A stretch of DNA of 64,000 bases from Chryseobacterium sediminis (lineage in GTDB: Bacteria > Bacteroidota > Bacteroidia > Flavobacteriales > Weeksellaceae), in the NCBI RefSeq assembly GCF_008386505.1, contig NZ_VUNZ01000003.1:124001-188000 (forward strand), written 5' to 3'. The notes below the pieces were generated by a model. It did no database searches. It had not been told where the DNA came from and worked only from the letters and a program-made list of their open reading frames with translations. Positions 1 to 64,000 of this stretch are shown piece after piece (position 1 is the first letter of the stretch; every line of letters begins with the position of its first letter). A program made the position numbers and the translations under genes.

Positions 1-251
1 CCACATGAATGAAAAGTGATTCCTACCGTATACAAATCCCGGATATGAGCCCATTGTTTGTCATCATTTTTTGGAGGGGATTTAAAATCAAGTCCCATGT
101 TGGCCATCAAATTTCCACATTCGGGGCACTTGGCTTCTACAGAAGTCTGAGTATCCCGGTCCACATCTTTTAAATGACGGCGTTTGAATGTTTTCTGGCA
201 GTTGAAACAGGCATAATGTCCTTTGTAAACCATCATGGAGTATCGGCACAT
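1..251 (-). CDS. Zinc-ribbon-like small protein (3' end beyond window)
   Basis: Only the first 83 codons are visible; the gene runs off the left edge. The protein starts MCRYSMMVYKGHYACFNC and has two CxxC pairs, Cys15/Cys18 and Cys42/Cys45, spaced like a zinc ribbon or rubredoxin-like knuckle. A basic stretch (KTFKRRH) follows the first pair. There is no signal peptide, so it is probably cytoplasmic. I recognise this only as a conserved hypothetical of Bacteroidetes; metal binding is inferred from the four cysteines and no function is assigned. The next gene upstream on this strand starts 33 bases away. Confidence 0.7.
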   Translation of the reverse strand, partial: MCRYSMMVYKGHYACFNCQKTFKRRHLKDVDRDTQTSVEAKCPECGNLMANMGLDFKSPPKNDDKQWAHIRDLYTVGITFHSC

Positions 252-283
252 ATTAAAGTCTTGTTCTTTGGTTATAAGTTATT

Positions 284-769
284 TTATTTGTTTTTTTCCT
301 CTTCATTAAAATTGATTCCCATCAGGCTGCTGGCACTTCTCGGATCGTAGACCGACCATATATTTCCCCAGGGAAATTTGAAGGTACAGCTTGGGTAAGG
401 TTTTTTCTTTTTTTGGGTTGGAGACCTATCCAGGATCTGAGTGAGAAAGGTGTTGTTTCTGTGAAAAACGTTCATTTCTTTTTCCTCTGTCCATTCATTC
501 CAGTCTTTGGCATCACCATTTTCCCATGTGTTCATATGGATGATGTCCAGCTGGTCTCCGAAAAAACACAGACTGAAAGATACCTGATATCCTTTTATTT
601 CTATACGCTGAAAATAATACCAAAAATATCCGGTTTTTACATCCCAACAATTATGATACTTTTCTTTATAAAAATCAGTCTGCTTCAGCTGATCAAGACT
701 CATTCCTCGATAAAGCCGTGTCTTGAAGGTTTCCAGCTCTATAACTCCATTTTCACTGTTAATCAGCAT
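284..769 (-). CDS. Hypothetical protein, 161 aa
   Basis: This is an intact reading frame for a soluble protein without signal peptide or membrane segment. It is rich in aromatic residues (WDVKTGYFWYYF near residue 45; several Trp in the middle) and ends with an acidic/basic tail. The longest frame opens with TTG at 775; I chose the ATG two codons inside, giving MLINSENGVIELE. I recognise no family. It is followed closely by the zinc-ribbon gene and may be co-transcribed with it. About 100 bases without a recognisable terminator separate it from the antiporter. Confidence 0.6.
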   Translation of the reverse strand: MLINSENGVIELETFKTRLYRGMSLDQLKQTDFYKEKYHNCWDVKTGYFWYYFQRIEIKGYQVSFSLCFFGDQLDIIHMNTWENGDAKDWNEWTEEKEMNVFHRNNTFLTQILDRSPTQKKKKPYPSCTFKFPWGNIWSVYDPRSASSLMGINFNEEEKNK

Positions 770-871
770 GTCCAAAAAAATTGAAGCTATAAATATACCC
801 GTTTTTTCTTTACAGACAACGAATAATATTTACAGCTTCTAGAAATAGAAATATCGGTGTGTTATTTGGGA

Positions 872-3160
872 CTATGGATTTGAAATTATCAGTGTAGATG
901 GGATATCAGAAAGCCAAAGACTTTTTGTGTCTATCAGGTTTTTCCAACTCTTACTGCTGATAAGCATCAGATCTTGGGAGTTCAGAAACTCTTTCTCGAT
1001 CTTTTTTTCATTATACAGCGTAATATGATTAGGGGCTACCTGTTCAATACTTCTGATAAGCTCTTTCACTTCAATATTGTTTCGGATCTGTCCTGCAGCA
1101 TCCAGAATGATAACCTGTGAATTGTTATTATTGATAAGCCTTTTAGCATATTCAAGAAGGTAAAAATCACTCAGATTAAAAATTGGGACAAATATCTTGT
1201 CTGCCGTTTTAAAATCTTTGTCAACAAGGATCCCGACTGGGATAGTTGCTTTATCTAAAACCTGAAGTGTAAGATCATCAAAAGGAGAGTTGTTGAAAAT
1301 ATTTCCTTTTCCTTTTACCGTGTTCAGTAATTTTTCGGGATTAATAATTTTGGTGGTAAATCCTAATAATCTTCCCAGTAGACTTCCCTCATACATTGAT
1401 TTTCCAAGCATGATAAGGAGAAGATCATAATTTCCTTTATTGGTAATATTCGTCAGGTCACTTTCAACATCTGTAGAAGCTTTGAAAAGGGTAGTAACTT
1501 CAAGTTGAAGCTCATGAGAGGTTTCAATGACATTTTTAAACTGTTCTTTTTCAAAATTTTCTATATCGAAGGCATGAAGTTCATCTACAGGAGCAATATT
1601 CATAGCAGTTACGCTTTTGTTCCCGTTCATTTTATGCGTAAAGTTATCTGCCAGTTTCAACAGTTTGCTTCCTGCTTTTGCGGTTTCAAAAGATAAAAGA
1701 ACTCTGTATTTCGTGTCATTATCGTCATGCTCATCTTCTTCTATCATTGATTTTTTTCCTTTAAAAAGGTAATTGATGAAATCCAGACAAGGACCTGTCA
1801 TAAATGTTGTAAATAAAGCCATAATAACCAGCATTGCAAAAAGTTCAGGGCCTAATACTCCTAAATCATAACCGATATTAAGAACGATAAGCTCTGTAAG
1901 CCCACGGGTATTCATCAGAGCTCCTATGGTGAGACTGTCTTTCCAGCTTATTCTCAAAAACCTTGCGGTGAGGGCACTTCCAACGAATTTCCCGGTAACA
2001 GCTGTTAAAATAATCAGTCCGCCGATTTTCCAAAGGTGAGGATCATTCAATAAACCGATTTGAGTTCTTAACCCTGTAAATACGAAGAAAAGAGGGAGTA
2101 GTAAAACCAACGCAACATCTTCTACTTTTTCTATGAAAAGATTTCTGAATTTAATATTTTCCGGCATGATAGCACCCGCCATAAATGCTCCAAAAAGAGC
2201 GTGGATACCAATGACTTCCGTGGCATAAGAAGAGATAATAAGGATTAGGAAAAATACAGCAACAAGTGATTTGCTGATGAAACCTTTTCCCTTTTGTGAT
2301 TCAGCAATTCTGTTCAGGAAAGGTCTTACCGCTTTTATCATAATGAAAACATACAGAATAGCCATTAAGATAACAAATACTGATCCTGAGAAAGATCCTG
2401 CTTTTACCACAGCAATTACTGCTGCCAGAATACACCATGCTGTAATATCATCTGCTGCAGCACAGGTAATGACAACGGTTCCTATTTTTGTTTTGTGTAG
2501 ATTTCTTTCCTGTACGATTCTTGCCAAAACTGGAAACGCAGTAATACTCATTGCAATTGCTATAAATAAGGCAAAGGAACTGAACTGAATTCCTTCCGGT
2601 GCAAATTCTTTATAAATAAAATAAGATAGGCCAACCCCTAATGCAAAAGGGAAAATAATACTTGCATGGCTAATTACCACGGCATCATGGGCTTTTTTTC
2701 TAAGAACACTCAGGTCAAGTTCCATTCCCACAATATACATGAAGAGAATAAGGCCGATCTGGCTTAAAAACTGTAGATTAGGAAGTGATTCCTTAGGAAA
2801 GATAAAGGCAGAAAGTTCCGGGAAATACAATCCGAAAAGTGACGGCCCTAAAACAATACCTGCAATCATTTCACCAATTACGGAAGGCTGTTTCAGCTTT
2901 ACACAAATCCAACCAAAAAGTTTGGCGACCAGAATAATAGTCACGATTTGGGCAAGAAGAAGTGCTAAGGGATGATGAAGGTTTGTCAGAAAAGAATCTG
3001 CGAAATTTTCCCACATTGTAGTCCCTGTAGCTTTACTCGGAGTGATATTTTCCCCGATTTCCAGTGTCTTCCCCTGGATAAAAAACCAGTACATAAGGCA
3101 AGAAAAGAAAGCAATGGTACTGATGTAAAAAATAATATTTTTGTATTTCCCCAAATTCAT
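872..3160 (-). CDS. Cation/proton antiporter, CPA2 (Kef/CHX-like) family
   Basis: This is a monovalent cation:H+ antiporter of the inner membrane, 762 aa. An N-terminal hydrophobic anchor (about residues 8-26) is followed by a 12-13 helix Na+/H+ exchanger domain (about 65-475). That domain carries the CPA2 signatures SITAFPVLARIVQER and CAAADDITAW, the latter holding the acidic pair that binds the ion. A soluble C-terminal half (about 490-762) looks like tandem universal-stress-like folds, as in long plant CHX proteins, and probably regulates transport. The transported ion (K+ or Na+) cannot be read from sequence. It stands as a single gene. Confidence 0.92.
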   Translation of the reverse strand: MNLGKYKNIIFYISTIAFFSCLMYWFFIQGKTLEIGENITPSKATGTTMWENFADSFLTNLHHPLALLLAQIVTIILVAKLFGWICVKLKQPSVIGEMIAGIVLGPSLFGLYFPELSAFIFPKESLPNLQFLSQIGLILFMYIVGMELDLSVLRKKAHDAVVISHASIIFPFALGVGLSYFIYKEFAPEGIQFSSFALFIAIAMSITAFPVLARIVQERNLHKTKIGTVVITCAAADDITAWCILAAVIAVVKAGSFSGSVFVILMAILYVFIMIKAVRPFLNRIAESQKGKGFISKSLVAVFFLILIISSYATEVIGIHALFGAFMAGAIMPENIKFRNLFIEKVEDVALVLLLPLFFVFTGLRTQIGLLNDPHLWKIGGLIILTAVTGKFVGSALTARFLRISWKDSLTIGALMNTRGLTELIVLNIGYDLGVLGPELFAMLVIMALFTTFMTGPCLDFINYLFKGKKSMIEEDEHDDNDTKYRVLLSFETAKAGSKLLKLADNFTHKMNGNKSVTAMNIAPVDELHAFDIENFEKEQFKNVIETSHELQLEVTTLFKASTDVESDLTNITNKGNYDLLLIMLGKSMYEGSLLGRLLGFTTKIINPEKLLNTVKGKGNIFNNSPFDDLTLQVLDKATIPVGILVDKDFKTADKIFVPIFNLSDFYLLEYAKRLINNNNSQVIILDAAGQIRNNIEVKELIRSIEQVAPNHITLYNEKKIEKEFLNSQDLMLISSKSWKNLIDTKSLWLSDIPSTLIISNP

Positions 3161-3256
3161 GATTCCAATATTTTATGCAAATTTGATAAGAATATAGTTA
3201 TGATAAATATTCTTTTTTTTTAAATGTAATGAATGTTCTAAAAAATGTAATAAAAT

Positions 3257-3646
3257 CTATTTGAATGAATAGCCGAGCCCGAAGCCTATTTTCCAGCTGC
3301 CATTCTGATCTGCTGTTTTGGTGTTATAATAAGCGGGAATCTGAAAGGCAATCTTTTTATAAACTACCGTTAAACCTGCTCCCAGAGTGGGCATAATGGG
3401 ACTGTTTTTTGTTCCGGATGAATGATCTTCTTTAATCCTTAATGAAGGAAGCATTCCTAAAATAAATTTTACGTTTTTGTGGGTAAGACTTACATTGGGT
3501 CCGGTAAAGTTAATAAAAGCACCATGATCTACATATCCGGCTGCTGCTATTCCGTCAAAAAAGGAGACCTTTACTTTTGAAGGCGTTTCCTGAGAAAAGC
3601 ACAAGCCGGATATGAGAATTCCTGCAGCATAGAAAAAGTTTTTCAT
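3257..3646 (-). CDS. Small outer-membrane beta-barrel-like protein
   Basis: The protein is 129 aa with a clear signal peptide (MKNFFYAAGILISGLCFSQ, cleavage after about residue 19). The mature part has alternating hydrophobic strands, several Gly/aromatic turns and a C-terminal GLGYSFK, resembling a small outer-membrane beta-barrel. The open frame extends 33 codons upstream, but those codons give no signal peptide, so the internal ATG at 3646 is preferred. The gene lies 110 bases downstream of the LytTR regulator on the same strand and could be part of that transcript. Function is unknown. Confidence 0.65.
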   Translation of the reverse strand: MKNFFYAAGILISGLCFSQETPSKVKVSFFDGIAAAGYVDHGAFINFTGPNVSLTHKNVKFILGMLPSLRIKEDHSSGTKNSPIMPTLGAGLTVVYKKIAFQIPAYYNTKTADQNGSWKIGFGLGYSFK

Positions 3647-3756
3647 TATAAAATCAATTAATTCTATGCAAAAATAAATGGATTGTATACTGAAAAAGGG
3701 GAGTTGTAATAAAGGATAGGAATTCTGTAATGAAACCGGAAACATTTGAAAAAGGA

Positions 3757-4467
3757 CTATTTCCCGAATAGCTCCATCAGGGAACTTTTGTAAGCATCGC
3801 CGATCTGAAGTTTCAGAAAAGTATGGTCTTCAGTGGCAATTGTTGTAATAATTTCGTTGGTTGAAAATACTTTAATAGAAGAAAGTGCAATAATTTCTTT
3901 TTTGTTGACCTGGGCAAAATCTTTGGCCGGAAGCATTTCCAGAAGGTTTTTGAAATTCAGGTTTTTTAATACGATGGTGGTTCCGTCGCTGAGGATGATA
4001 TCTTTATCCCTACTGTCAATTTCAGAGGTTTTTATATAAGAAATCTGCTCTGTAAAGATGATGGTTTTTCCGATATTGGTATTCCATTCGATGAAGCTTT
4101 TTTTAGGAGTGTCTTCCACCAGCTCTTTAGCTTTTTCAAAGGCTTGGATCAGTCTTTCTTTTTTGATAGGCTTTCTTACGTAATCTACTACATTCAGGTC
4201 AAAAGCTTCGGCTGCATATTCTTTATAAGCCGTTGTAAAGATGATTTTTTTGGAACCTGAAATAATCTCAGCTACCTGAAGACCCGTCATTCCGGGCATT
4301 TCAATGTCCAGAATACACAGATTACAGTCGATGTTATCTATTTCGTTTAGAAAAATTTTAGGATCATTGAATGCTTTTACCACCTCTACATTGTCGATCT
4401 GTTCACATAGAAGTTTTAAATAGCTAATCGCCAGTAATTCATCATCCAGAATAACGCATTTTATCAT
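3757..4467 (-). CDS. LytTR-family response regulator
   Basis: This is a two-component response regulator, 236 aa. The receiver domain (1-120) has the acidic pocket Asp8/Asp9, the phospho-acceptor Asp54 in CILDIEMPG, the conserved Thr in IIFTTAY and Lys in RKPIKK. A LytTR DNA-binding domain follows (about 135-236). Its start overlaps the upstream kinase gene by 26 bases, so the two are translated together and almost certainly form a cognate pair. Regulators of this class usually bind direct repeats upstream of their targets; no target can be named from this window. Confidence 0.93.
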   Translation of the reverse strand: MIKCVILDDELLAISYLKLLCEQIDNVEVVKAFNDPKIFLNEIDNIDCNLCILDIEMPGMTGLQVAEIISGSKKIIFTTAYKEYAAEAFDLNVVDYVRKPIKKERLIQAFEKAKELVEDTPKKSFIEWNTNIGKTIIFTEQISYIKTSEIDSRDKDIILSDGTTIVLKNLNFKNLLEMLPAKDFAQVNKKEIIALSSIKVFSTNEIITTIATEDHTFLKLQIGDAYKSSLMELFGK

Positions 4468-5215
4468 AGAATTCTCCTAAATTGATTTTTAATTCTGCAG
4501 TAAAGACTCCGTTTTTTGTACTCCTTTCCAGGTGGTAGTACGTGCTGTAGATCATTTTAAGCCTTTGATCAAAAGACTGGCTTCCAAAACCGCTTTTTTC
4601 CTTTTCCAGTATATTCTTTAGTGAAGCTTTATTGCTTACTTTCATCGTGAAAATACCATTTTCAAGCTCCATATAAATGGAAATAAAAGAATCCTGAGCC
4701 AGAAAATCCGTATGTTTAAAGGCATTTTCAATAAGATCTACAGTGATTAGCGGAGCAAATACTTTTTCCTCATACAAAGAATCAGACTTGTTGATCCTTG
4801 ATTTGATTCTGAAATCGAAAAGAGGGTTGATCTTAATTTTATTAATTTCAATAAGGCTTAAAGCAAAATTGAGTTCCTCTTTCGGGCTTACATATTTATT
4901 ATTGCTTTCGTATAAAATATAATCCAGTACATTGGCCAGTTTATCCAGCGACATATACGTCTGATAAGCATGAGACTGAACCGAATTAAGAATATTTTTA
5001 AACAAATGCGGATTCAGCTTTGTACCGATATGTTCCAGACGGACTTCATTCAAACGCTGTTCAATAAGTTTGTTGGTTTCCGATAATTTGGTATTTCTCC
5101 GGTTCAGTTTCTGATTCTGGCTGAAAAGGTAAATACTGGTCGTAAGAAACAGGAAAATGGCAAAAACTCCGATGAATATCAGATAATCATGAATCATGTA
5201 GTAATTGCCGTCCAT
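4442..5215 (-). CDS. LytS-type sensor histidine kinase
   Basis: This is a short sensor kinase, 257 aa, with one N-terminal membrane helix (about 11-31), a coiled-coil linker (about 34-62) and a His_kinase (PF06580-type) domain. The phospho-acceptor motif is KLNPHLFKNILNSV with His70. The usual family motif is NPHFLFN, so the order here is slightly altered. The N box is LIENAFKHTDF and a degenerate G box follows (KSGFGSQSFDQRL). With no periplasmic domain it must sense through the membrane or cytoplasm. It overlaps the LytTR regulator and lies 14 bases after the DUF4258-like gene. Confidence 0.88.
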   Translation of the reverse strand: MDGNYYMIHDYLIFIGVFAIFLFLTTSIYLFSQNQKLNRRNTKLSETNKLIEQRLNEVRLEHIGTKLNPHLFKNILNSVQSHAYQTYMSLDKLANVLDYILYESNNKYVSPKEELNFALSLIEINKIKINPLFDFRIKSRINKSDSLYEEKVFAPLITVDLIENAFKHTDFLAQDSFISIYMELENGIFTMKVSNKASLKNILEKEKSGFGSQSFDQRLKMIYSTYYHLERSTKNGVFTAELKINLGEFYDKMRYSG

Positions 5216-5229
5216 TATATGGTATTAAA

Positions 5230-5601
5230 CTATTTAAGCTTTTTAAGACTGTTTACCATCACTGTTTCTTCGCATTTCTCATACGTGATTTCGTAAGACG
5301 GATTTTTTTCAGGATAGGTCAAAAGATAGCTCGGGCAAGGTTTCTTTTGTGCATGGCTGCGGTCAAAATCTACTTTTCCGTTGGTAATAATGCTGTCTTT
5401 TATAAATTTTTCATCAATCTTGTAGACTGCCATTGCATTTTTGGCCTCGTCAGAATATTTGAATTCTTTGGAAAGACTTTCAGCAATAACACGGCTGTTT
5501 GGTAAATAGCCGCTACAGCTTGCCCCTTTTTTGTTTAAAATAAAAAATACAATCAAAAGCCCCGGAACGAAGCCTATTGCATAAAATTTCAGTTTTTTCA
5601 T
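5230..5601 (-). CDS. DUF4258-like membrane-anchored protein
   Basis: A 123-aa protein with an N-terminal membrane helix (about 6-23) and a small extracytoplasmic domain containing four cysteines (CSGYL, CPSYL, KCEE). I believe this matches the DUF4258 family, which I recall beside alanine dehydrogenase in flavobacteria; that memory is unverified. Its ATG overlaps the ald stop by one base (TAATG), a sign of translational coupling. The two-component genes follow at once, so ald, this gene, the kinase and the regulator probably share a transcript. Function unknown. Confidence 0.7.
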   Translation of the reverse strand: MKKLKFYAIGFVPGLLIVFFILNKKGASCSGYLPNSRVIAESLSKEFKYSDEAKNAMAVYKIDEKFIKDSIITNGKVDFDRSHAQKKPCPSYLLTYPEKNPSYEITYEKCEETVMVNSLKKLK

Positions 5602-6791
5602 TAGAAAATTAAAAGATTGATATCGTGGTACGTAAGTCCGAAACGGTCGCAGATGATCTTTTTGGTATGTCTTCCTTTATACATATATAAGCTCTGCTTC
5701 ATTTCATTTTTGCGGATCAGCATGTTTTCAAAGCCGCCCTCTTCATCATAATTTAAAATATAGGAAAGGAAGAAATTCGAGATGGCCTTAGTGGTGGTTC
5801 TCGGCATTCTTGAGGTAAGGTTCGGAAGTCCGCAGTGGATGACACCGTGTTTGATGACATACGGATCTTCCATAGTAGTCAGTTCTGATGTTTCGATAAC
5901 TTTACCGTTGTCTATGGTGATATCTATAATAACACTTCCTTTTTTCATTTTCATCACCATATCTTCAGTGACAATAGGAGTCATATTTAATCGTGGAAGA
6001 GCCCCTATCACAACATCGGCACGTCTTAAACTTTTGCTGAGTTCTTTAGGATCAATAATGGAAGTCGGTACACGGCTGTCAACAATGGTATGAAGTCTTC
6101 TCAGCTTTGATAAAGAGTTATCGAAAACCTTTACGCTGGCACCTAAACCTATTGCAGCTTTTGTAGCAAATTCACCTACAATTCCGGCTCCGAGAATCAC
6201 TACTTCTGCAGGTCTTACACCTGTAATACCTCCTAACATTAAGCCATTGGATAAGGCCAGTAATTCTGAAGCATATAAAATAGAAACAGTTCCTGCAATT
6301 TCCCCAATTAATCTTACCAGTGCCAGCTGTTTGTATTCATCAACGATAAATTCAAAAGCAATGGCGTTTATTTTTTTCTCTGCAAGCTTTAAGAAATACT
6401 CCTTGTCTCTGAGGTTGATCTGAAGAGCAGAAACCAGATAAGTATTAGGTTTCATGTATTCAATTTCGTCTTCGGTAGGAGGATTTACTTTCAGAATAAG
6501 ATCCTGTCCGAAAGCTTCTTTAGGGTCATTCGTGATTTTCGCTCCTGATTCGGAATATTGTAAATCTGTAAAAAATGAACCTTCCCCGGACCCGGATTCT
6601 ATAATAATTTCATGGCCGTGTTCTACCAACACCTGTACGGCGTCAGGAGTAATGCAGGTTCTCCTTTCGTTGAGACAGGTTTCTTTAGGAATTCCAATAC
6701 TAAACTGTTTTCCCTTTTTAATAACCTCCAATTTTTCCTCTTTCGGCATCAATTCTTCTTCTGTGAAAGGAGTAAAAATATTTGTACTCAT
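5601..6791 (-). CDS. ald: Alanine dehydrogenase
   Basis: The enzyme catalyses NAD-dependent oxidative deamination of L-alanine to pyruvate and ammonia, and the reverse. It is 396 aa. The N-terminal AlaDh/PNT domain starts around residue 30 (IGIPKETCLNERRT), and the NAD-binding Rossmann motif is ILGAGIVGEF near residue 200. The last ~50 residues extend beyond the compact 370-aa bacterial enzymes; I believe this is the usual form in flavobacteria. It heads a run of four genes with one-base or overlapping junctions. A -7 box lies about 50 bases upstream. A proton-translocating transhydrogenase subunit is the nearest alternative, but its partner subunits are absent. Confidence 0.9.
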   Translation of the reverse strand: MSTNIFTPFTEEELMPKEEKLEVIKKGKQFSIGIPKETCLNERRTCITPDAVQVLVEHGHEIIIESGSGEGSFFTDLQYSESGAKITNDPKEAFGQDLILKVNPPTEDEIEYMKPNTYLVSALQINLRDKEYFLKLAEKKINAIAFEFIVDEYKQLALVRLIGEIAGTVSILYASELLALSNGLMLGGITGVRPAEVVILGAGIVGEFATKAAIGLGASVKVFDNSLSKLRRLHTIVDSRVPTSIIDPKELSKSLRRADVVIGALPRLNMTPIVTEDMVMKMKKGSVIIDITIDNGKVIETSELTTMEDPYVIKHGVIHCGLPNLTSRMPRTTTKAISNFFLSYILNYDEEGGFENMLIRKNEMKQSLYMYKGRHTKKIICDRFGLTYHDINLLIF

Positions 6792-6843
6792 CCTTTAAAT
6801 TAAATTATGTCTTACAGATTGTTATTTACACTCAATTTATGAG

Positions 6844-6851
6844 CAAAGATA
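6844..6851 (-). promoter_or_regulatory. Candidate -7 promoter box for ald
   Basis: On the minus strand this reads TATCTTTG, a full match to the Bacteroidetes TAnnTTTG box, about 50 bases before the ald start. The -33 region is weak. It suggests ald can be transcribed separately from tsaE. Confidence 0.4.
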
Positions 6852-6859
6852 CATAATAT

Positions 6860-7267
6860 TTAATCGAATGAAACTTCTCTGTTTTCACCCGTGTTCACAA
6901 TACTCATTGTGTGATAGTTGAGACCATAAAGCTCCTCTTCATACACTTCCGGCCACTCGATGATACATAAAAAAGAGTTGTCCAGATATTCTTCAATTCC
7001 GATATCATAGACTTCTTCAATGTTTTTTAAGCGGTAAAGATCAAAATGATATACTTTTCCTTTTTCTGTATTGTATTCATTCACAATAGAGTAGGTAGGA
7101 GAGTTTACTTCATCTTTGCTGCCCATATTTTTAAGCAGAAATTGGGTGAAAGTAGTTTTTCCAGCACCCAGATTTCCTTTTAATAAAAGGATATTATGCT
7201 TTAATTCCGGAATGATGCTGTCAACAACTTCCTGCCAGTCTTCGATTTTATTGATGGAATAATTCAT
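6860..7267 (-). CDS. tsaE: tRNA threonylcarbamoyladenosine biosynthesis ATPase TsaE
   Basis: TsaE is the small P-loop ATPase that works with TsaB and TsaD to place the t6A modification on tRNAs reading ANN codons. At 135 aa it has normal family length. The Walker A motif is GNLGAGKTT with Lys37. Downstream are the typical SPTYSIVNEY (about residues 57-66) and HFDLYRL segments and the acidic IIEWPE motif. The gene begins two bases after the stop of the upstream hypothetical, suggesting one transcript. It is essential in most bacteria. Confidence 0.95.
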   Translation of the reverse strand: MNYSINKIEDWQEVVDSIIPELKHNILLLKGNLGAGKTTFTQFLLKNMGSKDEVNSPTYSIVNEYNTEKGKVYHFDLYRLKNIEEVYDIGIEEYLDNSFLCIIEWPEVYEEELYGLNYHTMSIVNTGENREVSFD

Positions 7268-7269
7268 CT

Positions 7270-7875
7270 TTATTTTTTCAAATTATTTAAATACAAATTA
7301 TAAAAATAGGTTGCTCTTTCCTTTGCATATTCAGGATTTCTATAGCGATTACTTTTACGGGGGTTATTGTACAGGGCAAGTATTTCTCCCATTTCAAGAG
7401 GATGCAGTTCTTTAGCCGGTTTATTAAACACAGATCGTGAAACCTGTTCAATACCTTTATTATTATTTAAGAAGTCAAAATTACTGAAATTAAAATTCAA
7501 ACAATCTTTCTGAGTGTAATTTTGCTCAATGTATCTTATGAGAAGAAAGTAATCTAAGGGTGATTTATTCTGAATATTTAGAGTGGGCATAATTCTATTA
7601 CCCGTTTCACGACAAGGGCATTCATTTACATTGGGATTAGATTGGGTAAAGGCTTTTATGTAGAAATCCCATGAGTTTTGAGACATAGAATTTGGATACA
7701 CCGTATTATAAAAGTTAATGAAGTTGTCTGGTAACTTTTTATCTATGCGCATATTCCAGGTGATTTCCCTTTTATTATCAGTATTTAAAACGAATCTGCC
7801 ACCAAATTCTAAGTAAAGGAAGACCAGGATAAAAAAAATGCATGCAACAATTAAAAGTCTTTTCAAATATTTCAT
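7270..7875 (-). CDS. Hypothetical membrane-anchored protein
   Basis: A 201-aa protein with an N-terminal membrane helix (MKYLKRLLIVACIFFILVFL) and a soluble extracytoplasmic part. Visible landmarks are a CPCRETGNR segment, a Leu/Asn-rich centre and a basic C-terminus. The longest frame opens with TTG at 7899; the ATG at 7875 places the hydrophobic helix at the very N-terminus and is preferred. It is two bases upstream of tsaE. The region PLEMGEILALYNNP resembles peptidoglycan glycosyltransferase-like sequences, but too little matches to claim that. Function unknown. Confidence 0.6.
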   Translation of the reverse strand: MKYLKRLLIVACIFFILVFLYLEFGGRFVLNTDNKREITWNMRIDKKLPDNFINFYNTVYPNSMSQNSWDFYIKAFTQSNPNVNECPCRETGNRIMPTLNIQNKSPLDYFLLIRYIEQNYTQKDCLNFNFSNFDFLNNNKGIEQVSRSVFNKPAKELHPLEMGEILALYNNPRKSNRYRNPEYAKERATYFYNLYLNNLKK

Positions 7876-8024
7876 AAAAGTAATTTCATGGTTATTCAAA
7901 AATAGATAATCAATTACAAATTCTATAATTATAGTAATATTTCTTATTCCTTATACTCTCAAACCCTCCGACTCTCTTACTAAAAACGCTTCCAACTTCT
8001 CTATAAAATACTTAATTTTACAGC

Positions 8025-10010
8025 ATGATTTCCAAACAGACCATTGATAAAATATTCTCCACGATCCGCGTTGAAGAGATTGTGGGTGAGTACGTGCAGT
8101 TGAAAAGAGCAGGGTCTAACTTTAAAGGACTCAGTCCTTTTCATGAAGAAAAATCTCCGAGTTTTGTTGTTTCACCAAGCAAACAGATCTGGAAAGATTT
8201 CTCAACCGGGAAGGGAGGAACAGCCATCTCTTTCCTTATGGAAATTGAGAACTTTACTTATCCCGAAGCCCTTCGCCACGCTGCCAAAAAGTACGGAATT
8301 GAAATTGAAGAGGATCTGCGTGAAATTTCCGAAGAAGCAAAAAATGCTCAGACTGAAAAAGATCTGCTGTATAAAATCCACGAGGTTGCCAATACCTATT
8401 TTCAGGAGATTCTTTGGGATGACCAGGAAGGGAGAAGTATCGGATTGGCTTATTTTAAAGAAAGAGAGCTAAAGGACGATATTATCAGAAAATTCCAGCT
8501 AGGATATTCTCCCGAAAAGAAGAATGCTTTTACTGCTTATGCGCTGGAAAAAGGATACACCAAAGAAATTCTTGAGAAGTCCGGACTTTCTATTTTCCCT
8601 GAAAATACACCTGCAGGGGTAGATCGTTTTAGGGAAAGGGTGATTTTCCCTATTCACAGTTTTTCAGGAAGAGTACTTGGTTTTGGGGCAAGGATTCTTA
8701 AAAATAATGTTAAGACTGCAAAATATCTCAATTCGCCGGAAACAGAGATTTATCATAAATCCAATGTCCTTTATGGATTAAACCAAAGTAAGCAGGCAAT
8801 TTCAAGAAAAAATGGCTGTCTTTTGGTGGAAGGATATATGGATGTAATTTCACTTCATATGTCCGGAATTGAAAATGTGGTGGCCAGTTCCGGAACGTCT
8901 CTGACGACAGAGCAGATCAAACTGATCAAAAGGCTTACGGAGAATGTAACTATTCTTTTTGATGGTGATAATGCCGGTATTAAAGCCAGTTTCCGAAGTA
9001 TAGATATGCTGCTTACGGAAGGAATGAATATCCGTGTATTGCTTTTCCCTGATGGAGATGATCCGGATTCATTCGCCAGAAAGCATCCGCAGGAATACGT
9101 TGAAAAGTACATCGAAAATGAAGCGATGGATTTCATCGACTTCAAAGCGGAAATTCTGTTGAGGGATGTTGGTAACGACCCTATTAAAAAAGCAGAAGCG
9201 ATAAGGGATATCGTAAAATCTGTTTCTTTTGTACAGAATGCACTGAAAAGAGAGGTTTACCTTAAAGAAGTTTCCAATAAATTCGGTCTTTCTGAGCAGA
9301 GTCTTTTCAATGAGCTTGATGTTCAGAAGCAGATCACACAGAATCAGACTCATCATGTTCAGCAGCAACAGAAGGAAAAAGCTGCTCCGAAGATGGAGAT
9401 TGTTCCTCTGGAAAAGGAAAAAGAAGATCCTTTCCTGTTTGATGTTCTGTTCATGGAAAATAAACTTGTAGAACACATGCTGGCATTTGGGGATATTATT
9501 CTGAAACGCAGAAATGAGCAAGGTGAAGAATACCAGATTACAGTAATTGAGGAAATTCTTCATCATTTTGAAGAAGAGCAGTATGCATTTTTAGTCAAAG
9601 GCAATGAAATTATTATCACTGAGGTAAGAGAAGGAATTCAGAAAGATGAGCTGAGAAGTGGAAACTTTTTTGTATCTTTTATGGATGAAGAGATTACCAC
9701 AAAGGTTGTAGATGCTTTGATTCCTTTGGATGATCTGGAAAACTGGGCTTCCAGAAATATTTATCCTCCCAATTATGGAGATAAAGTGGCAGATCAGATA
9801 CAGGGAGATGTTTTATTGCATAAGTACAGGTATATTGACTATTTAATCACAGAAACAGATAAAGAACTGGATCTGTACAGGGATACTGACGAAGTAAAAT
9901 ATTATGAGCTGATCAAAAAGATTACCTTATTGAAACAGGCTTCAATGCGATTGAGTAATATCATCGAATATTCGCCTATCAAGGGAATTTATGGAGATAG
10001 AAGAAGATAG
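8025..10010 (+). CDS. dnaG: DNA primase DnaG (zinc ligands lost)
   Basis: DnaG synthesises RNA primers at the replication fork together with the DnaB helicase. At 661 aa it has the three family parts: an N-terminal zinc-finger-type domain (1-100), the RNA polymerase core with TOPRIM (motifs LLVEGYMDVISLH and LFDGDNAGIKAS, about 265-320), and a C-terminal helicase-binding region (about 460-661). The N-terminal domain keeps the CHC2 fold signature (SPFHEEKSPSF) but its usual cysteines are replaced: Ser37, Asp58 and Thr61 sit where Cys is expected, and only His40 remains. Zinc binding at this site is therefore unlikely. The gene stands alone, divergent from the tsaE operon. Confidence 0.96.
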   Translation: MISKQTIDKIFSTIRVEEIVGEYVQLKRAGSNFKGLSPFHEEKSPSFVVSPSKQIWKDFSTGKGGTAISFLMEIENFTYPEALRHAAKKYGIEIEEDLREISEEAKNAQTEKDLLYKIHEVANTYFQEILWDDQEGRSIGLAYFKERELKDDIIRKFQLGYSPEKKNAFTAYALEKGYTKEILEKSGLSIFPENTPAGVDRFRERVIFPIHSFSGRVLGFGARILKNNVKTAKYLNSPETEIYHKSNVLYGLNQSKQAISRKNGCLLVEGYMDVISLHMSGIENVVASSGTSLTTEQIKLIKRLTENVTILFDGDNAGIKASFRSIDMLLTEGMNIRVLLFPDGDDPDSFARKHPQEYVEKYIENEAMDFIDFKAEILLRDVGNDPIKKAEAIRDIVKSVSFVQNALKREVYLKEVSNKFGLSEQSLFNELDVQKQITQNQTHHVQQQQKEKAAPKMEIVPLEKEKEDPFLFDVLFMENKLVEHMLAFGDIILKRRNEQGEEYQITVIEEILHHFEEEQYAFLVKGNEIIITEVREGIQKDELRSGNFFVSFMDEEITTKVVDALIPLDDLENWASRNIYPPNYGDKVADQIQGDVLLHKYRYIDYLITETDKELDLYRDTDEVKYYELIKKITLLKQASMRLSNIIEYSPIKGIYGDRRR

Positions 10011-10122
10011 TTTTTAAGTCAGTTTTTTTGATATTCTGTGACAAAAAGTCCTATAAAATTTTAGGAATAAATATTGTAATTTAAACTTCGAGAATAGTAT
10101 AAAAATAATACATAATAGAAAT

Positions 10123-10809
10123 ATGGACATTAAAAAAGATTTCAGAGATTTCTCTGTAAAGCATTTAGGAAACAACGGTTTGGTTACCGATCAGTATATG
10201 GGAATGTATGGCCCAACGAATCTTACTCCGTACATCATGGAAGAAAGAAGATTAAACGTTGCTCAGATGGACGTTTTCTCTCGTCTGATGATGGACAGAA
10301 TTATCTTCCTGGGAACAGGGATTGATGATCAGGTAGCAAATATCGTTACGGCACAGCTTTTATTCTTAGAAAGTGCTGACCCGTCAAAAGATATTCAGAT
10401 CTATATCAACTCTCCTGGTGGTAGTGTTTATGCTGGTTTAGGTATTTATGACACAATGCAGATCATTAAGCCGGATGTAGCTACCATCTGTACAGGTATG
10501 GCTGCTTCAATGGGAGCTGTATTATTGGTTGCCGGAGAAAAAGGAAAACGTTCTGCGCTTAAGCACTCAAGAGTTATGATTCACCAACCTTCAGGAGGGG
10601 CTCAGGGAGTTGCTTCTGATATGGAGATCAACCTGAGAGAGATGCTGAAATTGAAGCAGGAGCTTTATGAAATCATTGGTCATCACTCAGGACAAACTTA
10701 CGAGTGGGTAGAAAAATCTTCTGACAGAGATTACTGGATGACTTCTGAAGAAGCGAAAGGCTACGGAATGGTAGATGAGGTTCTGCAAAGATCTACTGAG
10801 AAAAAATAA
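10123..10809 (+). CDS. clpP: ATP-dependent Clp protease proteolytic subunit
   Basis: ClpP is the serine peptidase that forms the double heptameric chamber fed by ClpX or ClpA/ClpC. The 228-aa protein is slightly longer than the E. coli subunit because of an N-terminal extension of about 30 residues. The catalytic Ser129 lies in GMAASMGAVLL and His154 in SRVMIHQPSGG; the oligomerisation and handle regions follow in order. No clpX is found next to it here. A strong intrinsic terminator follows at once. Confidence 0.97.
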   Translation: MDIKKDFRDFSVKHLGNNGLVTDQYMGMYGPTNLTPYIMEERRLNVAQMDVFSRLMMDRIIFLGTGIDDQVANIVTAQLLFLESADPSKDIQIYINSPGGSVYAGLGIYDTMQIIKPDVATICTGMAASMGAVLLVAGEKGKRSALKHSRVMIHQPSGGAQGVASDMEINLREMLKLKQELYEIIGHHSGQTYEWVEKSSDRDYWMTSEEAKGYGMVDEVLQRSTEKK

Positions 10810-10830
10810 TTATTTTTTAAGAATATTTTA

Positions 10831-10870
10831 AAAAAGAACATATCTTATGATATGTTCTTTTTTTATTTTT
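10831..10870 (+). terminator. Intrinsic terminator after clpP
   Basis: A nine-base-pair perfect stem (GAACATATC / GATATGTTC) with a four-base loop is followed by a run of T. The T-run continues into TATTTTTG, a -7 promoter box for the next gene. Confidence 0.8.
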
Positions 10871-10889
10871 GAAAATTAAAAAATACAAT

Positions 10890-11273
10890 ATGAAAGAATT
10901 TATGTTTTATATCCGCAATGAAGGTGATGCAAAGATTGCTCTTTCTGCCGATGAACATTTAGCATTTATAAAAAAATGCGAAGTCTATATTAAGAAACTT
11001 AAAAGCAAAAACCAGCTTATCGCAGCACAGCCAATAATCCGTGAGGGGCTGATACTATCTAAAAATAAAGAGGACTGGGCAATGATTCCGATAGATCCCA
11101 ATAAGGAGGTTCAGGTAGGATATTATCATATTCGTGCCAGCAGTATTGATGAGGCTGTTGAAATTGCAAAAGAGAATCCCGAATTTGAGTATGTGCCCTC
11201 TGCAACTATTGAAATCCGACCCATTAAAATAAAAGAAGAGGAAACTAATTTTATTTATCCTTCAAATGATTAA
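10890..11273 (+). CDS. YCII-related domain protein
   Basis: A 127-aa cytoplasmic protein of the YCII/DGPF-like ferredoxin-fold family: MFYIRNEGDAK at the N-terminus, then a central conserved block with GYYHIRASSIDEAVEIAKENPEF and a C-terminal IEIRPIK strand. Such proteins are usually small dimers of unknown enzymatic role. The open frame begins with TTG at 10869, but that codon overlaps the probable -7 box; the ATG at 10890 is preferred. It is a single gene between two terminators. Confidence 0.85.
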   Translation: MKEFMFYIRNEGDAKIALSADEHLAFIKKCEVYIKKLKSKNQLIAAQPIIREGLILSKNKEDWAMIPIDPNKEVQVGYYHIRASSIDEAVEIAKENPEFEYVPSATIEIRPIKIKEEETNFIYPSND

Positions 11274-11321
11274 AATGAATTAAGAATTTCATTTCGATGA
11301 TTTTTCACACATTATCTCTTA

Positions 11322-11352
11322 GAAAAGCGCCTGATGGTGCTTTCTTTATTTT
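11322..11352 (+). terminator. Intrinsic terminator after the YCII gene
   Basis: An eight-base-pair stem with one G-U pair (AAAGCGCC / GGTGCTTT) and loop TGAT is followed by a T-rich tail. It lies about 50 bases after the stop codon. The remaining ~150 bases up to the next gene are AT-rich with no further structure I can name. Confidence 0.65.
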
Positions 11353-11507
11353 TGTTGTTTAATGTTTTGTCTGTTGTTTTGTCTATATCCGGTGATTTTC
11401 TGTTTGTATTTAATTCATTCTGTGGGTTTCAATGTTAAAATACAATTATCATTATATTCAAGATCAGTTTATAATCAATCTCTATTTTCGCAGCCATAAA
11501 AGTGAAT

Positions 11508-12776
11508 ATGAAAAAATTACTATTGTCTGGTGTAGTGCTGGCAGTATTGTCTTCATGTAACAGTGATAATGATACCACAATAATTAATCAGGATATTAAT
11601 TATTCCAAACTACCTCAGGAATTTCCATTTACAAAACTGGCTACGATAAACGGAGTAGATGTCATCAATGGAGGATTTGGTTCCGGAGCAGCTGCTCATC
11701 CAACAAGAAAAGGCGAATTCTACGTCATTACAGATAGAGGACCTAATACTGATTTCCAAAATGGGAAAAAATTCCTTGCTCCCAACTTTACTCCTACGAT
11801 TATGCATTTTAAAATCAATGCTGACGGAAATGTAGAGGTGATTAAATATATTAAACTTAAAAATCCATCCGGACAGCCTATTACAGGATTACCAAACCCT
11901 ATAGGAATGGGAAGTACCGGAGAAATAGCCTATGATGCTTCCGGAAATGTTTTAGGTACAGATAATTACGGTCTGGACAGTGAAAGTATTGTTGCAGCTG
12001 CAGACGGCACATTCTGGGTTTCTGATGAATATGGTCCACACATCGTGCATTATAGTGCTGACGGGATGGAGATGGAAAGAATAAGTCCGATTGGTGTAAA
12101 TACCGGACCAAGAAAATTACCTGCTGTTTTGGCCAAAAGAAGAGCTAACAGAGGTATGGAAGGTCTATGTATTACTCCGGACGGAAGAACCTTGGTAGGA
12201 ACCATACAGTCTATGATGCTTGTACCCAGCAAAGCATTGGCAACCAATACCACTTTAACGAGAATTGTCACATTTGATATTATTACAGGGCAGACCAAAC
12301 AGTTTTTATACAAGCAGGATGGAGGCGCTTCTGATTCGGTTTGTGATATTACTGCAATAAGTAACAATGAATTCCTGGTGATTGAAAGAGATGGATATTT
12401 CGGATCTCAGGGAGGAATTAAAAAAGTTTACAGAATCAATCTAAGCAATGCTTCCGATGTGAACGGAACTGATATTAATGCGGTAGACGGGATGAAAATT
12501 AATGGAAAAGCTTTGGAACAATGCTCATGGGACGAAATCACCAGTGCAGGGATAAAAGCTGTTTCCAAAACATTAGCTGTAGATCTGGTTGCAAAACTGG
12601 GTTATGAGCATGATAAGTTTGAGGGAATCGTTTATTTAGGAAATAATAAACTGGCTGTTTTCAATGATGATGACTTTGGAGTAGTAGATGATGGAAATGG
12701 AAACCCTAAAGCTAAAATTCTTCCTAAAACAGGGAAGGTAGACAAAGGAACTATGTACGTAGTCGATATTCAATAA
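11508..12776 (+). CDS. Esterase-like/phytase-like beta-propeller lipoprotein
   Basis: The protein is 422 aa. The signal peptide ends in a lipobox (AVLSSC, Cys18), so it is a lipoprotein. The rest matches the Phytase-like (esterase-like activity of phytase) domain: GGFGSGAAAHPTRKGEFYVITDRGPN near residue 55, a WVSDEYGPHIVHY segment near 170 and RGMEGLCITPDGRTL near 215. These are blades of a beta-propeller with acidic metal-binding residues. The likely role is hydrolysis of phosphate esters outside the cytoplasm, but the family is poorly characterised. A GTG two codons upstream is the alternative start. Confidence 0.85.
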   Translation: MKKLLLSGVVLAVLSSCNSDNDTTIINQDINYSKLPQEFPFTKLATINGVDVINGGFGSGAAAHPTRKGEFYVITDRGPNTDFQNGKKFLAPNFTPTIMHFKINADGNVEVIKYIKLKNPSGQPITGLPNPIGMGSTGEIAYDASGNVLGTDNYGLDSESIVAAADGTFWVSDEYGPHIVHYSADGMEMERISPIGVNTGPRKLPAVLAKRRANRGMEGLCITPDGRTLVGTIQSMMLVPSKALATNTTLTRIVTFDIITGQTKQFLYKQDGGASDSVCDITAISNNEFLVIERDGYFGSQGGIKKVYRINLSNASDVNGTDINAVDGMKINGKALEQCSWDEITSAGIKAVSKTLAVDLVAKLGYEHDKFEGIVYLGNNKLAVFNDDDFGVVDDGNGNPKAKILPKTGKVDKGTMYVVDIQ

Positions 12777-12793
12777 TTAGATTTTTTTAACGG

Positions 12794-12825
12794 AAAACGG
12801 CGGCATCTTTGATGCCGCCGTTTTT
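12794..12825 (+). terminator. Strong terminator after the phytase-like gene
   Basis: A GC-rich stem of more than ten base pairs (ACGGCGGCATC / GATGCCGCCGT), a three-base TTT loop and flanking A and T runs. It can act in both directions and also serves the minus-strand gene that ends 16 bases further on. Confidence 0.9.
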
Positions 12826-12840
12826 ATTGTATAGTATTTC

Positions 12841-13122
12841 TTAGCTAGTTCTTCTCTTTTTAAAGAAAACTCTATAAACTAAGAATGTTTGAATCAGAAC
12901 GTTTCCTATCAATAAAAGTACTGCCTGATATGTTGGAATATCAGCATAAAAAGGCAATAATTTATTAAATAAAACGGCTGGAGAATTTACCAGAACTTTA
13001 ATCAGTGCCAATAGATAACTCAAAAAGTCAGGTCTTATGCCAATTAAAAACTGATCATAAACAAAGACATAAATAAGATCAAATAAAAGAAGTCCGAAGA
13101 ATATTAAAATGAAATTTTTCAT
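12841..13122 (-). CDS. Small integral membrane protein
   Basis: A 93-aa protein with about three hydrophobic segments (residues 3-22, 34-55, 66-86) and a basic C-terminus (KKRRTS), which suggests a cytoplasmic tail. I recognise no family. It lies 24 bases downstream of tpiA on the same strand and probably shares its transcript, ending at the bidirectional terminator. Confidence 0.6.
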   Translation of the reverse strand: MKNFILIFFGLLLFDLIYVFVYDQFLIGIRPDFLSYLLALIKVLVNSPAVLFNKLLPFYADIPTYQAVLLLIGNVLIQTFLVYRVFFKKRRTS

Positions 13123-13146
13123 GTCTGTTCTAAAAGTTCCTTTATT

Positions 13147-13905
13147 TTAGTTAAAACCTTCAATAATCTTAGAGAAATCCTCTAATTTCAAAGCAGCTCC
13201 TCCAATCAGACCTCCGTCGATATCCGGTTGAGAGAAGATTTCTTTTGCATTGTCTGGTTTTACAGATCCTCCGTAAAGGATTGAAATTTCGTCAGCAACT
13301 TCCTGTCCGTATTTTGCAGCAATGATACTTCTGATGTGTGCATGAATTTCCTGCGCCTGCTCCGGACTTGCCGTTTCTCCTGTTCCGATAGCCCAAACCG
13401 GTTCGTAAGCAATCACTACTTTTTTGATCTCTTCAGCAGAAAGTGTAAAAAGAGCTACTTCAGTCTGATTTTTTACTACTTCCAGGTGTTGTCCTGCTTT
13501 TCTCTGCTCAAGAGTTTCTCCGTTACAGTAAACAGGAATAAGACCTTTATCAAGCGCTAATTTGATCTTTTTGTTACAGTGAGAGTCTGTTTCTCCATGA
13601 TATTGTCTTCTTTCAGAATGCCCGATTAATGAACCGGTAGCATCAATAGATTCCAGCATATCAGCAGAAATTTCTCCAGTGTAAGCACCACTTTCATGCT
13701 CGCTCATATCCTGAGAAAATACACCGATTTCGTCCTTTTCAAAGATGTCTTTTGCCATCATCAAATATAATGAAGGTGGAGCGATCCAAACCTCACAGTT
13801 GGTAGCATTGTTGTTTTTATAGCTTAGTAACTGAATCATCAATTGTTGTGCATCAATTACATTTTTGTTCATTTTCCAGTTGCCTGCAACTATTTTTCTT
13901 CTCAT
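13147..13905 (-). CDS. tpiA: Triosephosphate isomerase
   Basis: Glycolytic and gluconeogenic enzyme interconverting dihydroxyacetone phosphate and glyceraldehyde 3-phosphate. At 252 aa it has standard length. Visible signatures are the substrate Lys in GNWKMNK (about residue 11), the catalytic His in IGHSERR and the catalytic Glu in AYEPVWAIGTG. The phosphate loop is IDGGLIGGAALK near the end. The TerB-like gene lies 40 bases upstream. Confidence 0.98.
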   Translation of the reverse strand: MRRKIVAGNWKMNKNVIDAQQLMIQLLSYKNNNATNCEVWIAPPSLYLMMAKDIFEKDEIGVFSQDMSEHESGAYTGEISADMLESIDATGSLIGHSERRQYHGETDSHCNKKIKLALDKGLIPVYCNGETLEQRKAGQHLEVVKNQTEVALFTLSAEEIKKVVIAYEPVWAIGTGETASPEQAQEIHAHIRSIIAAKYGQEVADEISILYGGSVKPDNAKEIFSQPDIDGGLIGGAALKLEDFSKIIEGFN

Positions 13906-13945
13906 AAGATTTATATATTGATTTATTTACTTTTTTCGTGGTGTA

Positions 13946-14293
13946 TTACAATCCCCATAGATTTTTCAGAAGAACATAGAACGTATGTTCCTCTTCAGTT
14001 ACTTTATTATCTGCTTTGATCAGTGATTTTGCAAACTGAACAAACTTTACACGCTCATCTTCTGTAGAATCATCATGAAAACATCTTGCATGGAATTCAA
14101 AGTGATCTTTCCATTCTTCAGGCTGTAAAAGAGCTAATGTATCTAATTCATTGTCAAGGTTCATTCTGAACGGAAATTCATCCGCCAGGTATTGCTGTAC
14201 CAGCATTCCTTCCTCAGGAGCAAACTCTCCGTCTACAGAAGAAAGGATCATTAATAAGTGATAACCGGCGATTGATTTATTTGATTTTTGCAT
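13946..14293 (-). CDS. TerB-like (tellurite-resistance/DUF533-type) small protein
   Basis: A 115-aa all-helical cytoplasmic protein. The segment AGYHLLMILSSVDGEFAPEEG and the later ADNKVTEEEHTFYVLLKNL follow the TerB pattern, in which paired acidic residues line a metal-binding groove. Tellurite resistance should not be inferred from the fold. It precedes tpiA with a 40-base gap. Directly upstream of its start region lies the heptanucleotide repeat tract. Confidence 0.7.
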   Translation of the reverse strand: MQKSNKSIAGYHLLMILSSVDGEFAPEEGMLVQQYLADEFPFRMNLDNELDTLALLQPEEWKDHFEFHARCFHDDSTEDERVKFVQFAKSLIKADNKVTEEEHTFYVLLKNLWGL

Positions 14294-14326
14294 TTACTGT
14301 TGTATGTTTAAGTTTAGTGTTTAAAT

Positions 14327-14372
14327 TTGATAATTGATAATTGATAATTGATAATTGATAATTGATAATTGA
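14327..14372. repeat. Heptanucleotide tandem repeat, TTGATAA x 6.6
   Basis: Six perfect copies of TTGATAA plus a four-base partial copy, 46 bases in total, in the gap between the DoxX-like gene and the TerB-like gene. The repeat sits 34 bases upstream of the TerB-like start codon, where a change in copy number would change promoter spacing by seven bases. Confidence 0.95.
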
Positions 14373-14437
14373 GGTACGATTATTTCTCGTAAAAACCTCC
14401 TTTCTATCATTTATAATTCATCATTCATCATTTATAA

Positions 14438-15547
14438 TTAATTAACGTAGTCCTTTGCAGGCTGTTTGTCTACAATTTTTCCATTTTCAAGAATCAGTAC
14501 AAACGGGTTGCTTCTCGCTATGGTTTTGATGGCAGTTCCGTCCATCATTGCATTTTTAATGGTTTTAAAAGTATTCGGATAGGTCGAAATACCGTAGATA
14601 AGAGCGCCTTTCTGTGTATTTACCTTAGCTTCCACTTTCTGAAGCAGATCAGCAGGAACATCTTTTGGATGATATGAGAACACCAAAACAGCTTTTGGAG
14701 CGTTAATGATCTCGTTCGTAACCTCCATTCCTGTAGGATCTTCAATCTTAAATTTCACAATCTCAGATTTGTAGCCTTCTTTGATCAGCACAGATTCATT
14801 TTTTCCTTCCTCAATTTTCCATGGAGAACCTTCCGCCCAGTATTCCGTTTTTTTGATATAATCATCCTGATTTACCTTGATAACGGCTCCTGTTTTCTGG
14901 TTTTTCAGAGAATAAAAAGTCTTGTATTCAGAAGGATTTTTTTCAATTTTTACCTTTTCACCTTTAATGTCCGTTCCTATTTTATAATCACGGAAATCAA
15001 TGATCGGCTCATGCATAATTCCCTGTGCCATAACATAAACCATTCCCAGAGAAAAAACAGCTAAAAGAATATATTTAAATGTATTGGAAGACTCTTTTTG
15101 GGTAATTCCATACTCATCTTTTTTACGGAATTCTTTTCTGTATAGAACGAAAAGAATAATTAATCCTGCAAGAAGTATAACATCTTTAAGGAAGCTCTGC
15201 CAAGGCGTAAATTTGATGGCATCACCAAAGCACCCACAATCTGTTACCACATTGAAATAGGCCGAATAAAAAGTAAGGAACCCAAAGAAAATACAAAGGG
15301 CAATTAATATGGACAAGGTAAATTTAAGCTTTAGTTTAAGCAGTAACATAAATCCTAAGAAAAGCTCCATTACCACTACAATAATAGAAAATAGTAGGGC
15401 AAACTTTTCTAAAAACGGCATGTTGAAAACAGGAGGAGCAAAATATTCTTCCATTTTGAAAGAAAAACCTACCAGATCCACGGCTTTCACAAAGCCTGAA
15501 AGGATAAAAATAACAGCAATAATAAAGCGTAATAAACCTTTGAGCAT
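14438..15547 (-). CDS. BT_3928-type DoxX/MauE membrane protein
   Basis: A 369-aa protein whose first ~150 residues form a four-helix DoxX/MauE module (FIIAVIFILSGFVKAVD; VTDCGCFGDAIKFTPW with a conserved Cys pair). A fifth helix follows (about 158-176), then a ~190-residue extracytoplasmic domain. MauE-like modules are thought to move reducing equivalents across the membrane; here that is inference. The start was moved from TTG at 15568 to ATG at 15547, one base after the stop of the DUF1599 gene, so the two genes are translationally coupled. Confidence 0.82.
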   Translation of the reverse strand: MLKGLLRFIIAVIFILSGFVKAVDLVGFSFKMEEYFAPPVFNMPFLEKFALLFSIIVVVMELFLGFMLLLKLKLKFTLSILIALCIFFGFLTFYSAYFNVVTDCGCFGDAIKFTPWQSFLKDVILLAGLIILFVLYRKEFRKKDEYGITQKESSNTFKYILLAVFSLGMVYVMAQGIMHEPIIDFRDYKIGTDIKGEKVKIEKNPSEYKTFYSLKNQKTGAVIKVNQDDYIKKTEYWAEGSPWKIEEGKNESVLIKEGYKSEIVKFKIEDPTGMEVTNEIINAPKAVLVFSYHPKDVPADLLQKVEAKVNTQKGALIYGISTYPNTFKTIKNAMMDGTAIKTIARSNPFVLILENGKIVDKQPAKDYVN

Positions 15548-15548
15548 A

Positions 15549-16115
15549 TTAAATATTTTTGGGTTCAAATTGATTTTCTTTTTCCGAGAACTTAATCAGG
15601 CAGAAGACCGCATAGTTCAGCATATCAAAATAGTTGGCATCCAGCCCTTCCGAAACGATTGTTTTCCCCTGATTGTCCTCAATCTGTTTGGTTCTTAATA
15701 CTTTCTGATAAATAAGATCCGTGATTGAAGAGATTCTCATATCTCTCCATGCCTCCCCATAATCATGATTTTTTCTTTCCATTAAAGCCTTCGCTTCGTT
15801 GGAATATTTGTCATACAGACCTAAAATTTCTTCTTTATTTTCATTAAAATCATTGGAAAGACCTTTCTCAAGCTGAATAAGCCCAATGATAGAGTAGTTC
15901 ACAATGGCGATAAATTCATCTTCCTCACTCTCATCCACCATTTTTTTATCAGTCATCTGAAGCGTGCGAATCCTGTTGACTTTGATGTAAATCTGGTCCG
16001 TAATAGAACTCGGTCTTAGCACTCTCCATGCAGCCCCGTAATCCTGTAATTTTTTACCGAAAAGATCACGACACTGACTGATAACTTTCTCGAACTGTAC
16101 TGATGTTTTTAGCAT
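15549..16115 (-). CDS. DUF1599 protein with two internal copies
   Basis: A 188-aa cytoplasmic protein made of two repeats of the DUF1599 domain (Nucleotide modification associated domain 1). The pattern DYGxAWRxxRxSSITDxIYxKVxR occurs around residues 22-46 and again around 117-141. The conserved Asp, Arg and Lys residues suggest binding of a phosphorylated or nucleotide ligand, but no activity is assigned. It is the first gene of a two-gene unit with the DoxX-like protein. Confidence 0.85.
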   Translation of the reverse strand: MLKTSVQFEKVISQCRDLFGKKLQDYGAAWRVLRPSSITDQIYIKVNRIRTLQMTDKKMVDESEEDEFIAIVNYSIIGLIQLEKGLSNDFNENKEEILGLYDKYSNEAKALMERKNHDYGEAWRDMRISSITDLIYQKVLRTKQIEDNQGKTIVSEGLDANYFDMLNYAVFCLIKFSEKENQFEPKNI

Positions 16116-16159
16116 AAATTTTCTTAATCTTCCAAATATACGAATTCGGTTTTAGATTT

Positions 16160-16385
16160 TTGAATTTGAGAAGATGAGTTTGTGAGTGGGAGAGTTTGAG
16201 AGTTTCGGGGTTCGGGATTCGTGTTGCTGGGTTAGGATTGGAAGATGTGAGAATGTAGCAGGAGTCTAACTCATCATTCATCATTTATAATTTCTAGCTT
16301 CTAACTTCTCATTAAACACTCACAAATGACTAATTTTGCAGAATACAAAATAATTTATCACTTATCATTCATCAATTATAAATTT
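16160..16385. repeat. Degenerate intergenic repeat phrases upstream of folP
   Basis: The 272-base gap between the DUF1599 gene and folP has two kinds of low-complexity sequence. Around 16170-16262 runs of GAGTTTGTGAG, GAGAGTTTGAGAG and GGTTCGGGATTCG occur. Around 16270-16300 and 16360-16382 the phrases CATTCATCATTTATAATT and TCATTCATCAATTATAAA occur. Similar phrases appear at 14405-14440 and 52085-52112. A TAATTTTG box at 16331-16338 is a plausible folP promoter element. Confidence 0.6.
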
Positions 16386-16387
16386 CC

Positions 16388-17254
16388 ATGCTCTCTAACT
16401 CTCCAACCCACAAACCCTCCAAGGTTCCAACTTACTCAATCAATTGTAACGGCCGTTTAGTACAGCTTGATACGCCAAAGATCATGGGAATCCTCAATCT
16501 GACACCGGATTCTTTCTCTGACGGCGGGAAATTCAATACCGAAAAAGCAGCTCTGGAGCATGCCGAAAAACTATTGAAAGAAGGTGCGGAAATACTGGAT
16601 ATCGGACCTCAGTCTACACGTCCTAACGCTGAGTTTCTAAGTGCCGAGGAAGAGATAAGCAGAATCGGAAATATTATTTCTCTGATTAAAAAAGAATTTC
16701 CGGAAGCCTTGATTTCCCTTGATACCTTTTATGCAGCAACAGTAAAGTTTGGTTTCAATGAAGGAATTGATCTGATTAATGATATTTCAGGTGGTCAATA
16801 TGATGCAGAAATGTTTGATGCAGCAGCTGAAACGAAACTTCCTTACATTTTGATGCATGTGAATCCTTCTTATGATACCATGCATGATAAGATCAGATTT
16901 GAAGATATAACAGTAGAAGTTAACAGATATTTTTCCCAAAAAACAAAAGAACTTTTAGAAAAAGGAGTAAATGATATTATCCTTGATCCCGGTTTTGGAT
17001 TCGGGAAAACAGTAGAAGATCAGATGAAAATGATTCATGAGGTTGACTATCTCGGATTTGGAAGGTTTCCTTTGTTAATCGGTATTTCCAGGAAGTCGTT
17101 TATTTACAAACCGCTGGGGAAATCACCTTTGGATATCAATGAAGAAACACAGAAACTGCATAGGAAAGTTTTGGAACAGGGAGCAAAGATTTTAAGGGTT
17201 CATGATGTGGCTCAGGCAAAGGAAACGCTTATTGATTTTTTACGAAAAAAATAA
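16388..17254 (+). CDS. folP: Dihydropteroate synthase
   Basis: FolP condenses p-aminobenzoate with dihydropterin pyrophosphate in folate synthesis and is the sulfonamide target. The TIM barrel begins at about residue 30: MGILNLTPDSFSDGGKF, then DIGPQSTRPNA, LINDISGG, ILDPGFGFGK and LIGISRKSF. The protein is 288 aa. The first ~17 residues (rich in Ser, Pro, Thr, Lys) lie outside the family core and are encoded by sequence resembling the intergenic repeat phrases. No later in-frame ATG exists before the barrel, so the start at 16388 is retained. Confidence 0.96.
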   Translation: MLSNSPTHKPSKVPTYSINCNGRLVQLDTPKIMGILNLTPDSFSDGGKFNTEKAALEHAEKLLKEGAEILDIGPQSTRPNAEFLSAEEEISRIGNIISLIKKEFPEALISLDTFYAATVKFGFNEGIDLINDISGGQYDAEMFDAAAETKLPYILMHVNPSYDTMHDKIRFEDITVEVNRYFSQKTKELLEKGVNDIILDPGFGFGKTVEDQMKMIHEVDYLGFGRFPLLIGISRKSFIYKPLGKSPLDINEETQKLHRKVLEQGAKILRVHDVAQAKETLIDFLRKK

Positions 17255-17270
17255 AAAGTGCGAAAAAAAC

Positions 17271-17300
17271 TTGTGAGTAATTAAAAAGTTTATACATTTG
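17271..17300 (+). promoter_or_regulatory. Promoter of the ilv leader/operon
   Basis: TTG at 17271-17273, a 19-base spacer and TACATTTG at 17293-17300 fit the Bacteroidetes sigma consensus (TTTG/TTG, about 19 bases, TAnnTTTG). If the -7 box is centred seven bases before the start site, transcription begins at about 17304, one base before the first leader ATG. Confidence 0.65.
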
Positions 17301-17304
17301 CAGT

Positions 17305-17388
17305 ATGAATTTTACGAATCAGAAAAATATTATTGTCATTTCTATTATTGCTGCTGTCATTAACAGCAGGAAGGAAGCGGCATTTTAA
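17305..17388 (+). CDS. ilv operon leader peptide 1 (27 aa, Ile/Val-rich)
   Basis: A 27-codon ORF beginning MNFTNQKN, with codons 9-19 reading I-I-V-I-S-I-I-A-A-V-I. It contains six Ile and two Val codons but no Leu. It lies directly behind the promoter and ends 27 bases before a perfect terminator stem. This is the structure of an attenuator leader peptide: slow translation when Ile-tRNA or Val-tRNA is uncharged would leave the ribosome stalled on codons 9-19. A self-complementary segment (17351-17357 with 17363-17369) falls over codons 16-22 and may act as the pause hairpin. Too short for routine annotation; identified from context. Confidence 0.82.
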   Translation: MNFTNQKNIIVISIIAAVINSRKEAAF

Positions 17389-17424
17389 ATAGATTTTAAT
17401 TTAAATTATATATAGAACCGTTTC
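17374..17424 (+). promoter_or_regulatory. Candidate antiterminator of attenuator 1
   Basis: GAAGCGG at 17374-17380, in the last codons of leader 1, can pair with CCGTTTC at 17418-17424, the 5' arm of the terminator (seven pairs, one G-U). A ribosome reaching the stop codon would cover the first strand and allow termination; one stalled on the Ile/Val run would leave it free. Confidence 0.55.
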
Positions 17425-17446
17425 AAATTATGAAACGGTTTTTTTT
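17416..17446 (+). terminator. Attenuator 1 terminator
   Basis: A perfect ten-base-pair stem (AACCGTTTCA / TGAAACGGTT), five-base loop AATTA and a T-run. It lies between leader peptides 1 and 2 with no gene of normal size upstream of it in the transcript, so it must be a conditional terminator or the leader would be a dead end. Confidence 0.88.
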
Positions 17447-17469
17447 GTTTTAATTTTTATAGTAAAAAT

Positions 17470-17532
17470 ATGTATCAGTTATTATCAGTATCAGTAATTA
17501 TTATCGTCATTATTATTCCCTTGCGTCTGTGA
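17470..17532 (+). CDS. ilv operon leader peptide 2 (20 aa, Leu/Ile/Val-rich)
   Basis: A 20-codon ORF reading MYQLLSVSVIIIVIIIPLRL: six Ile, three Val and four Leu codons out of 20. It starts 24 bases after the attenuator 1 T-run and its stop codon lies 30 bases before a second terminator. The composition recalls the ilvL leader of enterobacteria, which also ends its Ile/Val run with proline. Together with leader 1 it makes a tandem arrangement. Very short, but the density of branched-chain codons is far above chance and the placement is exact. Confidence 0.85.
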   Translation: MYQLLSVSVIIIVIIIPLRL

Positions 17533-17575
17533 GAAGGAAGATGTATGACTGTACATATATTGAGCCCTCTCACAG
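17527..17575 (+). promoter_or_regulatory. Candidate antiterminator of attenuator 2
   Basis: CTGTGAGA at 17527-17534 includes the stop codon of leader 2 and is perfectly complementary over eight bases to TCTCACAG at 17568-17575, which contains most of the 5' arm and the loop of the second terminator. The two pairings exclude each other, the hallmark of a translation-coupled attenuator. Confidence 0.7.
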
Positions 17576-17594
17576 CGTGAGAGGGCTTTTTTTA
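17563..17594 (+). terminator. Attenuator 2 terminator
   Basis: An 11-base-pair stem (AGCCCTCTCAC / GTGAGAGGGCT) with a three-base AGC loop and a run of T. It is GC-rich and stronger than attenuator 1. It lies 35 bases before the ilvE start codon. Confidence 0.9.
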
Positions 17595-17628
17595 TTCCCT
17601 TTTGTTAATTTTTATAAACCTCTATAAC

Positions 17629-18501
17629 ATGTATTACAACGACGACACGACCATCTATTTTGACGGAAAATTTATGAAAGCGAAAGATGCCGGAACAGAT
17701 CTCTATGGACAATCACTTCACTATGGTTACTCTGTTTTTGAAGGAATTAAATCCTACAGCACAGATCACGGAACCCAGATTTTCAAAGCAAAAGAACATT
17801 ACGAAAGACTAAAAAGATCAGCTGAATTGATGCACATTCCCTTCGATTATTCCGTGAACCAGCTTACAGAACTTACTTATGAACTTCTGGATCGTAATGG
17901 CTTTACTGATGCTTATATCCGTCCGTTGGTAACGTGTTCACCCAATATGTCACTTTCAAAAGGTCAAAAATCTTACTTATCTCTTCTTGCCTGGGAATGG
18001 AATAACGGCTATCTGGCAGATAAAATGAAAATCATGACGTCCCCTTTTCAACGTCCAAATCCTAAGGCATTTAAAGTGGAAGCCAAAGTAGGAGGGCATT
18101 ATGTAAACTCAATATTGGCCTGTCAGGATGCCAAAGACAAAGGGTATGATGAAGCGTTGGTTTTGGATGAAAACGGAAACGTTGCCGAGAGTTCCGGAGC
18201 CAATGTTTTCTACGAAAAAGACGGAACTTTATTTACTCCGGGCAAAGGAAGTATTCTTCCGGGAATCACAAGGCAAACGGTTTTTGAAATCTGTGAGGAG
18301 CTTGATATTCCGGTTAAAGAATCCTTTTTCAAACCTGAAGAAATGCGCGGTGCAGATGCTGGTTTTTTCTGTGGTACAGCAGCGGAAATAGTTGCCTTGG
18401 ATTCCCTTGATGATGTCCCTTTCACCAAAAACTGGGAAAACACTGCAAGTGGAAGAGTACAGCAGGCATATTTGAAATTGGTAAGAGTTCTGTCATTGTA
18501 G
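17629..18501 (+). CDS. ilvE: Branched-chain amino acid aminotransferase
   Basis: PLP fold-type IV transaminase that makes Val, Ile and Leu from their 2-keto acids with glutamate. The protein is 290 aa from the ATG at 17629; an in-frame TTG at 17602 lies just after the terminator and is less likely. Signatures: GYSVFEGIKSY near residue 35, the PLP Lys in VEAKVGGHYVNS (about residue 150), and DENGNVAESSGANVF. It is the first structural gene behind the tandem attenuators, unusual in that the last step of the pathway is encoded first. Confidence 0.96.
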   Translation: MYYNDDTTIYFDGKFMKAKDAGTDLYGQSLHYGYSVFEGIKSYSTDHGTQIFKAKEHYERLKRSAELMHIPFDYSVNQLTELTYELLDRNGFTDAYIRPLVTCSPNMSLSKGQKSYLSLLAWEWNNGYLADKMKIMTSPFQRPNPKAFKVEAKVGGHYVNSILACQDAKDKGYDEALVLDENGNVAESSGANVFYEKDGTLFTPGKGSILPGITRQTVFEICEELDIPVKESFFKPEEMRGADAGFFCGTAAEIVALDSLDDVPFTKNWENTASGRVQQAYLKLVRVLSL

Positions 18502-18581
18502 ATTTTTAGAATTTAAATAATTAATTATCAGTTAAATACATCTGTTTTTCAAACAATTGAATATTGTAGTTTTTATAAAAA

Positions 18582-18662
18582 ATGAAAATGAAAAGAATCT
18601 TACAAGATGTAGTTTTGGATCGGAATTTAGTAAAGAACTCCTTTTTTAAGAAAGGAAAATAA
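18582..18662 (+). CDS. Possible 26-aa ORF between ilvE and ilvD
   Basis: In the 167-base gap between ilvE and ilvD a short ORF starts MKMKRILQDVVLDRNLV and ends six bases before the ilvD ATG. It has one Ile, three Leu and three Val codons, not a convincing run, and no terminator follows it. It may be translated for coupling into ilvD, or be chance. The rest of the gap is AT-rich without clear structure. Confidence 0.25.
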   Translation: MKMKRILQDVVLDRNLVKNSFFKKGK

Positions 18663-18668
18663 TAGAAA

Positions 18669-20363
18669 ATGCGGAAAAGTATGTTAAATAAATATTCAAA
18701 AACTTTCACACAAAACAATGAACAGCCTGCAGCCAAAGCAATGTTGTACGGGATAGGTTTTACGGAAGAAGATATGCAAAAAGCTCAGATTGGGATTGCT
18801 AGTATGGGTTATGATGGAAATACCTGCAATATGCATTTGAATGATCTGGCTCAGGTTGTAAAAAAGGGAACATGGAATCATGGGTTAGCCGGATTAATTT
18901 TTAACACAATTGGCGTAAGTGACGGAATGAGCAACGGAACAGACGGAATGCGCTATTCACTGGTGAGCCGTGATGTAATTGCAGACAGTATTGAAGCCAT
19001 CTGTGGAGCCCAATACTACGACGGATTAATCGCATTGCCAGGCTGCGACAAAAATATGCCAGGAACTATTATCGCAATGGGAAGACTAGACAGGCCATCT
19101 ATCATGGTGTATGGAGGAACTATTGCTCCCGGCTGCTACAAAGGAGAACAGCTTAATATCGTTTCTGCATTTGAAGCGTTGGGAAAAAAGATTGCTGGAG
19201 AAATCACAGAGGAAGATTTTGATGGAGTGGTGAAAAATTCCTGTCCGGGAGCCGGAGCATGTGGAGGAATGTATACTGCCAATACCATGGCTTCCGCCAT
19301 AGAAGCACTAGGAATGAGTCTTCCGTATTCCTCCTCAAATCCTGCTTTAAGCAAAGAAAAACAGGAAGAATGCCATGAAGCAGGAAGATATCTGAAAATA
19401 TTACTGGAAAAAGACATCAAACCTTCAGATATCATGACCCGGAAAGCGTTTGAAAATGCCCTTCGTATGATTGTTATTCTGGGAGGAAGTACCAATGCGG
19501 TTCTGCATTTCATAGCTATGGCAAAAAGTGTAGGAGTACCTCTGGATCAGGATGATTTTCAAAAGATGAGTGATTGCACTCCTGTACTGGCAGACCTTAA
19601 ACCAAGCGGAAAGTATCTGATGCAGGACCTGTATGAACACGGAGGAATACCATCAGTAATGAAATATCTTTTAAAAGAGGGATTATTACATGGAGACTGC
19701 TTAACGGTAACCGGAAAAACATTAGCCGAAAATTTAGAAAATGTTCCCGATCTGGATTTTAATACACAGAAAATCATAAAACCTCTTTCAGAACCTGTAA
19801 AAGCTACCGGACATCTGAGAATACTGTACGGAAACCTTGCTGAAAAAGGAAGCGTGGCGAAAATCACAGGAAAAGAAGGCGAACGTTTCGTAGGGAAAGC
19901 CCGTGTATTTGATGGTGAAAAAAATTTGATCAGAGGAATTCAGGATGGAACCGTACAACATGGTGATGTCATTGTCATCCGAAATGAAGGCCCGAAAGGA
20001 GCCCCTGGAATGCCGGAAATGCTGAAACCTACAAGTGCGCTGATTGGAGCAGGTCTGGGAAACAGTGTTGCTTTAATTACGGACGGCAGATTTAGCGGAG
20101 GAACCCATGGTTTTGTAGTGGGACATATTACTCCGGAAGCTCACGAAGGAGGTCTGATAGCCTTTGTAAACGATAATGACCTGATTGAAATAGACGCGGT
20201 AAACAATACCATACAGCTCAAAGTTTCAGATGAAGAAATTGAAAGAAGAAAAAAAGACTGGCAAAAACCAGCTCTTAAAGTACAGAAAGGACTGCTTTAT
20301 AAATATGCATTAACAGTATCATCGGCTGCTGAAGGCTGTGTAACGGACGAAATCACTCAATAA
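18669..20363 (+). CDS. ilvD: Dihydroxy-acid dehydratase
   Basis: Fe-S enzyme dehydrating 2,3-dihydroxy-isovalerate and its homologue to the keto acids used by IlvE. At 564 aa it has normal length. Conserved cluster cysteines are in GCDKNMPGT (about 123), [12 protein letters not shown] (about 195) and the family motifs [15 protein letters not shown] and [15 protein letters not shown] are present. A second ATG four codons in is an equally good start. The ilvB gene begins six bases after its stop. Confidence 0.97.
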
Positions 20364-20369
20364 AAGTAT

Positions 20370-22094
20370 ATGGAAAACCCGAATTTATCTACAGAAATAC
20401 AACTTAGCGGTAGCCGCATCATTCTTGAAGCTTTTCTTCAGGAAGGTGTGAAAACAGTTTTCGGATATCCTGGTGGGGCTATTATTCCTATTTATGATGC
20501 CCTTTATGACTATCGGGAGACACTGAAACATATTTTGGTACGTCATGAGCAGGCAGCAGTACATGCAGCACAAGGTTTGGCAAGAGTATCAGGAGATGTC
20601 GGTGTTGTACTGGCAACCAGCGGTCCCGGAGCAACCAATCTTGTTACAGGATTAGCAGATGCTCTGTTAGACAATACGCCTTTGGTTTGCATTACAGGAC
20701 AGGTTTTTGAACATCTTCTGGGAACCGATGCCTTTCAGGAAATAGATGTAATGAATGTTACAAGCCCTGTTACCAAATGGAATTATCAGGTTACCGATGC
20801 CAATGAGCTTCCCGAAGTACTGGCAAAAGCATTCTACATTGCAAAATCAGGCCGTCCGGGTCCTGTATTGATTGATGTTACTAAAAATGCCCAGTTGCAG
20901 TCTGTTGATTATAAAGGATATTCTCCATGTCATTCATTGAGAAGTTATAAACCAAATCCTGATCCATGTTTTGAAAGTATTGAAAAAGCAGCACTACTGA
21001 TTAATGAGGCAGAAAGACCATTTATTATTGCCGGACAGGGGATTATGTTGGGAAAAGCTGAAAAAGAATTTTTAGAGTTTGCCGAAAAATCAGGAATTCC
21101 GGTGGCATGGACGGTTTTAGGAATGAGCGCTATTCCTACCGATCATTCACAAGCCGTGGGGATGGTGGGGATGCACGGAAACTATGGACCCAATATATTA
21201 ACCAACGAATGTGATGTTTTGATTGCTGTCGGAATGCGCTTCGATGACCGTGTGACAGGCAGGTTGGATCAGTATGCGAAACAGGCGAAAATCATTCATC
21301 TGGATATAGATAAGGCAGAGATTAATAAAAATGTAATAGTGGATGTTCCGGTTCTTGGAAACTGTAAACATACACTTCCATTCCTTACAAAATGGATTAC
21401 AAAAAGAGAATATCCGGAATGGCATGAAAAATTTAAAAACTGTCATGAAATTGAAAGTATCAACCTCATCAATAGTGAGTTGTATCCCGAAGAAGGAGAA
21501 ATTACAATGGGAGAAGTTATCCGTTATCTGAATGAGATGACAGCAGGGGAGGCGGTAATTGTAACAGATGTGGGACAGCATCAGATGGCAACATGCCGTT
21601 ATTCTAAATTTAAGAATTCCCGTACCAATGTAACAAGTGGCGGATTGGGAACCATGGGATTTTGTCTTCCTGCAGCAATAGGAGCATCCTATGCAGAAAC
21701 TGGCCGTCCTGTAATTGCTGTCATGGGAGATGGAGGGGCTCAAATGAATATTCAGGAATTGGGAACTATTATGCAGTATCATCCGGAGGTCAAAATTTTA
21801 ATCCTTAATAACTGCTATCTGGGAATGGTAAGACAGTGGCAGGAATTGTTTCATCAGGAAAGATATTCCTCAGTGGATATTCAGAGTCCTGACTTTGTTC
21901 AGGTGGCAAAAGGATATAATATTCCGGGCAGCAGGGTTACTGAAAGAGAAGAATTGAAATGGGCACTTCGGGAAATGCTTGATCACAAAGGATCTTTTCT
22001 TCTTGAAGTGATGACAGGAAAAGAACACAACGTATTCCCAATGATTCCTCAGGGGAAAAGTGTTTCTGAAATTGTATTAAATAATAAAGGTTAA
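20370..22094 (+). CDS. ilvB: Acetolactate synthase, large (catalytic) subunit
   Basis: ThDP/FAD enzyme for the first common step of Val/Ile synthesis (acetolactate and acetohydroxybutyrate). The 574-aa protein shows the ThDP catalytic Glu in RHEQAAVHAAQGLAR (about residue 55), the central FAD-binding domain and the C-terminal ThDP-binding motif GDGGAQMNIQELGTI ending in NN (about 456-485). The regulatory subunit ilvN follows after ten bases. The alternative of a catabolic acetolactate synthase (AlsS) is excluded by the operon context. Confidence 0.97.
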   Translation: MENPNLSTEIQLSGSRIILEAFLQEGVKTVFGYPGGAIIPIYDALYDYRETLKHILVRHEQAAVHAAQGLARVSGDVGVVLATSGPGATNLVTGLADALLDNTPLVCITGQVFEHLLGTDAFQEIDVMNVTSPVTKWNYQVTDANELPEVLAKAFYIAKSGRPGPVLIDVTKNAQLQSVDYKGYSPCHSLRSYKPNPDPCFESIEKAALLINEAERPFIIAGQGIMLGKAEKEFLEFAEKSGIPVAWTVLGMSAIPTDHSQAVGMVGMHGNYGPNILTNECDVLIAVGMRFDDRVTGRLDQYAKQAKIIHLDIDKAEINKNVIVDVPVLGNCKHTLPFLTKWITKREYPEWHEKFKNCHEIESINLINSELYPEEGEITMGEVIRYLNEMTAGEAVIVTDVGQHQMATCRYSKFKNSRTNVTSGGLGTMGFCLPAAIGASYAETGRPVIAVMGDGGAQMNIQELGTIMQYHPEVKILILNNCYLGMVRQWQELFHQERYSSVDIQSPDFVQVAKGYNIPGSRVTEREELKWALREMLDHKGSFLLEVMTGKEHNVFPMIPQGKSVSEIVLNNKG

Positions 22095-22104
22095 AAATAA
22101 AAAG

Positions 22105-22386
22105 ATGAAAACAGATCATAAAGAATATACCATTACGGCGTATACAGAAGATTATTTAGGATTGATAGGACGGATCAATGCTATTTTTTCAAGAAGAAGA
22201 ATTTCTATGGTGACCTTCAATGTAGGTCCTTCGGAAATGGAAAAAGTAAAGAAGTTTGTTATTGTGATCAGGGAAACAGAGGATTCCGTTCAGAAGATCA
22301 GCAGACAAATGGAAAAACAGGTAGATGTTTTGGAAGTACATTATCACAGAAATCCATACCTGACGGCAGTAGAATATGCCAGTTAA
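22105..22386 (+). CDS. ilvN: Acetolactate synthase, short regulatory subunit (ACT domain only)
   Basis: The 93-aa protein contains a single ACT domain (about 7-80): TITAYTEDYLGLIGRINAIFSRRRI, then FVIVIRETED. ACT domains of this subunit bind valine for feedback inhibition and stabilise IlvB. Many bacterial and flavobacterial IlvN/IlvH proteins are 160-190 aa with a second C-terminal domain. Here the stop follows directly after the first domain, and no remnant of the second is seen in the 47 bases before ilvC. The result is closer in size to enteric IlvM. Confidence 0.9.
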   Translation: MKTDHKEYTITAYTEDYLGLIGRINAIFSRRRISMVTFNVGPSEMEKVKKFVIVIRETEDSVQKISRQMEKQVDVLEVHYHRNPYLTAVEYAS

Positions 22387-22433
22387 ACATAAAAATTAAA
22401 CATCATAATCAATAATTATAAAATCAAAAAAAA

Positions 22434-23480
22434 ATGGCAAAATTGAATTTTGGAGGAGTAGAAGAGAACGTAGTAACGAGAGAAGAATTTCCGTTGGAAA
22501 AAGCTCAGGAAGTATTAAAAAATGAAGTTGTAGCAGTAATTGGATATGGCGTACAGGGACCCGGACAGGCTTTGAACCAGAAAGATAACGGAATTAACGT
22601 CATCGTAGGACAAAGAAAGAACTCCAAATCATGGGATAAGGCATTAGCAGACGGATTTGTACCGGGAGAAACTTTATTTGAAATCGAAGAAGCACTAGAA
22701 AAAGGAACCATTATCTGCTACCTTCTGAGTGATGCAGCACAAATCGAATACTGGCCAAAAGTAAAACAGCATCTTACCCCAGGAAAAGCTTTGTATTTCT
22801 CTCATGGTTTCGGAATCACCTTCAGCGAACGCACAGGAATTGTTCCTCCAGCTGATGTGGATGTATTTCTGGTAGCACCAAAAGGTTCAGGAACCTCATT
22901 GAGAAGAATGTTTCTCCAAGACAGAGGTTTGAACAGCAGTTTTGCCGTTTATCAGGATGCAACAGGAAAAGCAAGAGAAAGAGTAACCGCGTTGGGAATT
23001 GCAATAGGAAGCGGATATCTGTTTGAAACAGACTTTAAAAAAGAAGTATACAGCGACCTTGCCGGAGAAAGAGGAACATTGATGGGAGCTGTACAGGGAA
23101 TATTTGCCGCTCAGTATGATGTATTGAGAAAAAACGGACACAGCCCTTCGGAAGCCTTTAACGAAACCGTAGAAGAATTAACTCAGTCATTAATGCCTTT
23201 AGTTGCAGAAAACGGGATGGACTGGATGTACGCCAACTGCAGTACCACCGCTCAAAGAGGGGCATTGGACTGGTGGAAGCGTTTCAGAGATGCTACTTCA
23301 CCTTTGTTTGAAGAGTTGTATGACAATGTAGCCAAAGGAAACGAAGCACAACGATCCATTGATAGCAACAGCAAACCGGATTATCGTGAAAAATTAGAAG
23401 CTGAACTTACCGAGCTGAGAGAAAGCGAAATGTGGAAAGCAGGTAAAACAGTACGTAGTCTGCGACCTGAAAATAATTAA
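22434..23480 (+). CDS. ilvC: Ketol-acid reductoisomerase, class I
   Basis: NADPH- and Mg-dependent isomerisation and reduction of acetolactate to dihydroxy-isovalerate. The 348-aa protein has the Rossmann motif GYGVQGPGQALN near residue 38; an Arg/Lys/Ser-rich loop (GQRKNSKSW) follows and is typical for NADPH preference. The knotted C-terminal domain holds the metal ligands (SDLAGERGTLMGAV, about 203; ENGMDWMYANCSTTAQRGALDWW). The single C-terminal domain length places it in class I. Confidence 0.96.
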   Translation: MAKLNFGGVEENVVTREEFPLEKAQEVLKNEVVAVIGYGVQGPGQALNQKDNGINVIVGQRKNSKSWDKALADGFVPGETLFEIEEALEKGTIICYLLSDAAQIEYWPKVKQHLTPGKALYFSHGFGITFSERTGIVPPADVDVFLVAPKGSGTSLRRMFLQDRGLNSSFAVYQDATGKARERVTALGIAIGSGYLFETDFKKEVYSDLAGERGTLMGAVQGIFAAQYDVLRKNGHSPSEAFNETVEELTQSLMPLVAENGMDWMYANCSTTAQRGALDWWKRFRDATSPLFEELYDNVAKGNEAQRSIDSNSKPDYREKLEAELTELRESEMWKAGKTVRSLRPENN

Positions 23481-23491
23481 TACTTAAACAG

Positions 23492-24754
23492 ATGATGAAA
23501 GAGGGAATAAGTTCCTCCGTTTTGGAGAATGTCTATAAAGCGGAGGAGCGATTAAAAAATGTAGTGGTAAAAACACCTTTGGCGGTCAACAATAATTTGT
23601 CCGCCATTTATGAAGCGAATATCCGTTTCAAAAGAGAAGACCTTCAAAGAGTAAGATCCTATAAAATCAGAGGAGCCTACAACAAAATGGCAACCATGTC
23701 TGAGAGCGAACTTTCAAAAGGAGTGGTTTGTGCCAGTGCCGGAAATCATGCACAGGGAGTTGCTTTTGCCTGCCATGCAATGAAAGTGAAAGGGACTATT
23801 TTTATGCCTTTACCTACACCTGGACAAAAATTAGAGCAGGTGAAAATGTTTGGAGGAGAATATATTGATGTTATTTTGTTCGGAGATACGTTTGATGCAG
23901 CCAAAGATGCTGCGCTGAGGTTTAGCAAAGACAATCACAGTGCATTTATTCACCCTTTTGACGATCCGGCAATTATTGAAGGACAGGCTACAACAGCACT
24001 CGAAATTCTGGAGCAGGCTGAAGGTATTGTCGATTATCTTTTTGTTCCGATAGGCGGTGGCGGACTGGCGGCAGGAATCTGTACAGTATTTCAACATTTG
24101 TCTCCTCAAACAAAGATTATTGGGGTAGAGCCTTCTGCCGCTGCAAGTATGAAAAAAGCACTGGAGAAAGGAAAGCCGGTACTTCTTGAAAAGATAAGCC
24201 GTTTTGTAGATGGAGCTGCAGTACAGCAAGTGGGAGATATTACTTTTGATCGCTGTAAAAATATCCTGCACGATATGGCTACAGTAGAGGAAGGCGTAGT
24301 CTGCGAGACCATTTTGTCATTGTATAATAAAGATGCTATCGTGGTAGAACCTGCGGGAGCCCTTTCGGTGGCTGCATTGGAAAAATACAGAGAGGAAATA
24401 AAAGGTAAAAATGTAGTATGTATCATCAGCGGAAGCAATAATGATATCACCCGTATGGAAGAAATCAAAGAAAAAGCGTTGCTTTATGCAGGATTAAAAC
24501 ACTATTTCCTGGTCAGATTTCCACAACGTCCGGGTGCATTGAAAACTTTTGTAATGGATGTATTGGGACCTGATGACGATATTACTTATTTCGAGTACAC
24601 CCAGAAAAATTCAAAAGAAAAAGGAATTGCAGTCGTAGGAATTGCTTTAAAACAAAACAAAGACTTCACTCCATTGATTGATAAGATGAAACAACACGAC
24701 TTTTTTGTCAACTATCTGAACAATGATCCATCGCTGATGAATTTACTTATTTAA
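23492..24754 (+). CDS. ilvA: Threonine dehydratase (biosynthetic)
   Basis: PLP enzyme converting threonine to 2-oxobutyrate, the entry to isoleucine synthesis. The 420-aa protein has the PLP Lys in RVRSYKIRGAYNKM (about residue 58), the phosphate loop in PIGGGGLAAGI and a C-terminal regulatory ACT-like domain (about 330-420) beginning LKHYFLVRFPQRPGALKTF. This is the shorter form with one regulatory domain. It is the last gene of the operon, 11 bases after ilvC. Confidence 0.95.
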   Translation: MMKEGISSSVLENVYKAEERLKNVVVKTPLAVNNNLSAIYEANIRFKREDLQRVRSYKIRGAYNKMATMSESELSKGVVCASAGNHAQGVAFACHAMKVKGTIFMPLPTPGQKLEQVKMFGGEYIDVILFGDTFDAAKDAALRFSKDNHSAFIHPFDDPAIIEGQATTALEILEQAEGIVDYLFVPIGGGGLAAGICTVFQHLSPQTKIIGVEPSAAASMKKALEKGKPVLLEKISRFVDGAAVQQVGDITFDRCKNILHDMATVEEGVVCETILSLYNKDAIVVEPAGALSVAALEKYREEIKGKNVVCIISGSNNDITRMEEIKEKALLYAGLKHYFLVRFPQRPGALKTFVMDVLGPDDDITYFEYTQKNSKEKGIAVVGIALKQNKDFTPLIDKMKQHDFFVNYLNNDPSLMNLLI

Positions 24755-25064
24755 AAGGAATATTTATTAAAACAGAAATTTTTCTTTTAATGACCATATG
24801 AATGACATAAGAAACTGAAGCGTGAAGAAAATGAACTCTGTGAACGTTAAAAAAACTCTACTGTCTGAGTGCGGGACAAAATATGATTCTAAACATACAT
24901 TGCCACCGCACGAGTTTAGAGTTTTTAGAGATTAGATTTCATTTTTAGCGGAAGTTTCTAAGTCTTGAATTTTTGGTTCTTTTGTTTCAAGGCAAAAGAA
25001 CAATAATAAATATTTGATATTAAATTATTTCGTACAATCAGATTCTAAAAACACAATGATGAAA
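24755..25064. repeat. Gene-free stretch with a probable dispersed repeat
   Basis: Between ilvA and the converging M28 gene there is no credible ORF. From about 24820 to 25010 the sequence resembles a module I recall from other Chryseobacterium genomes: CTGTCTGAGTGCGGGAC, GAGTTTAGAGTTTTTAGAG, TTTTTAGCGGAAGTTTC, then a nine-base-pair stem at 24976-24984 and 24993-25001 (GTTCTTTTG / CAAAAGAAC). That hairpin lacks a T-run and is not a normal terminator. Recurrence elsewhere is from memory and unverified. Confidence 0.45.
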
Positions 25065-25097
25065 AGAAAAAGCTTCACAATTCGTGAAGCTTTTTTG
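25065..25097. terminator. Bidirectional terminator between ilvA and the M28 peptidase
   Basis: AAGCTTCAC and GTGAAGCTT form a stem flanked by an A-run on the left and a T-run on the right, so it works for both converging transcripts. It is the only clear terminator downstream of ilvA. Confidence 0.85.
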
Positions 25098-25101
25098 TTA
25101 T

Positions 25102-26571
25102 TTATCTTTCCAGCGAAAAATTAGAAATTACTTTCGGACGTTCAGCTTCATTCGCTACTTTCCAGGATGTTCTGTACATCCATTCTGTCATTTTATAAAG
25201 CTTTTTGTAATTGATATTCTCAGATTCATCCTGTGGTGTATGATACTGGTCGTGCAGTACACTGGTAAAAAATATGGTAGGAATCCCAATTTTAGCATAA
25301 GGAAGATGATCACTTCTGAAATAAAAATATTCAGCGTGGCTCGGAGAATCCCAGTCTTTCAGGTATTTGAATTTTGTACTCTCATTATTAGCTTCTTCAG
25401 CCATTTTTACAAGCTCTTCAGAGTTTTTATGAGGAGCATTTCCTCCTAACAGTGCTGCTTCATTATTATCATTCCTTCCAATCATGTCACCATTTAGTAC
25501 GGCTACAATTTTCTCTTTGGGAACAACAGGGTGGGCTGCGTGCCACCTTGATCCCAGTAATCCTCTTTCTTCAGCGCCATGGAAAACAAACAGAATACTT
25601 CTTTTTCCCGGCTGTTTTTTGTAAGCTCTTGCCATAGCCAGCATTGCAACACAAGTACTTGCATTATCATCAGCGCCATTGTAAATAGTGTCATTCTTTA
25701 CGGGGTGTCGGATTCCGTCATGATCCTGATGTCCGCTTAGCAAAACATATTCATTTTTAAGAACAGGATCTGTACCTTCTATTTTTCCAATAATATTCAC
25801 TGATGGATATTTGTAGGTTTCAGTGATCAGGTTCAGAGAGGCTTTCGGATTGTTTTTTACCCAGCCTGCATTTTCTCTTTTAATCCACAAAACAGGAATA
25901 TTATTGGTAATCTTTTCTCTCAATCCTTCTACACCATAGCTTCCTCTTGTCATTTGAGGCAGTACCTCTACCCAGCTTTGCTCAGAGATATCATCGGTAA
26001 TGAAGATAATTGCTTTTGCTCCCAGTTCAGAAGCTTTATTGTAGTATTTATTCCTTACAAATCCCGGATATCTTCTCACGAAAAGAGTCATATCCTTAGA
26101 AATATTTTTGTCTGAAGCATTTACTGCAAGTACCTTTCCTTTGATATTTAATTTTGCCAGATCTTCAGGTTCAGTGTTTCCTGCATATACAATTTCAGCA
26201 TCTACGGAAGCATTTACAGGCTCAGCAACTAGAAAATCTTTCCATAATTTCAAACTGTTGTCTCCAATTTTCAGGCTGCTTTGAGGGATAACCTGATGTC
26301 TGTACATATCAAAGAACTGGAAAAAAGTTCCGTTATCACCTGCAGGTTTCATTCCGGCTTCTTTTGCTTTATCAGCAAACCACATAGAAACTTTCAATTC
26401 ATCCAGAGTTCCAGCCTCACGACCCCAGAACTGATCTGCGGCAAGCTGATACATATCGGTACGAAGATCAGATTCTTTGATGGCAGAAACCAAAGGCTTT
26501 TTATAATTCTGAGCATTTCCAATCGTAAACAGGAAAAGACTTAACAGAGAAAAAACATAATTTTTATTCAT
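25102..26571 (-). CDS. Secreted M28-family metallopeptidase
   Basis: A 489-aa zinc aminopeptidase-like enzyme with a signal peptide (first ~20 residues, ending IGNAQ). A PA-type inserted domain (about 120-220) precedes the M28 catalytic domain (about 255-489), which carries the metal ligands in SGHQDHDGI, GADDNASTC, HGAEERGLLGS and a late YFYFRSDHLPYAK. Expected location is the periplasm or cell surface. The small unknown gene directly upstream, eight bases away, is likely in the same transcript. Confidence 0.93.
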   Translation of the reverse strand: MNKNYVFSLLSLFLFTIGNAQNYKKPLVSAIKESDLRTDMYQLAADQFWGREAGTLDELKVSMWFADKAKEAGMKPAGDNGTFFQFFDMYRHQVIPQSSLKIGDNSLKLWKDFLVAEPVNASVDAEIVYAGNTEPEDLAKLNIKGKVLAVNASDKNISKDMTLFVRRYPGFVRNKYYNKASELGAKAIIFITDDISEQSWVEVLPQMTRGSYGVEGLREKITNNIPVLWIKRENAGWVKNNPKASLNLITETYKYPSVNIIGKIEGTDPVLKNEYVLLSGHQDHDGIRHPVKNDTIYNGADDNASTCVAMLAMARAYKKQPGKRSILFVFHGAEERGLLGSRWHAAHPVVPKEKIVAVLNGDMIGRNDNNEAALLGGNAPHKNSEELVKMAEEANNESTKFKYLKDWDSPSHAEYFYFRSDHLPYAKIGIPTIFFTSVLHDQYHTPQDESENINYKKLYKMTEWMYRTSWKVANEAERPKVISNFSLER

Positions 26572-26579
26572 AGAAACTT

Positions 26580-26816
26580 TTAATTAAAGTTAGCTAATTT
26601 CTCTGAAAACTGTTTTGAAAATTCCTTTCTGTCTTCCTCCAGTTTTTCCTTTGTAGAAGGTAAAATATAGTTAAATAGGATCTTGTCTTCATTGTCTAAA
26701 AAGATAATTTCCTTTTCATTTCCATCGATCATCTGTGAGAAGATTTCCCACATTGGAGTGTCTTTTAATTTTAATAATTCAAAAAACTGTTCTGCTTTGA
26801 TTTCGATTTTCTGCAT
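26580..26816 (-). CDS. Small hypothetical protein, 78 aa
   Basis: A soluble, charged protein beginning MQKIEIKAEQFFELLKL, with a predicted helical C-terminus (KEKLEEDRKEFSKQFSEKL). No signal peptide or cysteine. It starts an apparent two-gene unit with the M28 peptidase. I do not recognise a family. Confidence 0.6.
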   Translation of the reverse strand: MQKIEIKAEQFFELLKLKDTPMWEIFSQMIDGNEKEIIFLDNEDKILFNYILPSTKEKLEEDRKEFSKQFSEKLANFN

Positions 26817-26891
26817 GTTCTTTTTTATATATTATCGGTGAATATTCCTGAATTTTGATTCAAAAATAAAGATTTTGTATTTTATGGAGTA

Positions 26892-29291
26892 TTAAAACTC
26901 GAGAAACTTCAGCTTAAACTGAATGGCAAAGTTCTCCTTGAAATGTGGTGTTGCATAATAACCCACTCTGTAGAATAAACCTAAGTTAAAATAACTGGAA
27001 AGGAAATTATTCCATTCCAAACCTACTTCCTGATACAGGTGATCCAGTTTTCTGAACTTAAACTGATGATATTCCTGATGTTTCATATCTCCGATTGTTC
27101 CTCTCAGAACAAAATCAAAACTGGAAACATTGTGCCCAAAGCTCTTGAAATACCAAGGCAGTTTGTGGGTGAAGTAATAGGCTATGAACTTATCGTTATA
27201 ATATTTTCCTCCTTCAAGTGTAGCAAATCCAAGGTAAGAGGTAAGGTTAAAATTGAAATCTTTACCCGGAGAAGCAAGCCCGTTCATGGTAAAGTTTTTC
27301 CAGATTGGAGCATCGCCTAAGACAACACCTCCGTACAACCTGAAACCTGTAGTTCCGATGGGAGTCTTAAAATTATGAACAAAAAGGGCATCAAAACGGG
27401 AATAATTAAAGTTTCCTTGCAATAATTTGTAGCTCTGCTCATAATTAAAATACAATTCAGGATATTTCTGGTCAATCAGAGATTTTCCCTGCGGAGTCAT
27501 AATGTTGGTAGAATTCGGAGAATATTTTAAGGTAAAAAGGGTATTAAAATTTCTGTATGAGGTACCCCTATCTCTGAACTGATAATCAAATTCTGCCTCT
27601 TCTGTATTTCGTCGTACAGCAAGGGCTAGGGTAAGACCGTTGGTCACGTCATTCATATAGGATAAAGAGGCTCCTTTGAAGTGAAAATATTTATCATTAT
27701 TCAGGTTATTCCCGAAATTCATCGTTCTCATTTTGAAGTTCCAGAGTTTTCTGTTGAATTCTCCTGATGCCGTTACGTCATCATACACCTCAAATCTGAA
27801 AATTGAATTTTTTTCCAGCGAGGTTTTCATATCAAGCCCCATTCCATATTTCCATCTTCTGTCTTTTACACCATATGCAAAATAATAGTCCGGTGAAAAA
27901 TAAGGGTTGAAATTTTCATTCAGTTTGGCCTTTAAACCTAGTCTGAAGCCTTCATAAGAGTTATAATTGACAATTTCATCCACAGCGAAATCTACAGAGC
28001 CTACTCTGATCTGCCCGTTCAGTAATCCGGATAAGATTTGGGCTTTGCTGTCGATTTTATATTTTTTACCTAAGCTGTCGATGGTTTTGTAGGTATTTTG
28101 TTCTCTTTCGGTAAGAGGTTCTGTTCTGTAACGATCCAGAGAATGGCCGTCAATATTTTTTACAGAGAAAGTATAGCCTTTGAAATCTTTGGGATTCTCT
28201 TCGATGGGAGCTTCAAAATCAAAATATTTTGAGGTGAGGAAAGCATAAGTTCCAAAGCTTTTTTTATCTTTCTTATCGTCAGTATGTTCTTTATCATCCA
28301 TTGCCATCTTACCCATTTTAAGCTTGGTTTTTTCGTGGGCAAGAAACCATTTGTTATTATAGAATACCCATGTGCTGGTGATAATTCCGTCGTTTTTATT
28401 TTTACTGAAATTTTCAATTTTTTTGATTCCGTAGGTTTCCGTATCTACATAAATGGCACCGTTATACTTTCGTTTTCTGTCCGGTTTTTTGTAATTGACT
28501 TCACGGAAACGGATCACAAAGTTTTTTCTCCCGTCAAGGGTAACGGTATCCGAAAGAAAGAACCTGTACAGTCCTCTGTTCTCGGGCTTCACCTGCTCAG
28601 GAACAATATCTCTGTTACTTTGCTGAAGCGCAATCATCTCATAGATAGGCTGCTTGAGACCAGAAATTCTGTTGTCCAGAATATTGATCTTTTCGCCGTA
28701 TTTTTTGGAATATAAAAATTCCTGCGCCCTTTCCCAGAGAAAGAGTTTACTTTTGGAAAATACTTTTCTTGCGGAAATATTATTTAACGAGTCTTTTTCT
28801 CTTTTTTTCTTGAAAATGTTTAAATCATTGAAATATTGATTAAACTGTGTAAGACTGTCCTCATCAATATCCAGAGATATTTTTTCGTAGGATTTATAGG
28901 AATAGGAACCTAAACTTTTTGGAGAGTTTTCATTAAAAAGCTTATTTACTTTTTTCAAAATTTCCAAAGCCCTGGGATCACTTTTATCTTCAATAACTAC
29001 AGCTTCAATACTGGTGGTTTTTGAAGATTTTTTAAGCAGGGAAATTTCCATACTGCTTTCAACGGATATCGTTTCTCTCTGGTAAGAATCAGCATCAATA
29101 TCAATGTTTTTGCATCCCGTTTTAAATTCCAAAACGCCCTGTTCATTGGTGTACCCAATGACTGTGTTATCACATGATACTTTTGCATTAAAAACAGGTT
29201 TTTGACTGGCGTCATCCACAATCTTAATTTTTGATTGTGAATACCCCAAAAAGCTGATTATAAAAAATAATAACAGTAAACCCCTTTTCAT
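26892..29291 (-). CDS. DUF5686 outer-membrane protein with carboxypeptidase-like domain
   Basis: The 799-aa protein has a signal peptide (about 1-18), then a carboxypeptidase-regulatory-like beta-sandwich (about 20-95). A linker and a long C-terminal part (about 400-799) follow, with many alternating aromatic strands ending in FKLKFLEF, as in outer-membrane beta-barrels. This is the DUF5686 architecture common in Bacteroidetes. No TonB box or plug is seen, so it is not a classical TonB-dependent receptor. The role may be in surface assembly or uptake, but it is unassigned. It is a single gene. Confidence 0.85.
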   Translation of the reverse strand: MKRGLLLLFFIISFLGYSQSKIKIVDDASQKPVFNAKVSCDNTVIGYTNEQGVLEFKTGCKNIDIDADSYQRETISVESSMEISLLKKSSKTTSIEAVVIEDKSDPRALEILKKVNKLFNENSPKSLGSYSYKSYEKISLDIDEDSLTQFNQYFNDLNIFKKKREKDSLNNISARKVFSKSKLFLWERAQEFLYSKKYGEKINILDNRISGLKQPIYEMIALQQSNRDIVPEQVKPENRGLYRFFLSDTVTLDGRKNFVIRFREVNYKKPDRKRKYNGAIYVDTETYGIKKIENFSKNKNDGIITSTWVFYNNKWFLAHEKTKLKMGKMAMDDKEHTDDKKDKKSFGTYAFLTSKYFDFEAPIEENPKDFKGYTFSVKNIDGHSLDRYRTEPLTEREQNTYKTIDSLGKKYKIDSKAQILSGLLNGQIRVGSVDFAVDEIVNYNSYEGFRLGLKAKLNENFNPYFSPDYYFAYGVKDRRWKYGMGLDMKTSLEKNSIFRFEVYDDVTASGEFNRKLWNFKMRTMNFGNNLNNDKYFHFKGASLSYMNDVTNGLTLALAVRRNTEEAEFDYQFRDRGTSYRNFNTLFTLKYSPNSTNIMTPQGKSLIDQKYPELYFNYEQSYKLLQGNFNYSRFDALFVHNFKTPIGTTGFRLYGGVVLGDAPIWKNFTMNGLASPGKDFNFNLTSYLGFATLEGGKYYNDKFIAYYFTHKLPWYFKSFGHNVSSFDFVLRGTIGDMKHQEYHQFKFRKLDHLYQEVGLEWNNFLSSYFNLGLFYRVGYYATPHFKENFAIQFKLKFLEF

Positions 29292-29453
29292 GTAAAAATA
29301 CTACGTCAAAATTAATGATATTTATGATTGTAGAAAAGTTTTTAACAGACTATAACATTGATTTAATCTAATGTTTTTATGGACTTTGTATTTTATAAAA
29401 TGGAATAAAAAATACACTTAGATAGTCTTTCTGTCTTTTTTCAGAATTTCCAA

Positions 29454-29490
29454 TAAAAAAACTTCTGAACAGATAATTCTCAGAAGTTTT
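29454..29490 (-). terminator. Terminator after the peroxidase operon
   Basis: On the minus strand, AAACTTCTGA and TCAGAAGTTT form a ten-base-pair stem with an 11-base loop followed by seven T. It lies 26 bases after the stop of the di-haem peroxidase gene. The remaining ~160 bases up to the DUF5686 gene are AT-rich and hold its promoter region. Confidence 0.8.
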
Positions 29491-29515
29491 AATTTTTTAT
29501 TTGTGTTGAATGGCT

Positions 29516-31330
29516 CTATTGATCATCCAAAGCCTTCAAAAAATCAATGATATCATTTATTTCCTTATCGGTAAGCTGTAACGGAGCATCAGAAAGTGTC
29601 TGATTTTCTACTTTAAATCCAAAAGCTTTTCCACCACCTTTGTTATAAAAAGTCATCACTTCTTTCAGGGTTTTGTATCCTCCGTTGTGCATATAAGGAG
29701 CTGTTTTATTGATGTTTCTGAGAGTTGGAGTTTTGAAGGAATGCTGTAATGAAGGTACTGTCTCATGAAACTTTCCTCTTCCCAAATCATTGTCAAATGC
29801 TTTATTTTCTCCATTGACCGCTACTCCTAAAACCTCCTGTTCGGTTTTTTTGAAATTAGGAGGAACTGTACCATTGAATAAAGGAACAAAATGGCATATT
29901 GCACACTGCGCTTTTCCAACAAAAAGATTGAAACCTCGTTTTTGGCTTTCCGTCATTGCTGACTTATTTCCTCTCATATACTCATCAAAAGCAGAATTGA
30001 ATTTTGACAAAGACCGAATATAACTCGCCAGTACGTTCTGAAGCTGCCATACCTCTGTTTTTGGTGAATGATAAATCTTTTTAAATGCTGCCTGATAGTT
30101 TTTATCCTGATTTATTTTTGCAAGGATAACATTCAGATCACCATGCATTTCTTCTTTATTGGAGATTACATCCGAACTCTGTCCTTCCAGATCATCCTTT
30201 CTCATATCCCAAAACTGCCCATGCTGATATCCCGCATAGTTGAGAGAAGGAGCATTTCTTGCAAGCTCCGAATTTTCCAGAGATATAGACCTGGCAAGTC
30301 CGTCAGTAAAAGCTTTCTCGGGAATATGACAGGTGGCACAGCTTCGGTTATTGTTGTTGGAAAGGATTTTATCATTAAAAAGCTGATGCCCCAGAGCGGC
30401 TTTTTCTTCAGAGAATGCATATTCTTTTCCCGGAGTGAAAGCATTAGGATTAAAAGCATTTTTAACAAAAAAAGTAGCGGCATTTTTATTCAAAGCAGTG
30501 GTTACTTCAACATCAGGAATTTTTTCCTGATTTTTAAAATCAAGCATCAGAGTGGTAATCTTATTCAGATGATCAGGGATAAAACCGGCATAATCAAACG
30601 TGTTTTTATCTGTATTCTTTTTCAGAACTTTAATGGCTGAATTGATTTCTGCAATGATGCTTTTCAATGCTTTGTCTTTCGAGCGTTTGGTAGAGATTTG
30701 TTCCAATGTTTCCTTGATACCTTCCAGCGAAGAAGGCATTTCCTGTAAAAATATTCCGGAAACAGGAGTATCAAAACCTGCAATTCCCAAACTTGAAATT
30801 CTGAAAGCTTCCTGTCTTAATGCATCAAAAACCTGGTCTTTACTGATGGTAATTACCTGAAAGTTGGTTGCTATCGTATTGCTTTTATTGATAAGTTTAT
30901 TGAGCATTCTGATCACTTCATCCTTATTCCCTTTATCATACGGATAGAACATCTCTTCCAAAACCTGCAGTCCTTCGGGTTCTATTTCCGTATGCTCATC
31001 CATTTCTATTTCCGGAAGGGCAGGGCCATTGATAAACCTTGCAGAGTGGGGAAGGAAGTATTCTACAGCCCATTCCATTCTTTTGTATGTTTTTCTGATG
31101 TCCTGAAATTTTTCTTGAAGAAGTTTTTCATCAGAATTTGCAGAAACAAGGGTTTTCAGTTCATTGATCTGTTTTTCAAAATCAGTATTGGTTTTGATAA
31201 TCCTGGTTTTTACGGAACCGAGGTCCTCAGATACAGGCTGCTGCTTATCATTCTTACAGTAGTAGAGCGTAAAGAGTGCTGCTGCGCAGTATAAGAAAAG
31301 GAGAATCGGGTATTTTGAAAGTTTATTCAT
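29516..31330 (-). CDS. Di-haem cytochrome c peroxidase/MauG-family lipoprotein
   Basis: A 604-aa exported protein. A hydrophobic N-terminus ends in LYYC (Cys25), possibly a lipobox. The first half (about 40-280) is helical and resembles no family I can name with certainty. The second half (about 300-604) is the CCP/MauG domain with two haem-binding motifs, CATCH and CAICH, and the distal NGGYKTLKEVMTFYNKGGG segment. Likely activity: reduction of hydrogen peroxide or oxidation of a protein partner in the periplasm. It follows the PhoX-like gene by 66 bases and probably shares its transcript. Confidence 0.9.
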   Translation of the reverse strand: MNKLSKYPILLFLYCAAALFTLYYCKNDKQQPVSEDLGSVKTRIIKTNTDFEKQINELKTLVSANSDEKLLQEKFQDIRKTYKRMEWAVEYFLPHSARFINGPALPEIEMDEHTEIEPEGLQVLEEMFYPYDKGNKDEVIRMLNKLINKSNTIATNFQVITISKDQVFDALRQEAFRISSLGIAGFDTPVSGIFLQEMPSSLEGIKETLEQISTKRSKDKALKSIIAEINSAIKVLKKNTDKNTFDYAGFIPDHLNKITTLMLDFKNQEKIPDVEVTTALNKNAATFFVKNAFNPNAFTPGKEYAFSEEKAALGHQLFNDKILSNNNNRSCATCHIPEKAFTDGLARSISLENSELARNAPSLNYAGYQHGQFWDMRKDDLEGQSSDVISNKEEMHGDLNVILAKINQDKNYQAAFKKIYHSPKTEVWQLQNVLASYIRSLSKFNSAFDEYMRGNKSAMTESQKRGFNLFVGKAQCAICHFVPLFNGTVPPNFKKTEQEVLGVAVNGENKAFDNDLGRGKFHETVPSLQHSFKTPTLRNINKTAPYMHNGGYKTLKEVMTFYNKGGGKAFGFKVENQTLSDAPLQLTDKEINDIIDFLKALDDQ

Positions 31331-31396
31331 TAGGTATGAAAAAGTATCAACAGAGATTTTCTATTGATACTTTAATTTGATATGAAGGAATTAAAA

Positions 31397-32875
31397 CTAT
31401 TTTTCTACGTTTCTGATAATTACGATCTGTCCACCTTCTTTATTGGTGTTGATTCCGGAACCGTCGGGATTTTTGAATTTATCCAGCTGCCATGTATGAG
31501 AGTGGATATTCACAGAGAATGTATTCGGAATTCCGATGATATCCGAAATGTCAACCATTGCTCCGAATTCCCATGAACCGAATTTCTGCAGATCTCCGGA
31601 CTGATTGTAAGCAGTCTGCCATGCAGAATCACTTCTGTTATGCTTCATGTTCAGCCATGGTTTATACTGCTTTGTAGCAATATTCAGCTGCCAGATATAA
31701 GAATCGTGGTTGGCGTTTTTGTAATAAGAATCTCCGTCCTCCTGAATGTATACAAAGTTTTCAGTAACACATAAGTTATCAGGATTAATCAGGTTATTTC
31801 CTGGATTTGAATCTCCTTCTGCAACCACTTCCAGCTTTCCTGTCAGCATATTGTTGGAGTTCAAAACAAGTTTGTAAACTCTTCCCCACATGGTTAATCC
31901 CGCTTTCGGATTTACACCGTCAGAAGATTCTCCAGTAGCAGTAAAGTAAATTTCTCTTCCTTTTCCTGCTCCTTTTCTGTAATCTACATCTTCAACTCTT
32001 GAAAAACGGATAGCATTATTATCAATATTTTTCTGATTGATCTGGGCTCCTGTAAGGTTTTTAGCGTTTGGAATTTCAACAAATTCTACATCATAGCTGC
32101 TTCCTTTTGTCATATCCGTTTCCGTATAGTTGTTGTTTGTTCTTTTTAAAGAATACAACTTTCCATTATCTAAATCTCCCTGTGTATCGGCTACATACAT
32201 GATTAACTGTCCTGCAGACTGATGAGAAGATGAATAAGATTGGTCTTCCCCGATTACGATATAAGATTTTCCGTTAGAAATATCTTTAGGAAGTGGAACT
32301 GCATTTTCCATTGAGGCTTTTCCTAAAGCTGGTTTCACTCTGGTCTTATCTGTTGCCTGAGATACCGGAGCCAATGGATTTAAAGCATGAACCATACTTT
32401 CTTCACCAGATTCGCCGGCAGTAAGAAAGGCACTGAAACCATGAATTTCAGGAGTCGCCAATGTAGCTGAGCATAACCTTGTCATTCCTCCGGTTCCGTT
32501 TAAAATATATTCTCCTTTTACAGGCTTAAAAGTTTTGTCTAAATATACTCTTGATACAGACTGCTTGATCTCATGATTGGTGATCATCAGGTATCCATCA
32601 GAGTTAGGATCTTTCATAATTCCCATTCCGTCCGGCTGGCCTCCGAAAACGAAATCAGGAGAACCTGGAAGAACATCAGAACTGGAAATAAGGGTGGTAA
32701 TATTTAAATTTTCAAAACCAGGCATTCCAAAAACGAAAGCTGGCTCTTTAGAAAAATTTTCAATCTTGATTTTGTCATTTACAGGAGTGTTTCCGTCCCC
32801 GTTATTATCATCGTTGCAGCCTTGAAATATAAGGGAAGCAAAGAATAAGGCTCCGATAGTTTTGTTAATTTTCAT
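31397..32875 (-). CDS. PhoX/DUF839-like beta-propeller lipoprotein
   Basis: A 492-aa lipoprotein (lipobox LIFQGC, Cys20). Blocks such as PDGMGIMKDPNSDGYLMITNHE (given here only as the PDGMG and TNHE ends), NPDNLCVTENFVYIQEDG and YIWQLNIATKQ fit the DUF839 family that includes PhoX alkaline phosphatases. PhoX enzymes use Ca and Fe and act on phosphomonoesters outside the cytoplasm. Substrate and metal ligands are not certain here. The promoter region contains TAGTTTTG at 32904-32911 (minus strand), a good -7 box. Confidence 0.72.
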   Translation of the reverse strand: MKINKTIGALFFASLIFQGCNDDNNGDGNTPVNDKIKIENFSKEPAFVFGMPGFENLNITTLISSSDVLPGSPDFVFGGQPDGMGIMKDPNSDGYLMITNHEIKQSVSRVYLDKTFKPVKGEYILNGTGGMTRLCSATLATPEIHGFSAFLTAGESGEESMVHALNPLAPVSQATDKTRVKPALGKASMENAVPLPKDISNGKSYIVIGEDQSYSSSHQSAGQLIMYVADTQGDLDNGKLYSLKRTNNNYTETDMTKGSSYDVEFVEIPNAKNLTGAQINQKNIDNNAIRFSRVEDVDYRKGAGKGREIYFTATGESSDGVNPKAGLTMWGRVYKLVLNSNNMLTGKLEVVAEGDSNPGNNLINPDNLCVTENFVYIQEDGDSYYKNANHDSYIWQLNIATKQYKPWLNMKHNRSDSAWQTAYNQSGDLQKFGSWEFGAMVDISDIIGIPNTFSVNIHSHTWQLDKFKNPDGSGINTNKEGGQIVIIRNVEK

Positions 32876-33057
32876 AATTACATTTTTTGAATTTCGATTA
32901 TGGCAAAACTAAAGGTCTGGTGTTAACTAAGTTTTAAGAAGACAAAACAAATAGTTTAAGATTAGATGATGATTTGTTAAGATAAGGTCAATAATTAGAA
33001 CGGATATAAATAAAAAGAGGCTTTGATGAAAATCTGAGTAATGAAGAATGGGATTTT
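32876..33057. other. Promoter region and AT-rich spacer upstream of the PhoX-like gene
   Basis: Part of a 421-base gene-free stretch. Apart from the -7 box for the PhoX-like gene at 32904-32911, it is AT-rich and without visible ORF or stem. The rest of the stretch holds a repeat element and the alaS terminator, listed separately. Confidence 0.5.
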
Positions 33058-33217
33058 ATAACGCAGAGACACTAAGGTTTCTATCCATCTACTTTTTTCG
33101 TTCGCAAAGGCATTCCATTTAGCAAAAAACGAAATCATTTCATAGTTGAGTGTAACGCCTTTGCGAACGTAAATACTGATGATAGCATGAGTCTTTTTTG
33201 CGATCCTTAATGTTAAA
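33058..33217. repeat. Dispersed element copy A with 13-bp inverted arms
   Basis: A non-coding block beginning CGCAGAGACACTAAGG, then TTTTTTCGTTCGCAAAGGC and ending TTTTTTGCGATCCTTAATG. A perfect 13-base inverted repeat (CGTTCGCAAAGGC at 33099-33111; complement at 33157-33169) brackets a 45-base loop. A clearly related block lies at 46627-46781. A minus-strand ORF of 85 codons crosses it but has no start signal or family match. Confidence 0.7.
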
Positions 33218-33237
33218 AAAATAATGATTAAAACAGA

Positions 33238-33269
33238 AACAGGCTGTCTCAAAAATGAAACAGCCTGTT
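33238..33269 (-). terminator. Hairpin after alaS
   Basis: AACAGGCTGT and ACAGCCTGTT form a ten-base-pair stem, 28 bases downstream of the alaS stop. The T-tail on the minus strand is weak (TTTCTGTTTT). Its arms match the ends of the 131-bp element at 63783-63913. Confidence 0.65.
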
Positions 33270-33296
33270 CTAAAATTTATAATAGTTATTCTATCC

Positions 33297-35900
33297 TTAG
33301 ATATTCAAAGCTTTTTGGTAAGCGTTTTCCAGTCCTTCAAGGTTTTTACCACCTGCTGTTGCAAAACCTGGGTTTCCACCACCGCCACCTTGGATCTCTT
33401 TCGCAAGATCTTTTACGATAGCTCCTGCTTGGTAATCTGCAGCAAGATCATCAGAAACACCAACCGTAATCATTGGTTTTCCGTCTGCGTCAGAAAGAAT
33501 GATCGTTACCGAAGTAGGGATTTCTCTCTTCAACTGGAATACGATGTCTTTTACAGAACCTGCATCTAAAGAAGTTTTCTTCACTAAAAGCTGCTTGTTG
33601 CCTTTCTGCTCATAAGCGTTCTTCCATTCTCCGATTTCTCCTTTTGCTTTTTCCTTTTTAAGAGCATCTACTTCAGCTTTCAATGATGTGTTTTCTTCGA
33701 TTAGCTTTTCGATAGACCTTACCACATCTTTAGACTTTAGCAGTTGAGAAAGCTCAGTGATCTGTTTTTCAAGATTGTTGAAATATTCCTCAGATTTATC
33801 TCCCGAAATAGCCTCAATCCTTCTGATTCCCGCAGCAGCAGAACCTTCAGAAGTAATTTTGAAATGACCGATTTCGCTGGTGTTTTTCACGTGAGTTCCT
33901 CCACAAAGTTCTTTTGAACTTCCGAACTGGATCATTCTCACACTGTCACCATATTTTTCACCAAATAAAGCCATTGCTCCTTTCTCCAAAGCTTCCTGAA
34001 TCGGAATGTTTCTGAATTCCTGTAAAGCAATACTGTCTTTGATCTTTTTGTTTACTTTTTCTTCAATTAATGCCAGTTCTTCCTCAGTCATTTTGTTGAA
34101 ATGAGAGAAGTCGAAACGAAGATAATCAGGACCTACATAAGAACCTTTTTGTTCTACGTGAGTTCCTAAAACATCTCTTAAAGCCTCGTGCAGAAGGTGA
34201 GTCACAGAGTGATTTGCCTGAGAATTTTTTCTGTCAGAAGCATTTACTTTAGCATAGAAAACAGCACCTGCATCCTTTGGAAGTCCACTGATCAACGAAA
34301 TAATCAATCCGTTTTCTTTTTTGGTTTCCAACACTTCAAAGCTTTCAACAGCATTTTCAAGAATACCTTTATCTCCAACCTGTCCACCTCCTTCAGGGTA
34401 GAAAGGAGAGCTGCTTAATACCACCTGGTAAAATTCTCCGTCTTTGTTTTCTACCTTTCTGTATCTTGTAATATAGGTTTCAGATTCAGTTTGGTCATAT
34501 CCTACAAAGGTTTCAGGTTTTGATTCAAGATTTACCCAGTCATATACTTTCTGAGCAGAATCAGCTTTTGAACGAAGTTTTTGTTTTTCCATTTCAGTTT
34601 TGAAACCTTCTTCGTCAATAGTCAACCCTTTTTCTTCAGCAATAATTCTTGTCAAATCATCTGGGAAACCATAAGTATCGTACAATTCAAAAACCTCTTC
34701 GCTTGGTAATACTTTCTGATTATTTGCAATAGTCTGCTGGATCAGTTTTTCTACTCTGATCAACCCGTTTTCAATTGTTTTTAAGAATGAATCTTCTTCA
34801 CTTTTGATTACTTCAGCAACCAGTTTTCCTTGTTTTTCAAGTTCAGGGAAGAAAGGACCCATCTGCTCCTGAAGAACAGCTACCAATTTGTAAAGGAAAG
34901 GTTCTTTCATGCCTAAGAATCGGTAAGAATAAGAAATTCCTCTTCTTAAAATTCTTCTGATTACATAACCGGCACCACCGTTTGAAGGTAACTGTCCGTC
35001 TGCAATAGCAAAAGAAACCGCTCTGATGTGGTCTACCACAACACGGATGGCAATATCTTTTTCGTCTTCTAAAATTCCTGTGTATTTCTTGCCTGAAAGT
35101 TCTTCAACTTTAGCAATAAGCGGCGTGAAAACATCTGTATCATAGTTGGAAGACTTCCCTTGAAGCGCCATACAAAGACGTTCAAAGCCCATTCCTGTAT
35201 CTACATGCTGAGCAGGAAGCTTCTCTAAAGATTTATCTGCCTTTCTGTTGAACTCCATGAAAACCAGGTTCCATACTTCTACAACTTGTGGGTGGTCATT
35301 ATTTACCAGCTCAAGTCCTGAAACCTTAGCTTTTTCTTCCGGTGTTCTCAGGTCAACATGGATTTCTGAACACGGCCCGCACGGTCCGCTTTCACCCATT
35401 TCCCAAAAGTTATCTTTTTTATTTCCGTTGATGATTCTATCCTCTGAAATGTGAGATTTCCAGAAATCATAAGCATCCTGGTCTCTGTCCAGATTTTCAG
35501 AAGCATCACCCTCAAAAATCGTTACATATAAATTCTCTTTTGGAATTCCGTATACTTCAGTCAGTAATTCCCAGGCAAAAGCAATAGCCTCTTTTTTGAA
35601 GTAATCCCCGAAAGACCAGTTTCCTAACATCTCAAACATGGTGTGGTGGTAAGTGTCTCTACCTACATCATCCAGGTCATTGTGCTTCCCAGAAACTCTC
35701 AGACACTTTTGGGTATCGGCAATTCTAGGGGCGGTAGGTGTTTTGTAGCCAAGGAAAAAATCCTTGAACTGCGTCATTCCGGAGTTGGAAAACATAAGGG
35801 TAGGGTCGTCTTTCAGCACAATAGGAGCTGAAGGAACAATTAAGTGCCCCTTACTTTTAAAATAATCTAAAAATTTTTGACGTATCTCTTGTGATGTCAT
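33297..35900 (-). CDS. alaS: Alanyl-tRNA synthetase
   Basis: Charges tRNA-Ala. The 867-aa class II enzyme has the N-terminal catalytic domain (motif [15 protein letters not shown]; motif 2 around [21 protein letters not shown]), the editing domain with zinc-type ligands HSVTH (about 568) and CGGTH (about 670), a coiled-coil stretch near 700-750 and the DHHA1 C-domain ending [14 protein letters not shown]. Length is normal. A TAAATTTG box (minus strand, 35945-35952) lies about 45 bases before the start. It is a single gene. Confidence 0.98.
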
Positions 35901-36146
35901 AGTATTGCTTTTGCTTTTTTTAATATCAAATTTTTGATAAGATGCAAATTTAAGATTTTTAAGCGATTTGTAATAATTTTATGCTATGTTTTGAATGGTG
36001 CCCGGTTGAGTTTCCCGGATATTTGTTTCTTTTATTGCAGACCCTGAGTAAACCTGTAAGATTTGTATAGCTAAGAGAAAAGTTTATTATAGGATATCTT
36101 CTTGGAAATCAATTTAAATGTTTTATTTTGGAGTAAATAATTTTCC

Positions 36147-37061
36147 ATGAAATACAGTGTTATATTTTTATTCTTAACAACATTTGTTTATGCTCAAAAA
36201 AGAGTTTCAAATACAGATGTCAGCAACTTCTGGAAAGCCTATGATCTGGTACAGAAATCTAATGACTCGCTGAAACAGATGGAAATCATCAATACTGAAT
36301 ATCTGGAGAAAGCAAGTCCGGCACTCAAAGCACTGATAAAAATGGATACAATGAAGGTTTCAGATTATGTCAGAAGTATTAATAAAATGCCAAAGCGTTG
36401 GAATAAAATACGCGAACAAACGTTGAAAATAGCACAGCAGGATTATGATATAGAAAAGCTGTATACGTCTTTTAAAAAGATATATCCATTATTTCATAGC
36501 CCTCAGATTAGCTTTGTAATAGGTACTTTTAACAGAGGAGGTACCACTACCCGTGAATTTATTTTAATAGGAACAGAAGTTGTGGCACTTACCTCACTTT
36601 CTGATTCGGAACTCAAACTGTCTACTGAATATAATATTGCCCATGAGCTGGTTCACGTACAGCAGGATTACATCAACGGAGTGAATAATGAAGAAGAATA
36701 TCATGATCTCGATTTATTAGGCTGGGCTTTGATGGAAGGTTCCTGTGATTTTATTGCCGAAAAACTTTTGGGGAAACTTCCTCATATTGAATACATGGAT
36801 TATGGCAGACAGCATGAAGAACAGCTTTGGTTAGAATTTAAAAAGGATATGTATCGATATGATACAGATCAGTGGATGTACAATGGAAGTTCTTCCAAGG
36901 ATAAACCCGCTGATCTTGCCTATTTTATTGGCTACACAATCTGTAAGAGCTATTATGACAAGGCTGCAGATAAAAAAACAGCATTAAAGGAAATAATCAA
37001 TATCAATTATTCTAAAAAAGAGCATCACACATTTTTTAAAAAGGCAGGGTATATGAAATAA
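36147..37061 (+). CDS. Exported DUF2268/GldB-like zinc protease candidate
   Basis: A 304-aa protein with a signal peptide (MKYSVIFLFLTTFVYAQ). The HExxH motif in IAHELVHVQQ (about residue 170), followed by a downstream conserved Glu region (WALMEGSCDFIAEKLLG), fits the DUF2268 family of predicted Zn-dependent proteases, to which gliding-motility GldB is related. The HELVH motif and second Glu suggest catalytic competence. Substrate is unknown. It is a single gene upstream of the sigma operon. Confidence 0.75.
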   Translation: MKYSVIFLFLTTFVYAQKRVSNTDVSNFWKAYDLVQKSNDSLKQMEIINTEYLEKASPALKALIKMDTMKVSDYVRSINKMPKRWNKIREQTLKIAQQDYDIEKLYTSFKKIYPLFHSPQISFVIGTFNRGGTTTREFILIGTEVVALTSLSDSELKLSTEYNIAHELVHVQQDYINGVNNEEEYHDLDLLGWALMEGSCDFIAEKLLGKLPHIEYMDYGRQHEEQLWLEFKKDMYRYDTDQWMYNGSSSKDKPADLAYFIGYTICKSYYDKAADKKTALKEIININYSKKEHHTFFKKAGYMK

Positions 37062-37100
37062 TATACTAAATAAGTTTATCAATGAAGAAAATATGAAAAT

Positions 37101-37132
37101 TTTGCAATTTTCCGCTTAACTTATTACCTTCG
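37101..37132 (+). promoter_or_regulatory. Candidate promoter of the sigma/anti-sigma operon
   Basis: TTTG at 37101-37104, a 20-base spacer and TACCTTCG at 37125-37132, close to the TAnnTTTG consensus with one mismatch. It could be the vegetative promoter or an autoregulated one of the ECF factor. Confidence 0.45.
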
Positions 37133-37146
37133 CTGTGATCTGAGAT

Positions 37147-37719
37147 ATGACAAAAATCCTTCCAATGACAAAAGATGAAGAGTTAAAAAGCTGGATAGAA
37201 CACTATTCCGGACCGCTTTTGAAACGCGCACTGTATGTACTTTCTAATAAGGAAGACGCGCAGGATGTTGTTCAGGAAGTTTTTCTTGCTGCGTATTCAG
37301 CTCATGATTCTTTTGAAGGGAAAAGTAATCCTCTTACCTGGCTTATGGCTATTCTGAATAGGAAAGTTGCAGACTTTTACCGGAAAAAATACAAATCTGA
37401 ACCCAATATCAGGCTTGATCATTTTTTTGATGAAACAGGGTCATGGAAACAAAATGATGTTTTGAATGACTGGAATGTATCAGGTGACGGAGATGAACTT
37501 TTGGACAGTTCAGAGTTTAATAAAACACTGGAAGAATGTATTGAAGAATTGCCCTCCAGATGGAAGATCCTGCTGAAAATGTATTATATCGAAGAAAAAA
37601 AAGCACCGGAAGTAAGTCAGGAATTGAATGTTTCTACGACTAATCTTTGGAAGATCCTTCAAAGAAGCCGGATGCAGTTAAGAGAATGTCTGGAGTTTAA
37701 CTGGTTTTCAAGATCATAA
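37147..37719 (+). CDS. ECF-family RNA polymerase sigma factor
   Basis: A 190-aa sigma-70 family factor with region 2 at about 20-90 (ALYVLSNKEDAQDVVQEVFLAAY, NPLTWLMAILNRKVADFYRKK) and region 4 at about 125-180 (ELPSRWKILLKMYYIEEKKAPEVSQELNVSTTNLWKILQRSR). Regions 1 and 3 are missing, which is diagnostic for group 4/ECF factors. The zinc-finger anti-sigma candidate begins three bases after its stop and DUF417 and MsrAB follow, so the regulon probably includes methionine sulfoxide repair. Confidence 0.92.
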   Translation: MTKILPMTKDEELKSWIEHYSGPLLKRALYVLSNKEDAQDVVQEVFLAAYSAHDSFEGKSNPLTWLMAILNRKVADFYRKKYKSEPNIRLDHFFDETGSWKQNDVLNDWNVSGDGDELLDSSEFNKTLEECIEELPSRWKILLKMYYIEEKKAPEVSQELNVSTTNLWKILQRSRMQLRECLEFNWFSRS

Positions 37720-37722
37720 GTA

Positions 37723-37992
37723 ATGATAAGAAAAATACTACATATATTATTTTTACCATGCAGTGAAGCTACTTTACTGATGGAAAAAAGAAACGCCCAA
37801 TCCATTTCTGCCAAAGAAAACCGGATGCTAAGCATGCACCTGATGATCTGCAAATGGTGCAGAATGTACAAAGAAAAACTGGCGGTCCTGGATAAAGTTT
37901 TTAAAAAGACTTTTTCTGAAAAGGAAACTGAAATTAATGATGCTGAAATTCAGGATTTTAAAAATAAAATGATAGATAAATTAAATTTCTAA
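37723..37992 (+). CDS. Small zinc-finger anti-sigma factor candidate
   Basis: An 89-aa protein without membrane helix. LPCSEATLLMEKR near the N-terminus and the HxxxCxxC element MHLMICKWC (His39, Cys43, Cys46) match the zf-HC2/ZAS anti-sigma motif. Such factors hold the ECF sigma inactive until the zinc-thiol centre is oxidised. Being soluble and thiol-based, it could sense oxidants directly, as RsrA-type proteins do. The pairing with the adjacent sigma gene supports this. Confidence 0.78.
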   Translation: MIRKILHILFLPCSEATLLMEKRNAQSISAKENRMLSMHLMICKWCRMYKEKLAVLDKVFKKTFSEKETEINDAEIQDFKNKMIDKLNF

Positions 37993-38072
37993 GAAAAAAT
38001 CTGTCAGGATTGTAAAAAGGCTCCGACTATACTATTGAAAACAATTAAGTATTCAATTAAAATCTTAAAAAC

Positions 38073-38516
38073 ATGGTCGGAACAGTACAGGAATCTAAAA
38101 ATCAATTATCCCGAATCGGATATAACGTCTCACTCTTCGGAGCAGCTCTTATTTTGCTGTGGATAGGTATTTTCAAATTTACCCCTACAGAAGCTGCTGC
38201 AATAAAACCTTTGGTGGAAAACCATTTCTTAACTTTTTTCGTATATAAGATTATGAGCGTTCAGGCAGTGTCAAATCTTATCGGAGCGATAGAAATTATC
38301 ATTGCATTACTCCTGATATTTAGTGCGAAATTTGCTGTACTGAAGAAGTATGCCGGAATGGGAATGATTGTCACTTTTCTGGTAACATTAAGCTATTTAT
38401 TTACAACGCCGGGAATGTGGAAAATAGTGGATGGAGTGCCTGTGACGGATTTCTTTATTTTAAAAGATCTTATGCTTTTAGGATTTGGATTGATGATCGT
38501 TCAAAATAATAAGTAA
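38073..38516 (+). CDS. DUF417 (YkgB/RclC-like) inner-membrane protein
   Basis: A 147-aa protein with about four membrane helices, matching the DUF417 family: [27 protein letters not shown] is the conserved core. The E. coli member YkgB (RclC) belongs to the reactive-chlorine resistance operon. Its stop codon shares a base with the MsrAB start (TAATG), so the two are translationally coupled. This neighbourhood favours a role in oxidant resistance; the biochemical function is unknown. Confidence 0.88.
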
Positions 38517-39631
38517 TGAATAAAAAGGTAAAAATGAAAAATATATTAATTGTACTCGGAATCATTCTGGGTATAGCAGTTTTTGCTGCAGGATCCGGGC
38601 TTTTTAAAAAAGCGAAGCATAATGAAGTGGAAGTAAAAAAAGAAAATGAGAAAATTATGGATAATAAAAACGTTAAAGAAATCTATTTTGCAGGGGGATG
38701 TTTCTGGGGAACAGAACATTTTTTTCAACAGATTCGTGGAGTTGTAGGAACAGATGTAGGCTATGCCAACGGAAATACCCAAAATCCTACTTATGAAGAA
38801 GTAGTAAGCCATACAACAGGTTTTGCTGAAACAGTGAAAGTGAAGTATGATCCCGAGCAGGTAGATCTGAAACTGTTAATTGACCTTTATTTTAAAACCA
38901 TTGACCCTACCAGTAAAGATCAGCAGGGAAATGACAGAGGAAATCAGTACAGAACAGGAATCTATTTCACCAACAAAACAGATGAAGCTATTGTAAAAGA
39001 TGAAGTTCAGAAACTGGCAAAAAACTATAGCAAACCCTTACTCGTGGAAACTATTCCATTGAAAAATTTCTACAGAGCAGAAGATTATCATCAGGATTAT
39101 CTGGATAAAAATCCAGGCGGTTACTGTCACATTGAACCGGGACTTTTTGAAATGGCGAAAAAAGCAAATCCGCTTCCAAAACCAGCCTATCAAAAACAGG
39201 ATAAAAAAGTTTTAAAAGAAAAACTGACTGCCGAACAATATAATGTTACGCAGGAAAACGGTACAGAAAGACCTTTTCAGAATGAATACTGGAATGAAAC
39301 CCGCGAAGGAATTTATGTGGATATTACCACAGGAGAACCGTTGTTTATTTCTACAGATAAATTTGAATCCGGCTGCGGATGGCCAAGTTTTTCAAAACCA
39401 ATCACCAAAGCTCTGATTGATGAAAAAATGGACCGTACCCACGGAATGACCAGAGTGGAAGTAAGAAGTAAAACCGGTGATGCCCATTTAGGACACGTTT
39501 TCACAGACGGACCGGAAGATAAAGGAGGACTTCGGTACTGTATCAACAGTGCTTCTCTGAAATTTATTCCAAAAGCTGAAATGGAAACAAAAGGATACGG
39601 AAAATATCTTCCGTTGTTAGATAAAAAGTAA
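38516..39631 (+). CDS. msrAB: Bifunctional methionine sulfoxide reductase MsrA-MsrB
   Basis: A 371-aa fusion with an N-terminal membrane anchor (about 8-28). The MsrA domain (about 53-205) has the catalytic Cys in [12 protein letters not shown]; the MsrB domain (about 220-365) has the catalytic Cys in [11 protein letters not shown] and a second Cys in SGCGWPSF. The two CxxC zinc sites of many MsrB proteins are replaced (DITTGEPLF and KTGDAHLGH), a zinc-free form as in PilB. It repairs both S- and R-epimers of methionine sulfoxide, probably facing the periplasm. A terminator follows. Confidence 0.95.
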
Positions 39632-39640
39632 TGTGAAAGG

Positions 39641-39669
39641 AAGGCTGCCATCTGGCAGCCTTTTATTTT
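39641..39669 (+). terminator. Terminator after msrAB
   Basis: AAGGCTGCCA and TGGCAGCCTT form a perfect stem with a small loop followed by TTATTTTTT. It ends the sigma operon and faces the converging ABC permease gene. Confidence 0.85.
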
Positions 39670-39693
39670 TTGAATTAATGTTGCAATTGAATT

Positions 39694-40539
39694 TTACCAA
39701 TCCCTTTTTTTCAAAATCCAGTAAGATCCAAATATGAATATGGCAGACCACACCAAACAAGCGATAAGACTTTCTGTAGGATAGTGGAATTCATATTTTA
39801 CCCCCATCATTTTGGCCATATTTAATCTCATCATAGGATTAGGAATAAGGCTGGACATACTTTCCAATGGTAAAAGATGCGTGATGAAAAAATCATTCTG
39901 AAGAATCTCATTCCTTTGTGGTCCCTGTAGTCCTTTTACTTTCGTGAAGACTTCAACAGTCGTTAAAATTCCCTCACCAATCCAGAAAACAAAAAGGGCC
40001 AGAAATACAAACACCGATTTTCTCAGTAAAATAGAAAGGAACATTAAGAAACAAAAGAAAGTAAACAGTTTTACAAAATAATTTCCAATGAAGAAAATCT
40101 CAGCAAAAACCTTTGCAGATTCTTTTGTATTTGAATATTGATAGCCAAGGAATATCGTAATACCAAATACAATCACCGTAGAAACAATGGTGAAAATACT
40201 TATTGTCAGCAGTTTTGAAGTGATGAACTCCTTTCTGCTTAATCCATCAATCGTATTCTGCTTGAACATCCGGTTGCTGAATTCCTGAGAAATAGAAAAA
40301 ACAATGATCAATCCAAGGAAAATTTTCAACAAAGCCACAATCCATGTGGTAAAGTTCCAGATTTCCGGGAAATTATAAATCCCCTGTTCTTTTAAGTTAA
40401 TTGTTCCTCCGAAAATATCAAAATCAACCAATCCGACGAAAAGCAATGCAATAAGAATAGCAAAATATAATATCGTAAAAACTTTAAACGGTTGGTAGTT
40501 CAGGTTTTTGTAGTATTCCAGTTTTAATAATTTTATCAT
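39694..40539 (-). CDS. ABC-2 type transporter permease
   Basis: A 281-aa membrane protein with about six helices: 22-40, 68-82, 105-130 and three in the C-terminal half. It lacks any soluble domain and fits the ABC-2 permease class (short N-terminal cytoplasmic segment, SQEFSNRMFKQNTIDGLSRKEF after helix 2). It starts two bases after the stop of the ATPase gene. Probably forms an exporter for an unknown lipid, peptide or drug. Confidence 0.85.
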   Translation of the reverse strand: MIKLLKLEYYKNLNYQPFKVFTILYFAILIALLFVGLVDFDIFGGTINLKEQGIYNFPEIWNFTTWIVALLKIFLGLIIVFSISQEFSNRMFKQNTIDGLSRKEFITSKLLTISIFTIVSTVIVFGITIFLGYQYSNTKESAKVFAEIFFIGNYFVKLFTFFCFLMFLSILLRKSVFVFLALFVFWIGEGILTTVEVFTKVKGLQGPQRNEILQNDFFITHLLPLESMSSLIPNPMMRLNMAKMMGVKYEFHYPTESLIACLVWSAIFIFGSYWILKKRDW

Positions 40540-40541
40540 GA

Positions 40542-41444
40542 CTAATTGGTGTTTTTTACAAGTTCAAGGAATTGAGATTCAAGAGATAATTTTTTCTTGG
40601 TCAAATGAGAAAGATAAATTCCCTTCTCTGCCAGTTTCTGATTCATAGCCGATGCTGAAATTGAAGCATCATCACGGATTTGTGCTTTAATAAGATCACC
40701 TTCCTGATTGATGGAAGAGAACCATTGAAGTTCATTCAAAGCATTTAAAAGTAAAGTAGTGTTATCTGCTTTTAATTCAAAATACCCGTTGTTGGAAGTC
40801 ATTTCGTCCACTCTTCCGCAGTAAATAGAATTTCCTTCTTTCAATACAATCACATGGCTGCATATTTTTTCAATTTCATCCAAAAGATGGCTGGCAATAA
40901 TGATCGTGATTCCCTGCTTGGCAATATCGCTGATGATTTCTCTGATCTGAATAATTCCTTCAGGATCCAGTCCGTTAGTCGGTTCGTCCAATATCATTAC
41001 CTCAGGATTGTTCAGCATAGCAGAAGCAATAGCCAGACGTTGCTTCATTCCCAGGGAAAAAGTTTTGAAAGTATCTTTTCTCCTTTCATACAGATTAACG
41101 GTTTTCAAAACTTCGTCAATCCTTGAATAGGGAGTATTTTTAATTTCTGCTACAATTTTAAGATTGGTTTCCGCACTTAAATAAGGGTAAAAGTTAGGCT
41201 GTTCAATAATAGCTCCAATCTTCTTTAAGGTTTCCGGATCTGTTCCCTTTTTTCCAAACCAGAACCAATCTCCACTGGTAGGATTGATGGTAGAAAGCAA
41301 CATCCCGAAAGTAGTGGACTTTCCGCTTCCATTGGGACCCAGAAGGCCATAAACATTTCCTTTTTCAACATCAAAAGAAATATTGTTGACCACAACTCTT
41401 TTGAATTTTTTTGTCAAATTTTTTACTGATAAAATCTTTTCCAT
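40542..41444 (-). CDS. ABC transporter ATP-binding protein
   Basis: A 300-aa ABC ATPase: Walker A GPNGSGKST, Q loop, signature FSLGMKQRLAIASAML and Walker B VMILDEPTNGLDPEG, His switch IIASHLLDEIE. A C-terminal ~80-residue extension follows, as in the exporters of the bacitracin/gliding type. The frame is open 37 codons further upstream, but those codons overlap the intergenic palindrome; the start MEKILSVKNLTKKF at 41444 is clearly better. It is the first gene of the two-gene exporter unit. Confidence 0.93.
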   Translation of the reverse strand: MEKILSVKNLTKKFKRVVVNNISFDVEKGNVYGLLGPNGSGKSTTFGMLLSTINPTSGDWFWFGKKGTDPETLKKIGAIIEQPNFYPYLSAETNLKIVAEIKNTPYSRIDEVLKTVNLYERRKDTFKTFSLGMKQRLAIASAMLNNPEVMILDEPTNGLDPEGIIQIREIISDIAKQGITIIIASHLLDEIEKICSHVIVLKEGNSIYCGRVDEMTSNNGYFELKADNTTLLLNALNELQWFSSINQEGDLIKAQIRDDASISASAMNQKLAEKGIYLSHLTKKKLSLESQFLELVKNTN

Positions 41445-41470
41445 GTAATTTGTTTTACATAGTAGTAGTC

Positions 41471-41485
41471 TATCTAAATTAGATA
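41471..41485. promoter_or_regulatory. 15-bp perfect palindrome in divergent promoter region
   Basis: TATCTAAATTAGATA has seven-base arms around a central A. It lies 27 bases before the ABC ATPase start and 76 before the divergent AAA gene, a typical operator position. No regulator gene is adjacent. Confidence 0.5.
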
Positions 41486-41533
41486 ATGTTACAGAATTAT
41501 CATAAATCAATATAAGTTTAGATGTAAATACAT

Positions 41534-41541
41534 TAAATTTG
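41534..41541 (+). promoter_or_regulatory. Candidate -7 box for the AAA gene
   Basis: TAAATTTG fits TAnnTTTG 20 bases before the AAA start codon; the -33 element is weak. Confidence 0.4.
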
Positions 41542-41560
41542 ATAGAATTAATCAAGACTT

Positions 41561-42916
41561 ATGAAGCTAATTGAACTGGCAGAAGAACTTAATGTTTCTG
41601 CAGAAGCCATAAAACAATTTATACAGGATTTCGATCTTGAATTGGTAGAATGCATCAGTACCAATTTTGAAGTAAAAGAAGATTTTGAAAAATTTGCCCG
41701 CGAAAATTTAGATTTTTTAAGGCTATACGAGAAAGATCTGGATAAAAATAAAACCCTTGAGCAGATTGCCGAAGTCATTAATCAACCTAAAGAAAAGGTT
41801 GAAAAAGTGATTAAAGATAACAACCTTAATATTTTTGATAACGGTTTTTTCAAATCTTCCATATCAAGTTATGGAATTGATAACAAGCTGGGAGGGAATT
41901 ATCAGTTTGTGTATGATTATTTCGGGCACAAAACCAGCCTTCAGCAACGAGATTTCATAGGATACAGAGATCTGTTCTTTTATACATCCACTGTTCTGGA
42001 GCCATTTCTGAATCCACAGCAGATTAAAGACTGGGGAATCAACAAACCTGCGGGAATTATTCTGTATGGTCCTCCGGGAAGCGGTAAAATATTCTGGGCT
42101 AATAAAATTGCCGAAATCATTGGCTATCAGTTTAAAGAAGTCAAGAAACATTATTTGGGAACTTCGTTGATTGATGGAAATGAAATCAATTTCAGTGATT
42201 TTTTACTGAGCATGATGAAGGAAAACAAAATGCTTCTCTTTATGGATGATTTTGATGAAATTATGATGCAGAGAAGAGCTGAAAACGATATTGCATCATG
42301 CAATCTGGAAGCGCAGGAACTTATCCTTCATTATATAGGAAAATTTGAAAAAGAAGGAGTTCTGATGGTAGGATCTGCCAATTCTGTTTCAGAAATTGAT
42401 GAAGAAATTCTTGCTCCCGGAAGATTTGATGTGATGATTCCTATCTTTCCACCCAATGCTTCAGAGCGATCAGAAATCATTTTATATGCCATGACCAGAG
42501 GATTGGAGGAAGATTCTTTATTGTATAAAATACTTAAAAATAACAAAGCAGATAAAATCCCTTTCTGGCATGAAATCTCTTCAAAGATGAAAGCCTTCAG
42601 CAACACAATGCTGATTGATTTTACCCAGAGTTTAAAGAAAAGAATTAAAAATCTTTATCAAAGAACCAGAAATGAGAAACTGAAAATTGATCAGAATCTT
42701 TTGAGTGGAGCTTTAAGGGATGCCGGTTCCAAGCTTACCGAAGAATATCTTGATCAGGTGGCCCGGTTCTTAGCAGATGCTATTATCAATAATTTTGATG
42801 ATTTTAAGTTTAGAATTCAGGCATTGAAGAGCGAACTGGAAACTTATAGAGTTGTTGAAGAGCCGCAAAGAGCTATCGGATTTCAACATAATGAGGAGGA
42901 GAAAGACAAGGGGTAA
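41561..42916 (+). CDS. AAA-family ATPase with IF2_N-like N-terminus and altered Walker A
   Basis: A 451-aa protein. Two IF-2 N-terminal-like motifs (KLIELAEELNVSAEAIKQF at 2-20; TLEQIAEVINQPKEKVEKV at about 65-83) precede an AAA module (about 125-330). Walker A is GPPGSGKI at 170-177: Lys176 is present, but the Ser/Thr that coordinates Mg is Ile177. Walker B is LLFMDDFDE (225-233), sensor 1 Asn274, and the arginine-finger-type segment APGRFD is at 285-290. Hydrolysis may be weak or Mg-independent. Partner and role are unknown; it is not a ClpX or FtsH. Confidence 0.85.
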   Translation: MKLIELAEELNVSAEAIKQFIQDFDLELVECISTNFEVKEDFEKFARENLDFLRLYEKDLDKNKTLEQIAEVINQPKEKVEKVIKDNNLNIFDNGFFKSSISSYGIDNKLGGNYQFVYDYFGHKTSLQQRDFIGYRDLFFYTSTVLEPFLNPQQIKDWGINKPAGIILYGPPGSGKIFWANKIAEIIGYQFKEVKKHYLGTSLIDGNEINFSDFLLSMMKENKMLLFMDDFDEIMMQRRAENDIASCNLEAQELILHYIGKFEKEGVLMVGSANSVSEIDEEILAPGRFDVMIPIFPPNASERSEIILYAMTRGLEEDSLLYKILKNNKADKIPFWHEISSKMKAFSNTMLIDFTQSLKKRIKNLYQRTRNEKLKIDQNLLSGALRDAGSKLTEEYLDQVARFLADAIINNFDDFKFRIQALKSELETYRVVEEPQRAIGFQHNEEEKDKG

Positions 42917-43048
42917 AACAGTTTAAAATTCAAGGTTTAAAGTTTAAAGTTTGAGGTTTTTGGCTTTATGATCTATCTTTTACCAGATATGAATTTGTCA
43001 TGAATACATTTTACTTTTTTACATAAATACATTTTATAAAAATCACTC

Positions 43049-44155
43049 ATGAACAGCATCTGGGAACTGGATACATTTTACAGAAAAAGGGATATCATTA
43101 TTATTGGTTCCGGATTTTCCGGGCTTTGGACAGCTATATCCATTAAAGAAAAATATCCTGAAAAATCTGTTCTCATCATTGAACGCAATACCATTCCATT
43201 GGGTGCTTCAACGAGGAATGCCGGGTTTGCCTGTTTCGGAAGCCTTACCGAAGTCATTGCTGATTCACAGAAAATGGGCTGGGAAAAAACGCTGGAGCTT
43301 GTTAAAATGAGATTTGAAGGACTTCAAAAAATCAGAAAGTATTTTAAAAATGATGAAATAGATTTTGATCTTAATGGAGGCTATGAGATTTTAAATAATG
43401 AAGAACCTTTATTTCATCTTGATTCCGTTAATGAAAAGCTGAAAGCAATAACAGGACTGGATCAAACATATACACTGAAACAGAACAAAATACATGAATT
43501 CAGATTAGAAAAATCTGAATTTTTGATTGAAAACCCTTGTGAAGGAAGCCTGCACTCGGGAAAGCTGTTGCAGAAATTATTGGAAAAGTGTCATGAGCTG
43601 AAGGTAGAATTTTTATTCGGAACAGAAGTTGGAAATATTGAAGAAACAGCTAATGAAGTTGAGGTTTATCTTTCCGATGATCTTTCTGTAAAAGCTGATC
43701 AACTTATCTATTGCACCAATGCGTTCACGTCCTCGTTCCTGAAAAAAGAAAATATCGTTCCTGCCCGCGGACAAATTCTTCTGACAGAACCTATAGAAGG
43801 ATTGAAGCTGAAAGGAACGTTTCATTATGACGAAGGCTACTATTATTTCAGAAATGTAGGAAATCAGGTATTGTTAGGTGGCGGAAGAAATCAGGATTTT
43901 AAGACAGAAGAAACAACAGCTTTTGAAACGACAGCATTTTTGCAAAATCATTTGGAAAACTTTTTAAAAGAAGTTGTACTTCCTTATACAGATTTTAAAA
44001 TAGCGCTTCGCTGGTCAGGAATTATGGCTATGGGTGATGAAAAAACGCCTATTGTAAAACAGATTTCAGAAAGACAGTTTTGTGCCGTAAGACTTTCAGG
44101 AATGGGAGTTGCTCTGGCTCCAAAGATAGGGGAAATGGTAGCAGAAATGATTTGA
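43049..44155 (+). CDS. FAD-dependent oxidoreductase (DAO family)
   Basis: A 368-aa cytoplasmic flavoprotein with the N-terminal FAD motif IIIGSGFSGLWTAISI (about residue 16) and the DAO-family C-terminal substrate region, including ALRWSGIMAMGDEKTPIV and the final GMGVALAPKIGEMVA. It should oxidise an amino or amine group (D-amino acid, sarcosine, glycine-like); the substrate cannot be read from sequence. Single gene; the ~130 bases upstream hold a TTTAAAGTTTAAAGTTTGA low-complexity phrase. Confidence 0.9.
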   Translation: MNSIWELDTFYRKRDIIIIGSGFSGLWTAISIKEKYPEKSVLIIERNTIPLGASTRNAGFACFGSLTEVIADSQKMGWEKTLELVKMRFEGLQKIRKYFKNDEIDFDLNGGYEILNNEEPLFHLDSVNEKLKAITGLDQTYTLKQNKIHEFRLEKSEFLIENPCEGSLHSGKLLQKLLEKCHELKVEFLFGTEVGNIEETANEVEVYLSDDLSVKADQLIYCTNAFTSSFLKKENIVPARGQILLTEPIEGLKLKGTFHYDEGYYYFRNVGNQVLLGGGRNQDFKTEETTAFETTAFLQNHLENFLKEVVLPYTDFKIALRWSGIMAMGDEKTPIVKQISERQFCAVRLSGMGVALAPKIGEMVAEMI

Positions 44156-44218
44156 TAAATGATAAAACTAAATTGAAATCCTAATCTAAGATTTTACGAA
44201 TAAACTGGAATAAACAGT

Positions 44219-44524
44219 ATGAGTAGTTATAAATATACAGTATGGTTTTTTATATTAACAATTCCTCTTGGTTTTCTTGCAATTTTTGCAGCAGGTGGAG
44301 GCCACGGGACGTATTTTCCTTTATTGGCTATCTTTCCGTTTAGTTTACTTGGAACTTTTTTTAATGAAGAAATACCTCTACTTATAGGAATAATACAATT
44401 GCCTGCCTATGGCTTTTTAATGGATAAATTTGGAACAAAAAAAGTCCTTCCTGTTATTATTGTAATACATATTATAGGTATGTGTACTGTTTTTATGTTG
44501 AAAAGAGACTACTTTTTTAGTTAA
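44219..44524 (+). CDS. Small hypothetical membrane protein
   Basis: A 101-aa protein with three predicted helices (about 8-25, 33-48 or 52-66, 77-94) and glycine in the first loop (AAGGGHGTYF). No known family. It lies 63 bases after the FAD oxidoreductase on the same strand and may be co-transcribed. A run of TCGGAACTCAAAAC-type repeat phrases fills the 100 bases to prfB. Confidence 0.55.
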   Translation: MSSYKYTVWFFILTIPLGFLAIFAAGGGHGTYFPLLAIFPFSLLGTFFNEEIPLLIGIIQLPAYGFLMDKFGTKKVLPVIIVIHIIGMCTVFMLKRDYFFS

Positions 44525-44626
44525 TCATCCTCCCACTAGTTAGAATCCGCAACCCAAATCTTGTAACTCGTAACCTGATCCCCCGAAAACTCGGAACTCA
44601 AAACGTTCCACTCTAAAAGAATTCCT

Positions 44627-44634
44627 TATTTTTG
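44627..44634 (+). promoter_or_regulatory. -7 promoter box of prfB
   Basis: TATTTTTG matches TAnnTTTG. It overlaps the in-frame TTG at 44632, which therefore cannot be the start of translation; the start is downstream. Confidence 0.5.
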
Positions 44635-44649
44635 CAAAAAGAAAAATTC

Positions 44650-45762
44650 GTGATTAACAACGACCAGATAAAAGAAGTTCAATCCAGGATTGAAGACTTA
44701 CACAGATACCTTCAGATTGAAAAAAAGAAAATAGAAATTGCCAATGATGATGAAAAAACAGCAGCACCTGAATTTTGGGACAACCCGAAAACTGCTGAAG
44801 CATTCTTAAAACAGCTTCGTTCCAAGAAAAAATGGGTGGAAAGCTATGATGAAATTCAGACACAGTTTGAAGATATACAGGTTTTAGTAGATTTTGCCAA
44901 GGAAGATCCGGATTCTGAAAAGGAACTGGATGAGACATTTCCGCAATTGGTTGAAAAAATTGAAGATCTGGAATTCAAAAATATGCTTTCCAATGAAGGA
45001 GATGAGCTTTCTGCAGTACTTCAGATCACAGCAGGAGCCGGAGGTACAGAAAGTTGTGATTGGGCTGCTATGCTGATGAGAATGTATACAATGTGGGCAG
45101 AAAAACAAGGATATAAAATCCGTGAGCTTAACTTTCAGGAAGGTGATGTAGCCGGTGTGAAGACTGTTACCCTGGAAATAGAAGGAGAATTTGCTTTTGG
45201 ATATTTAAGAGGTGAAAATGGAGTACACCGTTTAGTAAGAATTTCGCCTTTCGACAGTAATGCGAAGCGTCATACCAGTTTCGTCTCCGTATATGTTTAT
45301 CCTTTAGTAGATGATACGATCGAAATTAATATTAACCCTGCCGATATCTCTTTTGAAACAATGAGGTCTTCCGGAGCAGGAGGACAGAACGTAAACAAGG
45401 TAGAAACTGCTGTACGTCTTCGTCACGCACCAACCGGAATTATCATTGAAAACTCAGAATCCCGTTCCCAGCTTCAGAATAAAGAAAAAGCCATGCAACT
45501 CCTTCGTTCGAGGCTTTACGAAATGGAACTGGAAGAGCGTATGAAGGCAAGAAATGAGATAGAGGCCAACAAAATGAAGATCGAGTGGGGAAGCCAGATC
45601 CGAAATTACGTAATGCACCCTTACAAGCTCGTAAAAGATGTACGCTCAGGTCATGAAACTTCAGATGTAGATGCCGTAATGAATGGAAATCTTACCCCAT
45701 TCTTAAAAGCATTTCTAATGGCCGATGGAACGGCAGTTTCAGATGATGATCTCGACTTATAA
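44650..45762 (+). CDS. prfB: Peptide chain release factor 2
   Basis: RF2 recognises UAA and UGA stop codons. From the GTG at 44650 the protein is 370 aa ([21 protein letters not shown]). It contains the anticodon-like SPF tripeptide in [11 protein letters not shown] and the catalytic GGQ in [16 protein letters not shown]. Many bacterial prfB genes hold an in-frame UGA near codon 25 and need a +1 frameshift; here the position reads CTT CAG with no stop, so the frameshift autoregulation is absent. The upstream TTG lies within the promoter box. Confidence 0.95.
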
Positions 45763-45802
45763 AAATCATGTTTGAATTTTAGTTAAAATCTTATAATTAA
45801 TT

Positions 45803-45832
45803 TTTGTTTCAGACATTTTAGACTTATTTTTG
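45803..45832 (+). promoter_or_regulatory. Promoter of dedA
   Basis: TTTG at 45803-45806, 18-base spacer and TATTTTTG at 45825-45832: both Bacteroidetes promoter boxes match fully. The start codon follows 17 bases later. Confidence 0.6.
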
Positions 45833-45848
45833 TTGTTCATCGATATTT

Positions 45849-46547
45849 ATGGAAGATTTCAATAGCTGGAAGGATTTATTAAACCCGGAATTTTATATTA
45901 AAATGGGAGGGTTTTGGCTTATTTTATTTATTGTATTTGCTGAAACAGGTCTTTTTGTAGGGTTTTTCCTGCCAGGAGATTCACTTTTATTCGTTTCGGG
46001 AATTTATGCCGTTGAAATCATCAAAGAGACTTTTGGCTCTACAGGGAGCGATTTCTTAGATACCACATTATTAGCTTCGGGAGTAGCTCTTGCCGCTATT
46101 ATTGGAAATGAAGTAGGATATTATTTTGGAAGAAAGGCTGGACCAGCTTTATATAAGAGACCGGATTCAATGCTTTTCAAGAAAAAATACCTTTATCAGG
46201 CTCACGATTTCTTTGAAAAACATGGAGCATTAGCGATTATTATGGCTAGATTCTTACCGGTTGTGAGAACTTTTACTCCAATTGTAGCAGGAATTGTGAA
46301 AATGGATAAAAAGGAGTTTTTAAGAGATAATATTATTGGTGCTGTGCTGTGGTCATTTATTTTGATTTTTGCCGGACATTATCTTGATAAACTGTTTATG
46401 GAGCAGTTTGGTATCAATCTGAAAGAAAAACTGGAATATATTATCATCGTTATTGTACTGGTAACAACACTTCCGGTGATCTTCAAGTTTGTTTTCGGAA
46501 AAAAAGAAGACCTTTCTAAAAAATACGAAGATCAGGACTTTGAATAA
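45849..46547 (+). CDS. DedA/VTT-family membrane protein
   Basis: A 232-aa inner-membrane protein with about five helices. The VTT/SNARE-associated core has the signature FFLPGDSLLFVSGIYA near residue 40, EVGYYFGRKAG and the re-entrant FLPVVRTFTPIVAGI (about 140). DedA proteins take part in recycling of undecaprenyl-phosphate or phospholipid scrambling; which one applies is not known. Short charged tail at the C-terminus. A terminator follows. Confidence 0.93.
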   Translation: MEDFNSWKDLLNPEFYIKMGGFWLILFIVFAETGLFVGFFLPGDSLLFVSGIYAVEIIKETFGSTGSDFLDTTLLASGVALAAIIGNEVGYYFGRKAGPALYKRPDSMLFKKKYLYQAHDFFEKHGALAIIMARFLPVVRTFTPIVAGIVKMDKKEFLRDNIIGAVLWSFILIFAGHYLDKLFMEQFGINLKEKLEYIIIVIVLVTTLPVIFKFVFGKKEDLSKKYEDQDFE

Positions 46548-46575
46548 TAAATAATAATTCAATCAAAATATACAG

Positions 46576-46606
46576 AGCCGTCTCAGCAATGAGATGGCTT
46601 TTTTAT
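46576..46606 (+). terminator. Terminator after dedA
   Basis: AGCCGTCTCA and TGAGATGGCT form a ten-base-pair stem with one mismatch or G-T pair, four-base loop GCAA and a T-run. Confidence 0.85.
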
Positions 46607-46626
46607 GCATAAGAAATGTTTTTTTA

Positions 46627-46781
46627 CCCCGCAAAGCTAACAAGGTTATTATTATGATCTGTTATTTTTTCGTTCGCAGAGGTGTTTCACTTAGCTGAGT
46701 CACCTGCCTGGCTGAACGAAGTGTCTTTATGACTGATATATATAAGTATTAAAATTCTTTTGCGGGCATAGCGTTTTTAAA
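46627..46781. repeat. Dispersed element copy B
   Basis: Related to the block at 33058-33217: CGCAAAGCTAACAAGG, then TTTTTTCGTTCGCAGAGG and a CACTTAGC segment, and at the far end CTTTTGCGGGCATAGCG. Identity is highest over the first ~70 bases. The inner inverted repeat survives only partly (CGTTC/GAACG and AGGTG/CACCT). Together with the dedA terminator and ~100 bases of plain AT-rich DNA it fills the 333-base gap up to the hydrolase gene; no ORF is credible. Confidence 0.6.
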
Positions 46782-46880
46782 TACATCTACCATGCAAAAA
46801 TTGTTTTTTATACTGAATATTTAAAAGATTCTTATGAACGAATTGGTTAGAATAGTTGTTTAATTATTTTAAATAAATAA

Positions 46881-47750
46881 CTATTTTTTAATCCATTCCA
46901 GGATATTCGGGTAGATAATACTGTCTCTTTTTCTTTTGCTGAAGAACCTTGGAGCATGGCCTGCACCTTTCATAAAGATAAACTTGTGTGGGATATTCAT
47001 TTGGGTAAGCGCTGAATCCATGGCAATTCCCTGATGCTGATTGACAAGAAAATCGTTATTACCCTGAAAAAGCAGGGTAGGAACATTGGTAATATTGGCA
47101 ATAGGACTGGCTTCTTTGAAGGCTTCAGAAACATTTTTCCGGTCAAACTTACTGCCTACCACCTTTTGAAAAGTTGGAGAAGTATACTTGGAATAAAAAG
47201 ATTTAAGATACCCAGAGCTGTAAAAATCTGTAGGTCCACTTAGAGAAATAATCTTTTTGATCTGATCAGAATGCTGATATCCGTAGAGCAGTGCCAGATG
47301 TCCGCCTGCACTTTCTCCCAAAAGAATATAATTATTAGGCTGGAGTTCTGCCTTTTCCGTTAAAGAATTGAATTTTTCAATCACAAGGCCAATATCCTCA
47401 AGCTGCTGTTTATAAGTGATCTTTTTCTTTGCAGAAACCAATCTGTAATTCATGCTGATACTTGGAATTCTGTTTTCAAAAAGCATTTTCTGAACCTGTA
47501 TCATATGCTCTTTCTTACCTAAAGTCCAGGCTCCGCCATGAACGATAAGAACTACGGGAGAATCTTCAGGATAGTCTTTGGGAAGAAAGACATCCATTTT
47601 CTGTCTTTTATGCTCGCCATATTTTAAATTGTAGATTTTCTGCTGGCCACCCGGACCTACCCAAACTCTGAACTTTGTATTGCAGGACTGCAACAGAAAA
47701 CCGAAGCATCCCATCACAAAAAAATGGTACCTGAGAATGAGCTTTTTCAT
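46881..47750 (-). CDS. Alpha/beta-hydrolase lipoprotein (carboxylesterase-like)
   Basis: A 289-aa exported hydrolase with a lipobox-like LLQSC (Cys23). The oxyanion segment is VLIVHGGAWTLGKKE, the nucleophile Ser is in LGESAGGHLAL, the acid in NNDFLVNQHQG and the catalytic His in KGAGHAPRFF, giving a complete triad. It resembles the HSL/esterase branch. Substrate unknown. Single gene, converging with dedA. Confidence 0.9.
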   Translation of the reverse strand: MKKLILRYHFFVMGCFGFLLQSCNTKFRVWVGPGGQQKIYNLKYGEHKRQKMDVFLPKDYPEDSPVVLIVHGGAWTLGKKEHMIQVQKMLFENRIPSISMNYRLVSAKKKITYKQQLEDIGLVIEKFNSLTEKAELQPNNYILLGESAGGHLALLYGYQHSDQIKKIISLSGPTDFYSSGYLKSFYSKYTSPTFQKVVGSKFDRKNVSEAFKEASPIANITNVPTLLFQGNNDFLVNQHQGIAMDSALTQMNIPHKFIFMKGAGHAPRFFSKRKRDSIIYPNILEWIKK

Positions 47751-47803
47751 TAATTAAATTTACAAAAAAATTGATGTGTTATCAATGACAGATATCAGAA
47801 GAC

Positions 47804-49201
47804 TTAAAGTTTTTCAGCTGTTTTTGATGAAAGACCTTTTTTGATCATCACAACATCTTTTTCTCCCTTTTTGAAAATGAAAGAAATTTCAGTATCATCA
47901 TCCTGCAGGAAAAATTCATTCTCTTTTTCAGCCAGTATTCTTACTTTAGGATCTTTATTGTTTTGTATAAAAAGCTGACCGTTTTCGTACAGAATATGAA
48001 TAATACTGTCATCCGCAAGTTTATAATTACCTGCATATTTTTTAAGTAAATCAGTATTTAAAGTTACTTCTTTCTTAGGTTGTGGAAGAGTGTAAGGTTG
48101 TTCTAAAAGAGCTGCTAAAATAGTGTTCCCTGCTTTTTCCAGCTTTTTACTCGTGATATTATTGAGAAGAATAATGCTGAGATCCTCTTCAGGAAGCATG
48201 GCAAAATAGCTTGTAGAACCTTCTATATTTCCACCATGATTGATGAGTTTTTTCCCATAAAGATCATCAATAAACCAACCGTAGCCATAGCCATAGCCGC
48301 TCAAATAAGGTGTTGCCGCTTTTTTAAATGTTTCTTTGGATACAATTTTATAGTCTCTTAATCCTTTATAATAACTGTAAAGGTCTTCAGCAGTACTGTA
48401 GATTTGTCCTGCAGGGCCAGTTAATGTAGAATTCCATATCTCTGTTTTTTCCTGTTTTGTTTTTGAAATATAAGAATAGGGAACCGTTTTGTACGGACTT
48501 TTCAGAGCTAGGTAATTAAAGCCTGTATGAGTCATCTTTAAAGGATTTAAGATGATTTTTCTTACTGCATCTTCATAAGAAAGTCCCGTTACTTTCTCAA
48601 TAATGATTCCCAATAGAATATACCCCGAATTGGTATAAGAAAATTGAGTACCGGGCTCAAAATCCAGCGGTTCATTTTTAAAAAAAGAAAGTTCTTTATT
48701 TTTGGTAATGATTTCACCGGTGTGAAGAAGACGGAAATATTCTTTATTTCTCAAAGCCTCGTAAATTCCCGAGGTATGGGTAAGGAGATGTTCAATAGTG
48801 ATTTCATTTCCTCTCGGATAATCGGGAATAAACTTGGAGACAGGATCATGTACAGAAAGTTTTCCCTCTTCACCTAGTTTTATAATCATTAATGCGGTGA
48901 AAGATTTGGTTAAAGAGGCAATCTGATAGACACTTTCGTTTCGATTGGGTATCTTTTTTTCTGCATTTTGCCAGCCGTAAGACTTTTCAAAAATGATTTT
49001 ATTTTGATAACGGACCAAAGCAGTTCCATTAAACTTATTAACAGCTGCGTATGTTCTTATAATACTGTCTATTTCCTGCTTTTTCTTTTCCTGATCAATT
49101 GTGCTGATATTCGTTTCAGTCTGGGCTTTTAAAGGTGAACAGAATATACCGGACACAAAAATAGAACATAATAAGACTAAAATAGCGGATTGACGTCGCA
49201 T
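47804..49201 (-). CDS. Serine hydrolase, class C beta-lactamase/penicillin-binding family
   Basis: A 465-aa exported protein, signal peptide about 1-26. The beta-lactamase/transpeptidase-like domain (about 40-345) carries SxxK in SLTKSF (about residue 97), YTN in FSYTNSGY and HGG in NHGGNIEG as the third element. A C-terminal beta domain of about 100 residues follows, as in DUF3471-type proteins. This family includes esterases and D-amino peptidases more often than true beta-lactamases; resistance is not implied. It is 28 bases upstream of nothing closely spaced, so likely a single gene. Confidence 0.9.
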   Translation of the reverse strand: MRRQSAILVLLCSIFVSGIFCSPLKAQTETNISTIDQEKKKQEIDSIIRTYAAVNKFNGTALVRYQNKIIFEKSYGWQNAEKKIPNRNESVYQIASLTKSFTALMIIKLGEEGKLSVHDPVSKFIPDYPRGNEITIEHLLTHTSGIYEALRNKEYFRLLHTGEIITKNKELSFFKNEPLDFEPGTQFSYTNSGYILLGIIIEKVTGLSYEDAVRKIILNPLKMTHTGFNYLALKSPYKTVPYSYISKTKQEKTEIWNSTLTGPAGQIYSTAEDLYSYYKGLRDYKIVSKETFKKAATPYLSGYGYGYGWFIDDLYGKKLINHGGNIEGSTSYFAMLPEEDLSIILLNNITSKKLEKAGNTILAALLEQPYTLPQPKKEVTLNTDLLKKYAGNYKLADDSIIHILYENGQLFIQNNKDPKVRILAEKENEFFLQDDDTEISFIFKKGEKDVVMIKKGLSSKTAEKL

Positions 49202-49228
49202 AGTATTAGATTTTAAAACGGTTAAAAG

Positions 49229-49705
49229 TTATAGGTTTTCAGCATAGCGAAAAAGAGAATTATTATATCTGGGCAAATGTTTTGAAATTGCTTTCAATGC
49301 TATAGCCAGTGCTTCTTTGTGTTCTCCTGCTGAAGAAAGAGACAGCGCTAAAAAAGAATCTACTGCATCATTTAGTTCATCAGAATAACCCGCTTTTTCT
49401 TCCCTTAAAATATGAATACTTTCTTCCAGTTTTCCATTATTTCTTAAGGTACTTGCCAGCTGGATTCTAGCTCTTCTTCTCCGTAAACCGGTTAGTCCCT
49501 TATCTAATGTAGATCTGTACAAAGGCTCCGCTTCCTTTTCATGTCCGGTGGAATCAAAAGCACAGGCTTTTTCAAAATCGGCAATAGCCTGAGAATCCGT
49601 TAATAATTCTACATGATTTTTAATTTGATTAATAAACTCTTCATTGGTTATTGTTCCGAGTTTTAGCCATATACTTTGTAATTGGGTTTCCCAGTTTTCA
49701 TCCAT
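49229..49705 (-). CDS. Tetratricopeptide-repeat protein
   Basis: A 158-aa cytoplasmic protein with helical pairs matching TPR units: AIADFEKACAFDSTGHEKEAEPLYRS, RRARIQLASTLRNNGKLEESIHIL (ends shown in shortened form), DSFLALSLSSAGEHKEALAIALKA. TPR arrays mediate protein-protein contacts; partner unknown. An ATG 15 codons upstream is also open, but MDENWETQLQSIW is the more typical N-terminus of this family. It is followed by the serine hydrolase 28 bases later. Confidence 0.8.
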   Translation of the reverse strand: MDENWETQLQSIWLKLGTITNEEFINQIKNHVELLTDSQAIADFEKACAFDSTGHEKEAEPLYRSTLDKGLTGLRRRRARIQLASTLRNNGKLEESIHILREEKAGYSDELNDAVDSFLALSLSSAGEHKEALAIALKAISKHLPRYNNSLFRYAENL

Positions 49706-49860
49706 CGGATAGATTTTAAACAAAGATATAAAATATTGAAAGCTGAGCATTGCTTAATCATTCTTATAATTTTCAAAATTATTGTCAGATTATGAATCCA
49801 AAAACGGAATTAAATATTTATTTTTGCTGAACTTAACAAAGATTAAAAAATTATTAAAAT

Positions 49861-50745
49861 ATGGCATCAGGCTTTTTTGCAATTTTAGATGATATTGCAG
49901 CATTGATGGATGATGTAGCAGTTACCAGTAAGGTTGCTACCCAAAAGACAGCAGGGATTTTAGGAGATGACCTTGCTGTAAATGCAGAAAAAGCCACTGG
50001 CTTTCTTTCCTCCAGAGAAATTCCTGTTCTATGGGCAATTACGAAAGGTTCTTTTATCAACAAACTGATCATTTTGCCTGTCGTTTTTTTACTCAATTGG
50101 TTGTATGCTCCGGCTATTAATTATGTATTGATTCTTGGAGGATTCTACCTGGCCTTTGAAGGCGTTGAAAAAATAATAGAATTTCTTTTTCATCGTGACA
50201 AAAAAGGTCATGAAGTTATAGAGGAAATGGTAGAAGACGAAAAAAGTTCTGAAGAAATAGAAAAAGAGAAAGTAAAATCGGCAATTACAACGGATTTTAT
50301 TTTATCAATCGAGATTGTTATTATTGCTTTAGGAACCGTATTGGAAGAAAGTCATCCTTTCATTACGCAGATATTAGTAACGAGTTTGGTTGCATTTATT
50401 GCAACGGTTGGAGTTTATGGAATTGTAGCTTTGATCGTAAGAATGGATGATGCAGGGTTTAAATTAATAAAAAAAAGTAATGATAAAGGGTTTTTCGGGG
50501 GGCTTGGGCATCTATTAGTGAAGGCTTTACCTATTGTTATTAAAATATTAGGAGTGGTCGGAACAATTGCCTTAATAATGGTTGCTGGTGAAATTTTTCT
50601 GCATAGAATAGAATTTTTTCATGGATTACTTCCAACTTGGCCGGAAGTTTTGAAAAAGCTTATGCTTGGAGTTGTTGGCGGATTGGCAGCGGTTGCTGTC
50701 TTCACTTTAGGAAAAGGAATCTATTCTTTAGCGATAAAAAAATAA
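49861..50745 (+). CDS. DUF808 (YedI-like) inner-membrane protein
   Basis: A 294-aa protein of the DUF808 family: the N-terminus MASGFFAILDDIAALMDD is diagnostic, followed by KTAGILGDDLAVNAEKA and about six membrane helices from residue 70 on. A charged loop (EEMVEDEKSSEEIEKEK) separates helices in the middle. Function is unknown in all species; the E. coli homologue is YedI. Single gene with a strong terminator. Confidence 0.93.
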   Translation: MASGFFAILDDIAALMDDVAVTSKVATQKTAGILGDDLAVNAEKATGFLSSREIPVLWAITKGSFINKLIILPVVFLLNWLYAPAINYVLILGGFYLAFEGVEKIIEFLFHRDKKGHEVIEEMVEDEKSSEEIEKEKVKSAITTDFILSIEIVIIALGTVLEESHPFITQILVTSLVAFIATVGVYGIVALIVRMDDAGFKLIKKSNDKGFFGGLGHLLVKALPIVIKILGVVGTIALIMVAGEIFLHRIEFFHGLLPTWPEVLKKLMLGVVGGLAAVAVFTLGKGIYSLAIKK

Positions 50746-50770
50746 AACAGAATTAGAATTAAATAACCAA

Positions 50771-50805
50771 AAAAATCCTGTATTCGTGAGAGTACAGGAT
50801 TTTTT
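50771..50805 (+). terminator. Terminator after the DUF808 gene
   Basis: AAATCCTGTA and TACAGGATTT form a ten-base-pair stem followed by a T-run; A-rich on the left, so it may work in both directions. Confidence 0.85.
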
Positions 50806-50856
50806 ATGATCAGGTTCAATATTTAAACTTTGAATTTAAAACTTTGAACTTTAAAC

Positions 50857-50888
50857 AAAAAAAGAGACTTTTTACAAGTCTCTTTTTA
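50857..50888 (-). terminator. Terminator after dnaJ
   Basis: On the minus strand AAAAAGAGACTT and AAGTCTCTTTTT form an AT-rich stem with a T-run. Between this and the previous hairpin lies a TTTGAATTTAAAACTTTGAACTTTAAAC-type low-complexity phrase, written here only in outline. Confidence 0.8.
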
Positions 50889-50892
50889 TATA

Positions 50893-52011
50893 TTAATTGA
50901 ATAAATCTTTTACTTTATCAAAAAAAGTTTTTTCCTTTCCGGATGGTTCTGCAACCATTTCTCCGCTGGACATCTGCTTTTCAAAGAAATCTTTCTGATC
51001 CTTAGTAAGCTTTTGAGGTGTCCATACATTGATATGGATAAACATGTCACCTTTTCCATAGCTGTCGATACTTGGAAGTCCTTTGCCTGCCAATCTTAAG
51101 ATCTTTCCGGATTGAGTTCCAGGATCAACGGTAATTTTTACTTTTCCGCCTACGGTAGGAATTTCTTTTTTAGTTCCTAACGCAGCTTCAGCAAATGAAA
51201 CATATAGTTCCTGATGAAGATTATCGCCTTCTCTCTTAATGATCTGATCTACTTCCTCTTCAATGATCACCAATAAATCTCCCGGAATTCCTCCAAATGG
51301 AGCATCATTTCCTTTTCCTCTTACATTAAGCTGAATACCGTCTCTTGCCCCTGCAGGGATGTTGATTGTAATTTCCTCTTCATCTTTGATAAGACCTTGC
51401 GCATTGGCTCCTGCAGGAATCTTGTCAGCAACTTTTCCAATTCCCTGGCAAGTACTACACGTTGTCTGAGTCTGCATTTGACCAAACATGGTATTCATTA
51501 CTTTAAGTTGAACACCAGAACCGTTACAGGTAGGACATGTTTTTGAAGTGGCACCTTCTGCCATCTTCATTTTTTTAACTTTAATGGTTTTCTGAGTTCC
51601 GTTTACCATTTCCTCAAGGTTCAGCTTGATTCTGATTCTTAAATTAGAACCTTTTACCTGCTGGCGGCCTCCACCGCCACCGCCGAATCCTCCGAAACCA
51701 CCACCGAAAATATCTCCAAACTGACTGAAAATATCTTCCATGTTCATTCCGCCTCCGAAGCCTCCGCCTCCGAAACCACCGTTTCCACCTACTCCGGCAT
51801 GACCGAACTGGTCGTATCTTGCACGTTTCTGATCGTCGCTTAGAACTTCATAAGCTTCAGCTGCTTCTTTAAACTTTTCTTCAGCCTCTTTATCACCAGG
51901 ATTTTTATCCGGGTGAAATTTGATGGCCATTTTACGGTATGCTTTTTTTATTTCGTCGGCTGATGCAGATTTGCTGATCTCAAGAACCTCGTAATAATCT
52001 CTTTTTGACAT
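50893..52011 (-). CDS. dnaJ: Chaperone protein DnaJ
   Basis: Hsp40 co-chaperone of DnaK. The 372-aa protein has the J domain (1-70, HPD motif in KFHPDKNPG), a Gly-rich linker (about 75-118), and a zinc-binding region in which only CxxCxGxG units 1 (CPTCNGSG) and 2 (CSTCQGIG) are seen. Full-length DnaJ usually has four such units, so the zinc domain is half size. Substrate-binding C-terminal domains follow. grpE lies 100 bases upstream. Confidence 0.95.
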
Positions 52012-52029
52012 GACAATTTTATAATTGAT

Positions 52030-52105
52030 TGTTGATAAATGATAAAAGATATGTTAAAGCTAATAAGTGAAATATTCATCAATTACCACTCATCATTTAT
52101 CATTA
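52030..52105. repeat. Inverted repeat in the grpE-dnaJ gap
   Basis: GATAAATGAT at 52034-52043 and its complement ATCATTTATC at 52092-52101 could pair in the transcript between grpE and dnaJ. The sequence belongs to the CATTTATCATT-type phrases seen near folP. No T-run, so it is not a terminator. Confidence 0.5.
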
Positions 52106-52111
52106 TTAATT

Positions 52112-52648
52112 TTAATTTCCTGTTACTACTTTTGCAAAACGGATTACTTTATCATTCAAAGTATATCCAGTTTCAATAACGTCTACGATTTTTCCTTTCA
52201 AATCTTCCGATGGAGCAGGGATCTGAGTAATCGCTTCATGGAAATCAACATTAAAGCTGTCACCAGCTCTTACTTCCATTGTTTGTAAGCCTTTTTCGGT
52301 AAGTTTATTTTTGAATTTCTGATAGATCAGTTCCACTCCTTGAAGGTCAGCCGGATTTCCGTTTTTAGCGATTTCCTTTAATGCTCTTTCAAAATCATCT
52401 AAAACCCCTAACATTGAAACCATCATGTCCTGGTTAGCATACTGGAAGAATTCCATCTTCTCCTTGCTTGTTCTTTTTTTATAGTTTTCGAATTCAGCGT
52501 ACAATCTGATGTAACGGTCTTTTTCTTCTGCCAAAAGTTCTTCTGGCGAAGGTGCAGCTGTCACATTGTCCTGAGATGCTGTGTCATTCTGAACGTTGTT
52601 TTCTTCCTGATTATTGATGCTTTCTTCGTTAATATCCTGGTTTTCCAT
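52112..52648 (-). CDS. grpE: Nucleotide exchange factor GrpE
   Basis: Exchanges ADP on DnaK. The 178-aa protein has an acidic, Asn/Gln-rich N-terminus, a long coiled coil (about 38-75: EELLAEEKDRYIRLYAEFENYKKR) and the C-terminal beta domain (about 125-178) with FNVDFHEAITQIP and GYTLNDKVIRFAKVVT. Length normal. dnaJ follows on the same strand, so the pair is co-transcribed. Confidence 0.97.
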   Translation of the reverse strand: MENQDINEESINNQEENNVQNDTASQDNVTAAPSPEELLAEEKDRYIRLYAEFENYKKRTSKEKMEFFQYANQDMMVSMLGVLDDFERALKEIAKNGNPADLQGVELIYQKFKNKLTEKGLQTMEVRAGDSFNVDFHEAITQIPAPSEDLKGKIVDVIETGYTLNDKVIRFAKVVTGN

Positions 52649-52738
52649 AATTCAATATTTATTTACTGATTGTTTGACAAAGAGCCTGCCAAATCCAAAA
52701 TCTGGACATTAAGGCAGAAAAATGTCTAACGGTGAAAA
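52649..52738. other. Spacer upstream of grpE
   Basis: Start of a 544-base gene-free stretch. It should contain the grpE promoter, but no pair of boxes is convincing. CTGCC and GGCAG around 52686 and 52712 make a loose inverted repeat. The remainder of the stretch is the minisatellite that follows. Confidence 0.4.
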
Positions 52739-53163
52739 GTGAATAAATCAATTCGCTTCGCTCGTGAATTTATAAGTATGTAGTTTCAAAAATTGACTTT
52801 GCGAAGCAAAAACTGACTATTGACCATTCACTTTAAAAATGATCAATGGTGAATATGTTAATTCGCTACGCTTGTGAATTATAAATATGTAGTTTTAAAA
52901 ATTGACTTTGCTAAGTAAAAACTGACCATTCACTATCAATTGTGAAGATGTCAATCCACTTCGTTTGTGAATTTATAAGCGCGTAGTTTTAAAAATTGAC
53001 TTTGCGAAGCAAAAATTGACTATTGACTATTCACTTTAAAAATGATCAATGGTGAATATGTCAATCCGCTACGCTTGTGAATTTGTAAATGCGTATAACT
53101 TTAATAATTGACTTTGCGAAGCAAAAATTGACTATTGACCATTCACTTTAAAAATGTCCAATA
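52739..53163. repeat. Four-unit minisatellite between mntH and grpE
   Basis: Four tandem copies, at 52739-52848 (110 bases), 52849-52941 (93), 52942-53051 (110) and 53052-53163 (112), each beginning GTGAA and containing ATTGACTTTGCGAAGCAAA, then ATTGAC and ATTCAC segments. Unit 2 lacks about 17 bases (the second ATTGAC repeat). Each has a small hairpin TTTGC-GAA-GCAAA (52798, 52907 degenerate, 53001, 53113). ATTCAC at each unit end and GTGAAT at the next start form an inverted repeat across the joint. No ORF is shared. Confidence 0.9.
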
Positions 53164-53192
53164 GTCAATTTTAAAACTATAGTTTATATTTT

Positions 53193-54527
53193 TTATTCTC
53201 CCGTAAATGTCTGATACAACAGATACAGATTTAAAACAATAATAATAATGGAAATGGCCCACACGCAGATTTTAAGGAACGGTTTGTTGACGAATTCTCC
53301 CATCTTGGCTTTATCATTGGTAAACATAACCAATGGAACAACAGCAAAACTCAGCTGCATGGATAGAATTACCTGGCTTAAAACCAATAATTCGGTTGTT
53401 CCCTGTTCGCCGTAAAGAATAGCAACAATAAGAGCGGGAATTACAGCAATAAGTCTTGTGATAAGCCTTCTTAACCATGGTTTTAATCTGATGTTCAGGA
53501 AGCCTTCCATTACGATCTGACCTGCAAGTGTACCGGTTAATGTTGAGTTTTGTCCGGATGCTAATAAAGCAATAGCAAACGCAATACTTGCCATGGAAGC
53601 TCCCAGAATAGGGGTTAGCATTTTATAGGCGTCATGAATATCAGCAACATGTTCGTTTCCTGTAGTATGGAATGTGGCTGCTGCCAGAATAAGTATTGCT
53701 GCATTGATGAAGAAAGCAAGCATTAATGAAACTGTGCTGTCTATGGTGGCAAATTTTATCGCTTCTTTTTTTCCTTGAGTGTCACGGGTATAATCTCTAG
53801 TCTGTACAATACTGCTGTGCAAATACAGATTGTGGGGCATTACGGTAGCTCCTAAAATCCCGATGGCAATATAAAGCATAGCCGGATTCTGAATGATTTC
53901 CTTCTGAGGAACCAGCCCTCCCAGAATTTCATTGAAAGCGGGCTTGGAAATAATGATTTCATATACAAAACAGGCCAGAATAATGAATATAAGTCCACCT
54001 ACAATACTTTCAATCCATCGGAAACCTTTGGCCTGAAGTAAGAGGATGATTAAAACATCTACTGTAGTTATGACAATTCCCCAGGTCAGAGGAATATGGA
54101 ATAATAAGTTTAATGCAATGGCTGAACCAATGACCTCGGCGAGATCACAGGCGGCAATGGCTATTTCACAGAATACCCAGAGAATAAAATTGGTAGTAGG
54201 GTTAAAGTGATCTCTGCAGGCCTGTGCAAGATCTCTTTCTGCAACAACTCCGAGTTTCACAGAGAGATGCTGCAAAACCATTGCGAAAATATTGGAAATA
54301 AGAATTACGGATAGCAGGGTATACCCAAACTGAGCCCCTCCGGCAATATCCGTAGCCCAGTTTCCCGGATCCATATACCCCACGGCAATCATCAGTCCCG
54401 GTCCGGCAAAGGCAAGATACTTCCTCCAGAAATTTGCATTTTTAGGGACTTTGATAGATGAATAAACCTCTGATAAGGAATGTGATGTTTTATCTTTTCG
54501 CCAGGCGTTCTTTATATTGAAATTCAT
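53193..54527 (-). CDS. mntH: Nramp-family divalent metal (Mn2+) transporter
   Basis: Proton-coupled import of Mn2+ (and Fe2+). The 444-aa protein has about 11 helices, the metal-binding motif DPGNWATD in helix 1 (about residue 57) and MPHNLYLHS in helix 6 (about 235), both intact. The N-terminus is cytoplasmic and somewhat longer than in E. coli. A short palindrome sits directly before its start codon. Single gene. Confidence 0.95.
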   Translation of the reverse strand: MNFNIKNAWRKDKTSHSLSEVYSSIKVPKNANFWRKYLAFAGPGLMIAVGYMDPGNWATDIAGGAQFGYTLLSVILISNIFAMVLQHLSVKLGVVAERDLAQACRDHFNPTTNFILWVFCEIAIAACDLAEVIGSAIALNLLFHIPLTWGIVITTVDVLIILLLQAKGFRWIESIVGGLIFIILACFVYEIIISKPAFNEILGGLVPQKEIIQNPAMLYIAIGILGATVMPHNLYLHSSIVQTRDYTRDTQGKKEAIKFATIDSTVSLMLAFFINAAILILAAATFHTTGNEHVADIHDAYKMLTPILGASMASIAFAIALLASGQNSTLTGTLAGQIVMEGFLNIRLKPWLRRLITRLIAVIPALIVAILYGEQGTTELLVLSQVILSMQLSFAVVPLVMFTNDKAKMGEFVNKPFLKICVWAISIIIIVLNLYLLYQTFTGE

Positions 54528-54530
54528 AAA

Positions 54531-54548
54531 TGTTAGAAATGACTAACA
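54531..54548 (-). promoter_or_regulatory. Candidate operator before mntH
   Basis: TGTTAG-N6-CTAACA, a six-base-arm inverted repeat, starts four bases before the mntH start codon. Its position and TTAG-N6-CTAA core suggest a DtxR/MntR-type site; no regulator is nearby. Confidence 0.4.
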
Positions 54549-54587
54549 AATTTAATTAAATAAATGTAAACAGAAAAATCATGGCAT

Positions 54588-54619
54588 AAAAAAATCCCGG
54601 AAATTATCTTCCGGGATCT
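54588..54619 (-). terminator. Terminator after the DUF937-OmpA gene
   Basis: AGATCCCGGAA and TTCCGGGATTT on the minus strand give a stem of about nine pairs followed by a T-run. Confidence 0.85.
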
Positions 54620-54640
54620 AATTTTTATTGAATTTAAAGA

Positions 54641-55969
54641 TTATTTTGCAAATCTTACAGCCATTTTTCTGTCTGCAGCTCTTTCAGCATCAGAAGCTTT
54701 TGCATCTACTTTAGCAAATTTACTTCCATAACCTTCTGCTTCTAAAACCTGAGCGCCAACTCCAGCTTTTGCTAGAGCAGCTTTGATATACTCAGCTCTG
54801 GCTTTTGATAATTTTACATTAGAAGCTTCATTTCCTGTTTTATCAGTATAACCACCGATTTTGATTTTTGCATCAGGGAAAGCCTTAAGGATAGCCACTA
54901 AGTTATCCAATTGTCCTTGTGAACCTGCTTCCAGCTCAGTAGAACTTCCCATTTTGAAATTAACATGGTCGAAATCGTACCATTTATCTTTTAATGCAGA
55001 ATCATCAGCTGCATTCTTGTAAGCTCCGGATTTCAGGAATGAAATCATCTGATCCTCCATACCGCCTTTATAACCTTTTAACATTACTCCGTTAAGATCA
55101 ATGTTCTCATCGGTTTTGGCAGTAGCCGGAACAGGTGTTGCAGTTCCTGTTGTTGCAGTATCTGCAGTAGAACTGGTTGTTGCTGAGTCAGACGTACTTG
55201 TAGTTGTAGTAGTGGTCTGTTTTTTCTCGCACTGTTTCCATAAGAAATAGCCGGCTGCCAATAATAGTAAAAGCGGAAGCAACCATTTCCAGATTGAACC
55301 TCCGCCTTGATTATTATTGTTATTATTTTCAAATCTTTCTCTTACTTCTCTTGCTCCTTCCGAAACATTTTCTCTTGCTGTAGCTACACCTTCTGCGATG
55401 TTATCTTTAGCAGTAGACGTTACCGAAGAAACTGTTTCTTTAGCCTGACCAAACCAATTTTCAGCTCCTAATCCAAAGGAAGCCAAAGAAAGACCTGCAG
55501 GCAGTAAAGAAGAAATAATGCCTTTCTGATCATTCAGTAAGCTGGAAATCCCTGAAGCACCCAAATTATTGTCTGCTGCATATTTTCCAACTGTACCTAC
55601 TGTAGCTCCAGTCACCAGGTTTAACAAAGAACCTGCAGAGGTATTGCTTACTCCTGAAAAACTTGCAATGGAATTGACTAATCCACTTACTTTATCTCCA
55701 AAAATTGAAGACAACAAGTTAGAAATAATAGGATTGCTAGACGAACCGCCTAATAAATTTCCTAAAATTCCGCTTGAAGAGGCTTGTGTAATAGCATCCA
55801 CAACGCCAGGCTTATCTGCACTATTGGCCAATCCACCTACTACCGCAGGTAATAATCCGCCAATTGCTTTAGAAATACCGGATTCACTTTCTCCAAACTG
55901 CGATGCAGCCTGTGAAACCAAAGCGGGACCTAATTGTCCTTTAATTAAATCAATGACATTTAAAGACAT
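54641..55969 (-). CDS. DUF937-OmpA family protein
   Basis: A 442-aa protein without a signal peptide. Residues 1-165 form a Gly/Ser/Leu-rich DUF937 (YidB-like) domain; 165-215 are acidic and Asn-rich; a membrane helix at about 227-243 (WLLPLLLLLAAGYFLW) follows; then a Ser/Thr-rich spacer (about 250-290); and a C-terminal OmpA peptidoglycan-binding domain (about 320-442, IKIGGYTDKTGNEASNVKLSKARA). It probably sits in the inner membrane with the OmpA domain in the periplasm. Function unknown. Single gene. Confidence 0.9.
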   Translation of the reverse strand: MSLNVIDLIKGQLGPALVSQAASQFGESESGISKAIGGLLPAVVGGLANSADKPGVVDAITQASSSGILGNLLGGSSSNPIISNLLSSIFGDKVSGLVNSIASFSGVSNTSAGSLLNLVTGATVGTVGKYAADNNLGASGISSLLNDQKGIISSLLPAGLSLASFGLGAENWFGQAKETVSSVTSTAKDNIAEGVATARENVSEGAREVRERFENNNNNNQGGGSIWKWLLPLLLLLAAGYFLWKQCEKKQTTTTTTSTSDSATTSSTADTATTGTATPVPATAKTDENIDLNGVMLKGYKGGMEDQMISFLKSGAYKNAADDSALKDKWYDFDHVNFKMGSSTELEAGSQGQLDNLVAILKAFPDAKIKIGGYTDKTGNEASNVKLSKARAEYIKAALAKAGVGAQVLEAEGYGSKFAKVDAKASDAERAADRKMAVRFAK

Positions 55970-56088
55970 AATAATAAATTTTTTTGATTAATGTTGAGAT
56001 AAATTTAAACAAAAATCCGTCCAAATGTCACTTTTTTTTGAATATTTCTTTAAAAATCAACGATTTTTTTTAAAATCATTAATTTTTT

Positions 56089-57564
56089 TTAATAAGCTTT
56101 TGCGAATAATACACGTCTCTTAGAAGGTTTTCCAGAAACCAGTGAAACCCCTTCTTCCACATCATCATCTAAAGGAATACATCTGATAGTAGCCTTCGTT
56201 TCATCCTTAATCTGTTCTTCTTCTTCAGCTGTGCCATCCCAGTGTGCATAGATGAAACCACCTTTCTCTTCCAGAACTTTTTTGAATTCTTCGTAATTAT
56301 CCACTTTTGTGATATTATTTTTTCTGAATTCAAATGCTTTGTTATAAATGTCCTGCTGAATTGTTTTCAATAGATCTTCGATATAAGTGTCCAGACCTTC
56401 GATAGAACGAACTTCTTTTGTCAGATTATCTCTTCTCGCAATTTCCACAGATTTATTTTCCAGGTCTCTTGGTCCCATTGCGATTCTTACAGGAACACCT
56501 TTTAATTCATATTCTGCAAATTTCCATCCCGGTTTGTTCTGAGTATCATTATCAAACTTCACAGAAATACCTTTTGCTCTTAGTTTAGCCTGGATATCCA
56601 ACGCTACTTCGCTAATTTGTTCCAACTGTTCTTCTCCTTTAAAGATCGGAACAATCACCACCTGAATAGGTGCCAGAGTAGGAGGCAGCACCAATCCAAA
56701 ATCATCAGAGTGAGTCATAATCAAAGCTCCCATCAAACGAGTTGATGTTCCCCATGACGTAGCCCATGCATGTTCTATTTTTCCTTCTTTGTTGGTGAAT
56801 TTTACGTCAAATGCTTTTGCGAAGTTTTGTCCTAAGAAGTGAGATGTTCCCGCCTGTAAAGCTTTTCCATCCTGCATTAATGCTTCAATACAATAAGTTT
56901 CATCAGCTCCCGCAAATCTTTCAGATGGAGTTTTTAAACCTTGAATAACAGGAATTGCCATAAAGTTTTCTGCAAAATCTGCATATACCTTATTCATTTT
57001 TTCTGCTTCTTCTACTGCTTCATCTTTTGTAGCGTGAGCAGTGTGCCCTTCCTGCCATAAGAATTCTGCGGTTCTTAAGAAAAGACGTGTTCTCATTTCC
57101 CAACGAACAACATTCGCCCATTGGTTGATCAATATAGGTAGGTCTCTGTAAGACTGAATCCAGTTTTTGTATGTATTCCAGATAATAGCTTCTGAAGTAG
57201 GACGAACGATAAGTTCTTCTTCCAGTTTCGCATCCGGGTCCACAATTAGTTTGGATGGATTGTCCGGATCGGTTTTTAATCTGTAGTGGGTAACAACAGC
57301 GCATTCTTTTGCAAAACCTTCTGCATTCTTTTCCTCTGCCTCAAACAAGCTTTTGGGCACAAAAAGCGGGAAGTATGCGTTAACGTGACCTGTTTCTTTG
57401 AACTTTTTATCCATTTCATCACGCATTTTTTCCCAGATCGCATAGCCATACGGTTTGATCACCATACATCCACGCACACCTGAGTTTTCAGCTAAATCAG
57501 CTTTTACAACCAGCTCATTATACCATTTGCTGTAATCTTCGCTTCTTGAGGTTAATTTTGCCAT
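56089..57564 (-). CDS. proS: Prolyl-tRNA synthetase, archaeal/eukaryotic type
   Basis: Charges tRNA-Pro. The 491-aa class II enzyme lacks the inserted editing domain of the long bacterial type (about 570 aa) and has the short ProS-type-3 layout: catalytic core (motif 2 around [26 protein letters not shown], shortened here), anticodon domain (about 290-400) and a C-terminal domain ending [10 protein letters not shown]. Archaeal-type ProS is usual in Bacteroidetes. A -7 box (TATATTTG, minus strand, 57675-57682) lies ~110 bases upstream. Confidence 0.96.
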
Positions 57565-57615
57565 TATTTTTTTTTAATTTTTTTAACTTTTGTCCGTTAT
57601 TGTTATCTAAAAATA

Positions 57616-57638
57616 AAAATCTATTTTTGATAGATTTT
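57616..57638 (-). promoter_or_regulatory. Terminator-like hairpin in the proS 5' leader
   Basis: AAAATCTA and TAGATTTT form an eight-base-pair stem with a seven-base loop and T-tracts. It lies between the proS promoter and start codon. The upstream leader has the direct repeat TTTGGTACA (plus strand 57650-57658 and 57661-57669). No proline-rich leader ORF was found. Confidence 0.35.
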
Positions 57639-57709
57639 TTTACCAGTATTTTGGTACATTTTTGGTACAGATTGCAAATATAATTTAAATTAAAAATTTT
57701 TACGTTATC

Positions 57710-58825
57710 ATGAAAAGAAATATACATAAAAATTTGCTTGGTCTGCTAAGATCCAAAGGGGTGTTGGCGATATCAGGCGGATTATTACTTGTGTCTTGTG
57801 GTGCTCAGATGGGAGGGTATAGCGAGACAGACGGGGTGTATTACGACCCCAATAAGGATACGCTACCTGAAGGAGTTATCATTAATGATAGCGGAAACAG
57901 AGTAGGAGAATATTATGACTATTATCAGGATTCCAATGTGATTCAAAATGCACAGACGAATTCCAGAGAACAGCAAAACAGATATAATGACTGGAGCAAT
58001 ACCAATCCGAATTGGAACTCCAATGCTACAGATTCAGACTGGGGACTTTATGCAGGTTCTCAGACAAACTACTATGACAACTCATGGGGATGGGGATCTC
58101 CTTGGGGATGGTATGGTGGTTATAGCCCATATTGGGGCTGGGGTATGAACCGTGGCTGGGGCTGGGGTGCAAGTATGTCCTGGGGTTGGGGCGGATCATT
58201 CGGCTGGGGCTGGGGAGGCTCTTACGGATGGGGAAGTCCATACTGGGGATACGGCTATGGTGGATATTATGATCCATTCTGGGGCGGATACTACGGAAAT
58301 CCTTATTGGGGATACGGAGGCGGTTACTGGGGTGGCGGCTACTATAACAGACCGGTTTACAGAAGAAGCGGCACCAGTGGAGGAGGATTCCAGAATACAG
58401 GTGTAGCCAACGCAGTATACAGAACCAATACAGCCAATTCAGGCTTCAGAAATACCAACGGAGGTTTCAGAAACGGAAATAACGGAGGTTTCAGAGATTC
58501 TAATTCAAATGGTGGTTTCAGAAATAGCAATGGCGGATTTAGAAACACAGATAATGGTGGATTCAGAAACGGTAACTCAGGAGGTTTCAGAAATTCGCAG
58601 TCAAATGGAGGATTCCGTAATACGGCACCACAGACAAGACCTAATTATAATTATCAGCAATCACAGCCTAGAAACAACAATAGTGGAGGCTTCAGATCTA
58701 ATGATTCAGGAGGTTTCAGATCTAGCGGCGGCTTCAACTCCGGTGGAGGCGGCTTCAGAGGTGGTTCTTCTGGCGGCGGTGGCGGAATGAGATCCGGCGG
58801 CGGAGGAAGAGGTGGATTCAGATAA
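57710..58825 (+). CDS. Gly/Trp/Tyr-rich lipoprotein with GGFR repeats
   Basis: A 371-aa lipoprotein (lipobox LLLVSC, Cys30). Three compositionally distinct parts follow: a soluble acidic stretch (about 31-110), a Trp/Gly/Tyr-rich tract (about 115-225, many WGWG and GYYG units) and an Asn/Gly-rich tail (about 240-371) with about eleven GGFR motifs ending in an RGG-like segment. Such sequences are known for adhesive or structural surface proteins, but I cannot assign a role. Probably the surface of the outer membrane. It is 30 bases upstream of the OMPP1-like gene; the two are likely an operon. Confidence 0.8.
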   Translation: MKRNIHKNLLGLLRSKGVLAISGGLLLVSCGAQMGGYSETDGVYYDPNKDTLPEGVIINDSGNRVGEYYDYYQDSNVIQNAQTNSREQQNRYNDWSNTNPNWNSNATDSDWGLYAGSQTNYYDNSWGWGSPWGWYGGYSPYWGWGMNRGWGWGASMSWGWGGSFGWGWGGSYGWGSPYWGYGYGGYYDPFWGGYYGNPYWGYGGGYWGGGYYNRPVYRRSGTSGGGFQNTGVANAVYRTNTANSGFRNTNGGFRNGNNGGFRDSNSNGGFRNSNGGFRNTDNGGFRNGNSGGFRNSQSNGGFRNTAPQTRPNYNYQQSQPRNNNSGGFRSNDSGGFRSSGGFNSGGGGFRGGSSGGGGGMRSGGGGRGGFR

Positions 58826-58854
58826 TTTTCAAACGAATAAACTATTAAAAAATA

Positions 58855-60264
58855 ATGTTAAAAAAATCTTTAGTATTAATGAGTATTTCTGCAGCATTTT
58901 ATGCGCAGGCTCAGGATGTTTCTGTGATAAGAAATACCGTGGATGTTTACTCAAGTACTCCTATGGTGGGATCGGCTAAGTTTAATGCAATGGCTGGAGC
59001 TAATGGTGCGTTGGGAGGTGATGCAAACTCTTTGCTTACCAACCCGGCAGGTTTAGGGGTAGCTATTTCAGGAGAGGTTTCAGGAACTTTATCTATTTTA
59101 GGCAATAAAAACAGCAGCTCTTTAGCTGGATCTACCATAGACTATAGCAAAACCAGAGGAGACCTTGGAAATGCGGGAGGAGTTATTGCTTTTCCACTGA
59201 TGACAGAAACAGCTTGGAAGTTTATTAATATTGGTATTAATTTCTCCAACCAGTCTCTTGATAACGTAATCCAGTCACCGGGTAATAACAATATTGTTTA
59301 CGCCTTTGATAAAAATGATATTACCAAGGATGCTGCATTGGCAGGACATATGTATGAAAGATATGGTAATTTGTCAAAGATGAGTTTTGGGGTAGGAGCA
59401 AATTATAACCATAATTTATATTTAGGGGCAGGTTTCAATTTTTTCAACGCTTCAGTTGATCAATATGATACTTTATTTTACCGAAACATTGCTAATGGTT
59501 CTACAGAAGCATTCAGTAAGCAGGATACTCCCTATACAGAAAGATCTTCAGGATTTTCTGCTTCATTAGGGGTTATCGGAAAGCTAAGCCCTAATTTCAG
59601 AGTAGGAGCATCTCTTGAAACGCCTACGTTCTGGTCGATAGACAGAAATTATTATTTCTATAACGATGCTGTTTACGGGGACGATATAGGTGCTGAAAAC
59701 AGAAAATTTACTTCACCGCTTAAAGCAACAGTGAGTGCTGCATTTGTAGCAAGTAAAAACTTCTCTTTGAACGTAGATTATACCCTTGGACTTACAAAGC
59801 CTGATTATAAAGTATATGGCGGTGCAGAAAGAGTGTTGAATGACTTCTTCAAGGAAAATTACAAAAACCTTTCTGAAGTAAGAGTAGGAGCTGAGTACAG
59901 AGTACAGCAGTTCAGACTGAGAGGTGGTTATGCTTACCAGTCAAGTCCTTTTGATGCACTTACAATCAGTAGATTTAATGATGCTGGCAGTGTAGGTGAT
60001 CAATCATACAGCAACATGATGCTAAGTGATAGAAATACACTTTCTTTCGGTATCGGGTATGATTTCAAATCATTTTATGTAGATGCATCTTATCAGAATA
60101 TCTCATCTAAGTATACTAATCCTTTTATGAGAGGATATATGGACGGAAATTCTGATTCATCTTATTATTCTGCTAATAACATCTTTGAAAGCGATGCATA
60201 TGCAGCAAGTGAGGTTAAAAATAACAGAAACAATTTCTTCCTTACGTTAGGATGGAAATTCTAA
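58855..60264 (+). CDS. Outer-membrane protein, OMPP1/FadL family
   Basis: A 469-aa barrel with a signal peptide (about 1-20, ends AQAQ). The N-terminus after cleavage, with MAGANGALGGDANSLLTNPAGL, is the conserved hatch-like segment of the FadL/TodX group, and the remainder alternates strands up to a C-terminal FLTLGWKF. FadL-type proteins carry hydrophobic substrates such as fatty acids through the outer membrane. Co-location with the Gly-rich lipoprotein suggests a shared surface function. A terminator ends the unit. Confidence 0.85.
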   Translation: MLKKSLVLMSISAAFYAQAQDVSVIRNTVDVYSSTPMVGSAKFNAMAGANGALGGDANSLLTNPAGLGVAISGEVSGTLSILGNKNSSSLAGSTIDYSKTRGDLGNAGGVIAFPLMTETAWKFINIGINFSNQSLDNVIQSPGNNNIVYAFDKNDITKDAALAGHMYERYGNLSKMSFGVGANYNHNLYLGAGFNFFNASVDQYDTLFYRNIANGSTEAFSKQDTPYTERSSGFSASLGVIGKLSPNFRVGASLETPTFWSIDRNYYFYNDAVYGDDIGAENRKFTSPLKATVSAAFVASKNFSLNVDYTLGLTKPDYKVYGGAERVLNDFFKENYKNLSEVRVGAEYRVQQFRLRGGYAYQSSPFDALTISRFNDAGSVGDQSYSNMMLSDRNTLSFGIGYDFKSFYVDASYQNISSKYTNPFMRGYMDGNSDSSYYSANNIFESDAYAASEVKNNRNNFFLTLGWKF

Positions 60265-60289
60265 GCTTTACATAAGCTATATACAAATA

Positions 60290-60317
60290 AAAAGCTCCGG
60301 ATTTCGGAGCTTTTTTT
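60290..60317 (+). terminator. Terminator after the FadL-like gene
   Basis: AAAGCTCCG and CGGAGCTTT form a nine-base-pair stem with loop GATTT and a T-run; also flanked by A on the left, so it can serve the converging ZIP gene. Confidence 0.88.
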
Positions 60318-60322
60318 ATTTT

Positions 60323-61051
60323 TTAATGAGAATGAGCAGCAGGATGCTGATGGAAGAGGTGCATCATTAATGCAAGTGAAACTCCTAAAACAACCAGTCC
60401 TATTTTTACCCAGTCAATATTGTGATTTTTATTGCTTTCAAAAATGATCACCGAAGAAATGTGAAGGAAAATTCCACCTACGATAGCCAGAAAATAAGGC
60501 TGAAGATCAGGGTTAAAATAGTTTCCTAACAGCATTCCCATTGGAGAAGCTAGGGCAAATAAGGCTACAATGAGAATAGAGGGATAAGATGAAGAACTCT
60601 TTGATTCTCCTTTTCTGTTGAATAAAAATGCTCCCAGAATAAATGAAATAGGAAGATTGTGAAACACAATTCCCCAAAGATAAGGAGACATTTCATGCTC
60701 TTCATTGGCAAGAGGGATCCCTTCAATAAAAGCATGGATGAACAATCCCACCATCAAAGCAGCAGGAAGAATGTTGTGTTCATTATGATGATGGAAGTGC
60801 CCGTGTTCAAACCCTTTGGTAAGAGCCTCCAGAATCATCTGTAGAAGAACTCCTGCAATTACAAATATCCCAAGATTACTGCTTTCTGCAGAGGTGTAAA
60901 CCTGCGGAAAAACTTCATTGAGACAGATTGTAATCAAAAAACCGGCACTTAATATCAATAGATTTTTAGCCAGTTTTTCTTTTTTACCAAAGTGTTTTCC
61001 CAGAAATACTCCTGTTATTACACTTAAAATCAGTAAAAGTACTGTTATCAT
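60323..61051 (-). CDS. ZIP-family metal transporter
   Basis: A 242-aa inner-membrane protein with about eight helices. The metal-binding motifs are HAFIEGIPLA (about residue 107) and HNLPISFILGAF (about 130), with a His-rich cytoplasmic loop (HGHFHHHNEHN) before the first and a His-rich C-terminus. Likely substrate zinc, with iron or manganese possible. Its start overlaps the methyltransferase stop by one base. Confidence 0.92.
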   Translation of the reverse strand: MITVLLLILSVITGVFLGKHFGKKEKLAKNLLILSAGFLITICLNEVFPQVYTSAESSNLGIFVIAGVLLQMILEALTKGFEHGHFHHHNEHNILPAALMVGLFIHAFIEGIPLANEEHEMSPYLWGIVFHNLPISFILGAFLFNRKGESKSSSSYPSILIVALFALASPMGMLLGNYFNPDLQPYFLAIVGGIFLHISSVIIFESNKNHNIDWVKIGLVVLGVSLALMMHLFHQHPAAHSH

Positions 61052-61776
61052 TATTTTTTCTTAAATAAATTGATGCAACGCGGGGAATTTTCTTTTTTAA
61101 ATTCATTTAGCTGATAGTCTCCCCAGATTTTAATTCTTTCAAAACCACATTCTGAAGCATAATTGTGAATTGCTTCCAATGTGTGAAGCTTTACCTTTTC
61201 AAAAAAATGAAACGGCTTACCGTCAGCTTCAAAACGAATATCTTTGATGATATGTCTGCCCTCTATTTTCTTCAGTATTCTAAATTCAATATCACCGCGA
61301 GTGATTGTTGTTTCGGGCACTAAAGTACTTCTTACAAATTCTTCATTCAGATAATCCAGTACAAAGTATCCTCCTGGCTTTAATGCGTTGTAAACTGATT
61401 GGAATACTTTTTTATCATCATTTTCATTGTCAAAATACCCAAAACTAGTAAATAAATTGAATACAGCATCCATCGGGTCTGCATCAATTGGGTTTCTCAT
61501 GTCATGAACTTCAAAAAGCAGGGTTTGATTTTCATATTGTTTATCAGACTCAATACTTTGTCTTGAAAGATCAAGACCCAAAACATCGTAACCTAATTTG
61601 TTTAGGAAAACAGAGTGTCTTCCCTTTCCGCAGGCAAGATCTATGATTTTCGACTGAGGCGGAAGCTGAAGGTCCGCAGTAAGCTTTGTGATGAAGTTTT
61701 CAGCTTCAGTATAGTCTCTGTTGCTATAAAGCAAATGATAATAAGGGGTATCAAACCAAGATTCAAACCATTCCAT
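61051..61776 (-). CDS. Class I SAM-dependent methyltransferase
   Basis: A 241-aa cytoplasmic methyltransferase: motif I IIDLACGKGRHSVFL (about residue 42), then DVLGLDLSRQSIE and VFNLFTSFGYF; the core is preceded by ~40 residues. Substrate unknown. Overlaps the ZIP gene by one base, suggesting one transcript. The -7 box lies only four bases before the start codon. Confidence 0.9.
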   Translation of the reverse strand: MEWFESWFDTPYYHLLYSNRDYTEAENFITKLTADLQLPPQSKIIDLACGKGRHSVFLNKLGYDVLGLDLSRQSIESDKQYENQTLLFEVHDMRNPIDADPMDAVFNLFTSFGYFDNENDDKKVFQSVYNALKPGGYFVLDYLNEEFVRSTLVPETTITRGDIEFRILKKIEGRHIIKDIRFEADGKPFHFFEKVKLHTLEAIHNYASECGFERIKIWGDYQLNEFKKENSPRCINLFKKK

Positions 61777-61780
61777 AATG

Positions 61781-61788
61781 CAAAAATA
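61781..61788 (-). promoter_or_regulatory. -7 box of the methyltransferase-ZIP unit
   Basis: On the minus strand TATTTTTG, four bases before the start codon. If used, the mRNA would be leaderless or nearly so. Confidence 0.45.
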
Positions 61789-61913
61789 ACTAAATTTGTG
61801 CGGTTAAAAGCAAAGTATTTTACAACATTAAGAGATTGAAAAATTCAATTGGACAAGAAGTTGGATAGCTAATCTTTTAATTATTAAAACTTTAAATCTT
61901 TTATTTCATACTT

Positions 61914-63080
61914 ATGGATACTGAAAATATAAAAATACAGATAAAAACATTCTTCGGATTGGAGCAGATTCTGGCAGAAGAAATCAAAAAACTGGGCGGA
62001 AGAAATGTTGAAATTAAAAACAGAGCGGTAAATTGTGAAGGAGATCTTGGTTTTCTTTACAAGATCAATTACTCTGCAAGAACAGCATTGAAAATTTTAG
62101 TGCCGATTCATGAGTTCAAGGCTTTTAACCAGCATCAGTTTTATGACAGACTATTTAAGTTTGAATGGGAAAACTTCATGGATGTAGACCAGTCTTTCTC
62201 TATTGATGCAACGGTAAACTCTGAAACGTTCAAACATTCCCAATTTGTGACTTTAAAAATGAAGGATGCGATTGTGGATTATTTTCAGGAAAAATTCAAA
62301 AGACGTCCGAATGTAGAAACGAGAAATCCGGACATTAAATTCCATCTTCATATTGACAGAGAGTTGGTGATGATCTCAATGGATTCTTCGGGAGATCCTT
62401 TGTTTAAAAGAGGGTACCGAAGAGAACAGGGAGAAGCACCTATTAATGAGGTTCTTGCGAGCGGAATGCTTCAGCTTGCAGGTTGGGACGGAAAAGGTAA
62501 TTTCCTTGATCCGATGTGTGGTTCCGGAACATTATTGATTGAAGCGGCAATGATTGCTATGGATCTTCCTGCTCAGATCTTCAGAAAGAGATTCGGATTC
62601 CAGAACTGGAATAATTATGATGCAGAATTGTTCTCGAAAATCAAAGAATTCAGAATTAACAGAGTCAGACAGTTTGATGGAAAAATTGTAGGATATGACA
62701 TTGATGCAAGAATGCTGAATGCTGCGAGAATGAACGTGGAAGCAGCCGAAATGGAAGATGTTATCGAGATTAAAAAACAAAACTTCTTTGATTCTAAAAA
62801 AGAACTTTTCCCTTTATTGATGGTGTTTAACCCTCCATACGACGAAAGAATTTCCATTAATGATGATGATTTCTACAAGAAAATCGGAGATACCTTCAAA
62901 ACCCATTATCCAAATACGTTAGCATGGCTGATCTCTTCTGATCTTGAAGCGGTGAAGAAAATTGGTCTGCGTCCTTCAAGAAAGATCAAACTTTTCAACG
63001 GAAAGCTGGAAACGAGATTTTTACAGTACGAAATGTATGAAGGAACAAAGAAAGTACATAAGCTGGAAGATAATAAGTAA
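61914..63080 (+). CDS. THUMP-domain RNA methyltransferase (RlmL N-terminal/TrmN-like)
   Basis: A 388-aa RNA N2-guanine methyltransferase candidate. The THUMP RNA-binding domain covers about 45-160; the Rossmann methyltransferase domain follows with motif I DPMCGSGTLLIEAAMIA (about 200) and catalytic NPPYDER (about 305), the family signature for exocyclic amino methylation. It matches the N-terminal half of E. coli RlmL (23S rRNA m2G2445), but tRNA substrates are equally possible. Confidence 0.93.
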   Translation: MDTENIKIQIKTFFGLEQILAEEIKKLGGRNVEIKNRAVNCEGDLGFLYKINYSARTALKILVPIHEFKAFNQHQFYDRLFKFEWENFMDVDQSFSIDATVNSETFKHSQFVTLKMKDAIVDYFQEKFKRRPNVETRNPDIKFHLHIDRELVMISMDSSGDPLFKRGYRREQGEAPINEVLASGMLQLAGWDGKGNFLDPMCGSGTLLIEAAMIAMDLPAQIFRKRFGFQNWNNYDAELFSKIKEFRINRVRQFDGKIVGYDIDARMLNAARMNVEAAEMEDVIEIKKQNFFDSKKELFPLLMVFNPPYDERISINDDDFYKKIGDTFKTHYPNTLAWLISSDLEAVKKIGLRPSRKIKLFNGKLETRFLQYEMYEGTKKVHKLEDNK

Positions 63081-63109
63081 TGGTTTGTATCGTTTAAAAT
63101 AATAAATTG

Positions 63110-63532
63110 ATGGCTTGGAATTTTCTTGATGGACTTGATATAATTGTTGATGTATTGGAACTATTGGGTTCTGGTTCACGCCCAGGTTCTGATAGAAAAA
63201 GCCTGAATTATGATGAGAAACCTCAAAATAAGGAGTCAAAGAAATCCAAATATTTCACAGAGAAAGTAAGTGCAGTAATTATTGTATTGGCTGCATTTTC
63301 TTTTTTTATTGTTTTTAAAGATCCGCTGCCTGCAGAAAATTATACGCAAACTTTGGTTGTAATTTCCTTAATAGGTGTTGTGATTTCATTTGTAATATTT
63401 TTTATCCTGCATGTGATGGAACTTTATTATTTTAAGAATATCTTTAAACTGCTTTTGTTTAGCTGTTCGGTAATTACTTTCTTTATTTCTGTAGTCATGT
63501 ATATCTATTTCAGATCTGGCTGGTTTATATAG
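63110..63532 (+). CDS. Small hypothetical membrane protein
   Basis: A 140-aa protein starting MAWNFLDGLDIIVDVLELL, a hydrophilic Ser/Lys-rich segment (about 22-50) and three membrane helices (about 53-72, 80-103, 108-130). The TTG one codon upstream is an alternative start. No family recognised. A decayed copy of its N-terminal half follows 45 bases downstream. Confidence 0.6.
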   Translation: MAWNFLDGLDIIVDVLELLGSGSRPGSDRKSLNYDEKPQNKESKKSKYFTEKVSAVIIVLAAFSFFIVFKDPLPAENYTQTLVVISLIGVVISFVIFFILHVMELYYFKNIFKLLLFSCSVITFFISVVMYIYFRSGWFI

Positions 63533-63576
63533 CAAAACGGTTTATAAACTAAAAATTAATAAACTTTGAGATTAAA

Positions 63577-63767
63577 ATGTCCTGGAATTTTTTTGAAATA
63601 TTTGATATAGTTTTGGATGCGTTTGGATTGTTTAGTTCCAGATCAAAATCATCAAGTTCAAAACCTAAAAGAAAGGCTTTAAATCACAATGTAATATCTC
63701 AAAAGAAAGAGCTGAAAGATCCGGATACTTTACAGAAAAAATAACTGGGATAGATTTCACAGTTTAA
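63577..63767 (+). pseudogene. Frameshifted, truncated copy of the preceding gene
   Basis: A 55-codon ORF (63577-63744) begins MSWNFFEIFDIVLDAFGLF, clearly related to MAWNFLDGLDIIVDVLELL of the neighbour. After KKELK the frame leaves the homologous path, but one frame over the sequence reads GYFTEKITGI, matching KYFTEKVSAVI of the neighbour, up to a stop at 63767. Restoring one A in the A-run near 63717 would join the two. The membrane helices are missing altogether. The inverted-repeat element begins 16 bases later. Confidence 0.75.
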
Positions 63768-63782
63768 TTAAAATAATAAAAT

Positions 63783-63913
63783 GAGGCTGTTTCAAAAGTC
63801 AAATAATTTGACTTTTGTCATTCTGACGAAGGAAGAATCTTATTGATAAACAAATGTAAGAGATTCTTCACTACATTTCTTTCCGTTCAGAATGACATTT
63901 TTGAAACAGCCTC
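63783..63913. mobile_element. 131-bp inverted-repeat element (MITE-like)
   Basis: Perfect 15-base terminal inverted repeats (GAGGCTGTTTCAAAA and its complement) enclose nested arms: GTCATTCTGA at 63817-63826 with TCAGAATGAC at 63887-63896, and GAAGAATCT at 63832-63840 with AGATTCTTC at 63861-63869. A side hairpin AAAAGTCAAA-TAA-TTTGACTTTT lies at 63794-63816. The whole can fold into one branched hairpin. No ORF. It resembles repetitive extragenic palindromes; mobility is inferred only from shape. It may also serve as a terminator for the genes on either side. Confidence 0.7.
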
Positions 63914-63920
63914 TTTTATC

Positions 63921-64000
63921 TTATCGTGCCAGTGAAGGAGCAAATCCGTACTGCTTTTTAAAAGCATGTGAAAAATGCGACAGGTCTTCAAAACCTACTT
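63921..64000 (-). CDS. AraC-family transcriptional regulator (C-terminal fragment)
   Basis: The last 25 codons of a gene that continues beyond the right edge. They read VGFEDLSHFSHAFKKQYGFA followed by PSLAR and a stop, which is the second helix-turn-helix and end of an AraC/XylS DNA-binding domain. The N-terminal sensor part is outside the window, so the effector is unknown. Confidence 0.85.
   Translation of the reverse strand, partial: VGFEDLSHFSHAFKKQYGFAPSLAR

Follow-up and report, generated by a model that had tools for sequence, protein, structure and literature searches.

Between folP and ilvE, the window (the whole 64,000-nt stretch of Chryseobacterium sediminis DNA analysed here) most probably carries a pair of ribosome-mediated transcription attenuators, each complete, arranged in series after a single promoter. 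We observe both modules, the alternative pairings within each, their conservation, and no recognisable promoter between them. A serial pair in which both attenuators have to be bypassed had been proposed from a sequence-only reading of this DNA; comparative evidence supports the proposal, which is untested by experiment.

Architecture of the ilv leader region

Each module consists of a short open reading frame (ORF) with a run of Ile and Val, and in some cases Leu, codons, an arm at or near its stop codon, and a perfect intrinsic terminator with a U-run, and the arm is complementary to the 5′ arm of the module's own terminator (Table 1). Three features of such an attenuator are present, namely an ORF rich in the product amino acids, an intrinsic terminator before the first gene, and a mutually exclusive antiterminator that uses the 5′ arm of the terminator. 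Sequence inspection and folding recovered in place every element named in the sequence-only reading: promoter, two leaders, two terminators and their alternative pairings. Only the limits of terminator 2, first given as 17563-17594, needed adjusting, as its stem starts at 17562 and its U-run ends at 17593, position 17594 being an A. Of the two leaders described as packed with branched-chain codons, leader 2 has I, L or V at 13 of 20 residues; in leader 1, 8 of 27 are I or V and none is L.

Table 1 Features of the ilv leader region and operon in the window.
Feature	Position	Strand	Description
Intergenic folP-ilvE region	375 nt		One Bacteroidota-type promoter, then two attenuator modules
Promoter	17271..17300	+	TTG box 17271-17273, 19-nt spacer, TAnnTTTG box TACATTTG at 17293-17300
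Leader ORF 1	17305..17388	+	MNFTNQKNIIVISIIAAVINSRKEAAF; Ile and Val codons, no Leu
Hairpin within leader 1	17351..17369	+	17351-17357 with 17363-17369; -8.7 kcal/mol, z -4.0
Antiterminator arm 1 (GAAGCGG)	17374..17380	+	Predicted to pair with 17418-17424; 7 pairs, one G-U
Intrinsic terminator 1	17416..17446	+	Ten Watson-Crick pairs, 17416-17425 with 17431-17440; U-run to 17446
Leader ORF 2	17470..17532	+	MYQLLSVSVIIIVIIIPLRL; Ile, Val and Leu codons
Antiterminator arm 2 (CTGTGAGAAGG)	17527..17537	+	Spans the stop codon; predicted to pair with 17565-17575
Intrinsic terminator 2	17562..17593	+	Stem 17562-17588, U-run to 17593
ilvE, first structural gene	17629..18501	+	NCBIfam TIGR01122 above cut-off
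ilvD, ilvB, ilvN, ilvC, ilvA	18669..24754	+	NCBIfam for ilvD, ilvB, ilvC and ilvA
ilvN	small ORF from 22106	+	By position only

Terminator and antiterminator are nearly equal in energy in each module. Terminator 1 folds at -13.4 kcal/mol (z -5.1), compared with -11.3 kcal/mol for antiterminator 1 when folded without the 3′ terminator arm; the corresponding values for module 2 are -20.9 (z -6.0) and -22.3 kcal/mol. Both antiterminators are better than those of the shuffled source sequence (p 0.02 each, 100 shuffles), and the antiterminator 2 duplex runs over 8 pairs, one mismatch and 2 further pairs. The hairpin within leader 1 adjoins the antiterminator arm without overlying it and is a possible pause or synchronising hairpin. 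A small hairpin also follows the stop codon of leader 2, where no systematic search for a protector counterpart was made.

A pattern scan of 16800-18200 returned three terminator-like sites, against 0.9 (s.d. 1.1) in shuffles. The gene upstream of the array is folP (NCBIfam). No Rfam family, the T-box included, reaches its gathering score anywhere in the window, and we reject a known RNA family of that collection on this ground; the best of ten sub-threshold matches in 17200-17660 is MicF, with 41.1 of 79 bits, and Phe_leader reaches 23.1 of 55. About 170 nt separate ilvE from ilvD (18502-18668), and a small ORF and a U-rich hairpin-like stretch lie there.

Detection of modules and controls

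Our module detector requires a terminator, an I/L/V-rich ORF ending nearby, and an antiterminator duplex better than shuffles. Two families of 246 and 397 genomes were searched, and only genomes with an IlvE match could be examined. Loci with too short an upstream region or a missing start (L003, L193, L214, L217, L303) were left out, as were regions with an identical last 120 nt. Among the 187 distinct ilvE-upstream regions, 9, 74, 93 and 11 have zero, one, two and three modules, respectively. When only the last 450 nt are considered the counts become 14, 74, 90 and 9, so that 173 of 187 regions hold at least one module and 99 at least two. Over the same 450 nt, shuffles with the same dinucleotides (one per region) gave no module in any of the 187 regions, and the reverse strand gave one module in 1 of 187 and two or more in none. 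The double-module observation is confirmed as real and far above chance.

As a positive control, the detector was set for His and found exactly one module upstream of hisG in 13 of 13 cases. With the Trp setting it found one module in 10 of 13 trp regions, although a leader with WWW and a terminator can be seen by eye in all 13; antiterminators are thus not always visible. The detector errs in both directions. It undercounts at L068 and L293, which score one module and show two by eye, and it scores one module at L086 and L087, where no leader is visible. With GTG and TTG starts allowed it sometimes takes another frame (G009/L018). Applied to the his and trp operons, the I/L/V setting never scores two modules; it scores a single one in 3 of 13 his regions and in 1 of 13 trp regions, probably from another frame of the leader.

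A rival view takes the short ORFs as accidents of A+T-rich sequence and gives the terminators some other role, such as ending the folP transcript or making a small RNA. It is hardly credible given the empty shuffles and near-empty reverse strands, and given that leader content tracks the operon: his leaders from these genomes are rich in His, and WWW occurs in their trp leaders. What this explanation has in its favour is that A+T-rich ORFs are Ile-rich by composition and that leader 1 has no excess of variation at third codon positions. Against the attenuator reading itself stands a finding from Streptomyces, where, in the accessible part of that report, candidate ilvB leaders did not act as attenuators when mutated (PMC1262725).

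Conservation of both modules in Chryseobacterium

An IlvE match is present in 122 of 173 genomes of the genus (named relatives, Chryseobacterium), and the upstream region was inspected in 95 of these 122, one of them incomplete. With named contigs included there are 99 distinct genus regions, of which 73 have two modules and 26 score one. The expectation that the genus carries the double form is therefore met in most regions, but the form is not universal. The two modules persist, leaders, arms and stems alike, in 68 distinct two-module loci, the outcome that the sequence-only reading had called for.

Across these 68 loci pairing holds in 676 of 680 cells (99.4%) of terminator 1, with two-sided changes at 3 pairs, and in 744 of 748 (99.5%) of terminator 2. 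Antiterminator 1 is paired in 469 of 476 cells, against 28-57% in slid versions. For antiterminator 2 the figure is 636 of 748, with a conserved mismatch and a variable first pair included, against 34-60% when slid. The mismatch, 17535 against 17567, is unpaired in 68 of 68 loci (A-C 48, C-C 14, T-C 5, T-T 1); both sides vary and the G that would complete the helix is never present, as if a perfect antiterminator 2 were avoided, a suggestion drawn from the alignment. Across lineages the arms of terminator and antiterminator co-vary, GCCTTTCTCATTC occurring with CGAGTGAGTCAGGCTG and GCCTGTATCAA with GAGTTGATACAG. The hairpin within leader 1 is paired in 514 of 544 cells, with two-sided changes at 4 of 8 pairs; it lies in a triplet repeat, however, and when slid by 3 about 70% still pairs.

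Leader 1 starts with ATG in 67 of 68 aligned loci, and the core VIIIVIIIPL of leader 2 and its TGA stop are retained in nearly all or all of them. Variable columns at codon positions 1, 2 and 3 number 16, 13 and 15 in leader 1, and 1, 3 and 5 in leader 2, where there is too little variation to tell. Because leader 1 thus has no third-position excess and codon-position variability alone does not establish coding, we argue that the leaders are coding from the ORFs and their content and not from the substitution pattern.

These loci also bear on whether only one module is a working sensor, the other being a fail-safe terminator or a decaying relic without sensing. Duplication followed by drift might produce a second copy, and on an IlvE tree the two-module label changes at least eight times, detector mislabels included. 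Retention of both leaders, arms and stems in 68 loci makes this unlikely, all the more so since the two modules of the window are only about 50% alike, and so old, and yet both intact.

As a side observation, 51 of the 173 genus genomes have no IlvE match at E <= 1e-40, and some IlvE frames are interrupted by a stop (for example in G084, G052, G128, G035 and G103), hinting that the pathway has been lost in part of the genus.

A single promoter and a putative leaderless start

With the detector restricted to ATG starts, 112 of 165 first modules have a TAnnTTTG box in the 60 nt upstream of them, and not one of 101 internal modules does. We reject internal promoters on the latter count, and the single promoter placed ahead of the modules by the sequence-only reading stands. 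At multi-module loci the same detector finds the box before 79 of 95 first modules. It would take a start site of its own for the second module to act in parallel with the first and not in series, which we regard as very improbable: besides the missing internal boxes, little room is left between a terminator and the next ATG (median 27 nt). Boxes can be missed, as in the remaining 16 of 95 first modules, and the pattern scan has one weak sigma-70 match between the modules (17456-17485, + strand). The scan found six sigma-70 matches in 16800-18200 against 5.3 in shuffles, which is chance level, and the sigma-70 consensus is not the one used in Bacteroidota, as far as the available parts of two reports go (PMC9723704, PMC7366714).

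Behind the single promoter, the gap from the box to the ATG of leader 1 is exactly 4 nt in 64 of 73 multi-module genus loci, the other nine being without a matched box. Because the box sits at -12 to -5 in Flavobacterium psychrophilum (PMC9723704, in part), a 4-nt gap would place the A of the leader 1 AUG at +1, and we infer that leader 1 is leaderless. Leaderless mRNAs amount to 5.5% in that species, by the portion of the same report available. In the trpE upstream regions L313-L316 (from the same family of genomes, L314 being from the window's genome), the first ATG of the WWW leader likewise stands 4 nt after a TAnnTTTG box and a second in-frame ATG follows a few codons downstream; the his leaders sit some 16-20 nt from it. 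This group may habitually use leaderless leader peptides.

Distribution and evolution of the array

Eighteen regions from other genera of the window's family have zero, one and two modules in 1, 13 and 4 cases, and 34 regions from family f3 and named Flavobacteriaceae have zero to three modules in 5, 5, 13 and 11. The 36 regions from other Bacteroidota divide into 3, 30 and 3 with zero, one and two; by eye the second module of L213 is spurious, an overcount by the detector, and those of L199 and L227 look genuine. Outside Flavobacteriales, 36 of 40 regions taken directly upstream of ilvD in the class have no module, four have one and none has two, which is weak evidence as ilvD may not be the first gene.

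The eleven three-module loci (L160, L205, L206, L209, L215, L223, L224, L225, L232, L279, L281) include those of Oceanihabitans sediminis, Aequorivita vitellina, A. sinensis, Bizionia algoritergicola, Marixanthomonas spongiae and Flavobacterium sasangense. In a tree of 79 IlvE proteins, from which L160, L194 and L198 were omitted as short, ten three-module rows form one group (99/96), a Flavobacteriaceae clade. Within each of these eleven loci the identity of module 2 to module 3 is 78-97% (mean 0.89), no lower than that of the same module compared between species (0.88 and 0.85), and modules 1 and 2 are 43-52% alike. The likeness of modules 2 and 3 would fit duplication followed by homogenisation, or repeated duplication. 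Single modules have an identity of 0.47-0.63 to module 1 and 0.44-0.65 to module 2, leaving it undecided which module is older. A distal module with terminator GCCTCCCGAGAAATC(A/T)GGAGGC and a proximal one of the GCCTTTCTCA type are common to two families, as seen at L128, L129, L131 and L132 in other genera of the window's family and at the L205-type Flavobacteriaceae loci; since two families have the same module types, the array is either ancient or was transferred along with the operon.

In 13 genomes a single leader-terminator unit precedes each of the his and trp operons, and in 12 of those 13 the ilv operon has one module in three, two in eight and three in one. No I/L/V module was found upstream of leuA (0 of 10), and a coarse scan of 13 pheA regions showed an F-rich leader and terminator in a few, none of them double. 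Tandem arrays as a general habit of these genomes are rejected on these counts. As his and trp have single units and ilv mostly several, leader-peptide attenuation appears general in these genomes and the tandem form a property of ilv.

Proposed mechanism and codon logic

In the proposed mechanism RNA polymerase would transcribe leader 1 with a ribosome following. Given enough charged Ile and Val tRNA, the ribosome would reach the stop codon and cover the antiterminator arm, so that terminator 1 forms and transcription ends. A ribosome stalled on the Ile/Val run would leave the arm free to pair with the terminator's 5′ half, letting transcription continue. The same choice would be repeated at leader 2 and terminator 2, and every terminator would have to be bypassed. 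Stalling, termination and the independence of the modules are inferred; there are no expression data, and pairing in vivo has not been demonstrated.

The placement of codons and arms bears on where a ribosome would stand. The antiterminator arm starts, at the median, 3 nt ahead of the stop codon, and within -20 to +6 nt of it in 94.5% of 293 modules. The median distance from the last I/L/V codon to the arm is 8 nt, with quartiles of -2 and 12, so that codon touches or falls inside the arm in a quarter of modules, a point against the mechanism. A ribosome stalled along most of the Ile run would be expected to leave the arm uncovered. If the modules were independent, read-through would be the product of the steps, logarithmic sensitivities would add, repression would multiply and the maximum would be lower. 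This rule is arithmetic and not measurement, and the steeper response it predicts is an inference.

Codon content differs between modules. The fractions of I, V and L are 0.21, 0.11 and 0.03 in leader 1 and 0.35, 0.13 and 0.20 in leader 2 of the 68 clade loci. In the 11 three-module loci module 1 has 0.27, 0.08 and 0.08, and in modules 2 and 3 I reaches 0.42 and 0.44, V and L not exceeding 0.011. We tentatively suggest, at a little under an even chance, that in Flavobacteriia the ilv leader is an expandable serial array computing on amino acids, with an OR within the codon run of a module and an AND across the series, with module 1 started leaderless in the window's clade and array length tuning steepness. 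If so, a shortage confined to Leu should not get past module 1 in the window's clade, where leader 1 lacks Leu and leader 2 has it. At three-module loci Val shortage alone should fail at modules 2 and 3, which carry almost only Ile, leaving Ile as the deciding signal.

Relation to known systems

Leader-peptide attenuation is well known, and attenuation is in textbooks a single step. Attenuators of the ilvL, hisL and trpL type share with the array a leader ORF of regulatory codons, an antiterminator competing with an intrinsic terminator, and a biosynthetic operon downstream. The array differs in having two or three complete serial modules for one amino-acid group and a predicted leaderless leader 1, and the classical protector hairpin over the antiterminator arm was not seen.

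Leader-peptide attenuation upstream of amino-acid operons has already been inferred in F. psychrophilum, the same phylum and mechanism class; the part of that report available, supplements not covered, mentions no tandem modules and does not contain the term ilv (PMC9723704). The leaderless trpL of Sinorhizobium meliloti resembles leader 1 in that its ORF starts at the 5′ end of the RNA, and differs from the array, in the available portion of the paper, as a single attenuator for trp in another phylum (PMC7298713). A second upstream terminator is reported in the rimP leader of some Gammaproteobacteria (PMC2965389, in part).

Lee and Groisman (2012) describe the mgtCBR leader of Salmonella as unusual, with tandem attenuators for different signals, and state that a single attenuator normally controls nutrient biosynthesis genes (PMC3641672, in part). 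Like the array, it places two leader ORFs in a single leader RNA, and each ORF has an attenuation of its own. Its signals differ, however, being ATP and proline, its effects are additive and its stem-loops are not like intrinsic terminators (same source, same part), whereas both leaders of the array are Ile/Val based by codon content, the signals themselves being unmeasured, and its terminators are intrinsic. A literature search found no serial same-signal leader-peptide array with intrinsic terminators; an earlier mention is possible, as a 2010 attenuator survey (doi 10.1134/S0026893310010164) lay outside the search.

One-, two- and three-step series before the same operon in related species offer a direct test of how the sharpness and leak of a response change as identical steps are added, a question that theory has raised for single attenuators (PMC1183508, in part). 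The closest parallel in logic is the pseudo-cooperative tandem riboswitch, such as tandem TPP, in which independent switches for one ligand are repeated and the response is described as steeper in the text available (PMC9481103). The array has no aptamer, and a translating ribosome would instead read charged tRNA. It would be a leader-peptide counterpart of tandem riboswitches, a regulatory RNA evolving by module duplication.
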